Below are positions 1 to 64,000 of a stretch of 64,000 nucleotides of DNA, in pieces. This DNA is from Slackia exigua ATCC 700122. Lineage in GTDB: Bacteria > Actinomycetota > Coriobacteriia > Coriobacteriales > Eggerthellaceae. How positions within the stretch are numbered: position 1 is the stretch's first letter; each line of letters begins with the position of its first letter. The notes under the pieces were generated by a model. That model had not been told where the DNA came from. It saw only the letters and a list, made by a program, of their open reading frames with translations, and did not search any database. The translations under genes and the position numbers were made by a program. The DNA is taken from assembly GCF_000162875.1 (NCBI RefSeq), contig NZ_GG700630.1, positions 508,325 through 572,324 on the forward strand, in the 5' to 3' direction.

Positions 1-993
1 CTTCACCAACTGATAAGGATACAGCACATAGTTGCGTATCTGGCTGCCGAAGCTGTTGTCGCGTTTCTCGCCGCGCAGGGCGTCCATCTCATCCTCGCGC
101 TTCTGCCGCTCGAGCTCGTAGAGCTTCGCACGCAGGACCTTGAATGCCGATTCCTTGTTCTGCAGCTGGCTCTTCTCGTTCTGGCAGGTCACGACGATTC
201 CGGTCGGCAGGTGCGTGAGACGGACTGCCGAGTCGGTCGTATTGACGCACTGGCCGCCGGGGCCGCTCGAACGGTATACGTCGACGCGTACGTCCGAAGG
301 ATTGATCTCGACTTCGATGTCGTCTTCGACGACGGGGAGCACCTCGACGCCGGCGAAGGTCGTCTGACGGCGTTTCTTGTCGTCGGTCGGGGAGATGCGC
401 ACGAGCCGATGCACGCCGTGCTCGCTGCGCAGCATGCCGAAGGCGTTCTTTCCTTCGATCTGCACGACCGCGCGATCGAGGCCGATGACTTCGCCGGGCA
501 CCACGTCGAGGAGCTTGACCTTCCAGCCCTTCTTCTCGGCGTAGCGCACGTACATGCGATAGAGCATGTCGGTCCAGTCCTGGGCTTCAAGCCCGCCGGA
601 ACCCGGATTGACGGACACGATGGCATCGCATGCGTCGGAAGGATCGGTGAACCAGGATTCGACCTCCATGCGATCGAGCGCGCTGGACAGGCCTGCGCGC
701 AGCTCGTCGAATTCGACGGCGAACGCATCGTCCTCTTCGATGAGCTCGAGAGCGGCCCGCGCGTCCTCAAGCGTCGCGCAGGCCGCGCGATATTCATCGA
801 GGGTCGAGCGAATGTCGCTCGCGCGCTTGGAAGTCGCCTGGGCCGCCTGCGCATCGTCCCAGAATCCCGGCTGCGAAATGACGGCGTCGAGGTCGTGCAG
901 GCGCCGCTCGTTCTCTTCGATATGCAGATAGCCGCGTGCGGCCGCGAGGCGCTCGGCGAGCTCATCGAGCGTGGGGATGGTTTCGTCCGACAT
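1..993 (-). CDS. prfB: Peptide chain release factor 2 (3' end cut by window edge)
   Basis: RF2 recognises UGA and UAA and triggers peptide release on the ribosome. Reading complement from ATG at 993 gives 331 codons without a stop up to the window edge; about 40 C-terminal residues are missing. The catalytic GGQ lies at residues 246-248 in the context SSGPGGQCVN. The anticodon tripeptide position reads SPT at 201-203 instead of the usual SPF. Many bacteria have an in-frame UGA and +1 frameshift near codon 26, after RGYL. Here the RGYL stretch continues as TAT CTG CAT with no UGA, so no frameshift is needed and autoregulation by that route is absent. The start lies 8 bases after the secA stop, so secA and prfB are probably cotranscribed. 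Identity is certain; the meaning of SPT is open. Confidence 0.95.
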   Translation of the reverse strand, partial: MSDETIPTLDELAERLAAARGYLHIEENERRLHDLDAVISQPGFWDDAQAAQATSKRASDIRSTLDEYRAACATLEDARAALELIEEDDAFAVEFDELRAGLSSALDRMEVESWFTDPSDACDAIVSVNPGSGGLEAQDWTDMLYRMYVRYAEKKGWKVKLLDVVPGEVIGLDRAVVQIEGKNAFGMLRSEHGVHRLVRISPTDDKKRRQTTFAGVEVLPVVEDDIEVEINPSDVRVDVYRSSGPGGQCVNTTDSAVRLTHLPTGIVVTCQNEKSQLQNKESAFKVLRAKLYELERQKREDEMDALRGEKRDNSFGSQIRNYVLYPYQLVK

Positions 994-1001
994 CTACGCG
1001 C

Positions 1002-3755
1002 CTACCGATTCGCGCCGTGGCATTTCTTGAACTTCTTGCCGCTCCCGCACGGGCAGGGGTCGTTGCGCCCGACGTTCGCATAGGGATCCTCGTCGGCCTT
1101 GCGATACGTCTTGGCCTTCTGGGGCGCCGGCGCGGGAGGACGGCCCGAAGCGGCCTGGCGGACCGCATCGCGCGATATCGACGATTCGCTCAAGGTCTGT
1201 TCGGGAGACGTGTAGCTGACGTTGCGTCCTTCGAGGACGTCTGTCTCGGGCGCCTCGACGGCCTGCGCCTCTTCGGGCGCCGCGATCTGCAGGCGCAGGA
1301 TCGTGCGCATGAAATCCTCGTACATGCCGGCGGTCAAGGCGGCGAACGCGGAGTGGGCCTCGTCTTTGTATTCGGTCAGCGGATCGCGCTGGCCGAGCGC
1401 GCGCAGCCCGATGCCGGTGCGCAGGTAGTCCATCTCCTGCAGGTGCGCCATCCAGCGGACGTCGATGATATTGAGCATGACCTGGCTGCCGAGCTTCTTG
1501 AGCGCGTCTTCTCCGAGCGCGGCCTCCTTGCTGCGGTACACGCCCAGCAGATAGTCCAGAATCGCATCGCCCAAAGCGTCGGCGCTGTCGTCGTGATCGA
1601 TCGAGGACGCATCGAAGTCTTCAAGTCCTGTCATGTTCCTGACCCAGGCGTTTATGGCCCTGAGATCCCAGTCGTCGCTCGCCGAGCGCTCGGGACAGCA
1701 CGATTCGATGAGGTCGGTGATGGCGTCGACGAAGATCGTCTCGATGCGCGAGGAAAGATCCTTGCCGTCGAGAATCGCGTTGCGCTCCTCGTAGATGGCG
1801 GTGCGTTGCAGGTTCATGACGTCGTCGTATTCGAGAACGGTCTTGCGCGCGCTGAAATGGAGCGCTTCGACCTGGTGCTGGGCGCTTTCGATCGCTTTCG
1901 AGACGATGCCGGCCTGTATGGGCATGTCCTCGGGGATTTCCGTGCGCGACATCACGGCCGCGACCTTGTCCATGCGGTCGCCGCCGAATCGGCGCATCAG
2001 ATCGTCTTCGAGCGACAGGTAGAACTGGGTCAAACCGGGATCGCCCTGACGGCCGGCACGGCCGCGCAGCTGATTGTCGATTCGGCGGGACTCGTGGCGC
2101 TCGGTGCCGATGACGGCGAGGCCTCCTGCACGAAGGACCTGTTCGTGCTCTTCCTTGGTGATGCCCTTCGCGACCTCGAGGGCCTCGGCGCGCTGGACGT
2201 CGGTCGCCTCTTCCAGGGAGATGCCGCGCTGGGAGAGGACGTCTTCCATGAGGACCTCGGGGTTGCCGCCCAGAAGGATGTCGGTGCCGCGGCCCGCCAT
2301 GTTCGTGGCGATGGTGACCGCGCCCGCGCGGCCCGCCTGCGCGACGATATGGGCTTCCCGCTCGTGATTCTTGGCGTTCAAGGTCTCGTGCGCGACGCCG
2401 CGCTTGTCGAGGATGCGCGAGAGGCGCTCCGAGCTTTCGATGGACACGGTGCCCACGAGGCACGGCTGCCCCGCGCGATGGCGCTCTTCGACCTCGTCGG
2501 CAACGGCGTTGAACTTCGCGTCTATCGTGCGGTAGACGAGGTCGTCCTCGTCTTTGCGCGCGACGGGCTTGTTCGAAGGGATGGCCACGACGGGCAGCTT
2601 GTAGATTTCGCGGAACTCCGCGTCCTCGGTCATGGCGGTGCCGGTCATGCCCGAAAGCTTCTCGTAGAGGCGGAAGTAGTTCTGCAACGTGATCGTGGCG
2701 AGCGTCTGGTTCTCCTCGCGGATGCGCACGCCCTCCTTCGCCTCGATGGCCTGATGCAGGCCTTCCGAATAGCGGCGTCCTTCCATGATGCGGCCGGTGA
2801 ACTCGTCGACGATCTTGACCTGCCCGTCGGAAACCACGTATTCCTTGTCCCGATGGAAGAGGAACTGCGCCTTCAACGCTTGCTGCAGATGATTCGCGAG
2901 CTGTGCGGACGGATCGGAATAGATGTCGTCGATGCCGAGGCGGGATTCGATTTTCGCAAGGCCGACCTCGGTCGCTATGATGGTGCGTTTGCCCTCGTCG
3001 ATCTCGAAGTCGATGTCGGGAACGAGGCCGCGCATCGCACGCGCGAAGCTGCGATACGTCTCCGCCGCCTTCGTGCCAGCGCCGGAGATGATGAGCGGGG
3101 TCCGCGCCTCGTCGATGAGGATGGAGTCGACCTCGTCGACGATGGCGAAGCTATGCCCTCGCTGCACGCGGCGCTCGGCGCGCGTGACCATGTTGTCGCG
3201 CAGGTAGTCGAAGCCGAATTCGGCGTTCGTGCCGTAGGTGACGTCTGCCCGATAGGCGGGGATGCGCGCGGCGGGACGCATGCCGTTCTGCACGAGGCCG
3301 ACGCTCATGCCCAGCTCGCGGTACACCCGGCCCATCCATTCGCTGTCGCGGCGCGCGAGGTAGTCGTTGACCGTGACGATGTGCACGCCCTTGCCCGAGA
3401 TGGCGTTGAGATAGCCGGCGAGCGTGGACACGAGCGTCTTGCCTTCGCCGGTCTTCATTTCGGCGATCTGACCCTCGTGCAGGGCCATGCCGCCGATGAG
3501 CTGCACGTCGAAGTGCCGAAGGCCGAGCGAGCGAACGCTTCCCTCGCGCACCGTCGCGAATGCCTCGGGAAGCAGGTCGTCCAGGCTTTCGCCCGCATCG
3601 AAGCGTTCGCGATAGCCGGCCGTGAGGGCGGAAAGCTCCTCGTCTGAAAGCTCCTGCATGCGCGGCTCGAGCTCGCCGATACGCGCGGCCATAGCCTGGT
3701 ACTTCTTGAGCTGACGGCCTTCGCCGAGCGTAAGGAGCTTGGTAAGCAGTCCCAT
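1002..3755 (-). CDS. secA: Preprotein translocase ATPase SecA
   Basis: SecA is the motor that pushes unfolded preproteins through SecYEG at the cytoplasmic membrane. The 917-residue product has the Walker A motif MKTGEGKT, the DEAD-like box DEVDSILIDEARTP, the second helicase domain with the QLRGRAGRQGDPG segment, and a C-terminal zinc-binding tail DPCPCGSGKKFKKCHG. I chose the ATG at 3755 because it has a GAAGAGG ribosome binding site upstream and begins with the family-typical MGLLTKLLT; an open frame runs 20 codons further upstream but looks untranslated. It is followed directly by prfB, a common neighbour. The complementary strand carries a 903-codon open frame, which is only a GC-bias shadow. 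The length is normal for a housekeeping SecA1. Confidence 0.97.
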   Translation of the reverse strand: MGLLTKLLTLGEGRQLKKYQAMAARIGELEPRMQELSDEELSALTAGYRERFDAGESLDDLLPEAFATVREGSVRSLGLRHFDVQLIGGMALHEGQIAEMKTGEGKTLVSTLAGYLNAISGKGVHIVTVNDYLARRDSEWMGRVYRELGMSVGLVQNGMRPAARIPAYRADVTYGTNAEFGFDYLRDNMVTRAERRVQRGHSFAIVDEVDSILIDEARTPLIISGAGTKAAETYRSFARAMRGLVPDIDFEIDEGKRTIIATEVGLAKIESRLGIDDIYSDPSAQLANHLQQALKAQFLFHRDKEYVVSDGQVKIVDEFTGRIMEGRRYSEGLHQAIEAKEGVRIREENQTLATITLQNYFRLYEKLSGMTGTAMTEDAEFREIYKLPVVAIPSNKPVARKDEDDLVYRTIDAKFNAVADEVEERHRAGQPCLVGTVSIESSERLSRILDKRGVAHETLNAKNHEREAHIVAQAGRAGAVTIATNMAGRGTDILLGGNPEVLMEDVLSQRGISLEEATDVQRAEALEVAKGITKEEHEQVLRAGGLAVIGTERHESRRIDNQLRGRAGRQGDPGLTQFYLSLEDDLMRRFGGDRMDKVAAVMSRTEIPEDMPIQAGIVSKAIESAQHQVEALHFSARKTVLEYDDVMNLQRTAIYEERNAILDGKDLSSRIETIFVDAITDLIESCCPERSASDDWDLRAINAWVRNMTGLEDFDASSIDHDDSADALGDAILDYLLGVYRSKEAALGEDALKKLGSQVMLNIIDVRWMAHLQEMDYLRTGIGLRALGQRDPLTEYKDEAHSAFAALTAGMYEDFMRTILRLQIAAPEEAQAVEAPETDVLEGRNVSYTSPEQTLSESSISRDAVRQAASGRPPAPAPQKAKTYRKADEDPYANVGRNDPCPCGSGKKFKKCHGANR

Positions 3756-3848
3756 CTGAACCTCTTCACTGTCATAGGAAGCCGGCCGCATGGCGCACGT
3801 CGTCTGCGGCTGCACGAAAATCGCGTTAACTTTACCACAGGGCGTGCA

Positions 3849-6464
3849 TCACGCCTTGGCACCCGGAAAGCGGCGAGGGAAAGAATCATCATCATCGCAC
3901 ACGAGTACGCGCTGATACAGGCCGCGCGACGCATCGGACGGCGAAAGCCCCATATCATCGCGAAGATAGGTGCAGAGATGGTGATAGGTCTCCGTCGCGG
4001 CGTCGAACCGGCCGTTGGCGATCTGCGCACGCATCAACGTCTGATGGAGATCCTCCCGACGATCGTCGCGATCGAAGGCCGTCTGGGCGAGCCATAAGGC
4101 GGCCTTCGGCTCGTCGGCGTCGACGAGCCGGTCCGCGCCCGTCGCGAGCGCATCGGTGATGCGGCAGCGACAGCGCTCCCGGCACATCGAGATATAGGCG
4201 CTCTCCGTCTCCGACGGCATGATGTCCCCGGCATACGCATCGCAGATACGACGATACGCCCCGATCCAGGATTCAAGATCGACCTGCTCGTACTTGAACA
4301 CGTTGCAGAGCTCGTCAAGCTCTTCGACGTCGCAGCGCGCGTATCGCATATCGAGCATGCAGCCCATATGCTGCTTCGCCACGTACGGGCACTCCCCCGA
4401 TTCGAGCGCCAGCGCCCGCCTGAGCACCGACCAGAGCGAGTAGAAGTTGTTCAGCGCACGCCGTTCGTCGCACCCGGGCCACAGGGCGTCGAGCAGCTTC
4501 GCACGGGGAACTTCCCGGCCTCTATTCAGGGCAAGAATGGCCAGCAGGGTGCGCGCCTTGCGCTTCGCGAACCTCTCGGGTCCGATCGCTTCGTCTCCGC
4601 GCGTGATCGACATGCCGCCGAAGAGGCGGATGTACAGAGGTTCCACACGTTCGATGACATGCGCGTTCGCAGCGCGGACCTCTCCGACCAGAACGCGTTC
4701 CCTGTGCTTGCGACGCTCCGCGCGACGCTCTTCGAGACGGCGCTTCTGAACGGCAAGCGAAAGGAGCATGATCTCGCAGCGCCCCTTGCGTTCGATATCG
4801 TCATCCGGAAAGGAGACGCCACGCATATCCGCATGCTTCGCCAAGGCCCCGTACAGCAGCGCCTCGGCCGAATCGGGCACCGCCAAGCGGCGGCGTCGGC
4901 CGCGCAGGGCGGATACGCCGCGTTCGAAAGCATCGTCGGCGCATGCGGCGCATTCCACGCATGTCGGATCGTCGACGCAGACCGCCGCCGCATCGGCAAC
5001 GAGCCGCGTGAGCACGAGCATCCCGATCCTGCTTTCGCATATGCGATCTCCGCAATCCTCGAGCTGCGCGATCGCGCCTTCGATATCGTCTTCGCCTAGA
5101 GACGCCGCGCGCATGACGGCGGGCATCGCGCGGGAAACCGACAGCATGCCTTCGTCGTTCGCCATGAGGTCGAACGAGTGCTCGTCCATGTGCTTCTCGA
5201 TGAAGGAGCGTGCGTCCATGCGCTGACGTTCGCTGCCGAACCGCATCGTCGCGAGCGCGGCGAGGCAACGCCTCCATACGTCGCACGCTGCGTCTCCCCT
5301 GATGCGCGCAGCCATCCTCAACGCGCCCTTGGAATCGTCCAACATGATAGAAGCAAGCATGGCGCCGGTGGCCACGTCCGAAGGAAGCGGCGCCTTCGTC
5401 GACGAGAACCCTTCGACCAGTTCGAGCACAGGGCCGGGCTGCCCGGCATGCAACAGGACCTCGAGATTCGACTCAAGCCAGGAAAGACGTCGGGAGCGGG
5501 TGGCGAACTCGCCCACAAGAGCGCAGGCGCGCGAGAATTCCCCTTTGGTGAACAGCAGCTTCGCAAGCTTCATGACGAGAGAGTCGGCGCTCGAGAAAGC
5601 CGAGATCGAGACGATGGAATCAAGCGAAGCGAAGAAGATCCTTTTGATCTGCGGTATCGAAAGCGGCGTCGTGCAAAAGGCCTCATTGACCGAATCGATG
5701 CCTACGAAAGGATAGTACGTTTCGATGAATCGACGCGTGTCCTTCTTCAGCGCCCGCGCGAAATGGAAAAGCTCTTCGGACGACCCTTCGCGCGCGACCA
5801 GCATGACGAAGAGCGCGAGCTGGATATCGTGAGGCAGCCCCGATGTCAGCCCGTCGAGAAAGCGCCCTTCGTCCTCGGGCTCGCCCCATGCGAGAGCGCA
5901 CACGCGGACGGGCTCGAACGAACCGGCCGCGCCGGGTTTCAGATCGACGGCGCGCTCGGCGGCGACCGAGGCCAGCTCCCCGTCGTCGAGCAGGAAATCC
6001 GTGGAATCCACGACGACGCATCCTGCATGGCGGTCGAGCACCGATTCGAACGACGGCTCGGTCACGACGACGACCTCCCAACCCGCCTCGATAAGGCCGT
6101 CGACGACTTCGGAGAACGACTCGGCGCGAACGTCGTCGAGATACGGCACATCGTCGAACACGACGAGCGATCCCTCTTCCCCGTATTCGAGCAACGTCGG
6201 CAGCACCGTCTGCGCATCGAGGTCGCGGATGAAAAGCGTATCGCGGGCATCGATCCAATGGGTCGAACGGAATCCGAAGATCTCGTCGGCGTATTCGACG
6301 GCGAGCGTCGTCTTCCCGAAGCCCGTCGGCGCGATGAGCACGCGGGGGACGTCACGCTCGGAAATCATCGAGCGCATAAGCCTCGGCCGCGGATGACGGC
6401 GACGCGCGCCTGCGCCCTTGGGTCTTCGTCCGTTGCATGCCGAAGCTTTCAGATAGTTCCTCAT
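3849..6464 (-). CDS. AAA/STAND ATPase fused to C-terminal SARP (winged helix plus BTAD) regulator
   Basis: An 871-residue probable transcription activator. A Walker A motif APTGFGKT is at about residues 45-52 and a Walker B-like SLVVFDDVPYL at about 99-109, resembling MalT/LuxR-type STAND ATPases. A helical middle region of about 450 residues looks like tandem repeats. From about residue 615 the sequence turns into an OmpR-like winged helix beginning LYIRLFGGMSI, then a bacterial transcriptional activator domain with the pattern ETYHHLCTYLRDDMGLSPS, the hallmark of SARP regulators. In actinomycete SARPs the DNA-binding part is normally N-terminal, with the ATPase after it; here the order is reversed. 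The ATG has a strong AGGGGAGGACC site. It is read toward secA with a 93-bp gap, and its upstream region is shared with cca and holds an inverted repeat. Its target genes and ligand are unknown. Confidence 0.85.
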   Translation of the reverse strand: MRNYLKASACNGRRPKGAGARRRHPRPRLMRSMISERDVPRVLIAPTGFGKTTLAVEYADEIFGFRSTHWIDARDTLFIRDLDAQTVLPTLLEYGEEGSLVVFDDVPYLDDVRAESFSEVVDGLIEAGWEVVVVTEPSFESVLDRHAGCVVVDSTDFLLDDGELASVAAERAVDLKPGAAGSFEPVRVCALAWGEPEDEGRFLDGLTSGLPHDIQLALFVMLVAREGSSEELFHFARALKKDTRRFIETYYPFVGIDSVNEAFCTTPLSIPQIKRIFFASLDSIVSISAFSSADSLVMKLAKLLFTKGEFSRACALVGEFATRSRRLSWLESNLEVLLHAGQPGPVLELVEGFSSTKAPLPSDVATGAMLASIMLDDSKGALRMAARIRGDAACDVWRRCLAALATMRFGSERQRMDARSFIEKHMDEHSFDLMANDEGMLSVSRAMPAVMRAASLGEDDIEGAIAQLEDCGDRICESRIGMLVLTRLVADAAAVCVDDPTCVECAACADDAFERGVSALRGRRRRLAVPDSAEALLYGALAKHADMRGVSFPDDDIERKGRCEIMLLSLAVQKRRLEERRAERRKHRERVLVGEVRAANAHVIERVEPLYIRLFGGMSITRGDEAIGPERFAKRKARTLLAILALNRGREVPRAKLLDALWPGCDERRALNNFYSLWSVLRRALALESGECPYVAKQHMGCMLDMRYARCDVEELDELCNVFKYEQVDLESWIGAYRRICDAYAGDIMPSETESAYISMCRERCRCRITDALATGADRLVDADEPKAALWLAQTAFDRDDRREDLHQTLMRAQIANGRFDAATETYHHLCTYLRDDMGLSPSDASRGLYQRVLVCDDDDSFPRRFPGAKA

Positions 6465-6708
6465 GGTCCTCCCCTAAGAACGTACGGGCAACGCATGGTT
6501 TCATACATCTCTCATCAGCTTTAATGTTTTATTTCATAGATATCGATTCATGCGTTGCCGAATATCTATCACCTTCTAGGTAACATTTTATTTCCGAAGC
6601 ATGGGAATGCCGGCATGAAAAGACATCCGCCCCGATCTCATGCGCGAGCGTCGAAATCTTTCGCTGAAATCGCTCGGATTTCCACAACGCTTCCACTAGA
6701 ATCGGTTC
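6465..6708. promoter_or_regulatory. Divergent regulatory region between the SARP gene and cca, with 11-bp inverted repeat
   Basis: This 244-bp region is markedly AT-rich compared with its surroundings. GGCAACGCATG at 6487-6497 is the exact reverse complement of CATGCGTTGCC at 6549-6559, 51 bp apart. TTTTATTTC occurs at 6527-6535 and again at 6586-6594, in direct orientation. On the plus strand a TAGAAT -10 sequence at 6697-6702 lies 6 bases before the cca start codon. The arrangement suits an operator serving both divergent genes, but binding is inference. Confidence 0.5.
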
Positions 6709-8076
6709 ATGGACACCAACGCGCGCATATCCCTTTCCACCGATGTCGAAACCCTTCTCGATCTTCTGGAAGGAACCGGAGCATCGGCATGGGTCGTCGG
6801 CGGCTACGTGCGCGATGCGCTTGCAGGCGACGACGCCCACGATGTCGACGTGGCGACATCGGCGCGCTGGCAGGACGTCGCACGCGTATGCGTCGATGCC
6901 GGCATGCGCGTCTACGAAACGGGAACCGCGCACGGAACGGTGTCGGTCAATACGGGCAGGCGCATCGTCGAGGTCACGACATATCGCATCGACGGTCCTT
7001 ACGAAGACGCGCGCCATCCCGCGAGCGTGTCCTTCGTCGATTCGATCGAACTCGACCTCGCTCGACGGGATTTCACGTTCAATGCGCTCGCGTATCATCC
7101 CGAACGCGGCCTTCTCGATCCGTACGACGGATGCTCCGACCTGAAAGGCGGCATCATCAGAACCGTGGGCGATCCGATGAAGCGCTTTCGGGAAGATCCC
7201 CTCCGCATCCTGCGCGCCGTTCGATTCGCCTCGCGTTTCGGATTCGCCGTGGACGACCGCACGGAATCGGCCATGCGTCGGCTCGCGCCGCTCATCGGAG
7301 GCGTTGCGGCCGAACGTATCGAAAACGAGTTCTCCCGCATGCTCCTCGGAGACCATGCCTGCAACGCCATCATCGAATGGATCGACGTGATCGGCGTATT
7401 CATCCCTGAAGCGCTGCCCATGAAGGGCTTCGACCAGCGCACGCCCTATCACATCTACGACGTGCTCGAGCACAGCGCGCATGCCGTCGGCGCCGCTCCG
7501 GCCCGACGCATCACCCGCTACGCCGCGTTTTTCCATGACATCGGGAAACCGAGCGTCTTCACCGTCGACGACGAGGGCATCGGTCACGCGAAAGGGCATC
7601 CGCAGGCCGGGGAAGCCATCGCGAGAAAGGCGCTCCAGCGTCTTCGGCTCAAGGCGACGGACATCGACGCCATCTGCACGCTTGTCGCGCTGCATCAGGA
7701 CATCGTCCCCGCGACGCCGCGAGGCGTGCGGCGCATGCTCAACCGCATGGGCGGCGACGTGACCCTCTTTCGCGAGCTGCTCGACGTCAAAAGAGCGGAT
7801 GCGGCCGCCCACGCACCCGATCACCGGGACCGGGGCGCGCAGGCCGATGAGGTCGAATCCGTCCTCGAAGATGTGCTGAAGGATCGGAGCGCATTTCGGA
7901 TCGCCGACTTGCAGATAGACGGGAACGACGTTATGGCCTGCGGAATTCCTTGCGGTCCCGGTGTCGGGGCCGCGCTTCGGGCAGCCCTCGACGAAGTCAT
8001 GGACGACCGTATTCCCAACGAGCGGGACGCCCTCCTCTCGTTCCTGGATTCACGTGCAAGCGCCTGGCGACGATAA
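6709..8076 (+). CDS. cca: CCA-adding tRNA nucleotidyltransferase
   Basis: Adds or repairs the 3' CCA of tRNAs. The 455-residue protein has the class II nucleotidyltransferase head: GGYVRD, the metal-binding DVD pair in HDVDVATSA, and RRDFTFNALAY. The RNA-binding arm has REDPLRILRAVRFASRFGF, and a C-terminal HD phosphohydrolase domain carries FFHDIGKP. The HD-containing form is common in actinobacteria and may trim 2',3'-cyclic phosphate ends. No ribosome binding site is visible before the ATG. A TAGAAT element ends 6 bases upstream, which suggests a leaderless transcript. It is followed by two tRNA genes with their own promoter. Confidence 0.95.
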   Translation: MDTNARISLSTDVETLLDLLEGTGASAWVVGGYVRDALAGDDAHDVDVATSARWQDVARVCVDAGMRVYETGTAHGTVSVNTGRRIVEVTTYRIDGPYEDARHPASVSFVDSIELDLARRDFTFNALAYHPERGLLDPYDGCSDLKGGIIRTVGDPMKRFREDPLRILRAVRFASRFGFAVDDRTESAMRRLAPLIGGVAAERIENEFSRMLLGDHACNAIIEWIDVIGVFIPEALPMKGFDQRTPYHIYDVLEHSAHAVGAAPARRITRYAAFFHDIGKPSVFTVDDEGIGHAKGHPQAGEAIARKALQRLRLKATDIDAICTLVALHQDIVPATPRGVRRMLNRMGGDVTLFRELLDVKRADAAAHAPDHRDRGAQADEVESVLEDVLKDRSAFRIADLQIDGNDVMACGIPCGPGVGAALRAALDEVMDDRIPNERDALLSFLDSRASAWRR

Positions 8077-8110
8077 GCGCCCTATGCGGCTGAATTTTTA
8101 GAATTCATGC

Positions 8111-8139
8111 TTGACGAAGCACGATGCCGCCAGTAATAT
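8111..8139 (+). promoter_or_regulatory. Promoter of the tRNA-Gln/tRNA-Glu pair
   Basis: TTGACG at 8111-8116 and TAATAT at 8134-8139 are separated by exactly 17 bp, a near-consensus housekeeping sigma promoter. The predicted start is about 8146, giving a short 5' leader before the first tRNA. Confidence 0.85.
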
Positions 8140-8172
8140 ACGTACTCGCGCTTAGACATGCGACTCGCACAT

Positions 8173-8246
8173 TGGGGTGTCGTCTAATGGCAGGACAGCG
8201 GTTTCTGGTGCCGTATGTGAGGGTTCGACTCCTTCCACCCCAGCCA
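8173..8246 (+). tRNA. tRNA-Gln (CTG)
   Basis: A full cloverleaf can be drawn: acceptor TGGGGTG with CACCCCA, anticodon stem GCGGT/GCCGT around loop TTCTGGT (anticodon CTG), a T arm with GTTCGACTC, and encoded CCA after the discriminator G. It is first of two tRNAs in a short transcription unit. Confidence 0.95.
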
Positions 8247-8270
8247 TTTACTAAGCGCCACAACATACAT

Positions 8271-8347
8271 GGCCTGGTCGTCTAGCGGTTTAGGACGCCG
8301 CCCTCTCAAGGCGGAGATCGGGAGTTCGAATCTCCTCCAGGCTACCA
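8271..8347 (+). tRNA. tRNA-Glu (CTC)
   Basis: Acceptor GGCCTGG pairs with CCAGGCT. The anticodon stem CCGCC/GGCGG encloses CTCTCAA (anticodon CTC), and ACCA is encoded. A second glutamate tRNA, with anticodon TTC, lies at 52226-52300. Confidence 0.95.
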
Positions 8348-8354
8348 ACGACGC

Positions 8355-8379
8355 ACCACCGCTTCGGCGGTGGTTTTTT
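8355..8379 (+). terminator. Intrinsic terminator after tRNA-Glu
   Basis: The stem ACCACCGC/GCGGTGGT with a TTCG tetraloop is followed by a run of T. It begins 8 bases after the tRNA. Confidence 0.92.
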
Positions 8380-8891
8380 ATTCCCAACGCACATTTCCGA
8401 CATGCATACGAACGACCCGGATGCCCGGCGCATGCGCCGACGCAGCGGCTTTTCATGCACGTCCGCGCCCCATGGGGCTCTAGCCCGCACCATTGTCCGC
8501 ATGCTTGCCTTGAACATCCCCCGTTCCCTCATCGTTCGCATCGACATGCATTTCTTTTCTTGCAGAATTCATCCCATTCACGCTTTGAGCTCTTATTCCG
8601 TGCATATTTCAGAGAAAGTTATCCACAGCACATCATGCAGAAACCTTGCTGGAACCTTGCGGGCATCTGCCGAGAAACTCACCGGGCGGCGATCCCCCGC
8701 CCTGCGGCTTCCTGCGCCCACCTACCATGGCACACCCCTGATTCGTGCCGCACGCGAAAAGGCCGCGATGATCCGAACGGCATCCAGAGCACGGATTCCC
8801 TGCGGCACTCCGTGCTCTCCGGGATGCGATTCGTCCATCGCGGCCCCATACGTCCGGCCGCGGATGCCGAAGCATGCCGGCCGCCCTGCGG
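8380..8891. other. Non-coding gap of about 510 bp between tRNA-Glu and thiD
   Basis: I find no convincing gene here in any frame. It contains one perfect DnaA box TTATCCACA at 8619-8627, the direct repeat AACCTTGC near 8641-8660, and the 85-nt inverted repeat listed separately. The part next to thiD lies downstream of the thiamine operon and could hold its transcript end. Confidence 0.6.
8761..8845. repeat. Long imperfect inverted repeat (candidate structured RNA or terminator)
   Basis: Three matching blocks fold on each other. GGCCGCGATG at 8761-8770 pairs with CATCGCGGCC at 8836-8845, a GCATCC block pairs with GGATGC, and AGAGCACGGA at 8786-8795 pairs exactly with TCCGTGCTCT at 8809-8818 around a 13-nt loop. 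Intervening positions pair partly. It starts about 45 bases beyond the thiD stop codon. There is no clear T tract on either side, so it is not a standard intrinsic terminator. Confidence 0.6.
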
Positions 8892-9704
8892 TCACAGCGA
8901 AGCGAGCGCCTCGCGCAAACGCCACATATGGTCGAGCGGACCCGACCCCTTCCCCATGGAAAAGCCGCTCGAAAGAGCGCCGGCCACATAGGCCTTCGCG
9001 ACGCGCACGGAATCGATCGCGGATTTCCCCGATGCAAGCCCGCAGGCGATGGCGCTCGAAAGCGTGCATCCCGTTCCGTGGGTGTTGCCGGTATCGACGC
9101 GCGTCCCGCGCAGCCAGCACGTCCGGCCATCGAACACAAGGCAGTCATCGGCGCTTTCGTCGAGATGACCGCCTTTCACGAGCACGGCGCCCGATGTCAT
9201 GCCTGCAAGCATGCGAGCGGCGCGTTCCATGCCTGCCGCATCGACGATGTCGAACCCGCAGAGCGCGCGGGCCTCCGACAGATTCGGCGTGATGACCTCC
9301 GCCAGAGGAAAGAGGTCGCCGACGACGGCCCGGACGGCGCCATCCCGCATGAGATCGGCGCCGCTCGTCGCGACCATGACAGGGTCGACGACGATATGCC
9401 GGGCAGCACGTCGGCGAAGCGCGCGCGCCACGGCTTCGGCGATGGCCGACGACGATATCATGCCTATCTTGACGGCATCGGGGACCATATCATCGAAAAC
9501 GGCATCGATCTGGGCTTCGACGAACTCGGGCGAGGCGTCGAAGACGGCGTTCACGCCCAGGGTGTTCTGCGCGGTGAGCGATGTGATGGCGGATTGGCCG
9601 AACAGACCGAACGACTCGATGGTCTTGAGGTCGGCCTGGACGCCCGCGCCGCCCGAGCTGTCCGAGCCCGCGATGGTCAGCACGGTAGGTACGCTATAGG
9701 ACAT
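8892..9704 (-). CDS. thiD: Hydroxymethylpyrimidine/phosphomethylpyrimidine kinase ThiD
   Basis: Phosphorylates HMP and HMP-P to give HMP-PP, the pyrimidine half of thiamine. The 270-residue product shows the ribokinase-fold signatures [17 protein letters not shown] near the N terminus, [11 protein letters not shown] in the middle, and the anion-hole motif [14 protein letters not shown]. The ATG at 9704 is preceded by GGAAAGG 7-8 bases upstream; the longer open frame upstream reads through thiE and is not real. It overlaps the thiE stop by 11 bp, so it is translationally coupled as last gene of thiM-thiE-thiD. Confidence 0.95.
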
Positions 9705-10344
9705 GATGGAGCCTTTCCGACAGACGCTGCGCGGCCCCGCGAACGTCGTCCGCCGAGAACAGAGCCGAAACGACGGCTGCGCCCTGCACGCCCGTTTCGG
9801 CGAGCACATCGACGGTCCGTTCGTTCAAGCCGCCTATGGCGACGACGGGAATATCGACCGCATCGCAGATAGCGCGCAAGGTTTCAAGAGAGACGTCCGC
9901 CGCCTCGGCCTTCGTTGCCGTTTTGAAGATGGCGCCGACGCCGAGATAGTCCGCGCCGTCGCGCTCGGCGCGCAGGGCTTGCGCAACGGTCTGGACCGAC
10001 ACCCCCACGATGGCATCGTCCCCGAGGCGTGCGCGCGCCGAAGCGCACGCGGCGTCCTCCTGGCCCACATGCACGCCGTCCGCGCCCGATCGCGCGGCGG
10101 CGTCGACGTCGTCGTCGATCACGAACGGCACATCCGGGCATGCCGCATGCACCTCCCGCGCGAACGCGACGAGCGCATCGGTCGCCATCTTCTTCTCGCG
10201 AAGCTGCACGAACGTCGTGCCGCCGGCCACCGCATCGGATACGCATGCGGCAAGCGAGCGCCCCTCGAGCCAGGCGCTATCGGTCACGCCGTAGAGCAGC
10301 AGGCATTCGGGATGCGCGGCGATGTAGGCGCGCGGACTATCCAC
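9694..10344 (-). CDS. thiE: Thiamine-phosphate synthase ThiE
   Basis: Joins HMP-PP and thiazole phosphate to thiamine monophosphate. The 216-residue TIM-barrel protein has TTFVQLREK, the aspartate run [33 protein letters not shown] and VAIGGL, all typical. The start is GTG at 10344, preceded by GGGAG at a suitable distance and overlapping the thiM stop by 8 bp. An ATG-initiated longer frame exists, but it lies inside thiM in another frame. The glycine after VAIGG fits the phosphate-binding loop. Confidence 0.93.
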
Positions 10345-11182
10345 GGGCGATCTCCCGCACGAACGCGCGATCGCGCATCGCGGCACCGTCGAGCGTCGAC
10401 AGGGCATCCATGAGATAGGTATGGAAGCTGCCCGTCCCGTCCTTCTCGCCCATGCGCTCGGACGCCACCTGGCCGGCGATGCCCATATGGACGACGGCGG
10501 CGAGAGTCGCGACGAGGGTGTCGTCCCTATGGTCGGCCGCGTAGGCTCCGCAGACGGCCGACAGCATGCATCCGGCGCCCGTGATGCGGCCTTGGAGCGG
10601 ACTGCCGTTGAACACGGCGAACGCGCGCGCCTCGTCCGCCACGACATCGATCGCGCCCGTGATGGCGACGACGCACCCGGCGCGGCGCGCGAAGTCGCAC
10701 GCGAACGCGGCCGCTTCGGCCAGCGTGTCCTCTGTGACGGCATCGAGGGGATTCGCATCGACGCCCTTGGTGGACGTCGATGCGCCGGCAAGCGCCTTGA
10801 CTTCGCTCATGTTTCCCCGCACGACGCTGATTCCCAGGTCGTCGAGCAGGCCGGAAGCCGTCGCGGTACGCAGCCGGGACGCGCCGGCGCCGACGGGATC
10901 GAGCACGATCGGCGTGCCCGCCTCGGTCGCCTTGCGTCCTGCGATCCTCATGGATTCTATCGTACGGGCATTCAACGTGCCGATGTTAAGATCGAGCGCG
11001 CCGCAGATGGAGACGATATCCTCGACATCTTCCGCCTCGTCGGTCATGATCGGGCTCGCGCCGATCGCCAGAACGGCGTTCGCGCAGCTTTCGACCGTCA
11101 CGTAATTGGTGATACAGTGGACGAGCGGTCCGTGCGCGCGCACGCCTTCAAGCATGCGTGCAAGTTCAGCCTCTATGGCCAT
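10337..11182 (-). CDS. thiM: Hydroxyethylthiazole kinase ThiM
   Basis: Salvages thiazole alcohol by phosphorylation. The 281-residue product contains PLVHCITNYVTV, ASPIMTDEAEDV, VLDPVGAGASRLR and ITGAGCMLSAV, all diagnostic of ThiM. The ATG at 11182 has GGGAG just upstream, and that site is part of the TPP riboswitch, so thiM is the gene directly controlled. With thiE and thiD it forms a salvage operon. No thiC, thiS or thiG is present in the window, which suggests dependence on imported or recycled precursors, at least from this locus. Confidence 0.95.
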   Translation of the reverse strand: MAIEAELARMLEGVRAHGPLVHCITNYVTVESCANAVLAIGASPIMTDEAEDVEDIVSICGALDLNIGTLNARTIESMRIAGRKATEAGTPIVLDPVGAGASRLRTATASGLLDDLGISVVRGNMSEVKALAGASTSTKGVDANPLDAVTEDTLAEAAAFACDFARRAGCVVAITGAIDVVADEARAFAVFNGSPLQGRITGAGCMLSAVCGAYAADHRDDTLVATLAAVVHMGIAGQVASERMGEKDGTGSFHTYLMDALSTLDGAAMRDRAFVREIARG

Positions 11183-11186
11183 GGTT

Positions 11187-11278
11187 CTCCCTTCGATGGC
11201 ATTATCCAACAGGTTCCACGGGTCGGGACGCGAAAAGCCCCCTCTCAGCCTGCTCGCGCAAGCTCCCCATGCGCGGGA
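11187..11278 (-). ncRNA. TPP (THI) riboswitch controlling thiM-thiE-thiD
   Basis: Read on the minus strand, this leader contains the conserved GGCTGAGA element, then GGAACCTG, then GGATAATGCCATCGAAGGGAG, the textbook core of the thiamine pyrophosphate riboswitch. P1 can form between TCCC at 11275-11278 and the GGGA that is also the thiM ribosome binding site. Ligand binding would then hide that site, which suggests translational control. It sits directly after the thiN stop, so thiN is upstream of the switch. Confidence 0.93.
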
Positions 11279-11980
11279 TTATACGTCGAAGGTCGTCGAG
11301 GACGGGAGAAAAACAAGCAGATCGCCCTCGGATACGGATATGCGGATGGGAGCGCCTGCGCATTCGTTGGACAACCCGAGCGGAACGTCGTTCGACAGCG
11401 TTGCCGACGAAAGCGCATACGACGCCCCTTCCTCGTCCACGCCGAACGAGCGGTCCGAAGCGGAAAAGACCGAGAATCCCCCGTTCAAGGAAGCAGGCAG
11501 GAACAGTTCGTCGAACGCGCCTCCCGTAAGGACGGCCACGCATTCGCCGTCTCCTGCGGCGAAAGACCTGATGCCCCGATGGGAAAGCCGCACGAGCGTC
11601 TGAAGGGTCGCATAGGTCTGGTCGAGCCGGCCTCCGAGCGCACCGAGCAGCGCGATGGTCCCGCATCCATGCGCCAGCGCCTGTTCGCAGGCAAGGAACA
11701 GGTCGCTTTCGTCCTTGCGCGCGGGATGGACGACGGCATCGGGAACATCGGGGGCGAATCCGAGGGAATCGAAATCGCCCACCACGGCATCGGGGCGGAT
11801 TCCCGCACGCATAAGCGAAGCGAACCCCGCATCCGCCGCAACGACGTAGTCGAACCGATGGCGGGAGAAAAACGCCTCGTCGAAGGCCGCCGATCCGACG
11901 ACGGCGCAGATGCCGCCCGAAGATCCGACACCGCCCGACGATGCGATGCGGACGCATCCGCCTCCGTGCCGCTGTTCCAC
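11279..11980 (-). CDS. thiN: Thiamine diphosphokinase
   Basis: Converts thiamine directly to thiamine diphosphate. The 233-residue protein carries the family motifs VVAADAGFASLMRAGIRPD, VVGDFDSL, HPARKDESDLFLA and LLGALGGRLDQT. The C-terminal part is the beta-sandwich thiamine-binding domain. The start is GTG at 11980 with GGGAGG 6 bases upstream. It lies immediately before the TPP riboswitch; a transcript from thiN would run into the switch, but thiN itself escapes its control. The first 20 or so residues, rich in glycine and serine, are not typical and may be a poorly conserved leader. Confidence 0.92.
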   Translation of the reverse strand: MEQRHGGGCVRIASSGGVGSSGGICAVVGSAAFDEAFFSRHRFDYVVAADAGFASLMRAGIRPDAVVGDFDSLGFAPDVPDAVVHPARKDESDLFLACEQALAHGCGTIALLGALGGRLDQTYATLQTLVRLSHRGIRSFAAGDGECVAVLTGGAFDELFLPASLNGGFSVFSASDRSFGVDEEGASYALSSATLSNDVPLGLSNECAGAPIRISVSEGDLLVFLPSSTTFDV

Positions 11981-12061
11981 CGCAACCTCCCGAACCTCGC
12001 CGCCTCGATTGATTCTTGCATGACGTCCGAGCCGTTTGCCCGGCGCCTTGCAAGCGCATGA

Positions 12062-12067
12062 TACAAT
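12062..12067 (+). promoter_or_regulatory. -10 element of rnpB promoter
   Basis: TACAAT lies about 9 bases before the RNase P RNA 5' end. A -35 partner with good spacing is not clear; TTGCCC is 20 bp upstream. Confidence 0.4.
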
Positions 12068-12075
12068 ACGCTGGC

Positions 12076-12446
12076 TATGCGGGCCGGACGGTCGCGGGCG
12101 CCTTTTCGGCGCGTGAGGAAAGTCCGGGCTTCAAGAGACAGGATGCCGGCTAACGGCCGGGCGGGGAAACCCGACGGAAAGTGCTGCAGAAAAGGAAACT
12201 CCCCTGCGATCCCTTCGGGATGCGGCGTCTCGACGTCGGCAGGAGAAAAGCTGAGAAGGTGCGGTAAGAGCGCACCAGCGCATCGGTAACGGTGCGGCTT
12301 GGTAAACCCCATCCGAAGCAAGGGCGAATAGGCATGCGATACGGTCGTCTCTCCGTGCATGCGGGTAGCCTGCTCGAGGCGCTTCGGCGCCCTAGATAAA
12401 TGGCCGTCTTCAAAGACAGAACCCGGCTTACAGGCCCGCTACGGCA
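12076..12446 (+). ncRNA. rnpB: RNase P RNA, bacterial type A
   Basis: Catalytic RNA that matures tRNA 5' ends. The conserved 5' core GAGGAAAGTCCGGGCT and 3' core ACAGAACCCGGCTTACAG are present, and the end helix GCGGGCC (from 12080) pairs with GGCCCGC (to about 12439). The length near 370 nt fits type A. It lies divergently from thiN and converges with divIVA, separated by a shared hairpin. Confidence 0.95.
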
Positions 12447-12449
12447 TAT

Positions 12450-12481
12450 GAAGAAAGGCTCCCGATCGGGAGCCTTTCTTC
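12450..12481. terminator. Bidirectional terminator between rnpB and divIVA
   Basis: This is a perfect palindrome, GAAGAAAGGCTCCC then GATC then its complement. Its flanks are T-rich on both strands (TTTCTTC), so it can end transcripts from both sides. Confidence 0.8.
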
Positions 12482-12519
12482 ATTCGGGGCGCATGCCTGC
12501 CGCATGCCGCCTTCAGTCT

Positions 12520-13350
12520 TTAGTCGAGATCGCCTAGGTCGAACGCATCGGACGCATCGCCGTAACCGCTCAGATCGCGCTCGACGACCTGCGTCGCGCC
12601 CGGAGCGGCATTGCGGGCCGCCGGCTTGGCATGCGCGCCGGGGATGACGCTCGACGCTGCCACGGCGCCGGTCGGCGCGGGTGCGGCGGCGGCAGACGCG
12701 TAATGCATCTGGGTGCGCACCGGCTTCTTGCGCGTGAGCTCCTCGTTGATATCCGCAAGCTTCTTGTTCGCATCGTCGATGAAGGCGCGCAGGCTCTCGG
12801 CGTAGGATTCGCACGTGGCCTTATGCGAAAGCTCGAGGTCGGAAATCGCCGTTTCGATCTTGGCGCGCTCCACGTTGGCGCGCTCGATGATGTCGGCCGC
12901 ATCGGCCTCGGCGTCCTTATGGATCTTGCGGGAATCCGCTTCGGCCTTGTCGGTGACCTCCTTGGCGGAGCGCTGCGCGGTCAGAAGCGCCTCGGCGATG
13001 ACGGACGCATCGCTCGACTTCGCGGCAAGCTTGGATTCGAGCTCGGCGATGCGCGCGTCCTTCTCATCCTCGGTCAGAGGCGCGGCGGGAGCAGGTTCGG
13101 CATCGGGCTCCGCGACGATCGCAGGCTCGGCGAAGGCGGCATCGAGATCGATGGGCGCTTCGTCGTCAATGGAGCCGGCATCGGCGTCGCGCATGGAACG
13201 GACCTGCTCGGTCAGACGACGGATCTCGGCATTCAGGCCATCGATCTCGTCAGCCACATGCTCGAGGAAGACATCGACCTCGTCGCGATCGTAGCCCTTG
13301 CGGTTGACCGTGAAGATCTGGTTTTGGATTTCTTCGGAAGTGATGGCCAT
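12520..13350 (-). CDS. divIVA: DivIVA/Wag31 polar growth and division-site protein
   Basis: Coiled-coil scaffold that binds curved membrane at poles and septa. The N-terminal membrane-binding lipid segment is clear: ITSEEIQNQIFTVNRKGYDRDEVDVFLEHV. Next come a linker rich in Ala, Pro and Glu (about residues 50-95) and a long coiled coil from about 100 to 210. The C-terminal tail of about 65 residues is low complexity. The length of 276 residues matches actinobacterial homologues. AAGGAG lies ahead of the ATG. It ends the dcw-linked block sepF-yggT-divIVA. Confidence 0.93.
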   Translation of the reverse strand: MAITSEEIQNQIFTVNRKGYDRDEVDVFLEHVADEIDGLNAEIRRLTEQVRSMRDADAGSIDDEAPIDLDAAFAEPAIVAEPDAEPAPAAPLTEDEKDARIAELESKLAAKSSDASVIAEALLTAQRSAKEVTDKAEADSRKIHKDAEADAADIIERANVERAKIETAISDLELSHKATCESYAESLRAFIDDANKKLADINEELTRKKPVRTQMHYASAAAAPAPTGAVAASSVIPGAHAKPAARNAAPGATQVVERDLSGYGDASDAFDLGDLD

Positions 13351-13394
13351 TACAGCTCCTTAACGTATGCGAATCCGACCTCGCGATCGAGGAC

Positions 13395-13652
13395 CTACAA
13401 GATGGCTACGACCAGCCTGGCAACCAATTGTAATACAACGAATGCAAGGATGGGCGAAACGTCCACCATGCCGATGGGCGGGATGACGCGACGGAAGATA
13501 CCGAGATACGGATCGCATATGCGGCCGAGCGCCGCATCCACGTCGGCGATGAAGCCCGACTTCATCGGAATCCATGACATGATGATATAGACGAACAGGA
13601 TGAACGAGTAGACGTCGACGATGGAGACAATCAGGTACTGAATCGTATGCAT
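13395..13652 (-). CDS. YggT family membrane protein
   Basis: An 85-residue protein with two hydrophobic spans, about residues 5-28 and 62-84. The family core MSWIPMKSG followed by RICDPYLGIFRRVIPPIG.. is unmistakable. YggT proteins are encoded beside sepF and divIVA in many Gram-positives and cyanobacteria; their biochemical role is not settled, with links to septum and nucleoid distribution reported. Its ATG shares one base with the sepF stop (TAATG), so it is coupled to sepF. Confidence 0.92.
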   Translation of the reverse strand: MHTIQYLIVSIVDVYSFILFVYIIMSWIPMKSGFIADVDAALGRICDPYLGIFRRVIPPIGMVDVSPILAFVVLQLVARLVVAIL

Positions 13653-14323
13653 TATAGAATTCCCTGTTCGTGTAGCTGTTCCTTTTCGGCATCGCTCAGA
13701 GCGGCGCCGGCATTGAGCGCGAAGACGCGCGGAGCGATGACGTCGACCTGCGCCCCTAAGGCGCTCGCGGCGCCGAACGAGAAATCGAGCACGCGCTTCA
13801 TCAAGGCATCCGGAGCGGCCGCGCACGCGAGCACGACGACGCTGCGCATCTTGAGCGCCGTGGCGACGCGCTCCGCATCGTCGTAGGTCTCGGGACGAAC
13901 CACGACCATGGTGCGCACGCGCGGCGCAAGCGACGCCTCGGGGGCCGCAGCCGAGACGGACGTGCGGGGCTCGGCGGTCGACGAGAACAGATTCTCGAGC
14001 CCGGCCGAAGAGCGGGCGGGCGCGGCATCGGCCGATGCGTCGTCGTATGCGGACGCGCGACGACGGACGCGGATGTCGCGAGAGGTCACGAGCGCGGGCA
14101 TGCGGCCTGCGGCAGCAACCTTGTCAGCGGGTCGCACGTATCCGGGTTGGGCATAGTCGGCGGAATCGTCGTACGCGTATTCGCCGTAGTCTTCGCGCTC
14201 GAACTCATCGTCCGCATCGCGCGATGATGCGCGGCGAGACGAGCGCGCAGCCGGGACGTTGTGCGGGGAGGGCAGGCCGAGTCGATCCTTCACCTCATCG
14301 ATATTCGGGAATCTGAACGCCAT
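13652..14323 (-). CDS. sepF: Cell division protein SepF
   Basis: Tethers FtsZ to the membrane in organisms lacking FtsA. The 223-residue protein has an N-terminal short amphipathic start (AFRFPNIDEVKDRLGL). A charged and low-complexity linker runs to about residue 130. The C-terminal SepF domain (VRTMVVVRPETYDDAERVA and VLDFSFGAASALGAQVDVIAPRVFAL) gives the FtsZ-binding dimer. No ftsA is found in the cluster, so SepF is the likely main anchor. AGGAAAG precedes the ATG. Confidence 0.93.
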   Translation of the reverse strand: MAFRFPNIDEVKDRLGLPSPHNVPAARSSRRASSRDADDEFEREDYGEYAYDDSADYAQPGYVRPADKVAAAGRMPALVTSRDIRVRRRASAYDDASADAAPARSSAGLENLFSSTAEPRTSVSAAAPEASLAPRVRTMVVVRPETYDDAERVATALKMRSVVVLACAAAPDALMKRVLDFSFGAASALGAQVDVIAPRVFALNAGAALSDAEKEQLHEQGIL

Positions 14324-14344
14324 GTCTTTCCTGTCTTTCCTGTC

Positions 14345-15043
14345 TCAGCCGCAAAGTCCATACGTATCGCTGAAGATCGCGCGGCCTATCCTTACCATAG
14401 TAGACCCATAGGGGATGGCCTGAAGATAGTCGTCGCTCATTCCCATTGAAAGCTCATCGAGGTCAAGCGTCAAGCCCTGGGCGCCGAAGCGTTGACGCAT
14501 CTCCTCGCGGATGCACGCAAGGCGCGCGAACGACGCATCCGCTTCCTCGGGCGAATCCTTCGGCGCCATCATCATGAGTCCGCGGACGCGCACGTGCGCA
14601 AGCCCGAAGCAGTGCTCGATCATAGCGGGGAGCTCGGATGCGGAAAGGCCCTGCTTGTTCTCTTCCCCATCGTTCACCTCGATGAGCACGTCCTGGACGA
14701 TGCCGGCCGCGTCCGCGAGACGATCGATCTTGTCGGCATGGCTCGGCCGATACAGGGAATGGATGAGGCACGCGCGCCCCACCACGTCCTTGAGATGGCG
14801 AGACTGTATATTGCCGATGAAGTGCCATCGCTCGGAAGGAAACGCATCGTGCTTGCGCGCGAGTTCATCGGGACGGTTCTCGCCGAAATCGTGGATGCCG
14901 GCCGCAACGGCTTCGGCAACCGCATCGACGTCCACGGTCTTCGACACGCCGATGATGCGCACGGCGGACGCATCCCTTCCCGACGCGGCGCACGCATCGG
15001 CCACCTGGGTCCGTATCGCGTCGTATCGATCCTTCAATGCCAT
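14345..15043 (-). CDS. yggS: YggS/PLPBP pyridoxal-phosphate homeostasis protein
   Basis: A fold-type III PLP-binding protein of 232 residues that buffers pyridoxal phosphate; no catalytic reaction is known. The PLP lysine is in IIGVSKTVDVD. Other signatures are HDFGENRPDEL, WHFIGNIQSRHLKDVV and the phosphate-binding end SMGMSDDYLQAI. The ATG at 15043 is preceded by GAAGGTG. A much longer open frame upstream lies inside pgeF and is not supported. It sits 5 bp after pgeF, in the usual ylmD-ylmE-sepF order. Confidence 0.93.
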   Translation of the reverse strand: MALKDRYDAIRTQVADACAASGRDASAVRIIGVSKTVDVDAVAEAVAAGIHDFGENRPDELARKHDAFPSERWHFIGNIQSRHLKDVVGRACLIHSLYRPSHADKIDRLADAAGIVQDVLIEVNDGEENKQGLSASELPAMIEHCFGLAHVRVRGLMMMAPKDSPEEADASFARLACIREEMRQRFGAQGLTLDLDELSMGMSDDYLQAIPYGSTMVRIGRAIFSDTYGLCG

Positions 15044-15048
15044 GGGAA

Positions 15049-15879
15049 TCACCTTCGGTCCTTCATGCGGCAGGCGAAGGCGCCTTGGCGCCCGCACGTC
15101 CCGCCTTCGCGTCGGTATGAATAGAATCGCTCGTCTTCGTAGGTGCACAGGCCCGCATCGCAGATGCGCCTCTCGTCCATGCCTGCCTTCGAGAGGTCCG
15201 CCGCAAGGGCGCGGGCCATATCCACATGGCGCGTTTCTCGCACGCAGCCGTCGCCGAACGTCGCGGCGAAACGCGCTGCCAGCTCCTCGTCGACCTCGAA
15301 GCAGCATGTCCCTATATGCGGCCCGATATACGCATTGCATCCCGATAGGCGCGAGGCATCGCCTCCGACAAGGTCGAAGGCGGCCTTGACGACGATGCGG
15401 CTCATGACGCCGCGCCACCCCGCATGCACGACGGCGAAGCTGCCGTCGGGCGCGACGATGATCACAGGCACGCAATCGGCGAAGCAGAGAAGCGCTGCGA
15501 TGCGGGCATCGCGCACGATGAGCGCATCGGCGGCCTCGCGCGCCTGGGCGATAGCTGCCTCGCACGATGCGGCGTCGTCAAGGGAGACGACGGCATCGCC
15601 GTGCACCTGATGCGGCACGACCAGGCGAGCGTCCTGGCAACCGAACGCCGCCATCAGACGCGCGCGGTTCGCGGCGACATCCCGCGCATCGTCCCCGACA
15701 TGCGACCCGAGGTTCAGGCCCGCGTACGGGGGCGCGCTCACGCCGCCGTCACGGCACGTGAAGGCGATGCGCACGCCTGTGACGGCGAAGAGGTCCTCGT
15801 CGAGGAGCGCGGGCACGGAAAAGCCCCGGCCCCATGCGAGCCGCGGAAGCGGCAAGGAAGGGCTCGGGGCTGCATGCAT
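15049..15879 (-). CDS. pgeF: PgeF/YlmD laccase-domain protein
   Basis: A 276-residue member of the multicopper-oxidase-like family. In E. coli PgeF cleaves misincorporated UDP-MurNAc-L-Ser, while homologues act on purine nucleosides. Zinc/active-site signatures are LVVPHQVHGDAVV, LCFADCVPVII, VVHAGWRGVMSRIV and YIGPHIGTCCFEV. It starts 23 bp after the ftsZ stop and is read with yggS. The location inside the wall and division cluster fits a peptidoglycan quality-control role, which is inference here. Confidence 0.9.
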   Translation of the reverse strand: MHAAPSPSLPLPRLAWGRGFSVPALLDEDLFAVTGVRIAFTCRDGGVSAPPYAGLNLGSHVGDDARDVAANRARLMAAFGCQDARLVVPHQVHGDAVVSLDDAASCEAAIAQAREAADALIVRDARIAALLCFADCVPVIIVAPDGSFAVVHAGWRGVMSRIVVKAAFDLVGGDASRLSGCNAYIGPHIGTCCFEVDEELAARFAATFGDGCVRETRHVDMARALAADLSKAGMDERRICDAGLCTYEDERFYSYRREGGTCGRQGAFACRMKDRR

Positions 15880-15902
15880 CGATCTCGGTCCTCGGCGCCC
15901 GC

Positions 15903-17063
15903 TTAGCGGCGGCGGAGGAAGTCGGGGATGTAGTCCTCGTCGGTCACGCGGCTCGACGCGGACGCCGACGAGGCGGCGGGAGACGTCGGATGGCTGGAAT
16001 TCGAGGTATAGGTGTCGCGCAGAGAGCTCTGCTTGGCGGCGGGCTTCGCAGCGGCGGTGGAGGCGAATAGGTCGCTGCGGGCGCTTTCGAAGTCGATGGC
16101 CGACTGGTTCGTGCGCGCGAAACCGGTCGCGATGATGGTGATGCGGATCTGATCGCCCAGGCTCTCGTCCACGATCTGGCCGTAGATGATGTTGGCATCC
16201 TCGTCGACGACGGATTCCATGGCGCGCGCAGCCGCATCGACCTCGGCGAGCGTGAGGTCGGGGCCGCCGGCGATGGAGAAGAGCACGCGGCTCGCCCCGG
16301 CGATGGAGGCTTCGAGGAGATTGGAGTTGATGGCCTCGGTCGCGGCTTCGACGGCGCGGTTCTCGCCCGAGCCGAAGCCGATGCCCATCATGGCCGTGCC
16401 CGCATCCTTCATGACCGTGCGGATGTCGGCGAAGTCAAGGTTGATCAGGCCGGGAATGGTAATGAGGTCGGTCACGCCCTGGATGCCCTGGCGCAGCGTG
16501 TCGTCGGCGAGGCGGAAGGCGTCGAGCATGGAGGTCTTCTTGTCGACGACCTCGAGAAGGCGGTCGTTCGGAATGACGATGAGCGTGTCGACCTTCTGCG
16601 CAAGCAGATCGCAACCCTGTTCGGCCTGGTTGCGGCGAAGACGCCCTTCGAAGCTGAACGGCTTGGTCACGACGCCGACCGTCAACGCGCCGATCTGCTC
16701 GCGCGCGATTTCGGCGACGACGGGCGCGGCGCCGGTGCCGGTGCCGCCGCCTTCGCCGGCGGTCACGAAGACCATGTCGGCGGCCGCGAGCGCGTCGGCG
16801 ATTTCCGCCCGGGATTCCTCGGCGGCCTGACAGCCGATCTCGGGATTCGCGCCCGCACCGAGACCGCGGGTCAGCTCTTCGCCGATATGGATGGTCTTAT
16901 CGGCATTGGAAAGGAGGAGCGCCTGCTTGTCGGTGTTGACGGCGATGAACTCGACGCCTTTGATTCCGGCATCGACCATGCGATTGACCGCGTTGGTTCC
17001 GCCGCCGCCGACGCCCACGACCTTGATTACGGCGAGGTGCTCCGAACCCATAGAATTAGACAT
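15903..17063 (-). CDS. ftsZ: Cell division GTPase FtsZ
   Basis: Tubulin-like protein forming the Z ring. The 386-residue product begins [17 protein letters not shown], has the GTP-binding [16 protein letters not shown], and the T7 loop region [15 protein letters not shown] serine/alanine-rich linker leads to the conserved C-terminal peptide [12 protein letters not shown], which recruits SepF and others. The ATG at 17063 follows an excellent GGAGGAG site. An upstream in-frame ATG at 17135 exists but lacks such a site. Confidence 0.97.
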
Positions 17064-17247
17064 AGTCTCCTCCAGAAAACCGAATACGTACCGTCGAGCC
17101 TCGATGAAACGCTTTATGTTCGTGCGCTGCCCCATTCAAACGAAGCATAGCAGGTTCACTTTACACGAAGAGATCGACAATGCAAGCGCGAGCAGGCATA
17201 TCAGATGCGCCGATGCGCCAAAGGCACATACGCGGAATGCGCTGCGA

Positions 17248-18267
17248 TCAAACGGAACGCCAGGTGGGGCTGCTCGCCACACGCACGTTGATATAGGCGA
17301 CCGATCCTTCGTTGTCCTTAAGGATCTGCAGGCAGACGCGTTCCTTGTCGCGAATGTCCTCCGCAGCGCCGAAGGCGATCTCCACGTTGGAATCGAGCGT
17401 GAGCGTCGCGTTGTCCGAGGACGAGGCGGATATCTGCTTCACCTGGTCCTTAAGTTCGGTCGTCATGCCGGAGACGATGGCAAGCGCGTTGTTGACGCTC
17501 GCATCGGTGCAGGTCGACCCGACTTCAGGGCGCAGGCCGTAGGCGACGTCGGTGATGGCGAGCGCATGCGCGGCATCGTCGTAGATGGCGGGGCTCATGG
17601 CCCGTCCCTCGGCGCTGTCCTGGTCGGGAATCCTGCACAGCCACGTGCCGTCGTCGGCGATGGCCCACAGCTCGCTTGTCGATCCGTCTTCGGACAGAAC
17701 CTCGACCGTCGCCGCTATCGGACGTTCGGTCGCGGAAATGACGAGGGTGTTCGGGAATCCGCGCGAGACCTTCGCCTTCTTGATCCATGCATCCCGCAGG
17801 ATGTTCGCCTCGATCTTGCCCGTGTCGACGCGCAGAAGCGTCGTGTCCGCAGGAATGGCCGCAAGCCGGCTCATCTCCTCGGAGGTCAGATGCTCGACCC
17901 CCTCGACCGAAACGTCCTCGATGGCGAAAAGATTCGAGGAATAGGCCGCCGCGCCCGCGACGAGGAATACCGCGATTGCGACGAGAACGGCCACGACGCG
18001 ACGTGCGACGCCGCGCCGGCGCTCCTGATCGCGACGGATGCGGTCGTTGCGGCGTATATCGCCGACGCGCATCGACGTCAGGCCGGAGCCCTCCCGTGCC
18101 GCACGGGCGGCATGCAGGCGCTCGGACCCGCTGCTCGGAGCGCCGAACGGAGACGAGGCCGCCCTGCGTGGGGGACGGGTCGAACGGGAGGCGGCCTGGG
18201 GGCGTCGCGATGAGGAACGCCCGCTTCGCACGGACGATCGGTCGGATATGCTCCTACGCGAATCCAA
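17248..18267 (-). CDS. ftsQ: Cell division protein FtsQ
   Basis: Bitopic divisome protein linking early and late components. A basic N-terminal cytoplasmic region of about 100 residues precedes one membrane span (VVAVLVAIAVFLVAGAAAY). Then comes the POTRA domain (FAIEDVSVEGVEHLTSEEM) and the beta domain. I chose TTG at 18267, overlapping the murB stop by 14 bp, because GGAGG lies 9 bases upstream. The ATG at 18363 is buried deep in murB. A GTG at 18231 is an alternative. The divisome assignment is by domain layout and position between murB and ftsZ. Confidence 0.85.
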   Translation of the reverse strand: MDSRRSISDRSSVRSGRSSSRRPQAASRSTRPPRRAASSPFGAPSSGSERLHAARAAREGSGLTSMRVGDIRRNDRIRRDQERRRGVARRVVAVLVAIAVFLVAGAAAYSSNLFAIEDVSVEGVEHLTSEEMSRLAAIPADTTLLRVDTGKIEANILRDAWIKKAKVSRGFPNTLVISATERPIAATVEVLSEDGSTSELWAIADDGTWLCRIPDQDSAEGRAMSPAIYDDAAHALAITDVAYGLRPEVGSTCTDASVNNALAIVSGMTTELKDQVKQISASSSDNATLTLDSNVEIAFGAAEDIRDKERVCLQILKDNEGSVAYINVRVASSPTWRSV

Positions 18268-19156
18268 GGAAGCGAACCTCCGGTTCAAGGTCGATGCCGT
18301 ATTCGACGCGTACGGCGTTTTGAACGTCAAGCATAAGCGAAACGACGTCGGAAGCATGCGCATGCCCCAGGTTCACGATGAAATTGGCATGAAGATCCGA
18401 TATCTGCGCATCGCCGCATCGCCGGCCCTTGAGGCCCACGCCTTCGATCAGGCGGCCGACCGATTCGCCTTCGGGATTCTTGAACACGCTGCCGCACGAA
18501 GCGAACGTGAGCGGCTGCGTCTTGCGGCGCCGCGCCATGGCCCCCTCCATGCGCGCCTTGATCATCGCATCCCCAGGCTTCGTCAGAAGCTCGCACTCCA
18601 AGACGATCTCGTCAGACGGAAGCGAACAGGACCGATACCCCCAGGATATGTCCGAGGCGCCGTATCGCTTGAGACCCGCGCCGGGGCGATACGAGACCAC
18701 CGACTTCACGCGCATCCCGATGGATTCGTTGCGCGTTCCCGCATTCATGCGAAGCGCGCCGCCGATCGATCCGGGCGTGCCGACGGCGAATTCCATACCC
18801 GACCGTCCGGCTTCGAACGCCTTGCGCACGACGCCTGAAAGCGGGCATGCGGCGCCTGCCACGACGATGTCGGGATCGTCGTAGACGGCGCACGACGAGA
18901 ACTCGGCGCCGAGCGAGATCACGACGCCGTCGAATCCCTCGTCCGACACGAGCAGGTTGCTTCCCCGCCCCGCAACGAACCACCCGAGGCCGCGGATGCG
19001 GCAGGCGTCGATGACGTCGACGAGCGAGCGAAGGGAATCGGCGCGAACGTACGCGCGCGCCGGCCCGCCGATGCGATAGGTCGTATGCCTGCTCATAGGC
19101 TCGTTTTCAAGCACGAATCCCGAAAACGAAGGCGGCAGGCCGAGAAGGGACGCCAT
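18254..19156 (-). CDS. murB: UDP-N-acetylenolpyruvoylglucosamine reductase MurB
   Basis: FAD enzyme reducing UDP-GlcNAc-enolpyruvate to UDP-MurNAc. The 300-residue protein has TYRIGGPARAYVRA, VAGRGSNLLVSDEGFDG, the FAD-contacting VGTPGSIGGALRMNAG, the arginine of GYRSC, and SCGSVFKNPEG with the catalytic serine, ending in VRFLGFA. It begins 9 bp after murC, which is the usual gene pairing. Confidence 0.95.
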   Translation of the reverse strand: MASLLGLPPSFSGFVLENEPMSRHTTYRIGGPARAYVRADSLRSLVDVIDACRIRGLGWFVAGRGSNLLVSDEGFDGVVISLGAEFSSCAVYDDPDIVVAGAACPLSGVVRKAFEAGRSGMEFAVGTPGSIGGALRMNAGTRNESIGMRVKSVVSYRPGAGLKRYGASDISWGYRSCSLPSDEIVLECELLTKPGDAMIKARMEGAMARRRKTQPLTFASCGSVFKNPEGESVGRLIEGVGLKGRRCGDAQISDLHANFIVNLGHAHASDVVSLMLDVQNAVRVEYGIDLEPEVRFLGFA

Positions 19157-19165
19157 GCGAAGCCC

Positions 19166-20557
19166 CTAGCGCGCCGAGAGCGCGTCGACGATGCCGGGGC
19201 CGAGCTTCGTGACGCTGCCCGCGCCCATCGTGATGACGAGGTCGCCCTCCCGGGCCCGATCGACGACGGAACGGATCGCCTCGTCGAAATCCTCGATGTA
19301 GGACACGTCGGAAACCGAGCCGCACGCGCGGACGGAATCGGCGACGAGCCTGCCGCTCACCCCTTCGATAGGATCCTCGCCCGCCGCATAGACGCCGAGA
19401 ACCGTAAGGGAATCGACACCCGCGAACGCCGGACCGAATTCGTCGGCGAGGGATGCGGTGCGTGAATAGCGATGCGGCTGGAAGATGACATGCACGCGAT
19501 TGAAATCGAGGCTCGTCGCGGCAGCAAGCGTCGCGGCGATCTCCGTCGGGTGATGCGCATAGTCGTCGACGACCGCGACGCCTGCCGCTTCGCCTTTGAG
19601 ATCGAAGCGGCGACGCACGCCCGAATAGGACGCGATGCCCGCGGACGCGGATGCGACGTCGAGGCCGAGCGCCCAGATGACGCCGAGCACGCCCGCCGCA
19701 TTCAAGGCGTTATGGCGACCGGGATTCTTGGCCAAGCCGCTCTCGACGACGGTGCCGTCGGGAAAGCTCAGCGTGAACGTGCTGGAGACGCCGTGCGTGG
19801 CGTAGTCGGACACGCGCACGTCGCATGCCGGGGAAAAGCCGTAGGACACGACGCGGCGCCCGGTCGATTCCGCAAGCTCCGCAAGCGATGGGTCCTCGCC
19901 GCAGACGACGAGGGCGCCGTCGGCGGGAACCGATGCCATGAACGTCTTGAACGTCGCGCGGATCTCGTCGATGCCGCCCACGTAGTGGTCGAGATGGTCG
20001 GCCTCGACATTGGTGACGAGCGCGACGTAGGGCGAAAGGTTCAAGAACGATCCGTCGCTCTCGTCGGCCTCGACGACGTAATAGTCTCCCGTCCCTGATT
20101 TCGCGTTCGTGCGATAGGCGTCGACCATGCCGCCGACGATGAACGTCGGATCGAGCCCGAGCGCATCGACGGCTCCGGCGAGCATCGAGGACGTCGTCGT
20201 CTTCCCGTGCGTCCCGGCGGCCGCCAGGGTCTTCTTGCCGCGTCCGAGCTCGGCGAGCATATGCGCGCGCTGCCAAACGGGAATCCCGAGCTCGCGGGCG
20301 CGCATGACTTCAGGATTCGTGTCGGGAACAGCGGTCGACGCCACGACGACGTCGCATGCGGGATCGACGTTGGCGGCATCGTGGCCGACGAACACGCGGA
20401 TGCCCGCAGCGACGAGCTGGTCGGTGTACGCGGACGTCGCCATGTCGGATCCGGAAACCGCCATGCCGAAATCGGCGGCGACGCGCGCGATGCCGCTCAT
20501 GCCCACCCCGCCGACGCCGACGAAATGGACGCGTCGCACATTCGAACCTGCATTCAT
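19166..20557 (-). CDS. murC: UDP-N-acetylmuramate-L-alanine ligase MurC
   Basis: Adds the first amino acid of the stem peptide. The 463-residue protein starts with VHFVGVGGVGMSGIA, has the ATP-binding GTHGKTTTSSM, EADESDGSFLNL, TNVEADHLDHY and VVDDYAHHPTEI, then the C-terminal HRYSRTASL. The ATG at 20557 is preceded by AGGGAGAT; a larger open frame upstream belongs to murG in another phase. It is fully normal in size. Confidence 0.96.
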   Translation of the reverse strand: MNAGSNVRRVHFVGVGGVGMSGIARVAADFGMAVSGSDMATSAYTDQLVAAGIRVFVGHDAANVDPACDVVVASTAVPDTNPEVMRARELGIPVWQRAHMLAELGRGKKTLAAAGTHGKTTTSSMLAGAVDALGLDPTFIVGGMVDAYRTNAKSGTGDYYVVEADESDGSFLNLSPYVALVTNVEADHLDHYVGGIDEIRATFKTFMASVPADGALVVCGEDPSLAELAESTGRRVVSYGFSPACDVRVSDYATHGVSSTFTLSFPDGTVVESGLAKNPGRHNALNAAGVLGVIWALGLDVASASAGIASYSGVRRRFDLKGEAAGVAVVDDYAHHPTEIAATLAAATSLDFNRVHVIFQPHRYSRTASLADEFGPAFAGVDSLTVLGVYAAGEDPIEGVSGRLVADSVRACGSVSDVSYIEDFDEAIRSVVDRAREGDLVITMGAGSVTKLGPGIVDALSAR

Positions 20558-20604
20558 GAATATCTCCCTAGAGCCAAACCAACGATAGACGACGGACGCG
20601 ACCG

Positions 20605-21714
20605 TCAGGACGCGGCGCCCGAAACGCCAACGACGGAATATACCACGTTCGCGAGCGCGAGGGCTGCATTCCGCGCACCCGCCCCGCGCGCCGCCTCGCG
20701 CATGGAGGCGCGCAACCCTTCGTCGCAGACGAGCTCGAGCAGACGGGCCGCGAATTCCTCGCCGTCGATGTCCGCATCCGCGATCATGCGCGCCGCGCCG
20801 CTTTCCACATACGAGCGCGCATTGATGGTCTGATGGTCCTCCGCGGCGTACGGGAACGGGACGAGAAGCGCGGGGACGCCGATGGCCGCGATCTCGGCCA
20901 GGGACGTCGCGCCCGCGCGGGACAGCACCGCATCGGCCGCGGCGAGCACCTCGGGCATGCGGTCCTGGTAGGCGAAGAGCTTCCAGCGCTCCTTCTCGGC
21001 ATCGTCCAGATCCAGGGCGCACGCCGTCTCCTCATAATTGCCCGTGCCCGCGACGTGGACGACGAAGAGGCCGTCGACGGCGAGGAGCCGCTCTTTCAGG
21101 CGGCAGACCGCCTCGTTGACGTGCTGGGCGCCGAGGCTGCCGCCGAACACGACGAGCAGCGTCGCATCCTCGGGCACGCCGAGCATCTCTCGGCCCTGGG
21201 CGCGCGTCGACGTGACCACGCTCGATCTGACCGGATTGCCCGTCACGACCGCCGTCCCCGGCCTCACGTCCTTTTCCGTCACGGCATAGGTGAGCGCGAC
21301 CTTGCGCGCGCGCTTCGCAAGGAATCGGTTCGCCATGCCCATGACCGAGTTCTGCTCGTGCACGACCACGGGGATGCCGAGGCGCGATGCGGCGAATCCG
21401 ACCGGGATGGATACATAGCCTCCGAAGCAGACGACGACGTCGGGCCGCATCTTCTTCATCCACGAACGGGCCCTCAGGCTCGAAGCGTAGAGCTTCACGG
21501 TCGACGATGCGATCGTCCAGGGACGCTCCCGATCGAACCCTGCCCCCTCGAAGGGGAAGAACGCGATGCCCGCCTGCGGCACGAGGCGCGCTTCGACGCC
21601 TGCGGGCGTGCCCGCGTAGCAGACCTCGTGCCCGTCGGCTTCGAGGCGCTCGGCAAGCGCGAGCGCCGGGTTGATGTGCCCCGCGGTGCCGCCGCCTGTA
21701 AGAACGATCCTCAT
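20605..21714 (-). CDS. murG: Lipid II synthase MurG
   Basis: Membrane-associated GT-B glycosyltransferase that adds GlcNAc to lipid I. The 369-residue protein has GGGTAGHINPALALAE, the VCFGGYVSIP and HEQNSVMGMANR segments, GGSLGAQHVNE and the UDP-binding SRAGATSLAEIAAIG followed by PYAAEDHQ. The ATG overlaps the ftsW stop as ATGA and has GGAAGGGGG upstream, so ftsW and murG are tightly coupled. Confidence 0.96.
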   Translation of the reverse strand: MRIVLTGGGTAGHINPALALAERLEADGHEVCYAGTPAGVEARLVPQAGIAFFPFEGAGFDRERPWTIASSTVKLYASSLRARSWMKKMRPDVVVCFGGYVSIPVGFAASRLGIPVVVHEQNSVMGMANRFLAKRARKVALTYAVTEKDVRPGTAVVTGNPVRSSVVTSTRAQGREMLGVPEDATLLVVFGGSLGAQHVNEAVCRLKERLLAVDGLFVVHVAGTGNYEETACALDLDDAEKERWKLFAYQDRMPEVLAAADAVLSRAGATSLAEIAAIGVPALLVPFPYAAEDHQTINARSYVESGAARMIADADIDGEEFAARLLELVCDEGLRASMREAARGAGARNAALALANVVYSVVGVSGAAS

Positions 21715-23162
21715 CTGCGTCCCCCTTCCTCGAATTCCCTAAAGCCTTCGCGTCCCGCACGGCGCGGCCTATGCCCGCCGGCAAGCCCGATATCCGAAGG
21801 CGTCCTGCGCGGGGACGCAAGCGTCGCGCCGCCCGCCATGCGCGAGGACCGAGGCGCGTCGCTTGCATTCCGCAAACGACGACGGGGCTCGTCGGCCGCA
21901 CCGCCCGCCATGCGCGACGGGCGCGCCGATCCGCCTCGCGCGCCGCGGTCGACGGCGACCACGTTGAAGTCGTTGCGACGGCGTTCGTGCGGCGTCAGGA
22001 CGTTCGAACCATGCGATATCGAAAGCAGCAGTCCGACCACGATGAACGACGACCAGAGCGACGAGCCGCCCGACGAGATGAACGGCAGCGGCTTTCCCGT
22101 CGTGGGCAGGATGCCCGTGGCGCAGGCCATGTTCAGAAATGCCTGGAACACGAGCATGACCGTGAGGCTCGACGCCATAAGGCGGCCGAACTCGTCCGGC
22201 GCGCCGTCGGCGATCCGCAAGCCCGCGTACAGAAACGCCAGGAACAGCACGATGACCGCGAAGGCGCCTATGAAGCCGAGCTCCTCGCCGATGATCGAAT
22301 AGATGAAGTCGGTCTCCGCTTCAGGCAGGTAGAGGAACTTCTCATGCGAATTCCCCAAACCCAGACCGAACAGCCCGCCCGACGAGAACGCGTAGAACGA
22401 ACGGATCATCTGGAACCCCGTGCCGTAGCCGCCCTGCCCGTCGTTCCACGGGTCGAGCCAAACGGAAATGCGGTCCGAGCGGTATCCCACGGTCAACGTG
22501 AAAACGCCGGCGCAGACGATAAGAACGACGACGCCGAGGAAGTAGCGCAGGGGAATCTCGCCGAACCAGAGCACCGCCAGGATGCCGACGGCGATGATCA
22601 TCGTGGAGCCGAGGTCGGATTGCGTGCGATACAGGATGAGGATGGGCAGAAGCAGGCCGACGGCGATCGAGAGCGCCAGTCCCTTCCCTCGAAGCGTCCC
22701 GTCGCGCCACTGCACCATGATGCGCACGGCGAGCAGGACGTAGGCGATCTTCACGAACTCGGAAGGCTGGATGCTGATGGGCCCTATGATGAGCCATCGT
22801 TTCGCGCCGTAGATGACCTTGCCGGCGACGGCGACCGCGAACAGGGATAGCAGCGCCACGACCCACACGACGTCGGTCGCGCGGCCGAGCCAGACATGAT
22901 ACGGAACGCGTGCGAGGACGACGGCGATGCCGACGCCCGTGATAGCGAAGAAGGCCTGCTTGCCCACGTACGAGAAGATGCCCTTGCCTTGACTGATGGA
23001 TTCGACCGTGGAGGCGGAGAACACCATGACGAGCCCGAGCATCGTCAACAGCAATGCCACGGCGATGAGCAGGAGACGCGGCGCCATGACCGACGCCGGC
23101 ACGCCGCGGGCGTCGGCATCGCGTCGGGAATCGCGATCGATATCGTAGACCATTCGTGCCAT
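21711..23162 (-). CDS. ftsW: Septal peptidoglycan polymerase FtsW (SEDS family)
   Basis: A 483-residue polytopic SEDS glycosyltransferase with about ten spans from residue 28 to about 385. Signature segments are FSASTVESIS, GAKRWLIIGPISIQPSEFVKIA, the LPEAETDFIYSIIGEELGF loop and GKPLPFISSGGSS. The long cytoplasmic tail is Arg-rich and carries SRMAGGA twice, from a 17-bp DNA direct repeat at 21829-21845 and 21901-21917. It lies between murD and murG. FtsW rather than RodA is inferred from its place in the dcw cluster. Confidence 0.94.
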   Translation of the reverse strand: MARMVYDIDRDSRRDADARGVPASVMAPRLLLIAVALLLTMLGLVMVFSASTVESISQGKGIFSYVGKQAFFAITGVGIAVVLARVPYHVWLGRATDVVWVVALLSLFAVAVAGKVIYGAKRWLIIGPISIQPSEFVKIAYVLLAVRIMVQWRDGTLRGKGLALSIAVGLLLPILILYRTQSDLGSTMIIAVGILAVLWFGEIPLRYFLGVVVLIVCAGVFTLTVGYRSDRISVWLDPWNDGQGGYGTGFQMIRSFYAFSSGGLFGLGLGNSHEKFLYLPEAETDFIYSIIGEELGFIGAFAVIVLFLAFLYAGLRIADGAPDEFGRLMASSLTVMLVFQAFLNMACATGILPTTGKPLPFISSGGSSLWSSFIVVGLLLSISHGSNVLTPHERRRNDFNVVAVDRGARGGSARPSRMAGGAADEPRRRLRNASDAPRSSRMAGGATLASPRRTPSDIGLAGGHRPRRAGREGFREFEEGGRR

Positions 23163-23168
23163 ATGCCG

Positions 23169-24626
23169 CTATCCCCGTCCCGCGCGGAATGCGACGAGCT
23201 GCTTGAACACGCGACCGCGATGCTCGAAGGAGTCGAATTCGTCGAACGAGGAGCACGCGGGCGAAAGCACGACGGTATCGCCCGGAACCGCAAGCCCGAG
23301 CGCCGCATCGAACGCGTCTTCCATATGCTCGACAAGCACACGCCTGACCCCCGAGCCGTCGAACGCATCGTAGAACCGGCGGCCGGCGGCACCGAAGCAC
23401 ACGACCGCCTTGCAGCCGTCCTTAGCCGCCTCGACGAGCGGCGAGAGGTCGGTGCCCTTGTCATGCCCTCCCAGAAGGAAGAGCGACGACGGACCGCGAA
23501 ACGATGCGAACGCCTTCAACGTCGCATCGACGTTGGTCGCTTTGGAATCGTTCACGCATGCGACGCCGGCGACGGCGCCGCAGGGTTCCATGCGATGCTC
23601 GAGAGGAGAGAAGGCGCGCAGGGCTCGACGGATCGTCTCGGGCTCGATGCCGAGCGCGAGCGCGGCGCACGAAGCGGCCAGCGCGTTCGAGGCGTTGTGA
23701 TCGCCTTTGATGCCGAGTTCGTCGATGCTCACGAGATCGATCGCCTCGTCGCCGAGGCAGATGCGCAGCATGCCGTCATGCACGAAGGTGGCGTTCTCCG
23801 AACCGCACGCATCCTTCATGCTGCTTCCGAGACCGGCGGCGCATCCGAGCGGCACGTACGAGAAGCCGCGCGCGGGATCGGATGCCAGCTCCTTCACGCA
23901 GGCGCGCGAGACGTCGGTCACGGCGTCGATGGCGAGCACGCCTGCCGTCGCCGCGAGATTGGCGTATACGCGCTTCTTCGCCGCCACGTACGCCTCGAAG
24001 GTCATATGCCAGTACAGATGATCGGGCGTGATGTTCAGAAGCACGGCGGCATCGGGTGCGAAGAGGACGGTGGACGCGAGCTGGAACGAGCTCGCCTCGG
24101 TCACGAACACGTCGGCCGCATCGGCCGCGACGGCCTCGATGCAGGTGTCGCCGATGTTTCCGACGGCGACCGCAGAAAGCCCCGCCTCGTCGACGATGAG
24201 CTTGGTGAGCGTCGTCGTGGTGGTCTTGCCGTTCGTGCCCGTGATGGCGACCCAGCGGGAATCGGAGCGGCTTTCGCGCCACGCGAATTCGACCTCGCTC
24301 ACGATCTCGGAGGATGCGGCCTGCGCATTCTCGTAGAAGCGGGAGAACTGGGATATGCCGGGGCTGGCGATGCAGATGTCGTAGCGCTCATCGAAGGTGA
24401 ACGTGTCGAAAACGACGCGTGCGCCGCGCTCCATGCAGGCGTTCGCGAAGGGCATCGCGTCGTCGTCCCGATCGCCCGCGGCGACCGTCAGGCTCTTGAC
24501 GCGGCCTCCCAGACGATCGAGGCAGTATGTGCAGACCGCCCGTCCGCTCTTGCCGAAGCCGAGCACCAAGACGTCGCCCAGATCGGCGGGCGCCGCCTTG
24601 CGTCCTTCGATGTATCGGCCGTCCAT
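23169..24626 (-). CDS. murD: UDP-MurNAc-L-alanine-D-glutamate ligase MurD
   Basis: Adds D-glutamate to the stem peptide. The 485-residue product has VLVLGFGKSGRAVC at the N terminus, GTNGKTTTTTLTKLI, VTEASSFQLAS, NITPDHLYWH, KGDHNASNALAA and VNDSKATNVDATLKAF, a full set. Two in-frame ATGs are 6 bases apart at 24632 and 24626. GAGGAGG abuts the first and is well spaced for the second, so I prefer 24626. A still longer frame to 24734 has no support. The mraY-murD gap is 129 bp. Confidence 0.94.
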   Translation of the reverse strand: MDGRYIEGRKAAPADLGDVLVLGFGKSGRAVCTYCLDRLGGRVKSLTVAAGDRDDDAMPFANACMERGARVVFDTFTFDERYDICIASPGISQFSRFYENAQAASSEIVSEVEFAWRESRSDSRWVAITGTNGKTTTTTLTKLIVDEAGLSAVAVGNIGDTCIEAVAADAADVFVTEASSFQLASTVLFAPDAAVLLNITPDHLYWHMTFEAYVAAKKRVYANLAATAGVLAIDAVTDVSRACVKELASDPARGFSYVPLGCAAGLGSSMKDACGSENATFVHDGMLRICLGDEAIDLVSIDELGIKGDHNASNALAASCAALALGIEPETIRRALRAFSPLEHRMEPCGAVAGVACVNDSKATNVDATLKAFASFRGPSSLFLLGGHDKGTDLSPLVEAAKDGCKAVVCFGAAGRRFYDAFDGSGVRRVLVEHMEDAFDAALGLAVPGDTVVLSPACSSFDEFDSFEHRGRVFKQLVAFRAGRG

Positions 24627-24755
24627 GCTCATACCTCCTCGCCCATCCGCGCCGTTCGCATGCGACGCGCACGGGATGATGCCCTGTCTCCGCTGTGCCT
24701 CGCGACGCGAGGACGATGCGCATGATCCTGCCATGCACGCACCTTTCGCTCCCTG

Positions 24756-25799
24756 CTACGAGACGAACGGTTGGATGAAGAAGATCGAGAACCCGATGCC
24801 CGCGAGCACGGCGGAGATGATCCAGAAACGGATAACCACCTTGACCTCGCTCCATCCCTTCTTCTCGAAGTGGTGGTGCAAAGGCGCCATCAGGAAGATG
24901 CGCGTGTGCGTGCGACGGTAATGCAGCACCTGTATGACGACCGAAAGGGCCTCGGCGACGAAGAGGCCGCCGATGATGAGGGATACGATCTCGGTCTTCG
25001 TGATCATGGCGATGCAGCCGAGCGCCATGCCGAGCGCGAGGGATCCGGTGTCGCCCATGAAGATGTCGGCGGGATAGGCGTTGAACCAGAGGAACCCGAC
25101 GCAGGCGCCCGCGATCGTGGCGCCGAACACCGCGAGAGGCAGGATGTCGGATGCGTAGGCGATGGCTCCCATGACGAGCATGGACACCATGACCGTGCCC
25201 GCCGCCAGGCCGTCGAGCCCGTCGGTCAGGTTGACCGCGTTGCTCATGCCGGCCAAAAGGATCGCGCAGAAGACCGCATAGAGCCAGGGAATGTCGATGC
25301 CACCCGCGATGGGCAGCGTCGTCGTCAGAACGCCGAGGTCGATGACGGGCAGAAACGGAATCTGCACCGTGGGCGCGATGTGGCATACGTTGACGACGAC
25401 GAGCGTGAAGAGGATGGACACCGTGAATTGACCGATGAGCTTGCCTTTGGGCGTCAATCCGAGGGAGCGTTCGTGCACGACCTTCGATGCGTCGTCGAAC
25501 AGGCCGAGCGCCCCGATGAGAATCGTCGCGACGAGCGCGGATGCGAGCTCTAGGGACGGAGTGGCGACGAGCAGCGTCGTGATGATGACCGCGACGAGCA
25601 TGATGACGCCGCCCATCGTGGGCGTGCCCTGCTTCACCAGGTGGCTTTCAGGACCGTCGGCGCGGACCTGCTGGCCGACATGGGTCCGCTTCAGCAGCTT
25701 GATCCACGCGGGCATGATGACCATCGTGAGCGCCGCGGCCACGATGAACCCGAGAAAGACCTGGAAGGTCGGATATGACGAGAAATGGTTGAAGAGCAT
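24756..25799 (-). CDS. mraY: Phospho-MurNAc-pentapeptide transferase MraY
   Basis: Makes lipid I from UDP-MurNAc-pentapeptide and undecaprenyl phosphate. The 347-residue polytopic protein (about ten spans) has KQGTPTMGG, the DDASKVVHERSLGLTPKGKL catalytic aspartate region, NAVNLTDGLDGLAAG, FMGDTGSLALG and APLHHHFEKKGWSE. Its ATG overlaps the murF stop as TGATG. Confidence 0.97.
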   Translation of the reverse strand: MLFNHFSSYPTFQVFLGFIVAAALTMVIMPAWIKLLKRTHVGQQVRADGPESHLVKQGTPTMGGVIMLVAVIITTLLVATPSLELASALVATILIGALGLFDDASKVVHERSLGLTPKGKLIGQFTVSILFTLVVVNVCHIAPTVQIPFLPVIDLGVLTTTLPIAGGIDIPWLYAVFCAILLAGMSNAVNLTDGLDGLAAGTVMVSMLVMGAIAYASDILPLAVFGATIAGACVGFLWFNAYPADIFMGDTGSLALGMALGCIAMITKTEIVSLIIGGLFVAEALSVVIQVLHYRRTHTRIFLMAPLHHHFEKKGWSEVKVVIRFWIISAVLAGIGFSIFFIQPFVS

Positions 25800-27220
25800 C
25801 AGTCGACAGCTCCTTCGGCAAGCTTGCTCAATCCCATGCAGTGAGAGGCCTTCGCCAGCACGACGTCGTCGGCGCGCACGATGCGCGAAAGCGCCTCACG
25901 GGCGGCACCCGCGTCGTCGACCTCTTGGATGCGGGCCGGATCCATCCCAGCCGCGCGCGCTGCGTGCGCGATGCGGCGGGATTTCGGACCGACGCAGATG
26001 AGCGCATCGATCTTTGCCCCTGCGACCGCACGCCCCACGGAATCGTGCCCCGCGTCGGAAGCGGATCCGAGCTCCCCCATGTCGCCGAGCACCGCGATGC
26101 GCGATCCCGACGTCGAAAACGAGGACAGGACCGAAAGCGACGCCGCCATGCTTTCGGGGCTCGCATTATAAGCGTCGTCGAGCAGGCGGTAGCCTTCCGG
26201 CATGCGCAGCAGCGCCTGACGGCCCGCCTGGGCCTGCGCGCCCGCGAGCGCATGGCAGACATCGGGAAGGGACATCCCGTACGAAAGCCCGATCGCAGCT
26301 GCGCCGCAGGCGTTCTGCACATTATGCGCACCGCGCAGCTTAAGCGCGCATGCGCAGGATTCGCCCTGCGCATGCAGCACGAACGTCGGACGACCTTCAG
26401 CGTCGAACGCCACCTCGGTCGCATAGACGTCGGATGCGTGCCCTTCGCCGCCGAAGCGCACGACGCGGATGCCGCGTTCGGCCAGGCGCGCGTGCTCGAT
26501 GATGAAATCGGTGAATTCGCCGTCCGCCGCGAGGAATGCGACCCCTTCGCCGTCGGGCAGGGCTTCGGCTATCTCGGCCTTTGCGCGGGCGATGTTCTCG
26601 CGCGTGCCGAGGTATTCGAGATGCGCGGTCCCCACGTTCGTGATGATCGCGCGCTCGGGCCGTGCGACGGCGGCAAGGCGGGCGATCTGGCCCCTGCCGT
26701 CCATGCCCATCTCGACGACAAGGGCCTCGCAGTCCTTGGGTGCGGTCAGGACCGTGAGAGGAAGGCCGAGCTCGTTGTTGAAATTGCCCTTGGTGGATTC
26801 GGTTTTGAAGCGGGCGGAAAGGACCTGCGCCGCAAGTCCGCGCGTCGTGGTCTTGCCCACCGACCCCGTCACGCCCACGACATGGGCGGATAGTTCCTCG
26901 CGCCAGGCCGAGGCGAGCGCGGACAAGGCCTGCTGCGCGTCGGGCACGCGCGCAATGCAGCAGCCCGCCTCGCGTGCAAAGGCGAGCGCCTGCTCCGGCA
27001 GATCGTCCGTCACGATGACGAGGGCCGCGCCGGCGGCGATGGCCGCGCCGGCGAAATCGTGCCCGTCGACGCGGGCGCCCTTCAACGCAAGAAAGGCGCC
27101 TCCCTGCTCGACCGCACGGGAATCCCATGTGATCGAAGAGACGCGCGAAAGCGGGGACGAAGGCTCGACGACGATGCGCGCGCCGATCCTCCTCACCGCT
27201 GTTTCGATTGAAAAATCCAT
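25799..27220 (-). CDS. murF: UDP-MurNAc-tripeptide-D-Ala-D-Ala ligase MurF
   Basis: Adds D-Ala-D-Ala to complete the pentapeptide. The 473-residue protein has DSRAVEQGGAFLALKGARVDGHDF, the ATP site GVTGSVGKTTTRGL, TKGNFNNELGLPLT, EMGMDGRGQI and DDAYNASPESM. The ATG at 27220 is preferred to the GTG at 27226 because AGG lies 6-8 bases ahead of it. murE, normally next to murF, is absent here: ftsI lies directly upstream with a 43-bp gap. Confidence 0.94.
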   Translation of the reverse strand: MDFSIETAVRRIGARIVVEPSSPLSRVSSITWDSRAVEQGGAFLALKGARVDGHDFAGAAIAAGAALVIVTDDLPEQALAFAREAGCCIARVPDAQQALSALASAWREELSAHVVGVTGSVGKTTTRGLAAQVLSARFKTESTKGNFNNELGLPLTVLTAPKDCEALVVEMGMDGRGQIARLAAVARPERAIITNVGTAHLEYLGTRENIARAKAEIAEALPDGEGVAFLAADGEFTDFIIEHARLAERGIRVVRFGGEGHASDVYATEVAFDAEGRPTFVLHAQGESCACALKLRGAHNVQNACGAAAIGLSYGMSLPDVCHALAGAQAQAGRQALLRMPEGYRLLDDAYNASPESMAASLSVLSSFSTSGSRIAVLGDMGELGSASDAGHDSVGRAVAGAKIDALICVGPKSRRIAHAARAAGMDPARIQEVDDAGAAREALSRIVRADDVVLAKASHCMGLSKLAEGAVD

Positions 27221-27263
27221 TGACACCTCACTGGTCGACCTGGCCTTCGGGCGTGCGCTGCGT

Positions 27264-28943
27264 TTACTCGACGACCCGGTACCGGTCGATGGCGAACGAC
27301 ATTATATCGTGGAACAGCGGCGTGGCCGGCGAATCGTCGTAAACGTGGTCGACCTCCACGAAGCACACCAAAGGCGAGCTGGAGTCGGGAAGAAAGCCGC
27401 AGAAGTCCTTGTTCGCGGCGTACTTCTCGTAGCCTCCGCCCTCGACGGCGTATTCCGCCGTACCCGTCTTGCCCGCGACCGAGAAACCGTCTATGGCGGC
27501 GTCGACGCCGGTTCCCTCCTCGACGACGGTCTTGAGCATGCTCACCATGTCGGGAATCGCGGCGATGTTCTCGATGATGCGCGCGCTCGCGTAGGCGGGC
27601 GTTTCGTCGGTCTGGGGTTTCGCGATCAGGAAGTGGGGCGTGCAGGCGACGCCGCCGTTGCGCAAAGCGCCGTAGAAGCGCGCGATCTGCAGGGGGGTCA
27701 CGGTGATGCCCTGCCCGAACGTCACGTTGTACGCCTGGATCTTCGACCACTCCGACGAGGCGGTATGATACCCCGCCGCTTCTCCGGGATAATCCGCTCC
27801 CGTCGCTTCGGTCATGCCGTACGCCTTGATCTTCTCGTACAGCCTGTCGAAGCCCAGGTAATCCTCCACGGAGCGCGATATGCCGACGTTGGAGGAATTC
27901 TGGATGATCTGACGCAGCGTCATATCGGTCTCCGGGCGATCATGCATATCCGAGACGCGGTACTCGTCCGCCGCGATGCTCGTCGGGCAGTAGACCACGG
28001 TATCGGGCGTCATCGTGCCCGCTTCGAGGATGGCGGTGGCGGACACGGTCTTGAACACCGACCCGGGTTCGAAAGCGTTCGTGATCGATTTCACCGACGT
28101 CGCGCCCTCCTCCACCTTCGAGGTATCCGAAGGATTGAAGTACGGCGTGGAGGCGACGGCGATGATCTCGCCGTTCGACGAATCGAGCAGAATCGCGTTT
28201 CCGTCGGTGCCGCCCTGGTTCCTGACCTGGCCGCGCAGCTTCTCCTCGACGAAAGCCTGCATATCGATATCTATCGATATGATGATGTCCTCGCCGTCGA
28301 CGGCCTCGTTCTCAACCTTGCTGCCGTCGGGAATCGACGTGCCGTCGGCTCCGATCTCGTAGGACATGCGTCCGTTCTCTCCGCGCAGGATGTCGTCGTA
28401 GAAAAGCTCGAGTCCCGACACGCCTTCGCCGTCGATGTTCGTGAAACCGACGACCTGGCCGGCCGTCGAGCCATACGGGTAGATGCGCTTGGTGTCTCCG
28501 ATGAAGTGAACGCCGGAAAGGCCCTGGCTCCGCAAAGCCTTCGCCGCATCGGCATCGGCTTTGCGCTTGACGTAGACGAAGGTGGAATCCTGCGTCACAA
28601 GCTCGCGATAATCGTCCTGCGTGCCGTCGAAGGCATCGGCGAGCGCCGCAGCGACGCCTTGGGGATCGGAAACCTCGCGGGGATTCACGTAGACGGTGGT
28701 CGCGTCGACGCTCGTCGCGAGCACATTGCCGTTGCGGTCGTAGATCGTTCCACGACGGGCGGGCACGTCGTAGGATACCGTGCGCGACGCCTCTGCCATC
28801 CGGGAATACTCATCCGCTTTCGCGACTTGGAGATACAAAAGGCGTCCCGACCACAACGCCGCGATGCCGCCGAAAGCGGCGAGCACGAAGTTTCGGCGCG
28901 ACAGGGACGGCGCGCCGTCGTCGAAAAGCAATTCCAGGCCCAT
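27264..28943 (-). CDS. ftsI: Septal transpeptidase FtsI (class B penicillin-binding protein)
   Basis: Crosslinks septal peptidoglycan with FtsW. The 559-residue protein has one N-terminal membrane anchor, a dimerisation domain starting at VPARRGTIYDRNG, and the transpeptidase domain with SVFK (serine 295), SSN near residue 345, and KTGTAEY near residue 490. There are no PASTA repeats. The anchor is preceded by SRRNFVL at residues 15-21, which resembles a twin-arginine signal. The stop-to-start gap after ftsL is 5 bp. FtsI is favoured over other class B proteins because of its cluster position. Confidence 0.93.
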   Translation of the reverse strand: MGLELLFDDGAPSLSRRNFVLAAFGGIAALWSGRLLYLQVAKADEYSRMAEASRTVSYDVPARRGTIYDRNGNVLATSVDATTVYVNPREVSDPQGVAAALADAFDGTQDDYRELVTQDSTFVYVKRKADADAAKALRSQGLSGVHFIGDTKRIYPYGSTAGQVVGFTNIDGEGVSGLELFYDDILRGENGRMSYEIGADGTSIPDGSKVENEAVDGEDIIISIDIDMQAFVEEKLRGQVRNQGGTDGNAILLDSSNGEIIAVASTPYFNPSDTSKVEEGATSVKSITNAFEPGSVFKTVSATAILEAGTMTPDTVVYCPTSIAADEYRVSDMHDRPETDMTLRQIIQNSSNVGISRSVEDYLGFDRLYEKIKAYGMTEATGADYPGEAAGYHTASSEWSKIQAYNVTFGQGITVTPLQIARFYGALRNGGVACTPHFLIAKPQTDETPAYASARIIENIAAIPDMVSMLKTVVEEGTGVDAAIDGFSVAGKTGTAEYAVEGGGYEKYAANKDFCGFLPDSSSPLVCFVEVDHVYDDSPATPLFHDIMSFAIDRYRVVE

Positions 28944-28948
28944 AGAGG

Positions 28949-29467
28949 CTACCCCCGGGCTGCGATGGCTTCGATGCTTCCGGAAAGGGAGAGATTGCCG
29001 TCGGAATCGGTGGAGACGACATCGTCGTCGAGCGTCACGACGCTCGTGGCGGCGGGAGCGGCCATGCCGAGGCGCGATGCCTGCGAACGGATGATAGTCG
29101 CGTTGGCAAGCCGGCTCTGCTGGACCTCGAGGTCGTTGCCGAGCGTGCGCGCGGAATCGATCTGCGCGGCGACGGAATCCGCTTCCATGGACATGCTGAC
29201 GCTTTCCGCGGTGAGCGTCACGCGCACCATGGCGAACGCCGCGACGATCGCGGCGGCGACGAGAACGATGACCACGGAGGCGATGACGCTCGAGGGGAGC
29301 GTGACGATATCGGGCCGCATGCGGCGGCCGGGCACGACGTCGACACGGGGACGGTATGCGCGATCGAAGTCCGGGGCCTCGGCGCCGTGCGTGTAATACC
29401 CGCGTGCATACGAGACCGCGCGGCCATACGGCCGGCCGCCCATGCGTGCGTATTCCCTTTCGCCCAT
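28949..29467 (-). CDS. ftsL: FtsL-like septum protein
   Basis: A 172-residue bitopic protein. A basic Gly/Arg/Tyr-rich cytoplasmic part of about 65 residues is followed by one membrane span (VIASVVIVLVAAAIVAAFAMVRV) and an extracytoplasmic helix with the heptad-like pattern VAAQIDSARTLGNDLEVQQSRL. It ends in an acidic and serine-rich tail. The sequence is poorly conserved; the call rests on topology and on its place between rsmH and ftsI. The ATG at 29467 has a GGAAGGAGGGG site. Confidence 0.75.
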   Translation of the reverse strand: MGEREYARMGGRPYGRAVSYARGYYTHGAEAPDFDRAYRPRVDVVPGRRMRPDIVTLPSSVIASVVIVLVAAAIVAAFAMVRVTLTAESVSMSMEADSVAAQIDSARTLGNDLEVQQSRLANATIIRSQASRLGMAAPAATSVVTLDDDVVSTDSDGNLSLSGSIEAIAARG

Positions 29468-29510
29468 GCTCGAACCCCTCCTTCCCTGATTCATCGCCCC
29501 GCGTACGCTT

Positions 29511-30467
29511 CTACTTCCTGCACGCGATCCGCAGCTTCGCGCTGCGCGCTCGCGGATTGCCCTCTATCTCCCCTTCTGCAGGAAGAAGGGGCTTGCGCGT
29601 CATGACCTTGAGCACCGGATCGGCACCGCATACGCAGACCGGCAGGTCGGGCGGGCAGATGCACGTCCGAGACAGGTCCGCGAACAGATTCTTGACGATG
29701 CGGTCCTCGAGCGAGTGATAGCTGATGACCGCGATGCGGCCTTGGGGGTTCAACCACCTGACCGCTGCCTCGAGTCCCCTCTTGAGCGCATCGAGCTCGG
29801 AGTTGACTTCGATGCGAAGCGCCTGGAACGTCCGTTTCGCCGGATGTCCCCCGCGCCGACGCGCCGAAGCGGGGATCGCCGCTTTGATGATCTCGACGAG
29901 CTGTCCTGTCGTCTCGATAGGAGCATCCTCTCGCGCCGCCACGATGAATTGCGCGATTCTGCGTGCCCATTTCTCGTCGGAATTCTCGAAGATGATCCGA
30001 GCGAGCTCTGATTCGGTTGCGCTGTTGACGAGCTCTGCTGCGTTTCGGGTTTGTCTGCCCGGATCCATTCTCATGTCGAGAGGAGCATCCTCCCTGAAGG
30101 AGAACCCCCTGGAGGCGACGTCAAGCTGCGGGGAGGAGACGCCGAGGTCGAAGAGAATCCCATCGATCCCCGGCACCTGGGCCCGTACCAACAGCTCGTC
30201 GAGATCACCAAAGTTGCCTTTGAGAAGCTTGATGCGCGGACGCTTTTTCTCAGGGAGCGCACGGAGGCGCTCGCCTGCGGCCGCGAGCGCCGCGTCGTCC
30301 TGATCGATGCCGATCAGGAGGCCGTCTGCGCCCAAGCGTCCAGCCGCTTCGCAAGAATGTCCTGCGCCGCCGAGCGTTGCGTCCACGAAGATGTGCCGTG
30401 GTTTGAGTGCGAGTCCTTCGAGGCACTCGGCGAGCAGGACCGGTGTGTGCCGGTATTCGTCTGTCAT
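29511..30467 (-). CDS. rsmH: 16S rRNA (cytosine-1402-N4)-methyltransferase RsmH
   Basis: Methylates C1402 in the decoding centre. The 318-residue protein begins HTPVLLAECLEGL and has the SAM motif FVDATLGGAGHS, ILFDLGVSSPQLD, RGFSFREDAPLDMRMD, KRTFQALRIEVNSEL and VISYHSLEDRIVK. The start is uncertain: a GTG three codons upstream at 30476 is an alternative, and neither has a strong ribosome binding site, which suggests coupling to mraZ (18-bp gap). Confidence 0.95.
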   Translation of the reverse strand: MTDEYRHTPVLLAECLEGLALKPRHIFVDATLGGAGHSCEAAGRLGADGLLIGIDQDDAALAAAGERLRALPEKKRPRIKLLKGNFGDLDELLVRAQVPGIDGILFDLGVSSPQLDVASRGFSFREDAPLDMRMDPGRQTRNAAELVNSATESELARIIFENSDEKWARRIAQFIVAAREDAPIETTGQLVEIIKAAIPASARRRGGHPAKRTFQALRIEVNSELDALKRGLEAAVRWLNPQGRIAVISYHSLEDRIVKNLFADLSRTCICPPDLPVCVCGADPVLKVMTRKPLLPAEGEIEGNPRARSAKLRIACRK

Positions 30468-30485
30468 GCCGCTCACGCCAGGGAC

Positions 30486-30920
30486 TTATGAGAAGAGCAG
30501 CGCATCGAGGTCGATGCTGCTCTGGAACTCGTCCCAACGCTTCGCATCCCAGATTTCGAAGTGGTCGGTGTTGCCGATGAGCACGACGTCCTTGTCAAGG
30601 CCGGCAAGCTCGCGCTGCTTGGACGCGAGGTTGATGCGACCGACGCTGTCCATGGAGCTCGACACGGCGCTGGCATTCAGCTTCGTGCGCGCGAGGACAT
30701 GCATCCTGTCGCTCGGATTGAAGCCGCCGCGCTTTTCGAACAGGGCGTCGACCCATGTCTCGAAGCCTTCGGCGGTGTAGACCGACAAGAACTCGTTCTT
30801 GGTGCTGGGGACCACGACGAGCTGGGTTTCCTCGGTCAATGCCTTGCGAAACGGCGATGGAAGCGTCAGACGGCCCTTGGCATCGACTTTGTGGCGGTAT
30901 TCGCCGAACAAAGCGGTCAT
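30486..30920 (-). CDS. mraZ: Transcriptional regulator MraZ
   Basis: An AbrB-like ring-forming DNA-binding protein, first gene of the dcw cluster. The 144-residue product has FGEYRHKVDAKGRLTLPSPFR in the first swapped-hairpin domain and SMDSVGRINLASKQRELAGL in the second. The ATG at 30920 follows GAAGGAGG. TGGG boxes lie in its own promoter, which fits the autoregulation known for MraZ elsewhere. Confidence 0.95.
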   Translation of the reverse strand: MTALFGEYRHKVDAKGRLTLPSPFRKALTEETQLVVVPSTKNEFLSVYTAEGFETWVDALFEKRGGFNPSDRMHVLARTKLNASAVSSSMDSVGRINLASKQRELAGLDKDVVLIGNTDHFEIWDAKRWDEFQSSIDLDALLFS

Positions 30921-30969
30921 GGGACCCTGCCTCCTTCTCCCTGTCGCATGCATTCAATCGAGTGGTCAC

Positions 30970-31012
30970 ATTCTATCCCACTTTCTCCCACATCGCAAAG
31001 AAAATCCCCCAC
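30970..31012 (-). promoter_or_regulatory. dcw promoter with MraZ-type GTGGG boxes
   Basis: Minus-strand TTGCGA (30993-30998) and TAGAAT (30970-30975) are exactly 17 bp apart. GTGGG boxes occur at 31008-31012, 30987-30991 and 30977-30981. The last two lie in the spacer and are 10 bp apart. The first is 21 bp from the second, two helical turns. This fits MraZ repression by steric blocking. Confidence 0.8.
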
Positions 31013-31245
31013 CTTGATGTCATGCTCTCCCCTTTTCAGTCCACGCCGACCTGCGCGAAGACATACCGAGCCAAGCCCCGGGAAGATATAGGGGGTCGAA
31101 GGAAGATAGGACCTAGATATGGTCCGTGAGAGGAAGCGGAGCACGCGATGAAGAATGTGTGGCGCGCACGCCGCCGAACCCGAAGGCGCGACGGCGTGCC
31201 GTCACCGACGCAGGTCTGCCGATCGCCGCGGATGGATGGACGGGA

Positions 31246-32205
31246 TCAGAACGCGGCCTTGGCGCGAGGGTGGGCGCTCAGGTATTCCTCGCGCACGTGC
31301 GTGCGGTCGACATGCGTGTAGATCTGCGTCGTGGAAATATCTGAATGCCCGAGCATCTCCTGGATCGCGCGGAGGTCGGCGCCTCCTTCGAGCAGATGCG
31401 TGGCGAACGAGTGGCGCAAGGTATGGGGGTGCAGATCCTTGATGCCGATGACGTGCCCCGCCTCGCGCACGATCGAGTGGATGGACTGGCGCGAAAGCCG
31501 TCCGCCGCGGGCGTTGAGCATGACCGCAGGCGTCAGGCGTCGCGGCGAACGCAGGAGAGGCCGGGCATCCTCGAGATACGATGCGAGGCAGCGCGCCGCG
31601 CTGCCTCCGATGGGCACGATGCGCTCGCGCGATCCCTTGCCGACGATGCGCAGTATTCCCTCGTCCAAGAACGCGTCGCCCGCATCGAGACCGGAAAGCT
31701 CGCTTGCGCGCAGGCCGCAGCCGTAGAGGAGCTCGAGGGCGCACGCATTCCGCACGCCGAGCGGACCTTCACGGAACTCCTGATCGAGCAGCGTATTCAC
31801 CTGATCGATCGAAAGCACGTCGGGAAGTCGGGCGGGAACGCCGGGCAGAGGAAGCGCACACGCGGGATCGGACGCGACCAGGCCGTCGCGCACGAGGAAC
31901 GCATGGAACCCCTTCAAGGCCGAGACATGCCGCTCGATGCTCGCCGCAGCATATCCGCGCCCCGACAGGTCGGCGACGTAAGATGCGAGCGCATCGCGCG
32001 TCACGTCGCGCGCGGCATGCACGCCTTCGGAATCGAGAAAGGCGACGTAATCCTCGAGATCGGCGGCGTACGACCGAACCGTGAGATCCGACGATCCCTT
32101 CTCTATCGAGAGAAACGAGAGGAAGTCGCGCACTGACGAAAGAAGGGGGGCGCACAGAGCGCTCCCCTCTTCGTCGACGGTCCTTCTTTTCACATCGCGC
32201 GGCAC
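31246..32205 (-). CDS. xerD: Tyrosine recombinase, XerC/XerD type
   Basis: Resolves chromosome dimers at dif with cofactor control by FtsK. The 319-residue protein has an N-terminal SAM-like arm-binding domain (about residues 20-110) and a catalytic domain with the arginine in [12 protein letters not shown], the lysine in [35 protein letters not shown] and the tyrosine nucleophile therein. Start assignment is weak: the GTG at 32205 lacks a good ribosome binding site. Its chromosomal neighbours pyrG and nadK, and its size, argue against a phage integrase. Whether it is XerC or XerD cannot be told by eye. Confidence 0.85.
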
Positions 32206-32212
32206 GTCGGGC

Positions 32213-34700
<2,488 letters not shown>

Positions 34701-34779
34701 TTCGCCTCGTTTCCATGCGGCGCTCCAGAAGCTATCATGCACATAACTTTCGCATTATACCCAATACGGAAAGCGCGAT

Positions 34780-36450
34780 ATGCCCCCCATGCGTAATTCC
34801 ATACGGCGCGAAGGCGCGCCCTCCGACGAGCCTTCGGCGGCATCCGTCAACATCGGCGGCGCTGCAGCGCTCATCAGCTTCTTCGTCATCATCTCCCGCA
34901 TCACGGGCTTCCTGCGCACATGGGCCATGGCCTTCGCGCTCGGTTCGACGATGCTCGCGAGCTCCTATCAGGTGGCCAACAACCTGCCGGAGATGCTCTA
35001 CGAGATGGTCATCGGCGGCATGCTGGTGACCGCGTTTCTGCCCGTGTACGTATCGGTCAAAGAACGCCTCGGGGAGAAGGGCGGCAACGATTACGCGAGC
35101 AATCTGCTGAGCATCACGTTCGTCGTCCTCGGCATCGTAGCGCTCGTCTGCACCTTCCTGGCGCCTCAGCTCATCTACACGCAGAGCTTCCTGAACGACC
35201 AGTCGACCATGGGCGATGCGATCTTCTTCTTCCGGTTCTTCTCGATGCAGATCCTGTTCTACGGCCTGTCCTCCATCGTAAGCGGCCTTCTGAACGCATC
35301 CCGCGACTATCTCTGGAGCAGCGCGGCGCCCATCTTCAACAACGTCATCGTGACGACGACGTTCGTGCTGTACGCCTTTTTCGCGCAGAGCGATCCCGAA
35401 GCCGCGAAGCTCATCATCGCCATCGGCAATCCGCTGGGCATCTTCGTGCAGATGGCCATCCAGATCCCGGCGCTCAGGCGCAACGGCATCCGCATCCGCC
35501 CGCATATCGATCTCAAGGACCCCGCGCTCATCGAGACGCTGTCCATCGGCGTGCCCGCCACCATCGTGATGGTCATGGGGCTCGCCATCGTATCGGTCAA
35601 GAACGCCGCCTCGTACAACGCCTTCGACAACGGCCCGTCCATCATCGCCTACGCGCGCCTGTGGTACACGCTTCCCTACTCGTTTCTGACCGTCCCCATC
35701 ACGACGGCCATGTTCACGGAGATCGCCGAGATGTTCTCGCATGACGATCTGGAAGGATTCAAACGCGGCATCGTCTCGGGCACGTCGCAGATCATCTTCT
35801 TCATGGTTCCCTTCGCCATGTATCTCGCGGTCTTCGCGGCGCCGCTCGTCACCTTGTACCACATCGGCGCGTTCTCGAGCGAGAACATCCTGCAGATTTC
35901 GAGCTACCTTGCATTCCTCGCGCTCGCGCTGCCGCTCTACGGCGTGAGCACCTATCTGCAGAAGGCGTTTTCCGCCCTGAGACGCATGGGCGTCTACGCC
36001 GCGATCATGGCGGCTTCGGCTGTCGCATCCATCGCGTTCACGCTCTTGTTCGGCTCGAGCGCGCTCATCGCCGACCCGATCATGCGCATGGCCGCCATCG
36101 CGCTGGCCGAAACGGTCCAGTACGTCGTCATCGACATCGCCTGCTTCGTCTATCTGAAGAGCACTATGGGCAGCATCGGCATCCGCAGCATGCTGGGCGC
36201 GACCGCACGTTCGCTCGTGTTCGGAGCGCTCGGATCGGCAGCTGCGCTCGGCGTCATGAGCGTCCTCGAATCGACCGTGGCACCGCTCGACGGCTCCATT
36301 CCCCATGCGCTCGTCGTCATCGCCGCGGGAGGCATCGTGGCGATTGCGGTGACGTTCGGCGGAGCGCTCGCGCTCAAGGTGCCTGAATCGGCCATGCTCT
36401 CAAGCCTCATCAATCGGCTTCTTTGCAGAATCGGGCTGGCCCGTCCTTGA
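34780..36450 (+). CDS. murJ: Lipid II flippase MurJ (MviN)
   Basis: Flips lipid II across the membrane. The 556-residue protein shows about 14 hydrophobic spans. MurJ-type features are ISRITGFLRTWAMAFALG near residue 40, ASSYQVANNLPEMLYEMVIGGML, a long basic loop LRRNGIRIRPHIDLKD, and a second half with LALPLYGVSTYLQKAFSALRR. It is transcribed away from nadK with an 79-bp divergent gap. GGAAAG precedes the ATG. It is outside the dcw cluster but completes the lipid II route encoded there. Confidence 0.92.
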   Translation: MPPMRNSIRREGAPSDEPSAASVNIGGAAALISFFVIISRITGFLRTWAMAFALGSTMLASSYQVANNLPEMLYEMVIGGMLVTAFLPVYVSVKERLGEKGGNDYASNLLSITFVVLGIVALVCTFLAPQLIYTQSFLNDQSTMGDAIFFFRFFSMQILFYGLSSIVSGLLNASRDYLWSSAAPIFNNVIVTTTFVLYAFFAQSDPEAAKLIIAIGNPLGIFVQMAIQIPALRRNGIRIRPHIDLKDPALIETLSIGVPATIVMVMGLAIVSVKNAASYNAFDNGPSIIAYARLWYTLPYSFLTVPITTAMFTEIAEMFSHDDLEGFKRGIVSGTSQIIFFMVPFAMYLAVFAAPLVTLYHIGAFSSENILQISSYLAFLALALPLYGVSTYLQKAFSALRRMGVYAAIMAASAVASIAFTLLFGSSALIADPIMRMAAIALAETVQYVVIDIACFVYLKSTMGSIGIRSMLGATARSLVFGALGSAAALGVMSVLESTVAPLDGSIPHALVVIAAGGIVAIAVTFGGALALKVPESAMLSSLINRLLCRIGLARP

Positions 36451-36452
36451 TT

Positions 36453-36481
36453 CGTCTCGCGTCCCGCAATGACGCGAGACG
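36453..36481 (+). terminator. Hairpin after murJ
   Basis: A perfect 11-bp stem CGTCTCGCGTC/GACGCGAGACG with a 7-nt loop begins 2 bases after the murJ stop. There is no real T tract, so termination strength is uncertain. Confidence 0.55.
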
Positions 36482-36592
36482 GTTGCTTCGAGCCTCGACG
36501 CCGATATGCGGAAACACGATCCGCGCACGCTCCCACCCCGCGATCCGAGATCGACCGGCAGCCTGCCCGGAAGATACGGCACCGCGGAAGCG

Positions 36593-37372
36593 TCAGTCGT
36601 TCACGGGCCTGCGATGATCCGCTTCGACGGACACGAGGACCGGTCCGTCCTCAGTGATGGCCACGGTCTTCTCGAAATGAGCGCTCGGCTTGCCGTCCCT
36701 CGTGCAGACCAGCCATCCGTCGCGCATCTGCCGGACGCGGCGGTTTCCCATGGTGATCATCGGTTCGATGGCGATGACCATGCCGGCGCGCAGCTCGAGG
36801 CCGGTATGCGGCCTGCCGTAGTTCGGCACGTTCGGATCTTCGTGCATGTCCCGTCCGATGCCGTGCCCCACGTACTCGCGCACGACGCCGAAGCCGGCCT
36901 TCTCGGCCACGGTCTGCACCGCATGGCCGATATCCCCGATGCGATTGCCGGGCCGAGCCGCGTCGATGCCCGCCCACATGCTCTTCTCCGTAACCTCGAG
37001 CAGGCGTTCGACCTCAGGCGAGACCTTCCCCACCGGAAATGTCCATGCATTGTCGCCGGCCCAGCCGTCCACGGTCGCGCCCGTGTCGATGGAGACGATG
37101 TCGCCCTCCCTCAAGATGACGTCTTTGCTCGGAATGCCATGTACGACCTGATCGTTCACGGAAGCGCAGATGCTCGCGGGAAAGCCGCCGTATCCTTTGA
37201 ACGTCGGCGTGCCGCCATGGGAGCGGATGAAGTCCTCGACGAAGCGATCGAGCTCCCATGTTGATATGCCGGGACGAACGAGTGCTCCGACCTCGCGAAG
37301 GACGCGTGCGGAAAGCGCGCCCGAACGCTTCATGGCTTCGATATGCGCGGGCTTCTTCAGATAGATGGTCAT
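36593..37372 (-). CDS. map: Methionine aminopeptidase type I
   Basis: Removes the initiator methionine from nascent proteins. The 259-residue metalloenzyme has GGFPASICASVNDQVVHGIP, the metal ligands DTGATVDGWAGDNAWTF, GHGIGRDMHEDP and the glutamate of AIEPMI near the C terminus. I prefer ATG at 37372 with AAGGA upstream; an ATG 12 bases earlier is possible. It lies between murJ (convergent) and rplA (same strand, after its terminator). Confidence 0.95.
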   Translation of the reverse strand: MTIYLKKPAHIEAMKRSGALSARVLREVGALVRPGISTWELDRFVEDFIRSHGGTPTFKGYGGFPASICASVNDQVVHGIPSKDVILREGDIVSIDTGATVDGWAGDNAWTFPVGKVSPEVERLLEVTEKSMWAGIDAARPGNRIGDIGHAVQTVAEKAGFGVVREYVGHGIGRDMHEDPNVPNYGRPHTGLELRAGMVIAIEPMITMGNRRVRQMRDGWLVCTRDGKPSAHFEKTVAITEDGPVLVSVEADHRRPVND

Positions 37373-37425
37373 GATGCACATCCTTCGTTCACGATGCCCG
37401 TCCTTCGTTCGACGGAAGCATGCTA

Positions 37426-37461
37426 TGAAAAAAGCCCGTCTCGAGCGAGACGGGCTTTTCA
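37426..37461 (-). terminator. Terminator of the rplK-rplA unit
   Basis: On the minus strand a 13-bp stem (AAAGCCCGTCTCG) with a 3-nt loop ends in TTTTTT, 18-50 bases after the rplA stop. Confidence 0.92.
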
Positions 37462-37478
37462 CGGAAAGGTTACGCGTG

Positions 37479-38189
37479 CTATTCGGCAGCAACGGCGAAG
37501 CCGCGCGAGACCGAAGGATCGATCTTGATGCCAGGGCCCATGGTGGAGCTCACGGTGATGGACTTGAGGTACCGGCCCTTGGCGGCGGACGGCTTCATGC
37601 GGACGATCTCGTCATAGACGGCGCCGTAATTCTCGGCGAGCTTTTCAGCATCGAAGCTGACCTTGCCGAGGATGACGTGCGCGATGCCGAAGCGGTCGGC
37701 GCGGTACTCGACCTTGCCGCCCTTGAGATCGGCGATGGCGGTGGCGACATCCATCGTGACGGTGCCGAGCTTCGGGTTCGGCATAAGGCCGCGGGGGCCG
37801 AGGATACGGCCGAGACGGCCGACCTTGGCCATCATGTTCGGCGTTGCGACGGCGGCATCGAAATCGATGGTGCCGGCCTGGATGTCGGCGACGAGGTCGT
37901 CGGAACCGACGATGTCGGCACCGGCCTCGCGGGCGGCGTCGGCCTGCGCGCCTTCGGCGAACACGGCCACGCGGACCTGCTTGCCGGAGCCGTTGGGCAG
38001 AGCGACCATGCCGCGAAGCTGCTGATTGGCCTGACGGGTGTCGATGCCGAGACGGAAGTGGGCTTCGACGGTCTCGTCGAACTTGACGGAAGAAACCTCC
38101 TTGACGATCTTGAAGGCCTCGAGGGGGGCGTACAGCGTGGCGGCGTCGAACTTCTCGGCGGCGGCGCGCTGGCTCTTGGTGAGTTTCAT
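37479..38189 (-). CDS. rplA: 50S ribosomal protein L1
   Basis: Binds 23S rRNA at the L1 stalk near the E site. The 236-residue protein has [24 protein letters not shown] and [16 protein letters not shown], the standard signature, and ends at SRGFAVAAE. It is last gene of the secE-nusG-rplK-rplA run and is followed by a strong terminator. Confidence 0.97.
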
Positions 38190-38265
38190 CGTTCAGAATC
38201 CTTTCGTGGTGATGGCGGGCTTATGCGAACCCTTCCACATACCCCAGGCGGGGTTGAAGACGAAT

Positions 38266-38751
38266 TTACGCGTTCAGCATTTCGGCGAGCTTGCGGGAAG
38301 GCACATAGACCTTCTTCATCTCGCGGCCTTCGATGCGCACGCCCATGGAACGGGCGGTGCCGGCCACGACCTCCATGGCGGCTTCGATGTCGTTCGCATT
38401 CAGGTCGGGCATCTTGATCTCGGCGATCTCGCGCAGCTGATCGAGCGAGAGCGTGCCGACGGTCTTGAGCTGCGGGATGCCGCTGCCTTTCTGGATACCG
38501 AGCTTTTCCTTGATCAGAACGGCCGCGGGAGGGGTCTTGAGCACGAACGTGAACGACTTGTCCTCGTAGATCGTGATCTCGACCGGGATGATGGTACCGG
38601 ACTGAGCCTGCGTGGCGGCGTTGAACGCCTGGCAGAACTGCATGATGTTGACGCCCTGCGCACCGAGTGCCGGGCCGACCGGAGGAGCCGGATTGGCCGC
38701 GCCAGCAGGAATCTGCAGCTTGACGAAGCCAGTGACTTTCTTTTCAGCCAT
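38266..38751 (-). CDS. rplK: 50S ribosomal protein L11 with C-terminal extension
   Basis: Part of the GTPase-associated centre. The N-terminal half has [30 protein letters not shown] and the rRNA-binding C-terminal domain ends in the usual [12 protein letters not shown]. The protein then continues for about 18 more residues ([19 protein letters not shown]), giving 161 residues instead of about 141-144. No frameshift is seen, so the tail seems real. Confidence 0.95.
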
Positions 38752-38870
38752 TGCTTGGTTTTCCTTACCTTGTACCGTAACCTATGTCGTCCAGCGCATC
38801 GCGCGAGAAGCCCTGTCCACTAAGGCGCACGAAACGCGAAGAGCCATTATAAACGCCGAAAGGCGGCTTC

Positions 38871-39416
38871 CTAGATGGAAGCCACCTGATCGAAGGAAAG
38901 TTCCACGGGAGTTTCGCGTCCGAAGATGGACACGAGGACCTTGACTTTGCCCGCTTCCGGAGAGACCTCGGAAACGATGCCGTCGAATTCGGCGAGAGGG
39001 CCGCTCGTGACCTTCACGGTCTGGCCGACCTCAAGGGACGTCGAGGTCTTCTTCGGAACCGCAACGCCGGCGGATGCGTCGTTGCGATGCATGATCTTGT
39101 TGAACTCGGCGCGCGTCAGGGGCGACGGCGTGCTGCTCTCCGGGCCGACGAACCCGGTGACGCCCGGCGTGTTGCGCACGACCGCCCAGTTGCGGTCGTT
39201 CATCTCCATGCGGACGAGCACGTAGCTCGGCAGGACCTTCTTCTCGCTTTCCACCCTGCGACCGCCCTCTTTGATCTCGGTCACGGTCTCGGTGGGAATC
39301 TGTATGTCAACGATGCTGTCCTCAAGGCCGTACATCTCGATGCGGGTCTCAAGGGTCTGCTTCACTTTGTTTTCATAGCCGGAATAGGTATGGACGACGT
39401 ACCACTTCTTAGACAT
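38871..39416 (-). CDS. nusG: Transcription termination/antitermination protein NusG
   Basis: Couples RNA polymerase to ribosome or Rho. The 181-residue protein has the NGN domain ([47 protein letters not shown]) and the KOW domain ([16 protein letters not shown]). The start at 39416 lies 5 bases after the secE stop; a longer open frame overlaps secE and is not used. Confidence 0.96.
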
Positions 39417-39421
39417 GTTCC

Positions 39422-39814
39422 TTACGCCCCCAAACCGGAAATGGCGACCACGATGGGCTGGATCACCGCGTCGAGCACGGCGACGAATACGCCGAAGAAG
39501 ACCAGGGCGCCGAGCACGACGCCGGTCCAGCGGATGACCTCCTGACGGGTGGGCCACGTCACGCGCTTAAGCTCGAGACGAACATCCTTCAGGAACTTGA
39601 AACGCTGTTTCTTGGGCTTTGCAGAAGCCTTCTCGGCCTTCTTAGTCTCCTCCTTGGACTCTTCGCTCTTGATGAAGAGACCCTTGAGCTTGGAAGGAGC
39701 GGCCTGGTCGGCGGTAGGAGCCTCGACGACTTCGGGCGCGTTGTCCCGTGCGGCCTTGCGGGCCTGGCGGGCGGCCGATGCCTTAGCTTTCTGCGTTTTG
39801 GACTTGTTCGCCAT
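39422..39814 (-). CDS. secE: Preprotein translocase subunit SecE
   Basis: Clamps SecY. The 130-residue protein is mainly a long, charged Lys/Ala/Glu-rich N-terminal extension of about 70 residues. The conserved core follows: [28 protein letters not shown] and one membrane span. The single-span form is typical of Gram-positives. It sits between tRNA-Trp and nusG, the classical order. Confidence 0.94.
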
Positions 39815-39912
39815 TCTTTAATCCTCATGCTCGTAAAATCGGAATCGATGCATATCGAGCTAAATCTCTCATAACCCAAAACAAGCAGCTCATCTAAGCT
39901 GCTTGAACAAGC

Positions 39913-39988
39913 TGGCAGGCCAGGTAGGACTCGAACCCACAACATGCGGTTTTGGAGACCGCCGCTCTACCATTGGAGCTACTGGCCT
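39913..39988 (-). tRNA. tRNA-Trp (CCA anticodon)
   Basis: Acceptor AGGCCAG pairs with CTGGCCT. The anticodon stem GCGGT/ACCGC encloses CTCCAAA (anticodon CCA), and the 3' GCCA is encoded. It lies between rpmG and secE. Confidence 0.95.
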
Positions 39989-40000
39989 GTATCGTATACC

Positions 40001-40150
40001 CTAACGAGTTTCGCGATGCAGCGTGTGCTTGCGGCACCACTTGCAGTACTTCATCATCTCGATGCGTTCGGGATTATTCTGCTTGTTCTTCTTGGTCGTG
40101 TAATTGCGGCGTTTGCACTCAGTGCAAGCCAAGGTGACCAACGTGCGCAT
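40001..40150 (-). CDS. rpmG: 50S ribosomal protein L33
   Basis: A 49-residue protein, [18 protein letters not shown] at the start and [15 protein letters not shown] at the end. Both CxxC pairs are intact, so it is the zinc-binding form. AAAGGAG precedes the ATG. It lies directly upstream of tRNA-Trp, as in many Gram-positive genomes. Confidence 0.95.
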
Positions 40151-40170
40151 GAATACTCCTTTAAGAATCA

Positions 40171-40176
40171 ATTATA
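40171..40176 (-). promoter_or_regulatory. Probable -10 element for rpmG-trnW-secE-nusG
   Basis: A consensus TATAAT lies about 20 bases before the rpmG ATG, after the tuf terminator. The -35 region (AGCGTG at 17 bp) is poor. A promoter is expected here because the tuf terminator separates rpmG from tuf. Confidence 0.45.
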
Positions 40177-40213
40177 GAGGCTTTTGAAACGTACACGCTT
40201 TCGAGCAGCCTCT

Positions 40214-40251
40214 GAAAAGAGGCGGGGCGAGCGAGACGCCCCGCCTCTTTG
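40214..40251 (-). terminator. Terminator after tuf
   Basis: A GC-rich stem AAAGAGGCGGGGCG/CGCCCCGCCTCTTT with a 7-nt loop ends in TTTT on the minus strand, about 10 bases after the tuf stop. Confidence 0.9.
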
Positions 40252-40260
40252 AAAGATCGT

Positions 40261-41463
<1,203 letters not shown>

Positions 41464-41511
41464 TATTCCTCCTCTAGGTTCGGCTCGAATGCCAAAGTAC
41501 GTGATATCGCA

Positions 41512-41536
41512 CGCGCGCCCCGAAAAGGGGCGCGCG
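41512..41536 (-). other. Perfect hairpin between tRNA-Met and tuf
   Basis: A 10-bp GC stem CGCGCGCCCC/GGGGCGCGCG with a 5-nt loop and no T tract. It could be a processing site, a 5' stabiliser for tuf mRNA, or a weak attenuator. Confidence 0.6.
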
Positions 41537-41547
41537 TTCAATCTGAA

Positions 41548-41624
41548 TGGTAGCGGTGACTGGATTCGAACCAGTGACGCCACGGGTATGAACCGTGTGC
41601 TCTAACCAACTGAGCTACACCGCC
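41548..41624 (-). tRNA. tRNA-Met (CAT), elongator type
   Basis: Acceptor GGCGGTG pairs with CACCGCT and ACCA is encoded. The anticodon stem CACGG/CCGTG encloses TTCATAC. The initiator-specific GGG/CCC stem is missing, so this is an elongator, or possibly a tRNA-Ile2 with a modified C34. Confidence 0.9.
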
Positions 41625-41629
41625 GAATG

Positions 41630-41648
41630 CGAAATGCAGAGCATTTCG
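41630..41648 (-). other. Perfect hairpin between tRNA-Thr and tRNA-Met
   Basis: CGAAATGC/GCATTTCG, 8-bp stem with a 3-nt loop. It is a likely processing structure in the polycistronic tRNA transcript. Confidence 0.5.
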
Positions 41649-41660
41649 AAAAAGCAGGAC

Positions 41661-41736
41661 TGGAGCCCGCGACCGGACTTGAACCGGTGACCTCTTCGTT
41701 ACCAACGAAGTGCTCTACCGACTGAGCTACACGGGC
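41661..41736 (-). tRNA. tRNA-Thr (GGT)
   Basis: Acceptor GCCCGTG pairs with CGCGGGC. The anticodon stem CTTCG/CGAAG encloses TTGGTAA (anticodon GGT). TCCA is encoded. Confidence 0.95.
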
Positions 41737-41741
41737 AAAAC

Positions 41742-41826
41742 TGGTGGGCGCGCTAGGATTCGAACCTAGGTAGGCAGAGCCAACGGGTTTACAGCCCGTC
41801 CCCATTAACCGCTCGGGCACACGCCC
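41742..41826 (-). tRNA. tRNA-Tyr (GTA)
   Basis: Acceptor GGGCGTG pairs with CGCGCCC. The anticodon stem ACGGG/CCCGT encloses CTGTAAA (anticodon GTA). There is a long variable arm, and ACCA is encoded. It is the first gene of the tRNA-tuf unit and is 5 bases from tRNA-Thr. Confidence 0.95.
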
Positions 41827-41914
41827 AGTTTCATAAGGTGCTCGATTTCATGTGTACTTTTCAAGCTGCCAGCTCACGCAATCGAAAAGGGCTTTCGAAC
41901 TCGTGAGCGAAAGT

Positions 41915-41943
41915 ATATTACGCTAGGGTCCCTAGCGTGTCAA
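41915..41943 (-). promoter_or_regulatory. Consensus promoter with palindromic 17-bp spacer, upstream of tRNA-Tyr-Thr-Met-tuf
   Basis: On the minus strand, TTGACA (41938-41943) and TAATAT (41915-41920) are 17 bp apart. The spacer 41921-41937, CGCTAGGGACCCTAGCG, is a perfect 8+1+8 palindrome that exactly fills the gap. The start would be near 41908, about 80 bases before the first tRNA. The palindrome is placed as in MerR-type or tight repressor operators; the regulator is unknown. Confidence 0.88.
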
Positions 41944-42094
41944 CACTTTACACGCCTCCGGGCGTATCGTATCTCCAACACCTGATGCAAGGCTCGCGAA
42001 CTGGGATTCCGGCAATAGGCTTTGAAAATCGCCGCGATGGCTCGACCGGCTCGCCGATAAATTCCCCACATCGGGAAAACCCCGTCCGAAACGC

Positions 42095-43672
42095 CTAGAC
42101 GTCGGCATCCATATAGGTATCGAATTCATGCACGACATCCTCGCTCGGAGGAGCCGTGAGAAGGGAGACGGCCACGATCGCGACCGTCGCGACGATGAAT
42201 CCAGGGACGAGCTCGTAGATTCCGAAGATGCCGCCGAGCGGCGACAGGAGGAGGTTCCAGAGCACGACCGTGCATCCGCCCCCCACCATGCCCGCGAACG
42301 CGCCGGCCGCATTCGTCCTTCTCCAATAGAGGCTCAAAAGCACCAAGGGCCCGAACGACGCGCCGAAGCCCGCCCATGCGTACGAGACCACCTTGAAGAT
42401 CGAGGAGTTCTGGTCGAGCGCGATCAGAATGCCGAACAGCAGGATGAGCGTGAGCGCAAGGCGCGCGACGAACATCGTCTGCTGGTCGGTCGCATCCTTC
42501 TTGATGACGCCCTTGAACAGATTGCGCGCGATCGCCGAGCCGGCGATGAGCAGATAGCTCGACGACGACGACATGGTCGCCGCGAAGATGCCCGAGACCA
42601 CCAGCCCGCAGAGGAATGCCGGAAGCATGGTCTGCGCGAGCAGGACGAAGATGTTTTCCGCCTGGGCTCCGGTGAGCAGGGCATCGGGCATGGCGGCGCG
42701 CCCAACGAGCCCGATGCATACGGCGCAGGCGAGCGATACGACGCACCAGACGGTCGCAATGACGCGGCTCTTCTTGATCTCGTCGGAATGGCGCGCGCTC
42801 ATGAAGCGCACGAGGACCTGAGGCATGCCGAAATACCCGAGACCCCACGACAGGCCGCTTACGATGCTGATCGCGCCGGCGCCGTAGACGACCGCATCGC
42901 CGAACTGCGGCATGCCGTCGACGACCTTCTGCACGCCGTTTTCGTCAAGCACGGGCGATGCCGTGGTCGTGCCCGAAAGGAAACCCGGTATCGAGCTCAG
43001 AAACGCGACGGTGTTCTCGACGCCGCCGGCCATGGCGACGCTTCCCACGAAGATGACGACCAGCGCGACGACCATGATGGCGCCTTGGATGAGGTCGGTC
43101 GTGCAGACCGAGAGATAGCCGCCGATGAAGGTGTAGGCGAAGACCACGAGCGCGCCGATGATCATCATCGTCGTGTAGTCGACGCCGAACAGCGTCGTGA
43201 AGAGCTTGCCGAAGGTGACGAAGCAGCTGCCGGCATAGACGCTGAAGAACACCAGGATGATGACGGCGGCGGTGCTCATGAGCACCTTCCTGGAATCATG
43301 GAACCGATTCGAGAAATAATCGGGAAGCGTGATCGAATTCCCCGCGACCTCCGAGTACTTCCGCAGAGGACGAGCGACGAAACGCCAGTTGAGATACGTT
43401 CCCGCAGCCAGGCCTACGGCGGTCCAGACCGCATCGGATGCGCCGGTGAAGTACGCGACGCCGGGAAGGCCCATGAGGAGCCAGCCCGACATGTCGGACG
43501 CTTCCGCCGAAAGCGCCGTGAGCCAGGGGCCGAGCCCGCGGCCGCCGATGAAGTAGCTGTCGCTGTCGGCATTCGACCTCTTTATATAGAAGAATCCCAC
43601 CGCGAGGACGACGATGAAATAGAGGGCCATGGCAAGCAGGACCCAGAGGTCATGCTGGTTCGGTGCGATCAT
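42095..43672 (-). CDS. putP: Sodium/proline symporter PutP
   Basis: A 525-residue member of the sodium:solute symporter family with about 13 membrane spans. PutP-specific features are SDSYFIGGRGLGPWLTALSAEASDMSGWLLMGLPG and the GLSWGLGYFGMPQVLVRFMSA segment, plus the sodium site region ATMSSSSSYLLIAGSAIARNL. GAAGGGAA precedes the ATG. It stands alone, divergent from the aminotransferase gene across a 140-bp gap. A possible weak hairpin (42062-42077) follows the stop. Confidence 0.92.
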   Translation of the reverse strand: MIAPNQHDLWVLLAMALYFIVVLAVGFFYIKRSNADSDSYFIGGRGLGPWLTALSAEASDMSGWLLMGLPGVAYFTGASDAVWTAVGLAAGTYLNWRFVARPLRKYSEVAGNSITLPDYFSNRFHDSRKVLMSTAAVIILVFFSVYAGSCFVTFGKLFTTLFGVDYTTMMIIGALVVFAYTFIGGYLSVCTTDLIQGAIMVVALVVIFVGSVAMAGGVENTVAFLSSIPGFLSGTTTASPVLDENGVQKVVDGMPQFGDAVVYGAGAISIVSGLSWGLGYFGMPQVLVRFMSARHSDEIKKSRVIATVWCVVSLACAVCIGLVGRAAMPDALLTGAQAENIFVLLAQTMLPAFLCGLVVSGIFAATMSSSSSYLLIAGSAIARNLFKGVIKKDATDQQTMFVARLALTLILLFGILIALDQNSSIFKVVSYAWAGFGASFGPLVLLSLYWRRTNAAGAFAGMVGGGCTVVLWNLLLSPLGGIFGIYELVPGFIVATVAIVAVSLLTAPPSEDVVHEFDTYMDADV

Positions 43673-43812
43673 ATGCGATTCCCTTCGCTTTACGGAGAAG
43701 GCAGATTATAGAGTATCGCGCGCATCGCGACGCTCCCTCCTGCTCCATTTTGCTAAAGTGCAGGGGCAAAAGGCAATGCGCGCCTGCGCGCCGAATCGAA
43801 GGAGATGCCGCC

Positions 43813-45108
43813 GTGCCCTACGCAGACCTTTCATCCCAAGAGCTCGAGGAGCGCCTCGCCGCTCTGCGCGACGAATATGCGACGCACCGGGCCAAGGGGC
43901 TTTCCCTCAATATGGCCCGCGGCAAGCCCTCGCGCGAGCAGCTCGCGCTCAGCCTGCCCATGCTCGATGCGATCGGCGCCGCGGACGATCTCATCGCCGA
44001 AGACGGCACCGATTGCGCGAACTACGGAGGATTCGAAGGAATTCCCGAGGCGAAGCGCCTTATGGCATCGATGCTCGACCATGACCCGGCCGACGTGCTC
44101 GTGTTCGGGAACTCGAGCCTCAACATCATGTACGACCTCGTCGTCGCCGGCATGCTCTACGGATATGCCGGCCGTCCTGCCTGGAAGACGCTCCCTGAAC
44201 CCAGGTGGATCTGCCCCGTGCCCGGCTACGATCGCCATTTCCGCATCGTAGAGAGGCTCGGATTCGCGCCCGTCGTCGTCCCCATGACCGAAAACGGCCC
44301 CGACATGGACGAGGTCGAGCGCATCGTCGCCGAAGACGACTCCGTCAAAGGAATCTGGTGCGTGCCGAAGTACTCCAACCCCACCGGCGCCGTCTATGCC
44401 GACGATACGGTCAGGCGTCTGGCCGCCATGCCCTGCGCGGCGCCTGACTTCCGCATCTTCTGGGATAACGCGTACTGCATCCACCACCTCTACGAGGACG
44501 AGGGTCGTCAGGCCCGTGTCCTCGACATCGCGCGCGCCTGCGAAGAGGCGGGGCATCCCGACCGCTATTTCAAATTCGCAAGCACGTCGAAGGTCACGCT
44601 GCCCGGAGCCGGCATCGCCGCCGTCGCGGCGAGCAGGCGCAACCTCGACGACGTCATCGAGCGCGTCGGCTGCGAGACCGTCGGATACGACAAGCTCAAT
44701 CAGCTGCGCCACGTGCGCTTCCTGCATGGCGCGCATGGCCTCGCCGCGCATATGGCGAAGCACGCGGCCATCATCCGACCGAAGTTCGACCTGGTCGCAC
44801 ATGTGCTCGATCGCGAACTCGCCGACACGGGAGCCGCATGGACGCATCCGAGCGGCGGATACTTCGTCAGCTTCGACGGACTGCCGCATACGGCGAAACG
44901 CACCGTGGCGCTTGCGAAAGAAGCCGGCGTCACCATGACCGGAGCAGGCGCGACCTGGCCGGGCGGCATCGATCCCGACGATCGCAACATCCGTATCGCG
45001 CCGACGCTTCCGCCCCTCGAGGAGCTTGAACGCGCGCTCGAAGTCTTCGTCTGCTGCGTGAAGATCGCATCGATCGAAGCGATCCTGTCGTCGCGCAGGG
45101 AAGGCTGA
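43813..45108 (+). CDS. Aspartate aminotransferase-like, class Ic type (PLP enzyme)
   Basis: A 431-residue fold-type I aminotransferase. Active-site parts are NMARGKPSREQLALSLPML, GFEGIPEAKRLMASML, VPKYSNPTGAVY, FWDNAYCIHHL and the PLP lysine in STSKVTLPGAGIAAV. This matches the actinobacterial aspartate transaminase group related to the MocR-like C-terminal domain. The GTG at 43813 is favoured because GGAG lies 8 bases ahead; an upstream open frame lacks support. Aspartate as substrate is inferred from the family. Confidence 0.85.
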   Translation: MPYADLSSQELEERLAALRDEYATHRAKGLSLNMARGKPSREQLALSLPMLDAIGAADDLIAEDGTDCANYGGFEGIPEAKRLMASMLDHDPADVLVFGNSSLNIMYDLVVAGMLYGYAGRPAWKTLPEPRWICPVPGYDRHFRIVERLGFAPVVVPMTENGPDMDEVERIVAEDDSVKGIWCVPKYSNPTGAVYADDTVRRLAAMPCAAPDFRIFWDNAYCIHHLYEDEGRQARVLDIARACEEAGHPDRYFKFASTSKVTLPGAGIAAVAASRRNLDDVIERVGCETVGYDKLNQLRHVRFLHGAHGLAAHMAKHAAIIRPKFDLVAHVLDRELADTGAAWTHPSGGYFVSFDGLPHTAKRTVALAKEAGVTMTGAGATWPGGIDPDDRNIRIAPTLPPLEELERALEVFVCCVKIASIEAILSSRREG

Positions 45109-45137
45109 CGGACGCCGAGCCGTAGGCCCATGGCTTC

Positions 45138-45665
45138 TCACGAAGCATCCTGAGCCTGCGGCGCCCCACCCTCGCCCTTCCCCAGTTCCTCTCGAAGCTG
45201 GGGAATCAACCGGGCGAAGGTGTTCTCGACCGCCTTCTTCTTCAACTCGCATTCCCAGATGATGTGCACGCGCCAGCCATCGGCCTTGAGCGCGGCGACG
45301 TTCTCGCGATCCCGCTCGACGTTGCGCTTGAATTTCGGCACCCAGTAGTCCTGATTCGATTTCGGCGTCGACGGGTTGCAATGCGGGCATCGGTGCCAGA
45401 AGCATCCGTTGACGAAGATCGCGACCTTCTTGCCCGGATAGGCTATGTCGGGATGCCCGGGAACGCGCCAATGAAGACGGTAGCCGGCAAGCCCCTCTTC
45501 GCGCAGCCGGCGTCGCACGAGAAGCTCCGGCTTCGTGTTCTTCCCCTTGTTGCCCACCATGCTGTTATGCACGGCCGGCAGCACGACGGCATCGTATTCG
45601 ACGGCGCCCTCTGGCGCGGAGTCGGCAGGCGAATCGCCAGCTGGGCGAGGCTCGGCGTCCGTCAT
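45138..45665 (-). CDS. vsr: Very short patch repair endonuclease Vsr
   Basis: Nicks next to T:G mismatches that arise when 5-methylcytosine deaminates. The 175-residue protein has a poorly conserved N-terminal tail of about 35 residues, then the full Vsr signature: NTKPELLVRRRLREEG, YRLHWRVPGHPDIAYP with the catalytic aspartate, AIFVNGCFWHRCPHC zinc/active-site region, and KFKRNVERDRENVAAL. The ATG at 45665 has GGAGGG upstream and overlaps the addA stop by 4 bp. No cytosine methyltransferase gene is present in the window, so it is an orphan locally. Confidence 0.93.
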   Translation of the reverse strand: MTDAEPRPAGDSPADSAPEGAVEYDAVVLPAVHNSMVGNKGKNTKPELLVRRRLREEGLAGYRLHWRVPGHPDIAYPGKKVAIFVNGCFWHRCPHCNPSTPKSNQDYWVPKFKRNVERDRENVAALKADGWRVHIIWECELKKKAVENTFARLIPQLREELGKGEGGAPQAQDAS

Positions 45666-48600
45666 GGGCAGACCCTCCTCGCATGGATGGCCTCGAGCAG
45701 GTCGCGCATGCCGTCGAGGTCTGCCGCGTCGAAGGAATAGACGACGCATCGCGGTTCGCGGTCTCGATGCCAATCCGACTGTTCGACATAGACGAACGTG
45801 GCCTCGACGCGATCGTAGCCGGATGACAGCGCGGCGAAGGCATAGCAGGTCGCCTGCAGGCGATGCCTTTCGAGGATATCCTCGGGCGCGTCGTCGAAGC
45901 GCCCGCCGGTCTTGTAATCGACGATGCGCGCGCACGATCCGTCCTCCTCTCCCGAAAACAGATCCATCGACCCTTCCAGGACCCATTCCTCAGATCCGTC
46001 GGAAGACGCGCCCATCGGGATGAAGAACGGATATTCGGCATGCAGGTTCGGCCACGCGATCGCTTCCCGGGCGCACGCGCTTCCTGTCCACCGGAGGCAG
46101 GCCGCCTCCAGGCGCGGCGCGGCGCTCGACGAGACGCCGAAGGCCTGTGCCGTCGCCGCGATGCGATCGGGCGGCGGCAGAGGAAGGCCTTCGCGACGCG
46201 AAGCGTCGCAGCGACAGGACGAGAGCCCTGATTCGAATTCCTCGACCGACCACTGGGCAAGCGCATGGAATGCCGCGCCTACGTCGGTCGCCCTATCCTC
46301 GTCGAGCGCGAACGCCGCGCCTGCGCGCCCGAACGCGCCTTCTTCCGCATCGTCCGCGAAAGGATCTATCCCCGCCTCCGATGCCTCGTCGAACGAAGGC
46401 ACGCCTTCGCGGGCCGTCGCAGACGCGCCTCCCTTGTTCGCATCAAGCGCACCGGCCAGGGACGAAAGCGAGGTATAGCTTTCGAAGCCTTCTCTTTCGG
46501 GTCCGAACGGAACGGAGGGCATGCGCGAGGGCATGGCCTCGGGGATGGCGAAAACACGCTTCTCCCCTTCGTCGGCGTCGGCATCGCCCCAACGGCAAGC
46601 TTCGCCGTCTCCCCCCGCGACGATGACGCCCCCTTCGTCGTTCACGCCGATGACGATCCTCTCGAACGCCGCATCCTCCGATCCTCCATACGGCAGCGTC
46701 GAGGCGCCCGAAGGGAAATCCGCGAGGGAATCGCCGCCGAATCCCATGATCGAATTCCTGATGGCGCCGTCAAGGGATGCATAGGCCCGGATATCATGCG
46801 CGGCATTGTCGTCGACGTCCATGACGAGGACGAGGGCTTCGCTCGCACGGGTCAGCGCCACGTACATGAGGCGCTGTGCTTCTTGACGCCCCTGCTCCGT
46901 TTCGTACGCGACGATCGCCCGGCGACGGGAGGCGGGGCTTTCCGACGAGGCCACGAGCCGATCGACGTCGGCTCGGACGTCCTCGGGCAGCACGAACGCG
47001 TCGGCCTTCTTCTTCAGTTCCTTCGGCAGGAACGCGCTTCGAGGCAGCAGGGTTGCATACGTGACTCCCTTGATGCGGGTCGATAGGAACGCCTCGTTCG
47101 TCGGCTCCTTGCCCTTGCCGATCTCCGCAACCGCGACTATGGGGAACTCGAGCCCCTTGCTCGAATGAACCGTCATGATGCGCACGAAATCGCCTTCTCC
47201 GGCCGAAAGCGCGCCCGGAGCCTCCTTGGCTCGGACGATGCGATCGGGCATCGCAGACGCCACGCCGGCGATGCCGCAGCCGAGCTCGGCAGCGAGGCCA
47301 GCTGCGAAACGCACGGCCTTGAGCGCGTTGCCCGCACGTGCGATGCCTTCGGCGCCTTGGCTTTCAAGGCGCGCCAGCCAGCCTGAAGCCGCAAGCGCAT
47401 GCAGAAGGGTGTCCTCGACCGTCGACGTTCTGGCCATGCGGCAGCATGCGTCCAGGACGGACGCCGCATGCGCGAGTCCCTGCGATATCCCGACTGTCGG
47501 CTCGCGATCCAGAAGATCCCAGAAACCCCGCGCAAGGGCGCGCCGCGCGATCGATCCGTCTTCCCTGCATTCCGTGACCAGGGAAAGGATATCGTCGTCG
47601 CCCACGGCGAAAAGATCGCTCTCGAGCGTATCGAGCAGGGCGGTCTCGTCGTTGGGATTCGCGATCGCCCGAACGAGGCTCACGACGGCCCGGGTCTCGG
47701 GCGCCTCGCCGAACAACGATCCCCCGGCGATGACGCATTCGAATCCTCGCCCCCTCAGGGCGCGAGCGAACGCATCGGCGTTCGTCATGCGGCCGAGCAG
47801 CACGACCATATCCCGCGCCCGATGCCCTTCGGCACGCAGGCGCTCGAACCGGCGCGCGATCGCGTCCGCCGCGACGGCGGTCTTGCATGAGGAGTCGATG
47901 GATGAGCCTTTCGGAGGCTTGGATCGCTGCACCAGCACGACCTGGATGCGGGGCGCGCTTCCCCGATACGGAGCATCGATGCGGGATTCGTCCCGTCCAG
48001 GGCGCAGAGACATGAACGAGGCTCCGAACATCGCGCGCCCGGAAAACAGGCAGTCGACGAACGCGAGCACATCGGCGTTGCTGCGGTAGTTCGTATCCAA
48101 GGTGCGGACCATCGCCGCATCTCCCAATGCACGCATGCGCGCCTCGTGCGCGCGGAACACGCCGACATCCGCGCCGCGGAATCGGTAGATGCTCTGCTGC
48201 GCGTCGCCGACCGTGCACAGGCGCGCGCCGCCGTCCGACAGGCGCATGACCATGTCGATGCCCATCTGGTCGGTATCCTGGAACTCATCGATCATGACGA
48301 GCCGGAACGCATGCGCGTATTCTCGAGCTATGGCCGGATGGTCTTCAAGCGCGCGGTGCGCCTTCGTGACGAGGTCGGTGTTGTCGAGAACGCAGGCCTC
48401 GCGCTTGATGCGCTCGAATGCGGCGAGAACGTCGGATGCGAGGCCGCGCAAGGTCGCGAAATGGATCCGTGCCGAAGCCTGCAGGGCGTTCAGGCAGATC
48501 TCGGCGAGTTCCTGCGCCCATTCGCCCACGTGCGCGGCATAGGGGTTGTCGCCCTTCCCGAACGTCCTTTTCGGCATGGGAAAAGCCCCGAGGATGCCGA

Positions 48601-49381
48601 GAAAACGTTCGTCGGCGCCTTCCGACCAGGAAGAGAGCAGCTCGTCGAGCTTCTGCTCGCACCCGTGCAACGCGGCTTCGAACTCACGCTTCGAAGAGCT
48701 GTCGTTCAGCCCTGCAAGCGATGGCGCGATCGTGCGGGCAAGGTCGAGCGCCTGCTGGGCGAGCACGACCGGCGCAGGGCCCGCGCCCGCATCGACGACG
48801 GAATCCATACCCGCAGGCGACTCGGCCGCCGCCTGCGCGATATCCATCAGCATGTCCTCGACCGACGTACCTCCATGCCCTGTCGAGCGCGGCGGATATG
48901 CGGCGAACAGCGCGTCGACCGAACCGTTGGCCGATCCTTCTTCGTGACCGATCAACACCTCTTCAACCGCTTGGGCGAGCGCGTCGGCGACGAAGCCGTC
49001 GGAAGCCATCTGGAAATCAGGATCGATGCCGAGTTCCAAGGCGTGTTCGCGCAGGACGCGGGCGCAGGCGCCATGAATGGTGGATATCCAGGCGGAATCG
49101 ACCTTGAGGGACTCTTCCGCAAGCCCCTCGGCGCGCAACGTGCTTTTGACGCGCGCCTTGATCTCGCTCGCCGCCTTGTCGGTGAAGGTGATGGCCATGA
49201 TCTCGTCGATGGAAGACGCGAAGGGACCGCCGTCGGAACCCGACCCGTCGAGCAGCGCCCAGGCGATGCGCTGGGTCAGCGTGAACGTCTTGCCGCTGCC
49301 CGCACCCGCAGCGACGAACAAAGGCGCGTCCAGCGTTTCGACGCAGACACGCTGATCCGGATTGAATGCATCCTTGTTCAT
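45662..49381 (-). CDS. addA: AddA-type helicase-nuclease (UvrD-like plus PD-(D/E)XK)
   Basis: A 1239-residue UvrD/RecB-like enzyme for processing double-strand breaks. Walker A AAGAGSGKT is at residues 24-32, with Q-motif FNPDQ ahead. MIDEFQDTDQMGIDM is the Walker B, and QQSIYRFRGADV, TVHSSKGLEFPIVAV and LMYVALTRASEAL are motifs III, V and VI. A C-terminal RecB-type nuclease has GSMDLF and IVDYKTG at about residues 1135-1160. It forms a pair with the upstream AddB-like gene, 1 bp apart, and overlaps vsr downstream. Confidence 0.92.
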   Translation of the reverse strand: MNKDAFNPDQRVCVETLDAPLFVAAGAGSGKTFTLTQRIAWALLDGSGSDGGPFASSIDEIMAITFTDKAASEIKARVKSTLRAEGLAEESLKVDSAWISTIHGACARVLREHALELGIDPDFQMASDGFVADALAQAVEEVLIGHEEGSANGSVDALFAAYPPRSTGHGGTSVEDMLMDIAQAAAESPAGMDSVVDAGAGPAPVVLAQQALDLARTIAPSLAGLNDSSSKREFEAALHGCEQKLDELLSSWSEGADERFLGILGAFPMPKRTFGKGDNPYAAHVGEWAQELAEICLNALQASARIHFATLRGLASDVLAAFERIKREACVLDNTDLVTKAHRALEDHPAIAREYAHAFRLVMIDEFQDTDQMGIDMVMRLSDGGARLCTVGDAQQSIYRFRGADVGVFRAHEARMRALGDAAMVRTLDTNYRSNADVLAFVDCLFSGRAMFGASFMSLRPGRDESRIDAPYRGSAPRIQVVLVQRSKPPKGSSIDSSCKTAVAADAIARRFERLRAEGHRARDMVVLLGRMTNADAFARALRGRGFECVIAGGSLFGEAPETRAVVSLVRAIANPNDETALLDTLESDLFAVGDDDILSLVTECREDGSIARRALARGFWDLLDREPTVGISQGLAHAASVLDACCRMARTSTVEDTLLHALAASGWLARLESQGAEGIARAGNALKAVRFAAGLAAELGCGIAGVASAMPDRIVRAKEAPGALSAGEGDFVRIMTVHSSKGLEFPIVAVAEIGKGKEPTNEAFLSTRIKGVTYATLLPRSAFLPKELKKKADAFVLPEDVRADVDRLVASSESPASRRRAIVAYETEQGRQEAQRLMYVALTRASEALVLVMDVDDNAAHDIRAYASLDGAIRNSIMGFGGDSLADFPSGASTLPYGGSEDAAFERIVIGVNDEGGVIVAGGDGEACRWGDADADEGEKRVFAIPEAMPSRMPSVPFGPEREGFESYTSLSSLAGALDANKGGASATAREGVPSFDEASEAGIDPFADDAEEGAFGRAGAAFALDEDRATDVGAAFHALAQWSVEEFESGLSSCRCDASRREGLPLPPPDRIAATAQAFGVSSSAAPRLEAACLRWTGSACAREAIAWPNLHAEYPFFIPMGASSDGSEEWVLEGSMDLFSGEEDGSCARIVDYKTGGRFDDAPEDILERHRLQATCYAFAALSSGYDRVEATFVYVEQSDWHRDREPRCVVYSFDAADLDGMRDLLEAIHARRVCP

Positions 49382-49382
49382 G

Positions 49383-52091
49383 CTAGCCCCTCCTCCGCGA
49401 ACACGATGATGCGGCGCACCATGCGCAGGCCGCGGAGTCGACGGGAGCGGGAGCTATGTCGCCGGCCTGCATCCGGGAAAGCGCACGGGCCACGCGTTCC
49501 TCCGTCGCATCGAGCAGATCTTCGAAGGACATGCGCCCGCCGGAGCCGCATGCGGCGCCCTTCGGCTTGATGCCCGGAAAATGCTCGGGGCCGAAACGAC
49601 GGGCATCGAACGCGCCTGCGACGCGCGCATCCCGATAGCCCAGATACACCGCCGCGCCGACGTCGAGCCCGAGGCTCCTTCTGATCATCTGCGCGTATAT
49701 CAGCGTCTGCACCTTCCCCTGCACGGTCCCGTCCGCAGAGAACGAATCGTGGGCCGACGTTGCGGAACCCTTGTAGTCCACGACGACCGCGCAACCCGCA
49801 TCGGTCGCATCCACGCGATCGATCGTCCCGCGCATGCGCACGCCGGCGTACGCGACGCCGTCTTCCAAGGAAATGCGCCTTTCGAGCATGACGGGACGGC
49901 CGTGCGGAAGGAACGAGGGCTCGAACCGGACAAGCCTATGCAAGGCGGCGCGAAGCTCGCCGACCTCGCGACGCTCCATCTCGCTCGTCGCGATGAGGCG
50001 GGACGAGAAGACATCGACCGCATCGACGGCCCTCTGAGCCGAAAGACGCGCGTCGAAGCATGCGTCCAGAACGTCGAGAGCGTGCGGAACCACCGCGTCC
50101 GTCACCTTGGAGACGCCTTCGGAGATGAGCTGCGCATACATATCGTGCAAGATCGCATGGGCGAAGTCGCCCTTCTCCAACGGTCCGAATCCTTCGTCTA
50201 TGCCCCGAGGATTCACGCGTCGCTCGACGAACCACCGATAGGGGCATTCGAGATACCGCTCTATCTGGCTCGGAGAGAAAACGGGCGCGCATCCTCCTTC
50301 GGGAAGCGCATGGCGCAGCACGAGACGCGGAAGCGATGCCGGAGCTATCTCCCCCGGCCGAGGCAGCTCGATCGTCGTTTTCGTCTTCTGGGGCGAGGCG
50401 GAGGAGACGACGTTTTCATAGAGCGCATCTTCGCCGATCGATCGCGCCGCATCCGCGCAGGAGGCCGGCAGATCGAAGGGCCGCGCCATTCGATCGTCGG
50501 GAGCATCCTTGCAGGCATCCAGGTATTCTTGAAGAACCGCACACGGATACGCCGGGGCGGCGGCTTCGTCGTTGAGGGGACGCTCGATCGCGAACGAAGA
50601 TTTCGCAAGGCGCAGCGCGCGCATGAAACGCCGACGCTGCCGATCGATGGGCGGTTCGGAACCGGCGACGCCGAGTTTGCCGAGCAGCGTGCGGGCCGCA
50701 TCGGAGGGATCTTTCACCGGATAGGACGATGTCGTCATATCGCACGCCACGACGACATCGAAGCGCCCCGGCTCAAAGCCCGCGGCGTCCTCCTGGCGCG
50801 CGTAGACGACGCGGGGATCGGGTCCCGACGCACGTGAAACGTCGATCGATGCCGCCGAGAAGAGCTCGAACGCGTCTTCGATGCATCCGCCTACGAAGCG
50901 TACGGCCTCGGCGCACTGCCGCCAGGCGCGTATCGCGGATATCTGCTCCTGGCGATACGCCTCATCCCCGTCGCGGTGGCGGGAGGCGGATTCGACGAGA
51001 TACCCGCACAGGATATCCGCATCCAGGTCTTCGACGAGCTCGGACATGTAGCGGGACTCTTCGCGCCCCGCAATGACGCGATCCATGCATGCATCGACGG
51101 TCATCAGACGATCGGCTCTGACCGCCGCGTCGATCGCGTACGCCTCGCGCAGCGAATAGCCCGAGAAGGGAGAAAGAAGGAAGTCCGTCAGGCATCGCGA
51201 ACGCCCGAGCGCAAGGCTTCCCCGCTCTGACAAGAACGCACGCAGAGACAGAAGCGCTCGACCGAAATTCGTATCCTTCGCATGCTTGACGGCGATGACG
51301 GCCGATGCGACCCCCTCCCGAGAAAGGCGATCAAGGGTCGCCTCGTACAGGCGCAGCGGATCGACGCTCGTCACGAAGGCGTTCGCACGCGAGGCCCCGC
51401 ACGTCGCATCCCGAGACGAAACGGAAGGCATCGCAGGCGTCGCACCGAGCCTCTCGCAGATGAAATCGGCCACGATGCGCGGCTGCGCATAGGCGCCTCC
51501 AGGAAGCAGGAAGCATGCCTCCACACCGGGAGCAGCCCGGTCGACCGCGGCCTCGGCCGGTCGGATATCGAGCGACGTCGAGAGGGATTCCAGCAGAAAG
51601 CGCTCCGGTCCGGACAAAGGATCGGGCTCGATAAGGGTCACCTGAAATCGCGAGGGAACGGACTCGGCCAGATGCGCGATGGCGTCGCCGCGCTCGATAA
51701 GCCCATGCGCCGCCGCGAGCTCGGCGAAGATGCGCGCGCAATCCAGCACCTGAAGCTCCGCCGGTCCGGCATCGGGAACGGCCTTTCGATCGGACGGAAG
51801 GCGAACGACGCCTGCGGCCCCTTCGACGACCTCCCCCACGAGACGGATCGCGCCCGCCGTCGGCTCGAGGCCCGGAACCTTCGCTATCGCCTGCTTGATG
51901 AGAAGGCGGCGGAGCCGCACGTCCGTGAATCGTCGGCCATCGCCCCAAACGCTCCAGAGGTCATTGATCCAACAGGAAAGCGTCGTGACCTTCACGCCGA
52001 ACGACGGCGTGCGGGAACCATCGGCATGGAACCGGCGAATTTCTGCGGCCCTCATGCGGTTCGGCGTGAGAATCACCCGTTCGACGGCCAA
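49383..52091 (-). CDS. addB: AddB-like nuclease subunit with iron-sulfur cysteines
   Basis: A 902-residue protein. No Walker A is visible, so the N-terminal helicase-like half seems degenerate. The C-terminal nuclease has a SPSQIERYLECPYRWF segment with one cysteine (about residue 640), GTIDRVDATDAGCAVVVDYKGS (about 765-790), and cysteines 889, 892 and 897 in CAWCAASSC. Four cysteines around a RecB nuclease fit the AddB iron-sulfur staple. The start is TTG at 52091 with AAGGAGGAG, better than ATG at 52133. It is the first gene of the addB-addA-vsr operon. Confidence 0.85.
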   Translation of the reverse strand: MAVERVILTPNRMRAAEIRRFHADGSRTPSFGVKVTTLSCWINDLWSVWGDGRRFTDVRLRRLLIKQAIAKVPGLEPTAGAIRLVGEVVEGAAGVVRLPSDRKAVPDAGPAELQVLDCARIFAELAAAHGLIERGDAIAHLAESVPSRFQVTLIEPDPLSGPERFLLESLSTSLDIRPAEAAVDRAAPGVEACFLLPGGAYAQPRIVADFICERLGATPAMPSVSSRDATCGASRANAFVTSVDPLRLYEATLDRLSREGVASAVIAVKHAKDTNFGRALLSLRAFLSERGSLALGRSRCLTDFLLSPFSGYSLREAYAIDAAVRADRLMTVDACMDRVIAGREESRYMSELVEDLDADILCGYLVESASRHRDGDEAYRQEQISAIRAWRQCAEAVRFVGGCIEDAFELFSAASIDVSRASGPDPRVVYARQEDAAGFEPGRFDVVVACDMTTSSYPVKDPSDAARTLLGKLGVAGSEPPIDRQRRRFMRALRLAKSSFAIERPLNDEAAAPAYPCAVLQEYLDACKDAPDDRMARPFDLPASCADAARSIGEDALYENVVSSASPQKTKTTIELPRPGEIAPASLPRLVLRHALPEGGCAPVFSPSQIERYLECPYRWFVERRVNPRGIDEGFGPLEKGDFAHAILHDMYAQLISEGVSKVTDAVVPHALDVLDACFDARLSAQRAVDAVDVFSSRLIATSEMERREVGELRAALHRLVRFEPSFLPHGRPVMLERRISLEDGVAYAGVRMRGTIDRVDATDAGCAVVVDYKGSATSAHDSFSADGTVQGKVQTLIYAQMIRRSLGLDVGAAVYLGYRDARVAGAFDARRFGPEHFPGIKPKGAACGSGGRMSFEDLLDATEERVARALSRMQAGDIAPAPVDSAACAWCAASSCSRRRG

Positions 52092-52185
52092 ATCTCCTCC
52101 TTGCACGCAGGGCGTCCCGAACACAGGCCGCACCGATCATCAGGATCGTCCGGATGCACGATCGCCGCGCACCGTTTCCGAATAT

Positions 52186-52213
52186 AAAAAAACTCGAGCA
52201 CGGAGTGCTCGAG
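52186..52213 (-). terminator. Terminator after tRNA-Glu (TTC)
   Basis: Minus-strand stem CTCGAGCAC/GTGCTCGAG with a 3-nt loop is followed by seven T. It insulates addB from the tRNA, so the addB promoter should lie within 52092-52185. Confidence 0.93.
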
Positions 52214-52225
52214 CAATGCGAAAGA

Positions 52226-52300
52226 TGGTGCCCCCAACGAGAATCGAACTCGTGTCTCAGCCTTGAAAGGGCCGCGTCCTGACCTCTAGACTATGGGGAC
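52226..52300 (-). tRNA. tRNA-Glu (TTC)
   Basis: Acceptor GTCCCCA pairs with TGGGGGC. The anticodon stem CGGCC/GGCTG encloses CTTTCAA (anticodon TTC). ACCA is encoded. Confidence 0.95.
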
Positions 52301-52419
52301 AACTGAAAAACAGCTTGCACATTATGGCAAAGCACCCGAACAAATGCAAGTGACTATTTTACTCCTTTTTCACCGCCTTAGCACCGTGCGCGATCGCTTG
52401 ACGAAGAAGGAGCACGACG

Positions 52420-52917
52420 TCATGCCGTGATGTCGTACGCGGAGACTCCCGTCATGCGACGCAGGTCGTCGAATCGAATGTCCATGGCGCAGCCGATGCG
52501 CCCCGCGGAACATGCGATGACGTCGTAAAGCTCCGCCGTCTCGTCGATGAACGTCGGAAACGCCTTCTTCATGCCGATCGGACTGCATCCTCCATGCACG
52601 TATCCCGTCGTTGGAAGAAGATCCCGGGCTTTCAGCATGGACAGGCTCTTTTCTCCTGCGGCACGTGCCGCCTTCTTCAAATCGAGCTCGCATGCGACCG
52701 GGACCATGAAGACGAAGCAGGATCCGTCCTTCGCCCGGGTCACGAGCGTCTTGAAGAAGCTGTCGGGATCATGCCCGATGAGGCGCGCCACCTCGACGCC
52801 GGTCAGGCTCTGGTTCTCCTCATACGGATGCACCCTGTACGATACGCCTGCGGCATCGAGGATGCGCATGGCATTGGTCTTTTCGACGGTCTCTGTCGAT
52901 CCATGATGCTTCGGCAT
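52420..52917 (-). CDS. ybaK: YbaK/EbsC-type Cys-tRNA(Pro) deacylase
   Basis: Hydrolyses mischarged Cys-tRNA(Pro). The 165-residue protein has YEENQSLTGVEVARLIGHDPDSFFKTLV, FVFMVPVACELDLKKAAR and LLPTTGYVHGGCSPIGMKK, the defining YbaK motif. The ATG at 52917 has GGAGGAAG upstream; an in-frame upstream extension to 52968 has no ribosome binding site. It lies between tRNA-Glu and rplL; the tRNA neighbour is probably coincidental. Confidence 0.92.
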   Translation of the reverse strand: MPKHHGSTETVEKTNAMRILDAAGVSYRVHPYEENQSLTGVEVARLIGHDPDSFFKTLVTRAKDGSCFVFMVPVACELDLKKAARAAGEKSLSMLKARDLLPTTGYVHGGCSPIGMKKAFPTFIDETAELYDVIACSAGRIGCAMDIRFDDLRRMTGVSAYDITA

Positions 52918-52948
52918 GCTTCCTCCGATACGCAGAACGCGACGATAT

Positions 52949-52988
52949 GAAAGAGAGGCCGCAGGCATGAAGCCTCCGACCTCCCTTT
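52949..52988 (-). terminator. Hairpin after rplL
   Basis: A 17-bp stem with three mismatches (AAAGGGAGGTCGGAGGC against GCCTGCGGCCTCTCTTT) and a 5-nt loop lies about 40 bases after the rplL stop. The 3' flank CTCTTTC is only modestly T-rich. Confidence 0.65.
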
Positions 52989-53026
52989 GCGTATTTCAGG
53001 CGGCATCGTTGCCGCAAGAAACGAAC

Positions 53027-53404
53027 CTACTTGACGGTGACGGCGGCGCCGGCAGCCTCGAGCTTCTCCTTGACTTCCTCGGCCTTGGCCTTGTCGACGG
53101 CTTCGACGATCGGAGCAGGAGCGCCCTCGACGGCGGCCTTGGCCTCCTTGAGGCCGAGGCCGGTGATCTCGCGCACGACCTTGATGACGGCGATCTTGTT
53201 GTCGCCGAAGCCCTCGAGAACGACGTCGAACTCGGTCTGCTCGGCGGCAGCGGCGCCACCCTCGGCAGGAGCGGCGGCCACGGCCGCAGGAGCGGCGGCG
53301 GAGACGCCGAAGGTCTCTTCGATAGCCTTGACGAGCTCAGAGGCCTCGAGAAGGGTCATTTCCTTGAGAGCCTCGAGGATCTCTTCGTTGGTAAGCTTAG
53401 CCAT
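53027..53404 (-). CDS. rplL: 50S ribosomal protein L7/L12
   Basis: The stalk protein that recruits translational GTPases. The 125-residue protein has an N-terminal dimerisation domain ([32 protein letters not shown]), an Ala-rich hinge, and the globular C-terminal domain with [33 protein letters not shown]. The ATG at 53404 follows AAAGGAA; an upstream extension of the frame has no such site. Confidence 0.97.
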
Positions 53405-53491
53405 GTTCTTATTCCTTTCAAAGGCCGCCATCAGGCGGCAATCGATTTCATGTATCCACACCCTATGCCGCGCACCGCGGAATGGGCGTGA

Positions 53492-54013
53492 TTATGCGGC
53501 AGGCTTCTGCTCCGCGACCGCAGACGTGACGACCGCGAGGCCGCGAGAAACGCCGCCGATGGAAACCGCGAGACCGCGGGCCATGCCGGAGATAAGCCCG
53601 GCGAGCTGACCCATGAGCTGCTCGCGAGACGGAAGAGAGGCGATGGCCTCCACGTCAGCGGCAGAGCATGCCTTGCCATCCATGACACCGCCCTTGATGA
53701 CGAGCTTCTCGTTGTCCTTGGCGAAGTCCTTGACGGCCTTGGCCGCAGCGACGGCATCGGCGCCTGCGAAGACGAAAGCTGAAGGACCGGCGAGGAATTC
53801 GTCGATCGCAGGCTGCTCGGTCTCCTTGAGCGCAAGCTTCACAAGAGTGTTCTTATGCACGGACACATGACCGCCCGCTGCGCGCACGGCACGGCGAAGG
53901 GTCTCGGTCTCCTTCACGGTAAGGCCGCGGTAATCGACGATCCAGAGGGCGCTTGCCTCCTTGATCTCGTCCACGATCTTCGCAACGGATTCGATATTGC
54001 TTTTGTTCGGCAT
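53492..54013 (-). CDS. rplJ: 50S ribosomal protein L10
   Basis: Base of the L7/L12 stalk; represses its own operon by binding the leader. The 173-residue protein has SALWIVDYRGLTVKETETLRRAVR and VHKNTLVKLALKETE, then an Ala-rich C-terminal helix for L7/L12. The ATG at 54013 has AAGGAGG. rplJ and rplL are 14 kb from rplK-rplA, instead of being contiguous as in many bacteria. Confidence 0.96.
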   Translation of the reverse strand: MPNKSNIESVAKIVDEIKEASALWIVDYRGLTVKETETLRRAVRAAGGHVSVHKNTLVKLALKETEQPAIDEFLAGPSAFVFAGADAVAAAKAVKDFAKDNEKLVIKGGVMDGKACSAADVEAIASLPSREQLMGQLAGLISGMARGLAVSIGGVSRGLAVVTSAVAEQKPAA

Positions 54014-54087
54014 ATGCTGTTCACCTCCTTCTCGTTCTGCTCGAACGCATCCGCCACATGCGTGGGTGGGGTCGTCCTCGCACAACG

Positions 54088-54235
54088 AAAAGGAAACGGC
54101 CCCTGTGCCATGAAGACTCAGGGGCCGCAAAAGAATCGCTTTGCTTACCACCTCGGCCGGCTGCTCTTGCAATTGAACCCGTAGGTACCTGCTGTCTTCG
54201 GTAGCGGAAACGTATGTCCACACGCCCTATTGGAC
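54088..54235 (-). ncRNA. L10 leader with transcription attenuator
   Basis: The minus-strand leader contains CCGAGGTGGTAAGCAAAGC (54138-54156), the conserved L10-binding kink region. A strong hairpin, CGGCCCCTG/CAGGGGCCG around a 13-nt loop (54097-54127), is followed by TTTCCTTTT. This matches the known autoregulatory leaders of rplJ-rplL operons. The outer helix boundaries are approximate. Confidence 0.85.
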
Positions 54236-54245
54236 GCAACTGGTC

Positions 54246-54274
54246 ATTTTAGTGTTGCATGGATGGCCCGTCAA
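54246..54274 (-). promoter_or_regulatory. Promoter of rplJ-rplL
   Basis: Minus-strand TTGACG (54269-54274) and TAAAAT (54246-54251) are 17 bp apart. The predicted start near 54239 gives a leader of about 225 bases. Confidence 0.85.
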
Positions 54275-54322
54275 GGAAAACATCCGCAGTGAAGGCCGTC
54301 CATGCTTTCCGCACGGTTCCCA

Positions 54323-56257
54323 TTATGCGGAAGCGGAGGTCGCGCCTCCCGCCGGTTCGTTCTCCGATGCGGATACGGACCCCGAAGCCGCCCCGCTCGC
54401 AGGTGCGCCCGCTCCCTCAGAGCCGCCGGACGCCGATGCGCTCGCGGCGAGCTTCGCATCCGCGATCTCGCTCACCGGAGATGTCGGGGATCCTTCCACA
54501 TACGAGAACGAGATATGATCGCCCACGCCGTATCCGACCACCTGCACGAGCGCCGGAAGCGGGAAGTCGTAGATATGGTCATCCCCTTCGAGCGTCACGT
54601 AGAAGTGCGAATTCCCTTCTATCACCGCCTGCGCGACCGTAGCGATGGTGCCCGACGCTTCGAACGTCTTGGCCGGTGCGCCGGAGTCGGCGGACCCGCC
54701 ATCGGCCGCGATCAGCGACTCGTAGGTTTTCTGCGTCTCGGCGACCGTGTCGCCCACGGCGACGTTCTGGTAGCGCTCGATGTCGACCATGGCATACTTC
54801 TTGACCAGGCCCGCGCCGTCTTTCAGCGCCATGAAGTACGTCGGTCTATCGGATACGTTGATGAGCAGAGGGAACGTTGCGGCATAGCGCAGGTTCTGAA
54901 CCTGGCCCTCTGCCGAGGACATCGCCGATTCCTCGGTCGCGCCGGCAACGGAATAGAAATGGCTTTCGGCCGTGCGCTGATTGATGAGCACGAAGCCGAT
55001 GATGGAATTATCTCCCGTCGCCGACGTCACGCCCGTATACAGCCAGACATCGTCGTCCTTCGCGATGTAGTTGTACCCTGCCGCTCCGTTGATGCCCGGC
55101 GTGGTCTGCACGACGCCGTTCTGGCCGAGCCAGCTGTTGAACCAGCCGTTGCTGTAGGCGCCGCGCCAGTTGTACTGACGAATGAGCAGGTCGGACGGAT
55201 ACACACGGTCGACCCACCCAGGCACCTCGTCGACGGCCAGATCCTGCGTCTCCCCCGTCACGGCGTTCACGAGCACGGCGCGAGAAACGGTTTCGCCGCC
55301 GAAAAGGCCGAGCGTGAACGTACGCACCGGGCAGATCCACCAGGGATTCCCCTCGTCATCGATTTCGAACGATTTCTCGCCGAACATATACGTAGGGTAC
55401 TTGAGCTGCACGTAGCGATCGATGTTGCGGGCCAGAGGCTCGCTTTCGGAGTACTTGATGCCTTTGTCTTCATCCAAACGCACGACCTGCGCATCCTGCG
55501 TCGTCATGTCGACGATCGCGTAAGCGGGGATGCCGGTGCCGCGATTCTGCAGCCATTTGAAGAGATCGGCATAGACAAGCGGACTCACCCGCACGGGACG
55601 ATCGTTGTAGTTGATCTGGCTGTAGATGGGCGAAATCTCGAACTGGCTCACGAGGTCGGAGATGGAGCCCATCGTGCGGTTGCCGAGAAGCACGGCGGAA
55701 TCGCGGTCGATAACAGGGATTTCATCGTAATTGACCTGCGCGATATCCTCGGCGAACTCGTATTCCTCGGTCGGCAGGATGGATGCGAACTTCTTCGCGT
55801 TGCCGGGGAAGAACGACGCGGAGAGCAGCCATCCGACGATTCCCGCCGCAAGCACGACGAGAGGGATGAGGGCAAGCCCCTTGAAGAGCTTCGCCTTGCT
55901 CGGCGAAGGCTCATGGCTGCCACCGCCTTTCTCGTAGGTCGCGCGCGCCGAGCGGAACAGCACGAACAGCGCGATCGCCAGCGGGAAGAGAAGCGCCCAG
56001 ATATCGGGGTTGTGGATATTGAGCGCGGGATGGAACCACCAGTAGGCGCAGCCGAGCACGATAAGGGCAACCGCCGCGATTCCCACGAGCGACCTGCGGC
56101 TCATAGCCGCGAAACGATCCTTGATGTCGGAAACGTTGGCCGTCTGGGAGAAATCGACGTGAGGAATCCCGGCATCGTCGGAACGCACGTCCCCCATCGG
56201 CACCCCTGCGAAGATCTGCTGGAAGAAGCTGTCGAGCGGATTATCGTTGCGCGCCAT
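54323..56257 (-). CDS. Uncharacterised three-span membrane protein with large external domain
   Basis: I do not recognise the family with certainty. The 644-residue protein has a cytoplasmic N terminus of about 55 residues, then membrane spans at about 58-75, 86-101 and 126-148. A large, probably extracytoplasmic domain of about 440 residues follows, with many aromatic and acidic residues (WWICPVRTFTLGLFGGETVSR; WFNSWLGQNGVVQTTPG). The last 50 residues are Ser/Ala/Gly low complexity. No protease, kinase or transporter motif is seen. It starts 12 bp after the acnA stop with GAAAGGA ahead, so the two are cotranscribed. Its function cannot be assigned. Confidence 0.85.
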   Translation of the reverse strand: MARNDNPLDSFFQQIFAGVPMGDVRSDDAGIPHVDFSQTANVSDIKDRFAAMSRRSLVGIAAVALIVLGCAYWWFHPALNIHNPDIWALLFPLAIALFVLFRSARATYEKGGGSHEPSPSKAKLFKGLALIPLVVLAAGIVGWLLSASFFPGNAKKFASILPTEEYEFAEDIAQVNYDEIPVIDRDSAVLLGNRTMGSISDLVSQFEISPIYSQINYNDRPVRVSPLVYADLFKWLQNRGTGIPAYAIVDMTTQDAQVVRLDEDKGIKYSESEPLARNIDRYVQLKYPTYMFGEKSFEIDDEGNPWWICPVRTFTLGLFGGETVSRAVLVNAVTGETQDLAVDEVPGWVDRVYPSDLLIRQYNWRGAYSNGWFNSWLGQNGVVQTTPGINGAAGYNYIAKDDDVWLYTGVTSATGDNSIIGFVLINQRTAESHFYSVAGATEESAMSSAEGQVQNLRYAATFPLLINVSDRPTYFMALKDGAGLVKKYAMVDIERYQNVAVGDTVAETQKTYESLIAADGGSADSGAPAKTFEASGTIATVAQAVIEGNSHFYVTLEGDDHIYDFPLPALVQVVGYGVGDHISFSYVEGSPTSPVSEIADAKLAASASASGGSEGAGAPASGAASGSVSASENEPAGGATSASA

Positions 56258-56268
56258 ACACGTCCTTT

Positions 56269-58920
56269 CTATGAAACGGCGGTCAAAGAGCGTAACACGT
56301 AATTCAGAATGCCGCCATGAGCGATGTACGCGCCTTCGGTCGGCGTATCGACACGCACGATGGCATTGAAGCGAAGCTCGGTGCCGTCGGTGCGGCGAGC
56401 CGTCACGCCGACGATGCGAGGATTCGGCAAGACGGGCTCGCCGGCGCCGAAATCAATCGGTTCGATATCGAATTCCTCGCTGCCGTCGAGACCGAGCGCC
56501 TCGACGCCTTCCCCTTCTTCGAACTGCAGAGGAATGATGCCCATCCCGATCAGATTGGACCTATGGATGCGCTCGAAGCTCTCGGCGAAAACCGCTTTGA
56601 CGCCTAGGAGCAGAGGAGCCTTGGCCGCCCAATCGCGACTCGATCCGCTGCCGTACATCTTTCCCGCCAGGATGACGAGATCGACGCCGTTCTCCCTATA
56701 GTCGCAGGCGGCATCGAAGATCGGCTTGACGGCCCCGTCGGTGAAATCGGTCGTCCATCCTCCTCGACGCCCGTCGGCAAGCATATTGAGAAGCTTCACG
56801 TTGCCGAAACCGCCACGCGCCATGACCTCGTGATTGCCGCGACGCGACCCGTAGGTGTTGAACATGTCCTCGCTGACGCCTCGTGCGGACAGGTATGCGG
56901 CCGCGGGGCTGTCCGAAGCGATGCTGCCCGCAGGAGAGATGTGGTCCGTCGTGATGAAGTCGCCCAGCACCGCGAGCGCTCGCGCACGCGACACGCCCGG
57001 CACGGCCTTGATCTCTCGCGTCATGCCGTCGAAATACGGAACGCGGCGAACATAGGTCGAGCGTTCGTCCCAAGCATAGGTCGATCCCCCGCTGACGCCG
57101 AGGGCCTTCCAAGCGTCGGGACCCTCCATCAAATCCTGTCCGCCTTCTTCGAACAGGGCTTCGTTCACGTACATGCCGAGGATGGATTCGATCTCGGCGT
57201 CGCTCGGCCAGATGTCGCGCAGGAACACCCGATCGCCGCCAGACGTTGCGCCAAGAGGCTGGGTCTCGAAATCGAAGTCCATCGTGCCCGCAAGCGCGTA
57301 TGCGATGACGGCTGCCGGAGAGCAGAGATAGTTCTGCGAAACATCCGGGGAAATGCGCCCCTCGAAGTTCCGGTTGCCCGAAAGAACGCTCGAAAGCTCG
57401 ATGTCAGCGGAGATTCGATGCATCTCGGCGCTCAGGGGGCCTGAGTTCCCGATGCAGCTCATGCATCCGAAGCCGCAAAGATCGAATCCAAGCGCGGAAA
57501 GGCTCGACGAAAGCCCCGCGCGCTCGAGCAGAAGAGACGTCGCATGGCTGCCGGGCGCGAAAATCCGCTTGATCCACGGCTTCGCCGCAAGGCCTCGCGT
57601 CACGGCGTTGCGCGCGAGCAGGCCGCATGCGACCATCATGGCCGGATCCGTCGCCGTCGTGCAGCTCGTCACGGCGGCGATGGCGATAGCCCCATGCGCG
57701 AGATCGTAGCCGCATCCCTCGATATCGACGTGGGCGCGCACAGAGCGGTCCAGGCCGCGATCGCGACAGACATCCTCGAACGCGACGCGCGCCTGCGTGA
57801 AATCGATGCGGTCATGCGGGCGGCTCGGCCCGGCGACGGCGCGGGGAATCTGCGAGAGATCGATATCGATGACTTCGCCGTACACGCGCTCGGCATCGTC
57901 TGCCCACAGACCCTGGGCCTTCGCATAAGCCTCGACGAGATGCACCTGATCCTCGCTTCGACCGGTCACGCGCAGATACGCAAGCGTCTTCTCGTCGAAA
58001 GGAAAGAAGGTGCAAGTGCTGCCGTATTCGGGCGTCATATTGGCAATGCACGCTCGCGCCGTGGCGGAAAGCGAGGATACGCCGTCGCCGAAGCACTCGA
58101 CGAATGAACCGACCACGCCTTTCGCGCGCAGGATCTCGGCAAAGCGAAGCGCAACGTCCATAGCGCACACGCCTGCAGCGAGCCGACCTGTAAGATGGAT
58201 TCCCACGACCCTCGGAACGAGCGTCGTGACGGGCTGGCCGAGACAGGCCGCTTCGGCTTCGATGCCTCCGACGCCCCAGGAAAGCACACCGATACCGTTC
58301 GCCGTCGTCGTATGGCTATCCGTACCGACAACCGTATCGAAATACGCGATCGGCTCATCGTCCGCCGTGGTCATGACGCCTTGAGCGAAGCGCTCGACAT
58401 TGATTTGATGGCAGATTCCCGTTTCAGGAGGAACGATGCGCACGTTCTCGAACGACCGCTGCGCCCATTTCAAAAACGAATAACGCTCGGCATTTCTCTT
58501 GAACTCCATTTCGGTGTTCGCCTCGAACGCATCGGGCGTTCCGGCGCAATCGGCAATGACGGAATGGTCGATGACCAGATCGAGAGGGATCTGTGGATTG
58601 ATAGACGAAGCGCTCCCCCCGAGCTCTTCCGCCGCTTCGCGCATAGCCGCAAGATCGACGAAGACGGGGACGCCCGTGAAATCCTGGAGGAGCACGCGAG
58701 CAGGCATATATTCGATCTCGCCGCCCTGCACGCCCGCCAAGCCGGCATCGACGATGCGTTGGGCGAAACGTTGCGCAGCTTCATCGGACGAAGCGTTGCG
58801 CAGGACGTTTTCGATAAGGATCCGCAGCGTATACGGCATTTTCTCCGCACCTGGAAGGGAATCGCACGAAAAGTAACGATACGCCTTGCCGTTGACGTCG
58901 AGAACGGATGCATGTGCCAT
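56269..58920 (-). CDS. acnA: Aconitate hydratase A
   Basis: Isomerises citrate and isocitrate in the TCA cycle. The 883-residue protein has IEYMPARVLLQDFTGVP, VVGTDSHTTTANGIGVLSWGVGGIEAEA, and Fe-S cysteines in AVTSCTTATDP and GFGCMSCIGNSGPL. The C-terminal swivel domain has GDFITTDHISPAGSI, FNTYGSRRGNHEVM and GSGSSRDWAAKAPLLLGVKAV. Length and active-site residues are normal for AcnA/IRP-type enzymes. A TAGAAT -10-like element at 59042-59047 is a possible promoter. It heads a two-gene unit with the membrane protein downstream. Confidence 0.96.
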   Translation of the reverse strand: MAHASVLDVNGKAYRYFSCDSLPGAEKMPYTLRILIENVLRNASSDEAAQRFAQRIVDAGLAGVQGGEIEYMPARVLLQDFTGVPVFVDLAAMREAAEELGGSASSINPQIPLDLVIDHSVIADCAGTPDAFEANTEMEFKRNAERYSFLKWAQRSFENVRIVPPETGICHQINVERFAQGVMTTADDEPIAYFDTVVGTDSHTTTANGIGVLSWGVGGIEAEAACLGQPVTTLVPRVVGIHLTGRLAAGVCAMDVALRFAEILRAKGVVGSFVECFGDGVSSLSATARACIANMTPEYGSTCTFFPFDEKTLAYLRVTGRSEDQVHLVEAYAKAQGLWADDAERVYGEVIDIDLSQIPRAVAGPSRPHDRIDFTQARVAFEDVCRDRGLDRSVRAHVDIEGCGYDLAHGAIAIAAVTSCTTATDPAMMVACGLLARNAVTRGLAAKPWIKRIFAPGSHATSLLLERAGLSSSLSALGFDLCGFGCMSCIGNSGPLSAEMHRISADIELSSVLSGNRNFEGRISPDVSQNYLCSPAAVIAYALAGTMDFDFETQPLGATSGGDRVFLRDIWPSDAEIESILGMYVNEALFEEGGQDLMEGPDAWKALGVSGGSTYAWDERSTYVRRVPYFDGMTREIKAVPGVSRARALAVLGDFITTDHISPAGSIASDSPAAAYLSARGVSEDMFNTYGSRRGNHEVMARGGFGNVKLLNMLADGRRGGWTTDFTDGAVKPIFDAACDYRENGVDLVILAGKMYGSGSSRDWAAKAPLLLGVKAVFAESFERIHRSNLIGMGIIPLQFEEGEGVEALGLDGSEEFDIEPIDFGAGEPVLPNPRIVGVTARRTDGTELRFNAIVRVDTPTEGAYIAHGGILNYVLRSLTAVS

Positions 58921-59110
58921 TGTTCAGCCTACCTTCTTCACGATGCCAAGCCCGCGCGGGCGCGACGACGCCGAACACACGAATCCCCCTCGTCGACGCC
59001 GTTCGCTAAGCGGACGGAAAACCATCACTACACGGAGGTTGATTCTAGCAAAAGCATCTATGCGCGACCGCGCGTCGCGGACGAGCGGAGCGATGAAACA
59101 TCGAAGCAAG

Positions 59111-59149
59111 AAAAAAACCTCCCTTCCCCGCATGCGGGGAAGGGAGGTT
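59111..59149 (-). terminator. Terminator after the HEAT-like gene
   Basis: Minus-strand stem AACCTCCCTTCCCCGC and its complement with a tight loop is followed by seven T. It separates this gene from acnA. Confidence 0.94.
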
Positions 59150-59165
59150 CGCGGCGCATCGAAGG

Positions 59166-59768
59166 CTAGCCGAGCGCGTCGAGGATCTCCTGGGCGCGAC
59201 GCTGAAGCAAGCCCTTGCTGTTCGACGCGTCGAAGGACATGCGTTCCTTAAGTTCCTCACGCACGTTGTCAGCCAGCGTTCCGCCTGCGAATTCAATGAC
59301 GCCATTGAGCATGGACAGGAATTCGACATCGCCGTGGTAGCACTGGATGGCTTCGTCCACGAGCGGCCAGACCTTCTGGCTCCTCAGCTCCGTAGTGCCC
59401 CCCACCTTGCAGAGAAAACGCATGGCGGCAAGACGCAAGGGACCTGAACCCTCGTCGAAGAGAGCGGCTTCGGCGCCGTTGATCGCGGTAGCGCACGAAC
59501 GCGAATCAAACGCGACAAGCTTGGTCAGGATATCGAGAACCTCCCAGCGCGTCTGCGCCTCGGGACGGTTAAGGGCATCGACGAATGCGGAGATATGGCT
59601 GCTCAGCAGGCTTGCATCTTTATCGGCAACGAGAGAAAGCGCCGAAGCGCTGCTTTGGCGCGTCATGCGAGAGGAAGAGGAGAGGTTTTCAACAAGGGAG
59701 ACAAGAGCGGTTTCGTCCGAGAGCGCCGTTTCGGCAAGCTGGGACTTCTCAAGCGATGAATCAGACAT
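59166..59768 (-). CDS. Small HEAT/ARM-like repeat protein
   Basis: A 200-residue, mostly helical protein. Repeating helix pairs can be seen, for example LVSLVENLSSSSRMTRQSSASALSLVADKD, LLSSHISAFVDALNRPEAQTRWEVLDILTKLVAFD, then LFDEGSGPLRLAAMRFLCKVGG. The spacing resembles HEAT or armadillo repeats. No catalytic motif, signal peptide or membrane span is present. The second ATG (59768) is better placed behind AGGA than the first at 59774. It is monocistronic with its own terminator, next to the rRNA operon. The function is unknown; protein binding is inferred from the repeat type. Confidence 0.75.
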   Translation of the reverse strand: MSDSSLEKSQLAETALSDETALVSLVENLSSSSRMTRQSSASALSLVADKDASLLSSHISAFVDALNRPEAQTRWEVLDILTKLVAFDSRSCATAINGAEAALFDEGSGPLRLAAMRFLCKVGGTTELRSQKVWPLVDEAIQCYHGDVEFLSMLNGVIEFAGGTLADNVREELKERMSFDASNSKGLLQRRAQEILDALG

Positions 59769-59929
59769 GCACATATCCTATCCTATACGTATATCGCGAA
59801 ACAGTATAGCAAGGCATGCGCGGGAAGGGGCCGCCCCGCCCGGGACGGCACGATTAAACCAGAACGGCGGGCGCACGGGCCAGGAAAATCGGCAACGATA
59901 AGGAAGAGAGAAGCGCCGATCCGAAACGG

Positions 59930-59962
59930 GAAAGAGAAAGGCCCCGCGCATGGCGGGGCCTT
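59930..59962 (-). terminator. Terminator of the rRNA operon
   Basis: Minus-strand stem AAGGCCCCGC/GCGGGGCCTT with a CATG-containing loop is followed by TCTCTTTCCC. It lies about 35 bases after 5S. Confidence 0.85.
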
Positions 59963-59995
59963 CGGTGCGCCGGGGCGCATGCGCGGGCGCGCTGG

Positions 59996-60113
59996 GCGAG
60001 CGCGGCGGCCCTGCCTCCCACGGGCTTTCCCCGCAGTACGTCGGGCGATGGCGGGCTTAACTGCCGGGTTCGGAACGGGACCGGGTGATCCCCGCCTCCG
60101 TGGCCGCGCTCGT
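59996..60113 (-). rRNA. rrf: 5S ribosomal RNA
   Basis: Helix I is a perfect 10-bp pair, CGAGCGCGGC with GCCGCGCTCG. The core has the CCGTTCCGAACCCGGCAGTTAAGCC pattern typical of 5S loops B and C. Ends are set from helix I, so they may shift by a base or two. Confidence 0.95.
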
Positions 60114-60237
60114 CCAGGGCGCCCGTGCGGGCGACCCTGAGGGCCGCATAGCGCCGACGCGCGGAGATGCCGCGCTCCATGCAGACGGAAGCCCCGCCGC
60201 GCATGGGGCCCGCCCCCTCCGGGGACGGGGATTCGGA

Positions 60238-64000
<3,763 letters not shown>

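Follow-up and report, generated by a model that had tools for sequence, protein, structure and literature searches.

What controls the tRNA-tuf promoter of Slackia exigua, and does the palindrome between its -35 and -10 boxes have a part in it? The promoter stands 5' of an operon made up of tRNA-Tyr, tRNA-Thr, tRNA-Met and tuf, within the 64,000-nucleotide stretch of DNA that was analysed (here called the window). An earlier note on this locus described a 17-bp spacer that is a perfect palindrome and proposed that an undescribed dimeric regulator of translation capacity acts through it. Features of the region are collected in Table 1.

Table 1 Features of the tRNA-tuf region, in window coordinates
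Feature	Position	Strand	Remarks
Probable WhiA operator GATACGCCCGGAGGCGTGT, predicted	41950..41968	-	core GATACGCC at 41968-41961; kept in 30/30 tuf loci
-35 box TTGACA	41938..41943	-	6 bp 3' of the 19-bp element
17-bp spacer; not conserved; palindromic throughout as 8+1+8, or as 9+1+9 when one base on either side is counted	41921..41937	-	
Spacer 3' end and -10 box (CTAGCG-TAATAT)	41915..41926	-	alignment of 30 loci
Conserved leader stretch GGCAGCTTGAAAAGTACACAT	41850..41870	-	alignment of tuf loci; preceded by a hairpin-like stretch of variable sequence
tRNA-Tyr (gta)	41742..41826	-	
tRNA-Thr (ggt)	41661..41736	-	
tRNA-Met (cat)	41548..41624	-	
tuf, elongation factor Tu, 400 aa	40261..41463	-	

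Symmetry and conservation of the promoter spacer

The described promoter is present on the minus strand as TTGACA, CGCTAGGGACCCTAGCG and TAATAT (41920-41915), with the palindrome as perfect as claimed. Its symmetry extends to 9+1+9 (41920-41938), because the A that closes the -35 box is complementary to the T that opens the -10 box. Across the whole window, perfect palindromes with 8-base arms and a 1-base loop numbered 3, a count not beyond chance expectation: 20 dinucleotide shuffles averaged 2.55. Those with 9-base arms numbered 2, compared with 0.6 in the shuffles. Exact filling of the spacer is unlikely for one promoter fixed in advance, but this promoter was chosen post hoc and the fit is not conserved. 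Downstream of the -10 box, the transcript leader (41850-41914) has a hairpin-like variable stretch and, before tRNA-Tyr, a conserved segment reading GGCAGCTTGAWAA-TACACAT.

The tuf region was matched in 58 of 61 genomes (the S. exigua genome included), and the best 30 of the 58, with the S. exigua locus among them, were aligned. TTGAC is kept in all 30 loci and is followed in each by a 17-bp spacer and a TANNNT -10 box. The spacer ends in TAGCG in 25 of the 30, as counted by hand, and its left half is variable. The dyad itself is not conserved in the 29 aligned relatives: the best of them has 5 paired positions out of 8 in the spacer; among the 10 relatives of the same genus, the best pairing is 4 of 8. 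Because the -35 and -10 boxes are conserved while the palindrome is not, an outcome that the earlier note itself had named as refuting its idea, the proposed spacer operator is unsupported.

The palindrome did not behave as a recurring site either. It is single-copy in the genome, its next-best matches carry 2 mismatches, and its candidacy as a repeated operator was rejected on finding no other copy within 1 mismatch. When 100 genomes were scanned with up to 2 mismatches allowed, 26 had a match, none of the matches being at the located tuf promoters of relatives, and the reversed-pattern control exceeded the palindrome in match count. One 2-mismatch copy is a second 17-bp palindrome, CGCAAGGGTCCCAAGCG (G000:C1:499016-499032, L002), which was set aside; judged by eye, it lies inside the rpsM coding sequence, and six same-genus genomes share it.

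An operator for a dimeric regulator that is new in Slackia exigua could account for the way in which the perfect 9+1+9 dyad lines up with the promoter boxes, and the spacers of the 29 relatives do pair slightly more than those with shuffled left halves (mean 2.62 of 8 compared with 2.05, P 0.0075, 2000 trials). That excess, however, lies in the outer pairs (1.90 of 4, compared with 0.72 of 4 for the inner pairs), and the low ceiling of pairing in the relatives, together with the lack of a further site within 1 mismatch in the genome, leaves this explanation highly improbable. MerR-type promoters, with which the earlier note compared this one, have longer spacers, of 19-20 bp. The present promoter resembles them in having a dyad between -35 and -10, and differs in a spacer that is 17 bp in 30/30 loci and in a dyad that is not conserved. 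Instead, the palindrome looks like a chance feature of one genome: because its right half coincides in part with the conserved end of the promoter, only the left half, which would owe its symmetry to chance, is peculiar to this genome.

A 19-bp element shared by translation operons

A 19-bp element, GATACGCCCGGAGGCGTGT (consensus GAYACDCCCGGNNGCGTGK), is located 6 bp upstream of the -35 box. It is exact to the consensus in 22 of the 30 aligned tuf loci, with 1 mismatch in 7 and 2 mismatches in 1, although these loci were partly found through the element, since most tuf matches begin at that block. TTGAC follows at an offset of 26 from element position 1 in 27 of the loci and of 27 in the other 3. 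Upstream of the element, no conservation was seen in the alignment of 30 tuf loci.

The best matches in the S. exigua genome after tuf are directly upstream of rpsL-rpsG-fusA and of rplB. A profile was built from 79 sites, the genome's own tuf, rpsL and rplB sites among them, and returned rpsL (E 1.3e-4), rplB (3.8e-4) and tuf (5.5e-4) ahead of a next match at 0.35, with 150 of 2314 first-look candidates scored. The rpsL alignment comprised 30 loci, drawn from 56 of 61 genomes with a match, and 21 of the 30 were found via matches that do not reach the element. All 30 carry it (26 exact, 4 with 1 mismatch), and TTGAC begins at an offset of 23 from element position 1 in every one.

At rplB the arrangement is different. 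The gene follows the element in the S. exigua genome and in 20 further loci (19 by motif, L215 by eye); these loci (L199-L218) were picked for carrying the element and show the identity of the downstream gene, not its frequency. In 20 of the 21 loci the -10 box starts 31 or 32 nt before the element, and in the remaining one 35 nt before it, which would place the element about 20 nt after the inferred transcription start. A mere extension of the -35 box was ruled out as an identity for the element, the rplB copy being located downstream of the -10 box. The element is asymmetric and points toward its gene at every site counted.

The mRNA leader of rplB, examined over about 80 nt starting at the element's 3' end (L238, L199-L218), contains a conserved series, CGGAGTCG ... 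GGCAATCG ... CCAC. The element's 3' end forms one side of its outer stem, and RNAalifold predicted 11 pairs, only 1 of which is changed on both sides. No Rfam match was obtained for this leader at gathering score (L062). It is possibly a ribosomal-protein feedback leader.

Allowing up to 1 mismatch, the element pattern gave 192 matches in the 61 genomes (own included), compared with 12 for the reversed control, and matched 59 of them; in the class Coriobacteriia, 144 of 149 genomes were matched. Both the 61-genome and the class counts include coding mimics in fusA, for which the reversed-pattern control does not correct. The mimic is a stretch of fusA encoding the EF-G motif DTPGHV (GAYACNCCCGGNCACGTGG), which inflates pattern scans; element-like matches roughly 1.3 kb past the rpsL site were judged to be this coding stretch and not sites, and at least 6 such mimics are among the matches listed in the 61-genome scan.

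From other orders of the class, 40 loci were hand-picked among the matches listed, with fusA-like ones left out. Ribosomal-protein genes, tuf or nusG follow the element in 37 of the 40: rpsM-rpsK in 10 (L303 by rpsK only), rplM-rpsI in 10, rpsL-rpsG in 6, tuf in 3, rplU-rpmA, rpsP and rpsO-pnp in 2 each (L330 by pnp only), and rpsA and the nusG region in 1 each. The other three picks (L312, L321, L336) lack any of these translation genes. Pfam confirmed examples of L13, S13, L21, S16, S15, S1, NusG and L27 downstream of the element. Translation genes also follow 7 of 19 further family- or order-level sites (L219-L237), namely hpf twice, rpmB, an EF-G-like gene, rplC, and rplB twice (L220, L222, L230, L231, L235, L236, L237); the remaining 12 have no translation gene downstream or lie inside coding sequence.

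An exact search with the tuf form in 84,980 species (one genome each) returned 62 matches. Downstream of 58 of them lies a tRNA-Tyr-like gene, tuf or both; another 3 lie where the retrieved piece stops; and the remaining one, in a Hydrogenedentota record, is without these genes nearby. In the wider phylum outside the class, pattern matches were mostly background or the EF-G stretch, with 4 exact ones among the matches listed.

Two arrangements were observed in passing. Element copies occur in pairs 33 bp apart, once upstream of a hibernation factor gene (L235:358-409, the second copy weaker) and once as two 1-mismatch matches (G010:C9:70298-70349). In ten rpsM upstream regions (L300, L303, L306, L311, L317, L319, L322, L327, L331, L333), the element is followed by CTGCGGCTGG in 10/10 and AGATAGAT in 9/10, and no TTGAC -35 box was found after it in these loci.

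WhiA as the predicted binder

At all three sites in the S. exigua genome, the first eight bases of the element fit the WhiA core GAYACRCY (GATACGCC twice, GATACACC once). Position 6 of the core is A or G in 110 of 121 aligned sites and T, outside GAYACRCY, in 11. The genome encodes a full-length WhiA as a 307-aa ORF (L354:1798-2721, minus strand) with N-terminal, LAGLIDADG and HTH Pfam domains, all three above cut-off. Judged by sequence, the 19-bp element is very probably an operator to which WhiA would bind.

Of the 149 class genomes, 143 have WhiA, and so do all of the 124 with a completeness of 90% or more; since it is nearly universal in the class, its co-occurrence with the element discriminates little. 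Co-loss of the two was set aside as uninformative, 4 of the 5 class genomes without the element (at 1 mismatch) keeping WhiA (G118, G122, G158, G168) and G110 being without both. In Streptomyces, WhiA autoregulates whiA; no strong profile site was found at whiA itself in the S. exigua genome (150 of 2314 candidates scored). A search for WhiB (PF02467) gave no match in this genome and, across 99 class genomes, a single match that was weak and partial; the C. glutamicum control was positive.

A study of Mycoplasma gallisepticum (PMC11701221) reports that the rpsJ operon is bound by WhiA at GAYACRCY and repressed, that binding was shown with purified protein, that WhiA covers 34 bp, and that high ATP leads to release of an auxiliary motif. 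The same study places the WhiA site of Mollicutes about 22-40 nt after the transcription start and the core upstream of rpsJ in most examined bacteria retaining whiA; B. subtilis WhiA is described there as a reported non-specific DNA binder (PMC11701221). Thioredoxin reductase, secG and replication genes, and no ribosomal ones, are the predicted WhiA targets in the available part of an earlier Mollicutes study (PMC5138195). The likeness to the Mollicutes rpsJ operator includes the core (GATACACC in M. gallisepticum, GATACGCC or GATACACC here), the placement at ribosomal-protein operon promoters, and the rplB site just after the inferred transcription start. The present system differs in that several operons share the site, which at tRNA-tuf and rpsL-fusA lies upstream of the -35 box, and in a conserved 19-bp form with GCGTG and with the -35 box in place of the auxiliary GTTGT. 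GTTGT was not seen as such; at tuf and rpsL, the -35 TTGAC falls within the length of a 34-bp footprint.

In S. venezuelae, excerpts of a published ChIP study (PMC3781837) list rpsJ, rpsH, infA, efp and rpsA among the WhiA targets, all of them down in a whiA mutant, and locate the WhiA motif 75 bp from the start of rpsJ. The GACAC core and the ribosomal-protein targets are held in common with the S. venezuelae regulon (PMC3781837). A second study, likewise in excerpt, found WhiA and WhiB mutually required for binding in vivo and few of about 15,000 GACAC copies bound (PMC4850268). In that species the main role of WhiA, exerted jointly with WhiB, is in sporulation, whereas no WhiB was found here and the three strong sites (150 of 2314 candidates scored) are all at translation operons. 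Large-genome actinomycetes also possess a near-identical 19-mer at rpsJ and rpsL: GACAC(A/G)CCCGACCGCGTGG was located upstream of rpsJ in 8 loci and of rpsL in 6, the 14 loci (one genus, g155, probably Streptomyces, and one genome of another family) having been picked for carrying the string. The distance from site start to start codon at rpsJ is 83-88 nt in six loci of one genus.

The element might instead be bound by a different DNA-binding protein, one whose evolution in Coriobacteriia was coupled to that of the ribosomal-protein operons. At 19 bp it is longer than the WhiA core, its right part, GCGTG, is conserved and goes unmentioned for WhiA sites in the portions of the literature available, and some WhiA-bearing genomes are without the element. 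The absence of WhiB counts partly against WhiA as well, because WhiA and WhiB bind interdependently in vivo in S. venezuelae; purified Mycoplasma WhiA, however, does bind. Against such another protein stand the identity of the core with that of WhiA and the fact that ribosomal-protein operons are WhiA targets in two other groups, and we regard it as improbable. The observations are best explained jointly, and in our judgement with good probability, by a WhiA operator that joins tRNA-tuf, rpsL-rpsG-fusA and rplB in this genome, and further ribosomal-protein operons in other Coriobacteriia, the palindrome being due to chance. The earlier note's regulator of translation capacity is partly supported: sequence-specific control of the promoter gains support. 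This control would act through a different, upstream element, and the probable regulator, WhiA, has already been linked to ribosomal-protein operons in other bacteria.

Direction of control and significance

In the working proposed here, the HTH of WhiA would sit on GAYACRCC, the site pointing to the gene, and its LAGLIDADG-like domain would reach downstream, which at tuf and rpsL means onto the -35 box. If it began at the core, a 34-bp footprint would cover the -35 box at these two promoters and would lie just inside the transcribed region at rplB, where the site is about 20 nt past the inferred transcription start, as in mycoplasmas. By analogy with Mycoplasma WhiA, low ATP may lock WhiA on the DNA and lower transcription, and high ATP may free it. 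The site positions favour an ATP-gated repressor; the Streptomyces data favour activation. On balance, we consider repression to have roughly an even chance, with its direction and ATP link suggested by analogy.

Activation of tuf and rpsL by WhiA from the element, through contact with sigma region 4 beside the -35 box and independently of WhiB, is a less likely possibility. The element is directly upstream of the -35 box at a near-fixed offset, but the rplB site downstream of the -10 box is an odd place for an activator, and the tuf promoter by itself already comes close to the consensus. PDB entries 8dy7 and 8dy9 contain WhiA, and we take them to represent complexes of RNA polymerase that include WhiB as well, positioned upstream of the -35 box; WhiB, however, is undetected here, apart from the weak partial match in the class. 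The lowered expression of translation targets in the S. venezuelae whiA mutant (PMC3781837, in excerpt) and the resemblance of the WhiA HTH to the sigma domain reading the -35 box, noted in the available part of a review (PMC4255298), also agree with activation.

WhiA control of the rpsJ operon is already known from the literature. In the open-licence literature, no account was found that places a WhiA operator in Coriobacteriia at tRNA-tuf, at rpsL-fusA, at rplB or at the wider set of operons, and the available portions of a review covering WhiA and Coriobacteriales contain no mention of a translation regulon (PMC4255298). A broader proposal, which we see as evenly balanced, is that WhiA is an ancestral, class-wide master regulator of ribosome production, with one operator serving many operons, linked to ATP without WhiB, and with a sporulation role acquired later. 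If so, a single 19-bp operator would coordinate tRNA-tuf, str, rplB, rpsM, rplM, rplU, rpsP, rpsO and rpsA, the hibernation factor gene hpf would join the regulon in some species, and the control of sporulation in Streptomyces would be a later use of WhiA. The supply of ribosomal proteins is thought to be set mainly by ppGpp and translational feedback. A class-wide DNA operator common to many translation operons would add a layer of control, and if it is read by WhiA, a widespread protein whose general function is unsettled, a non-sporulation role of that protein would become directly testable.
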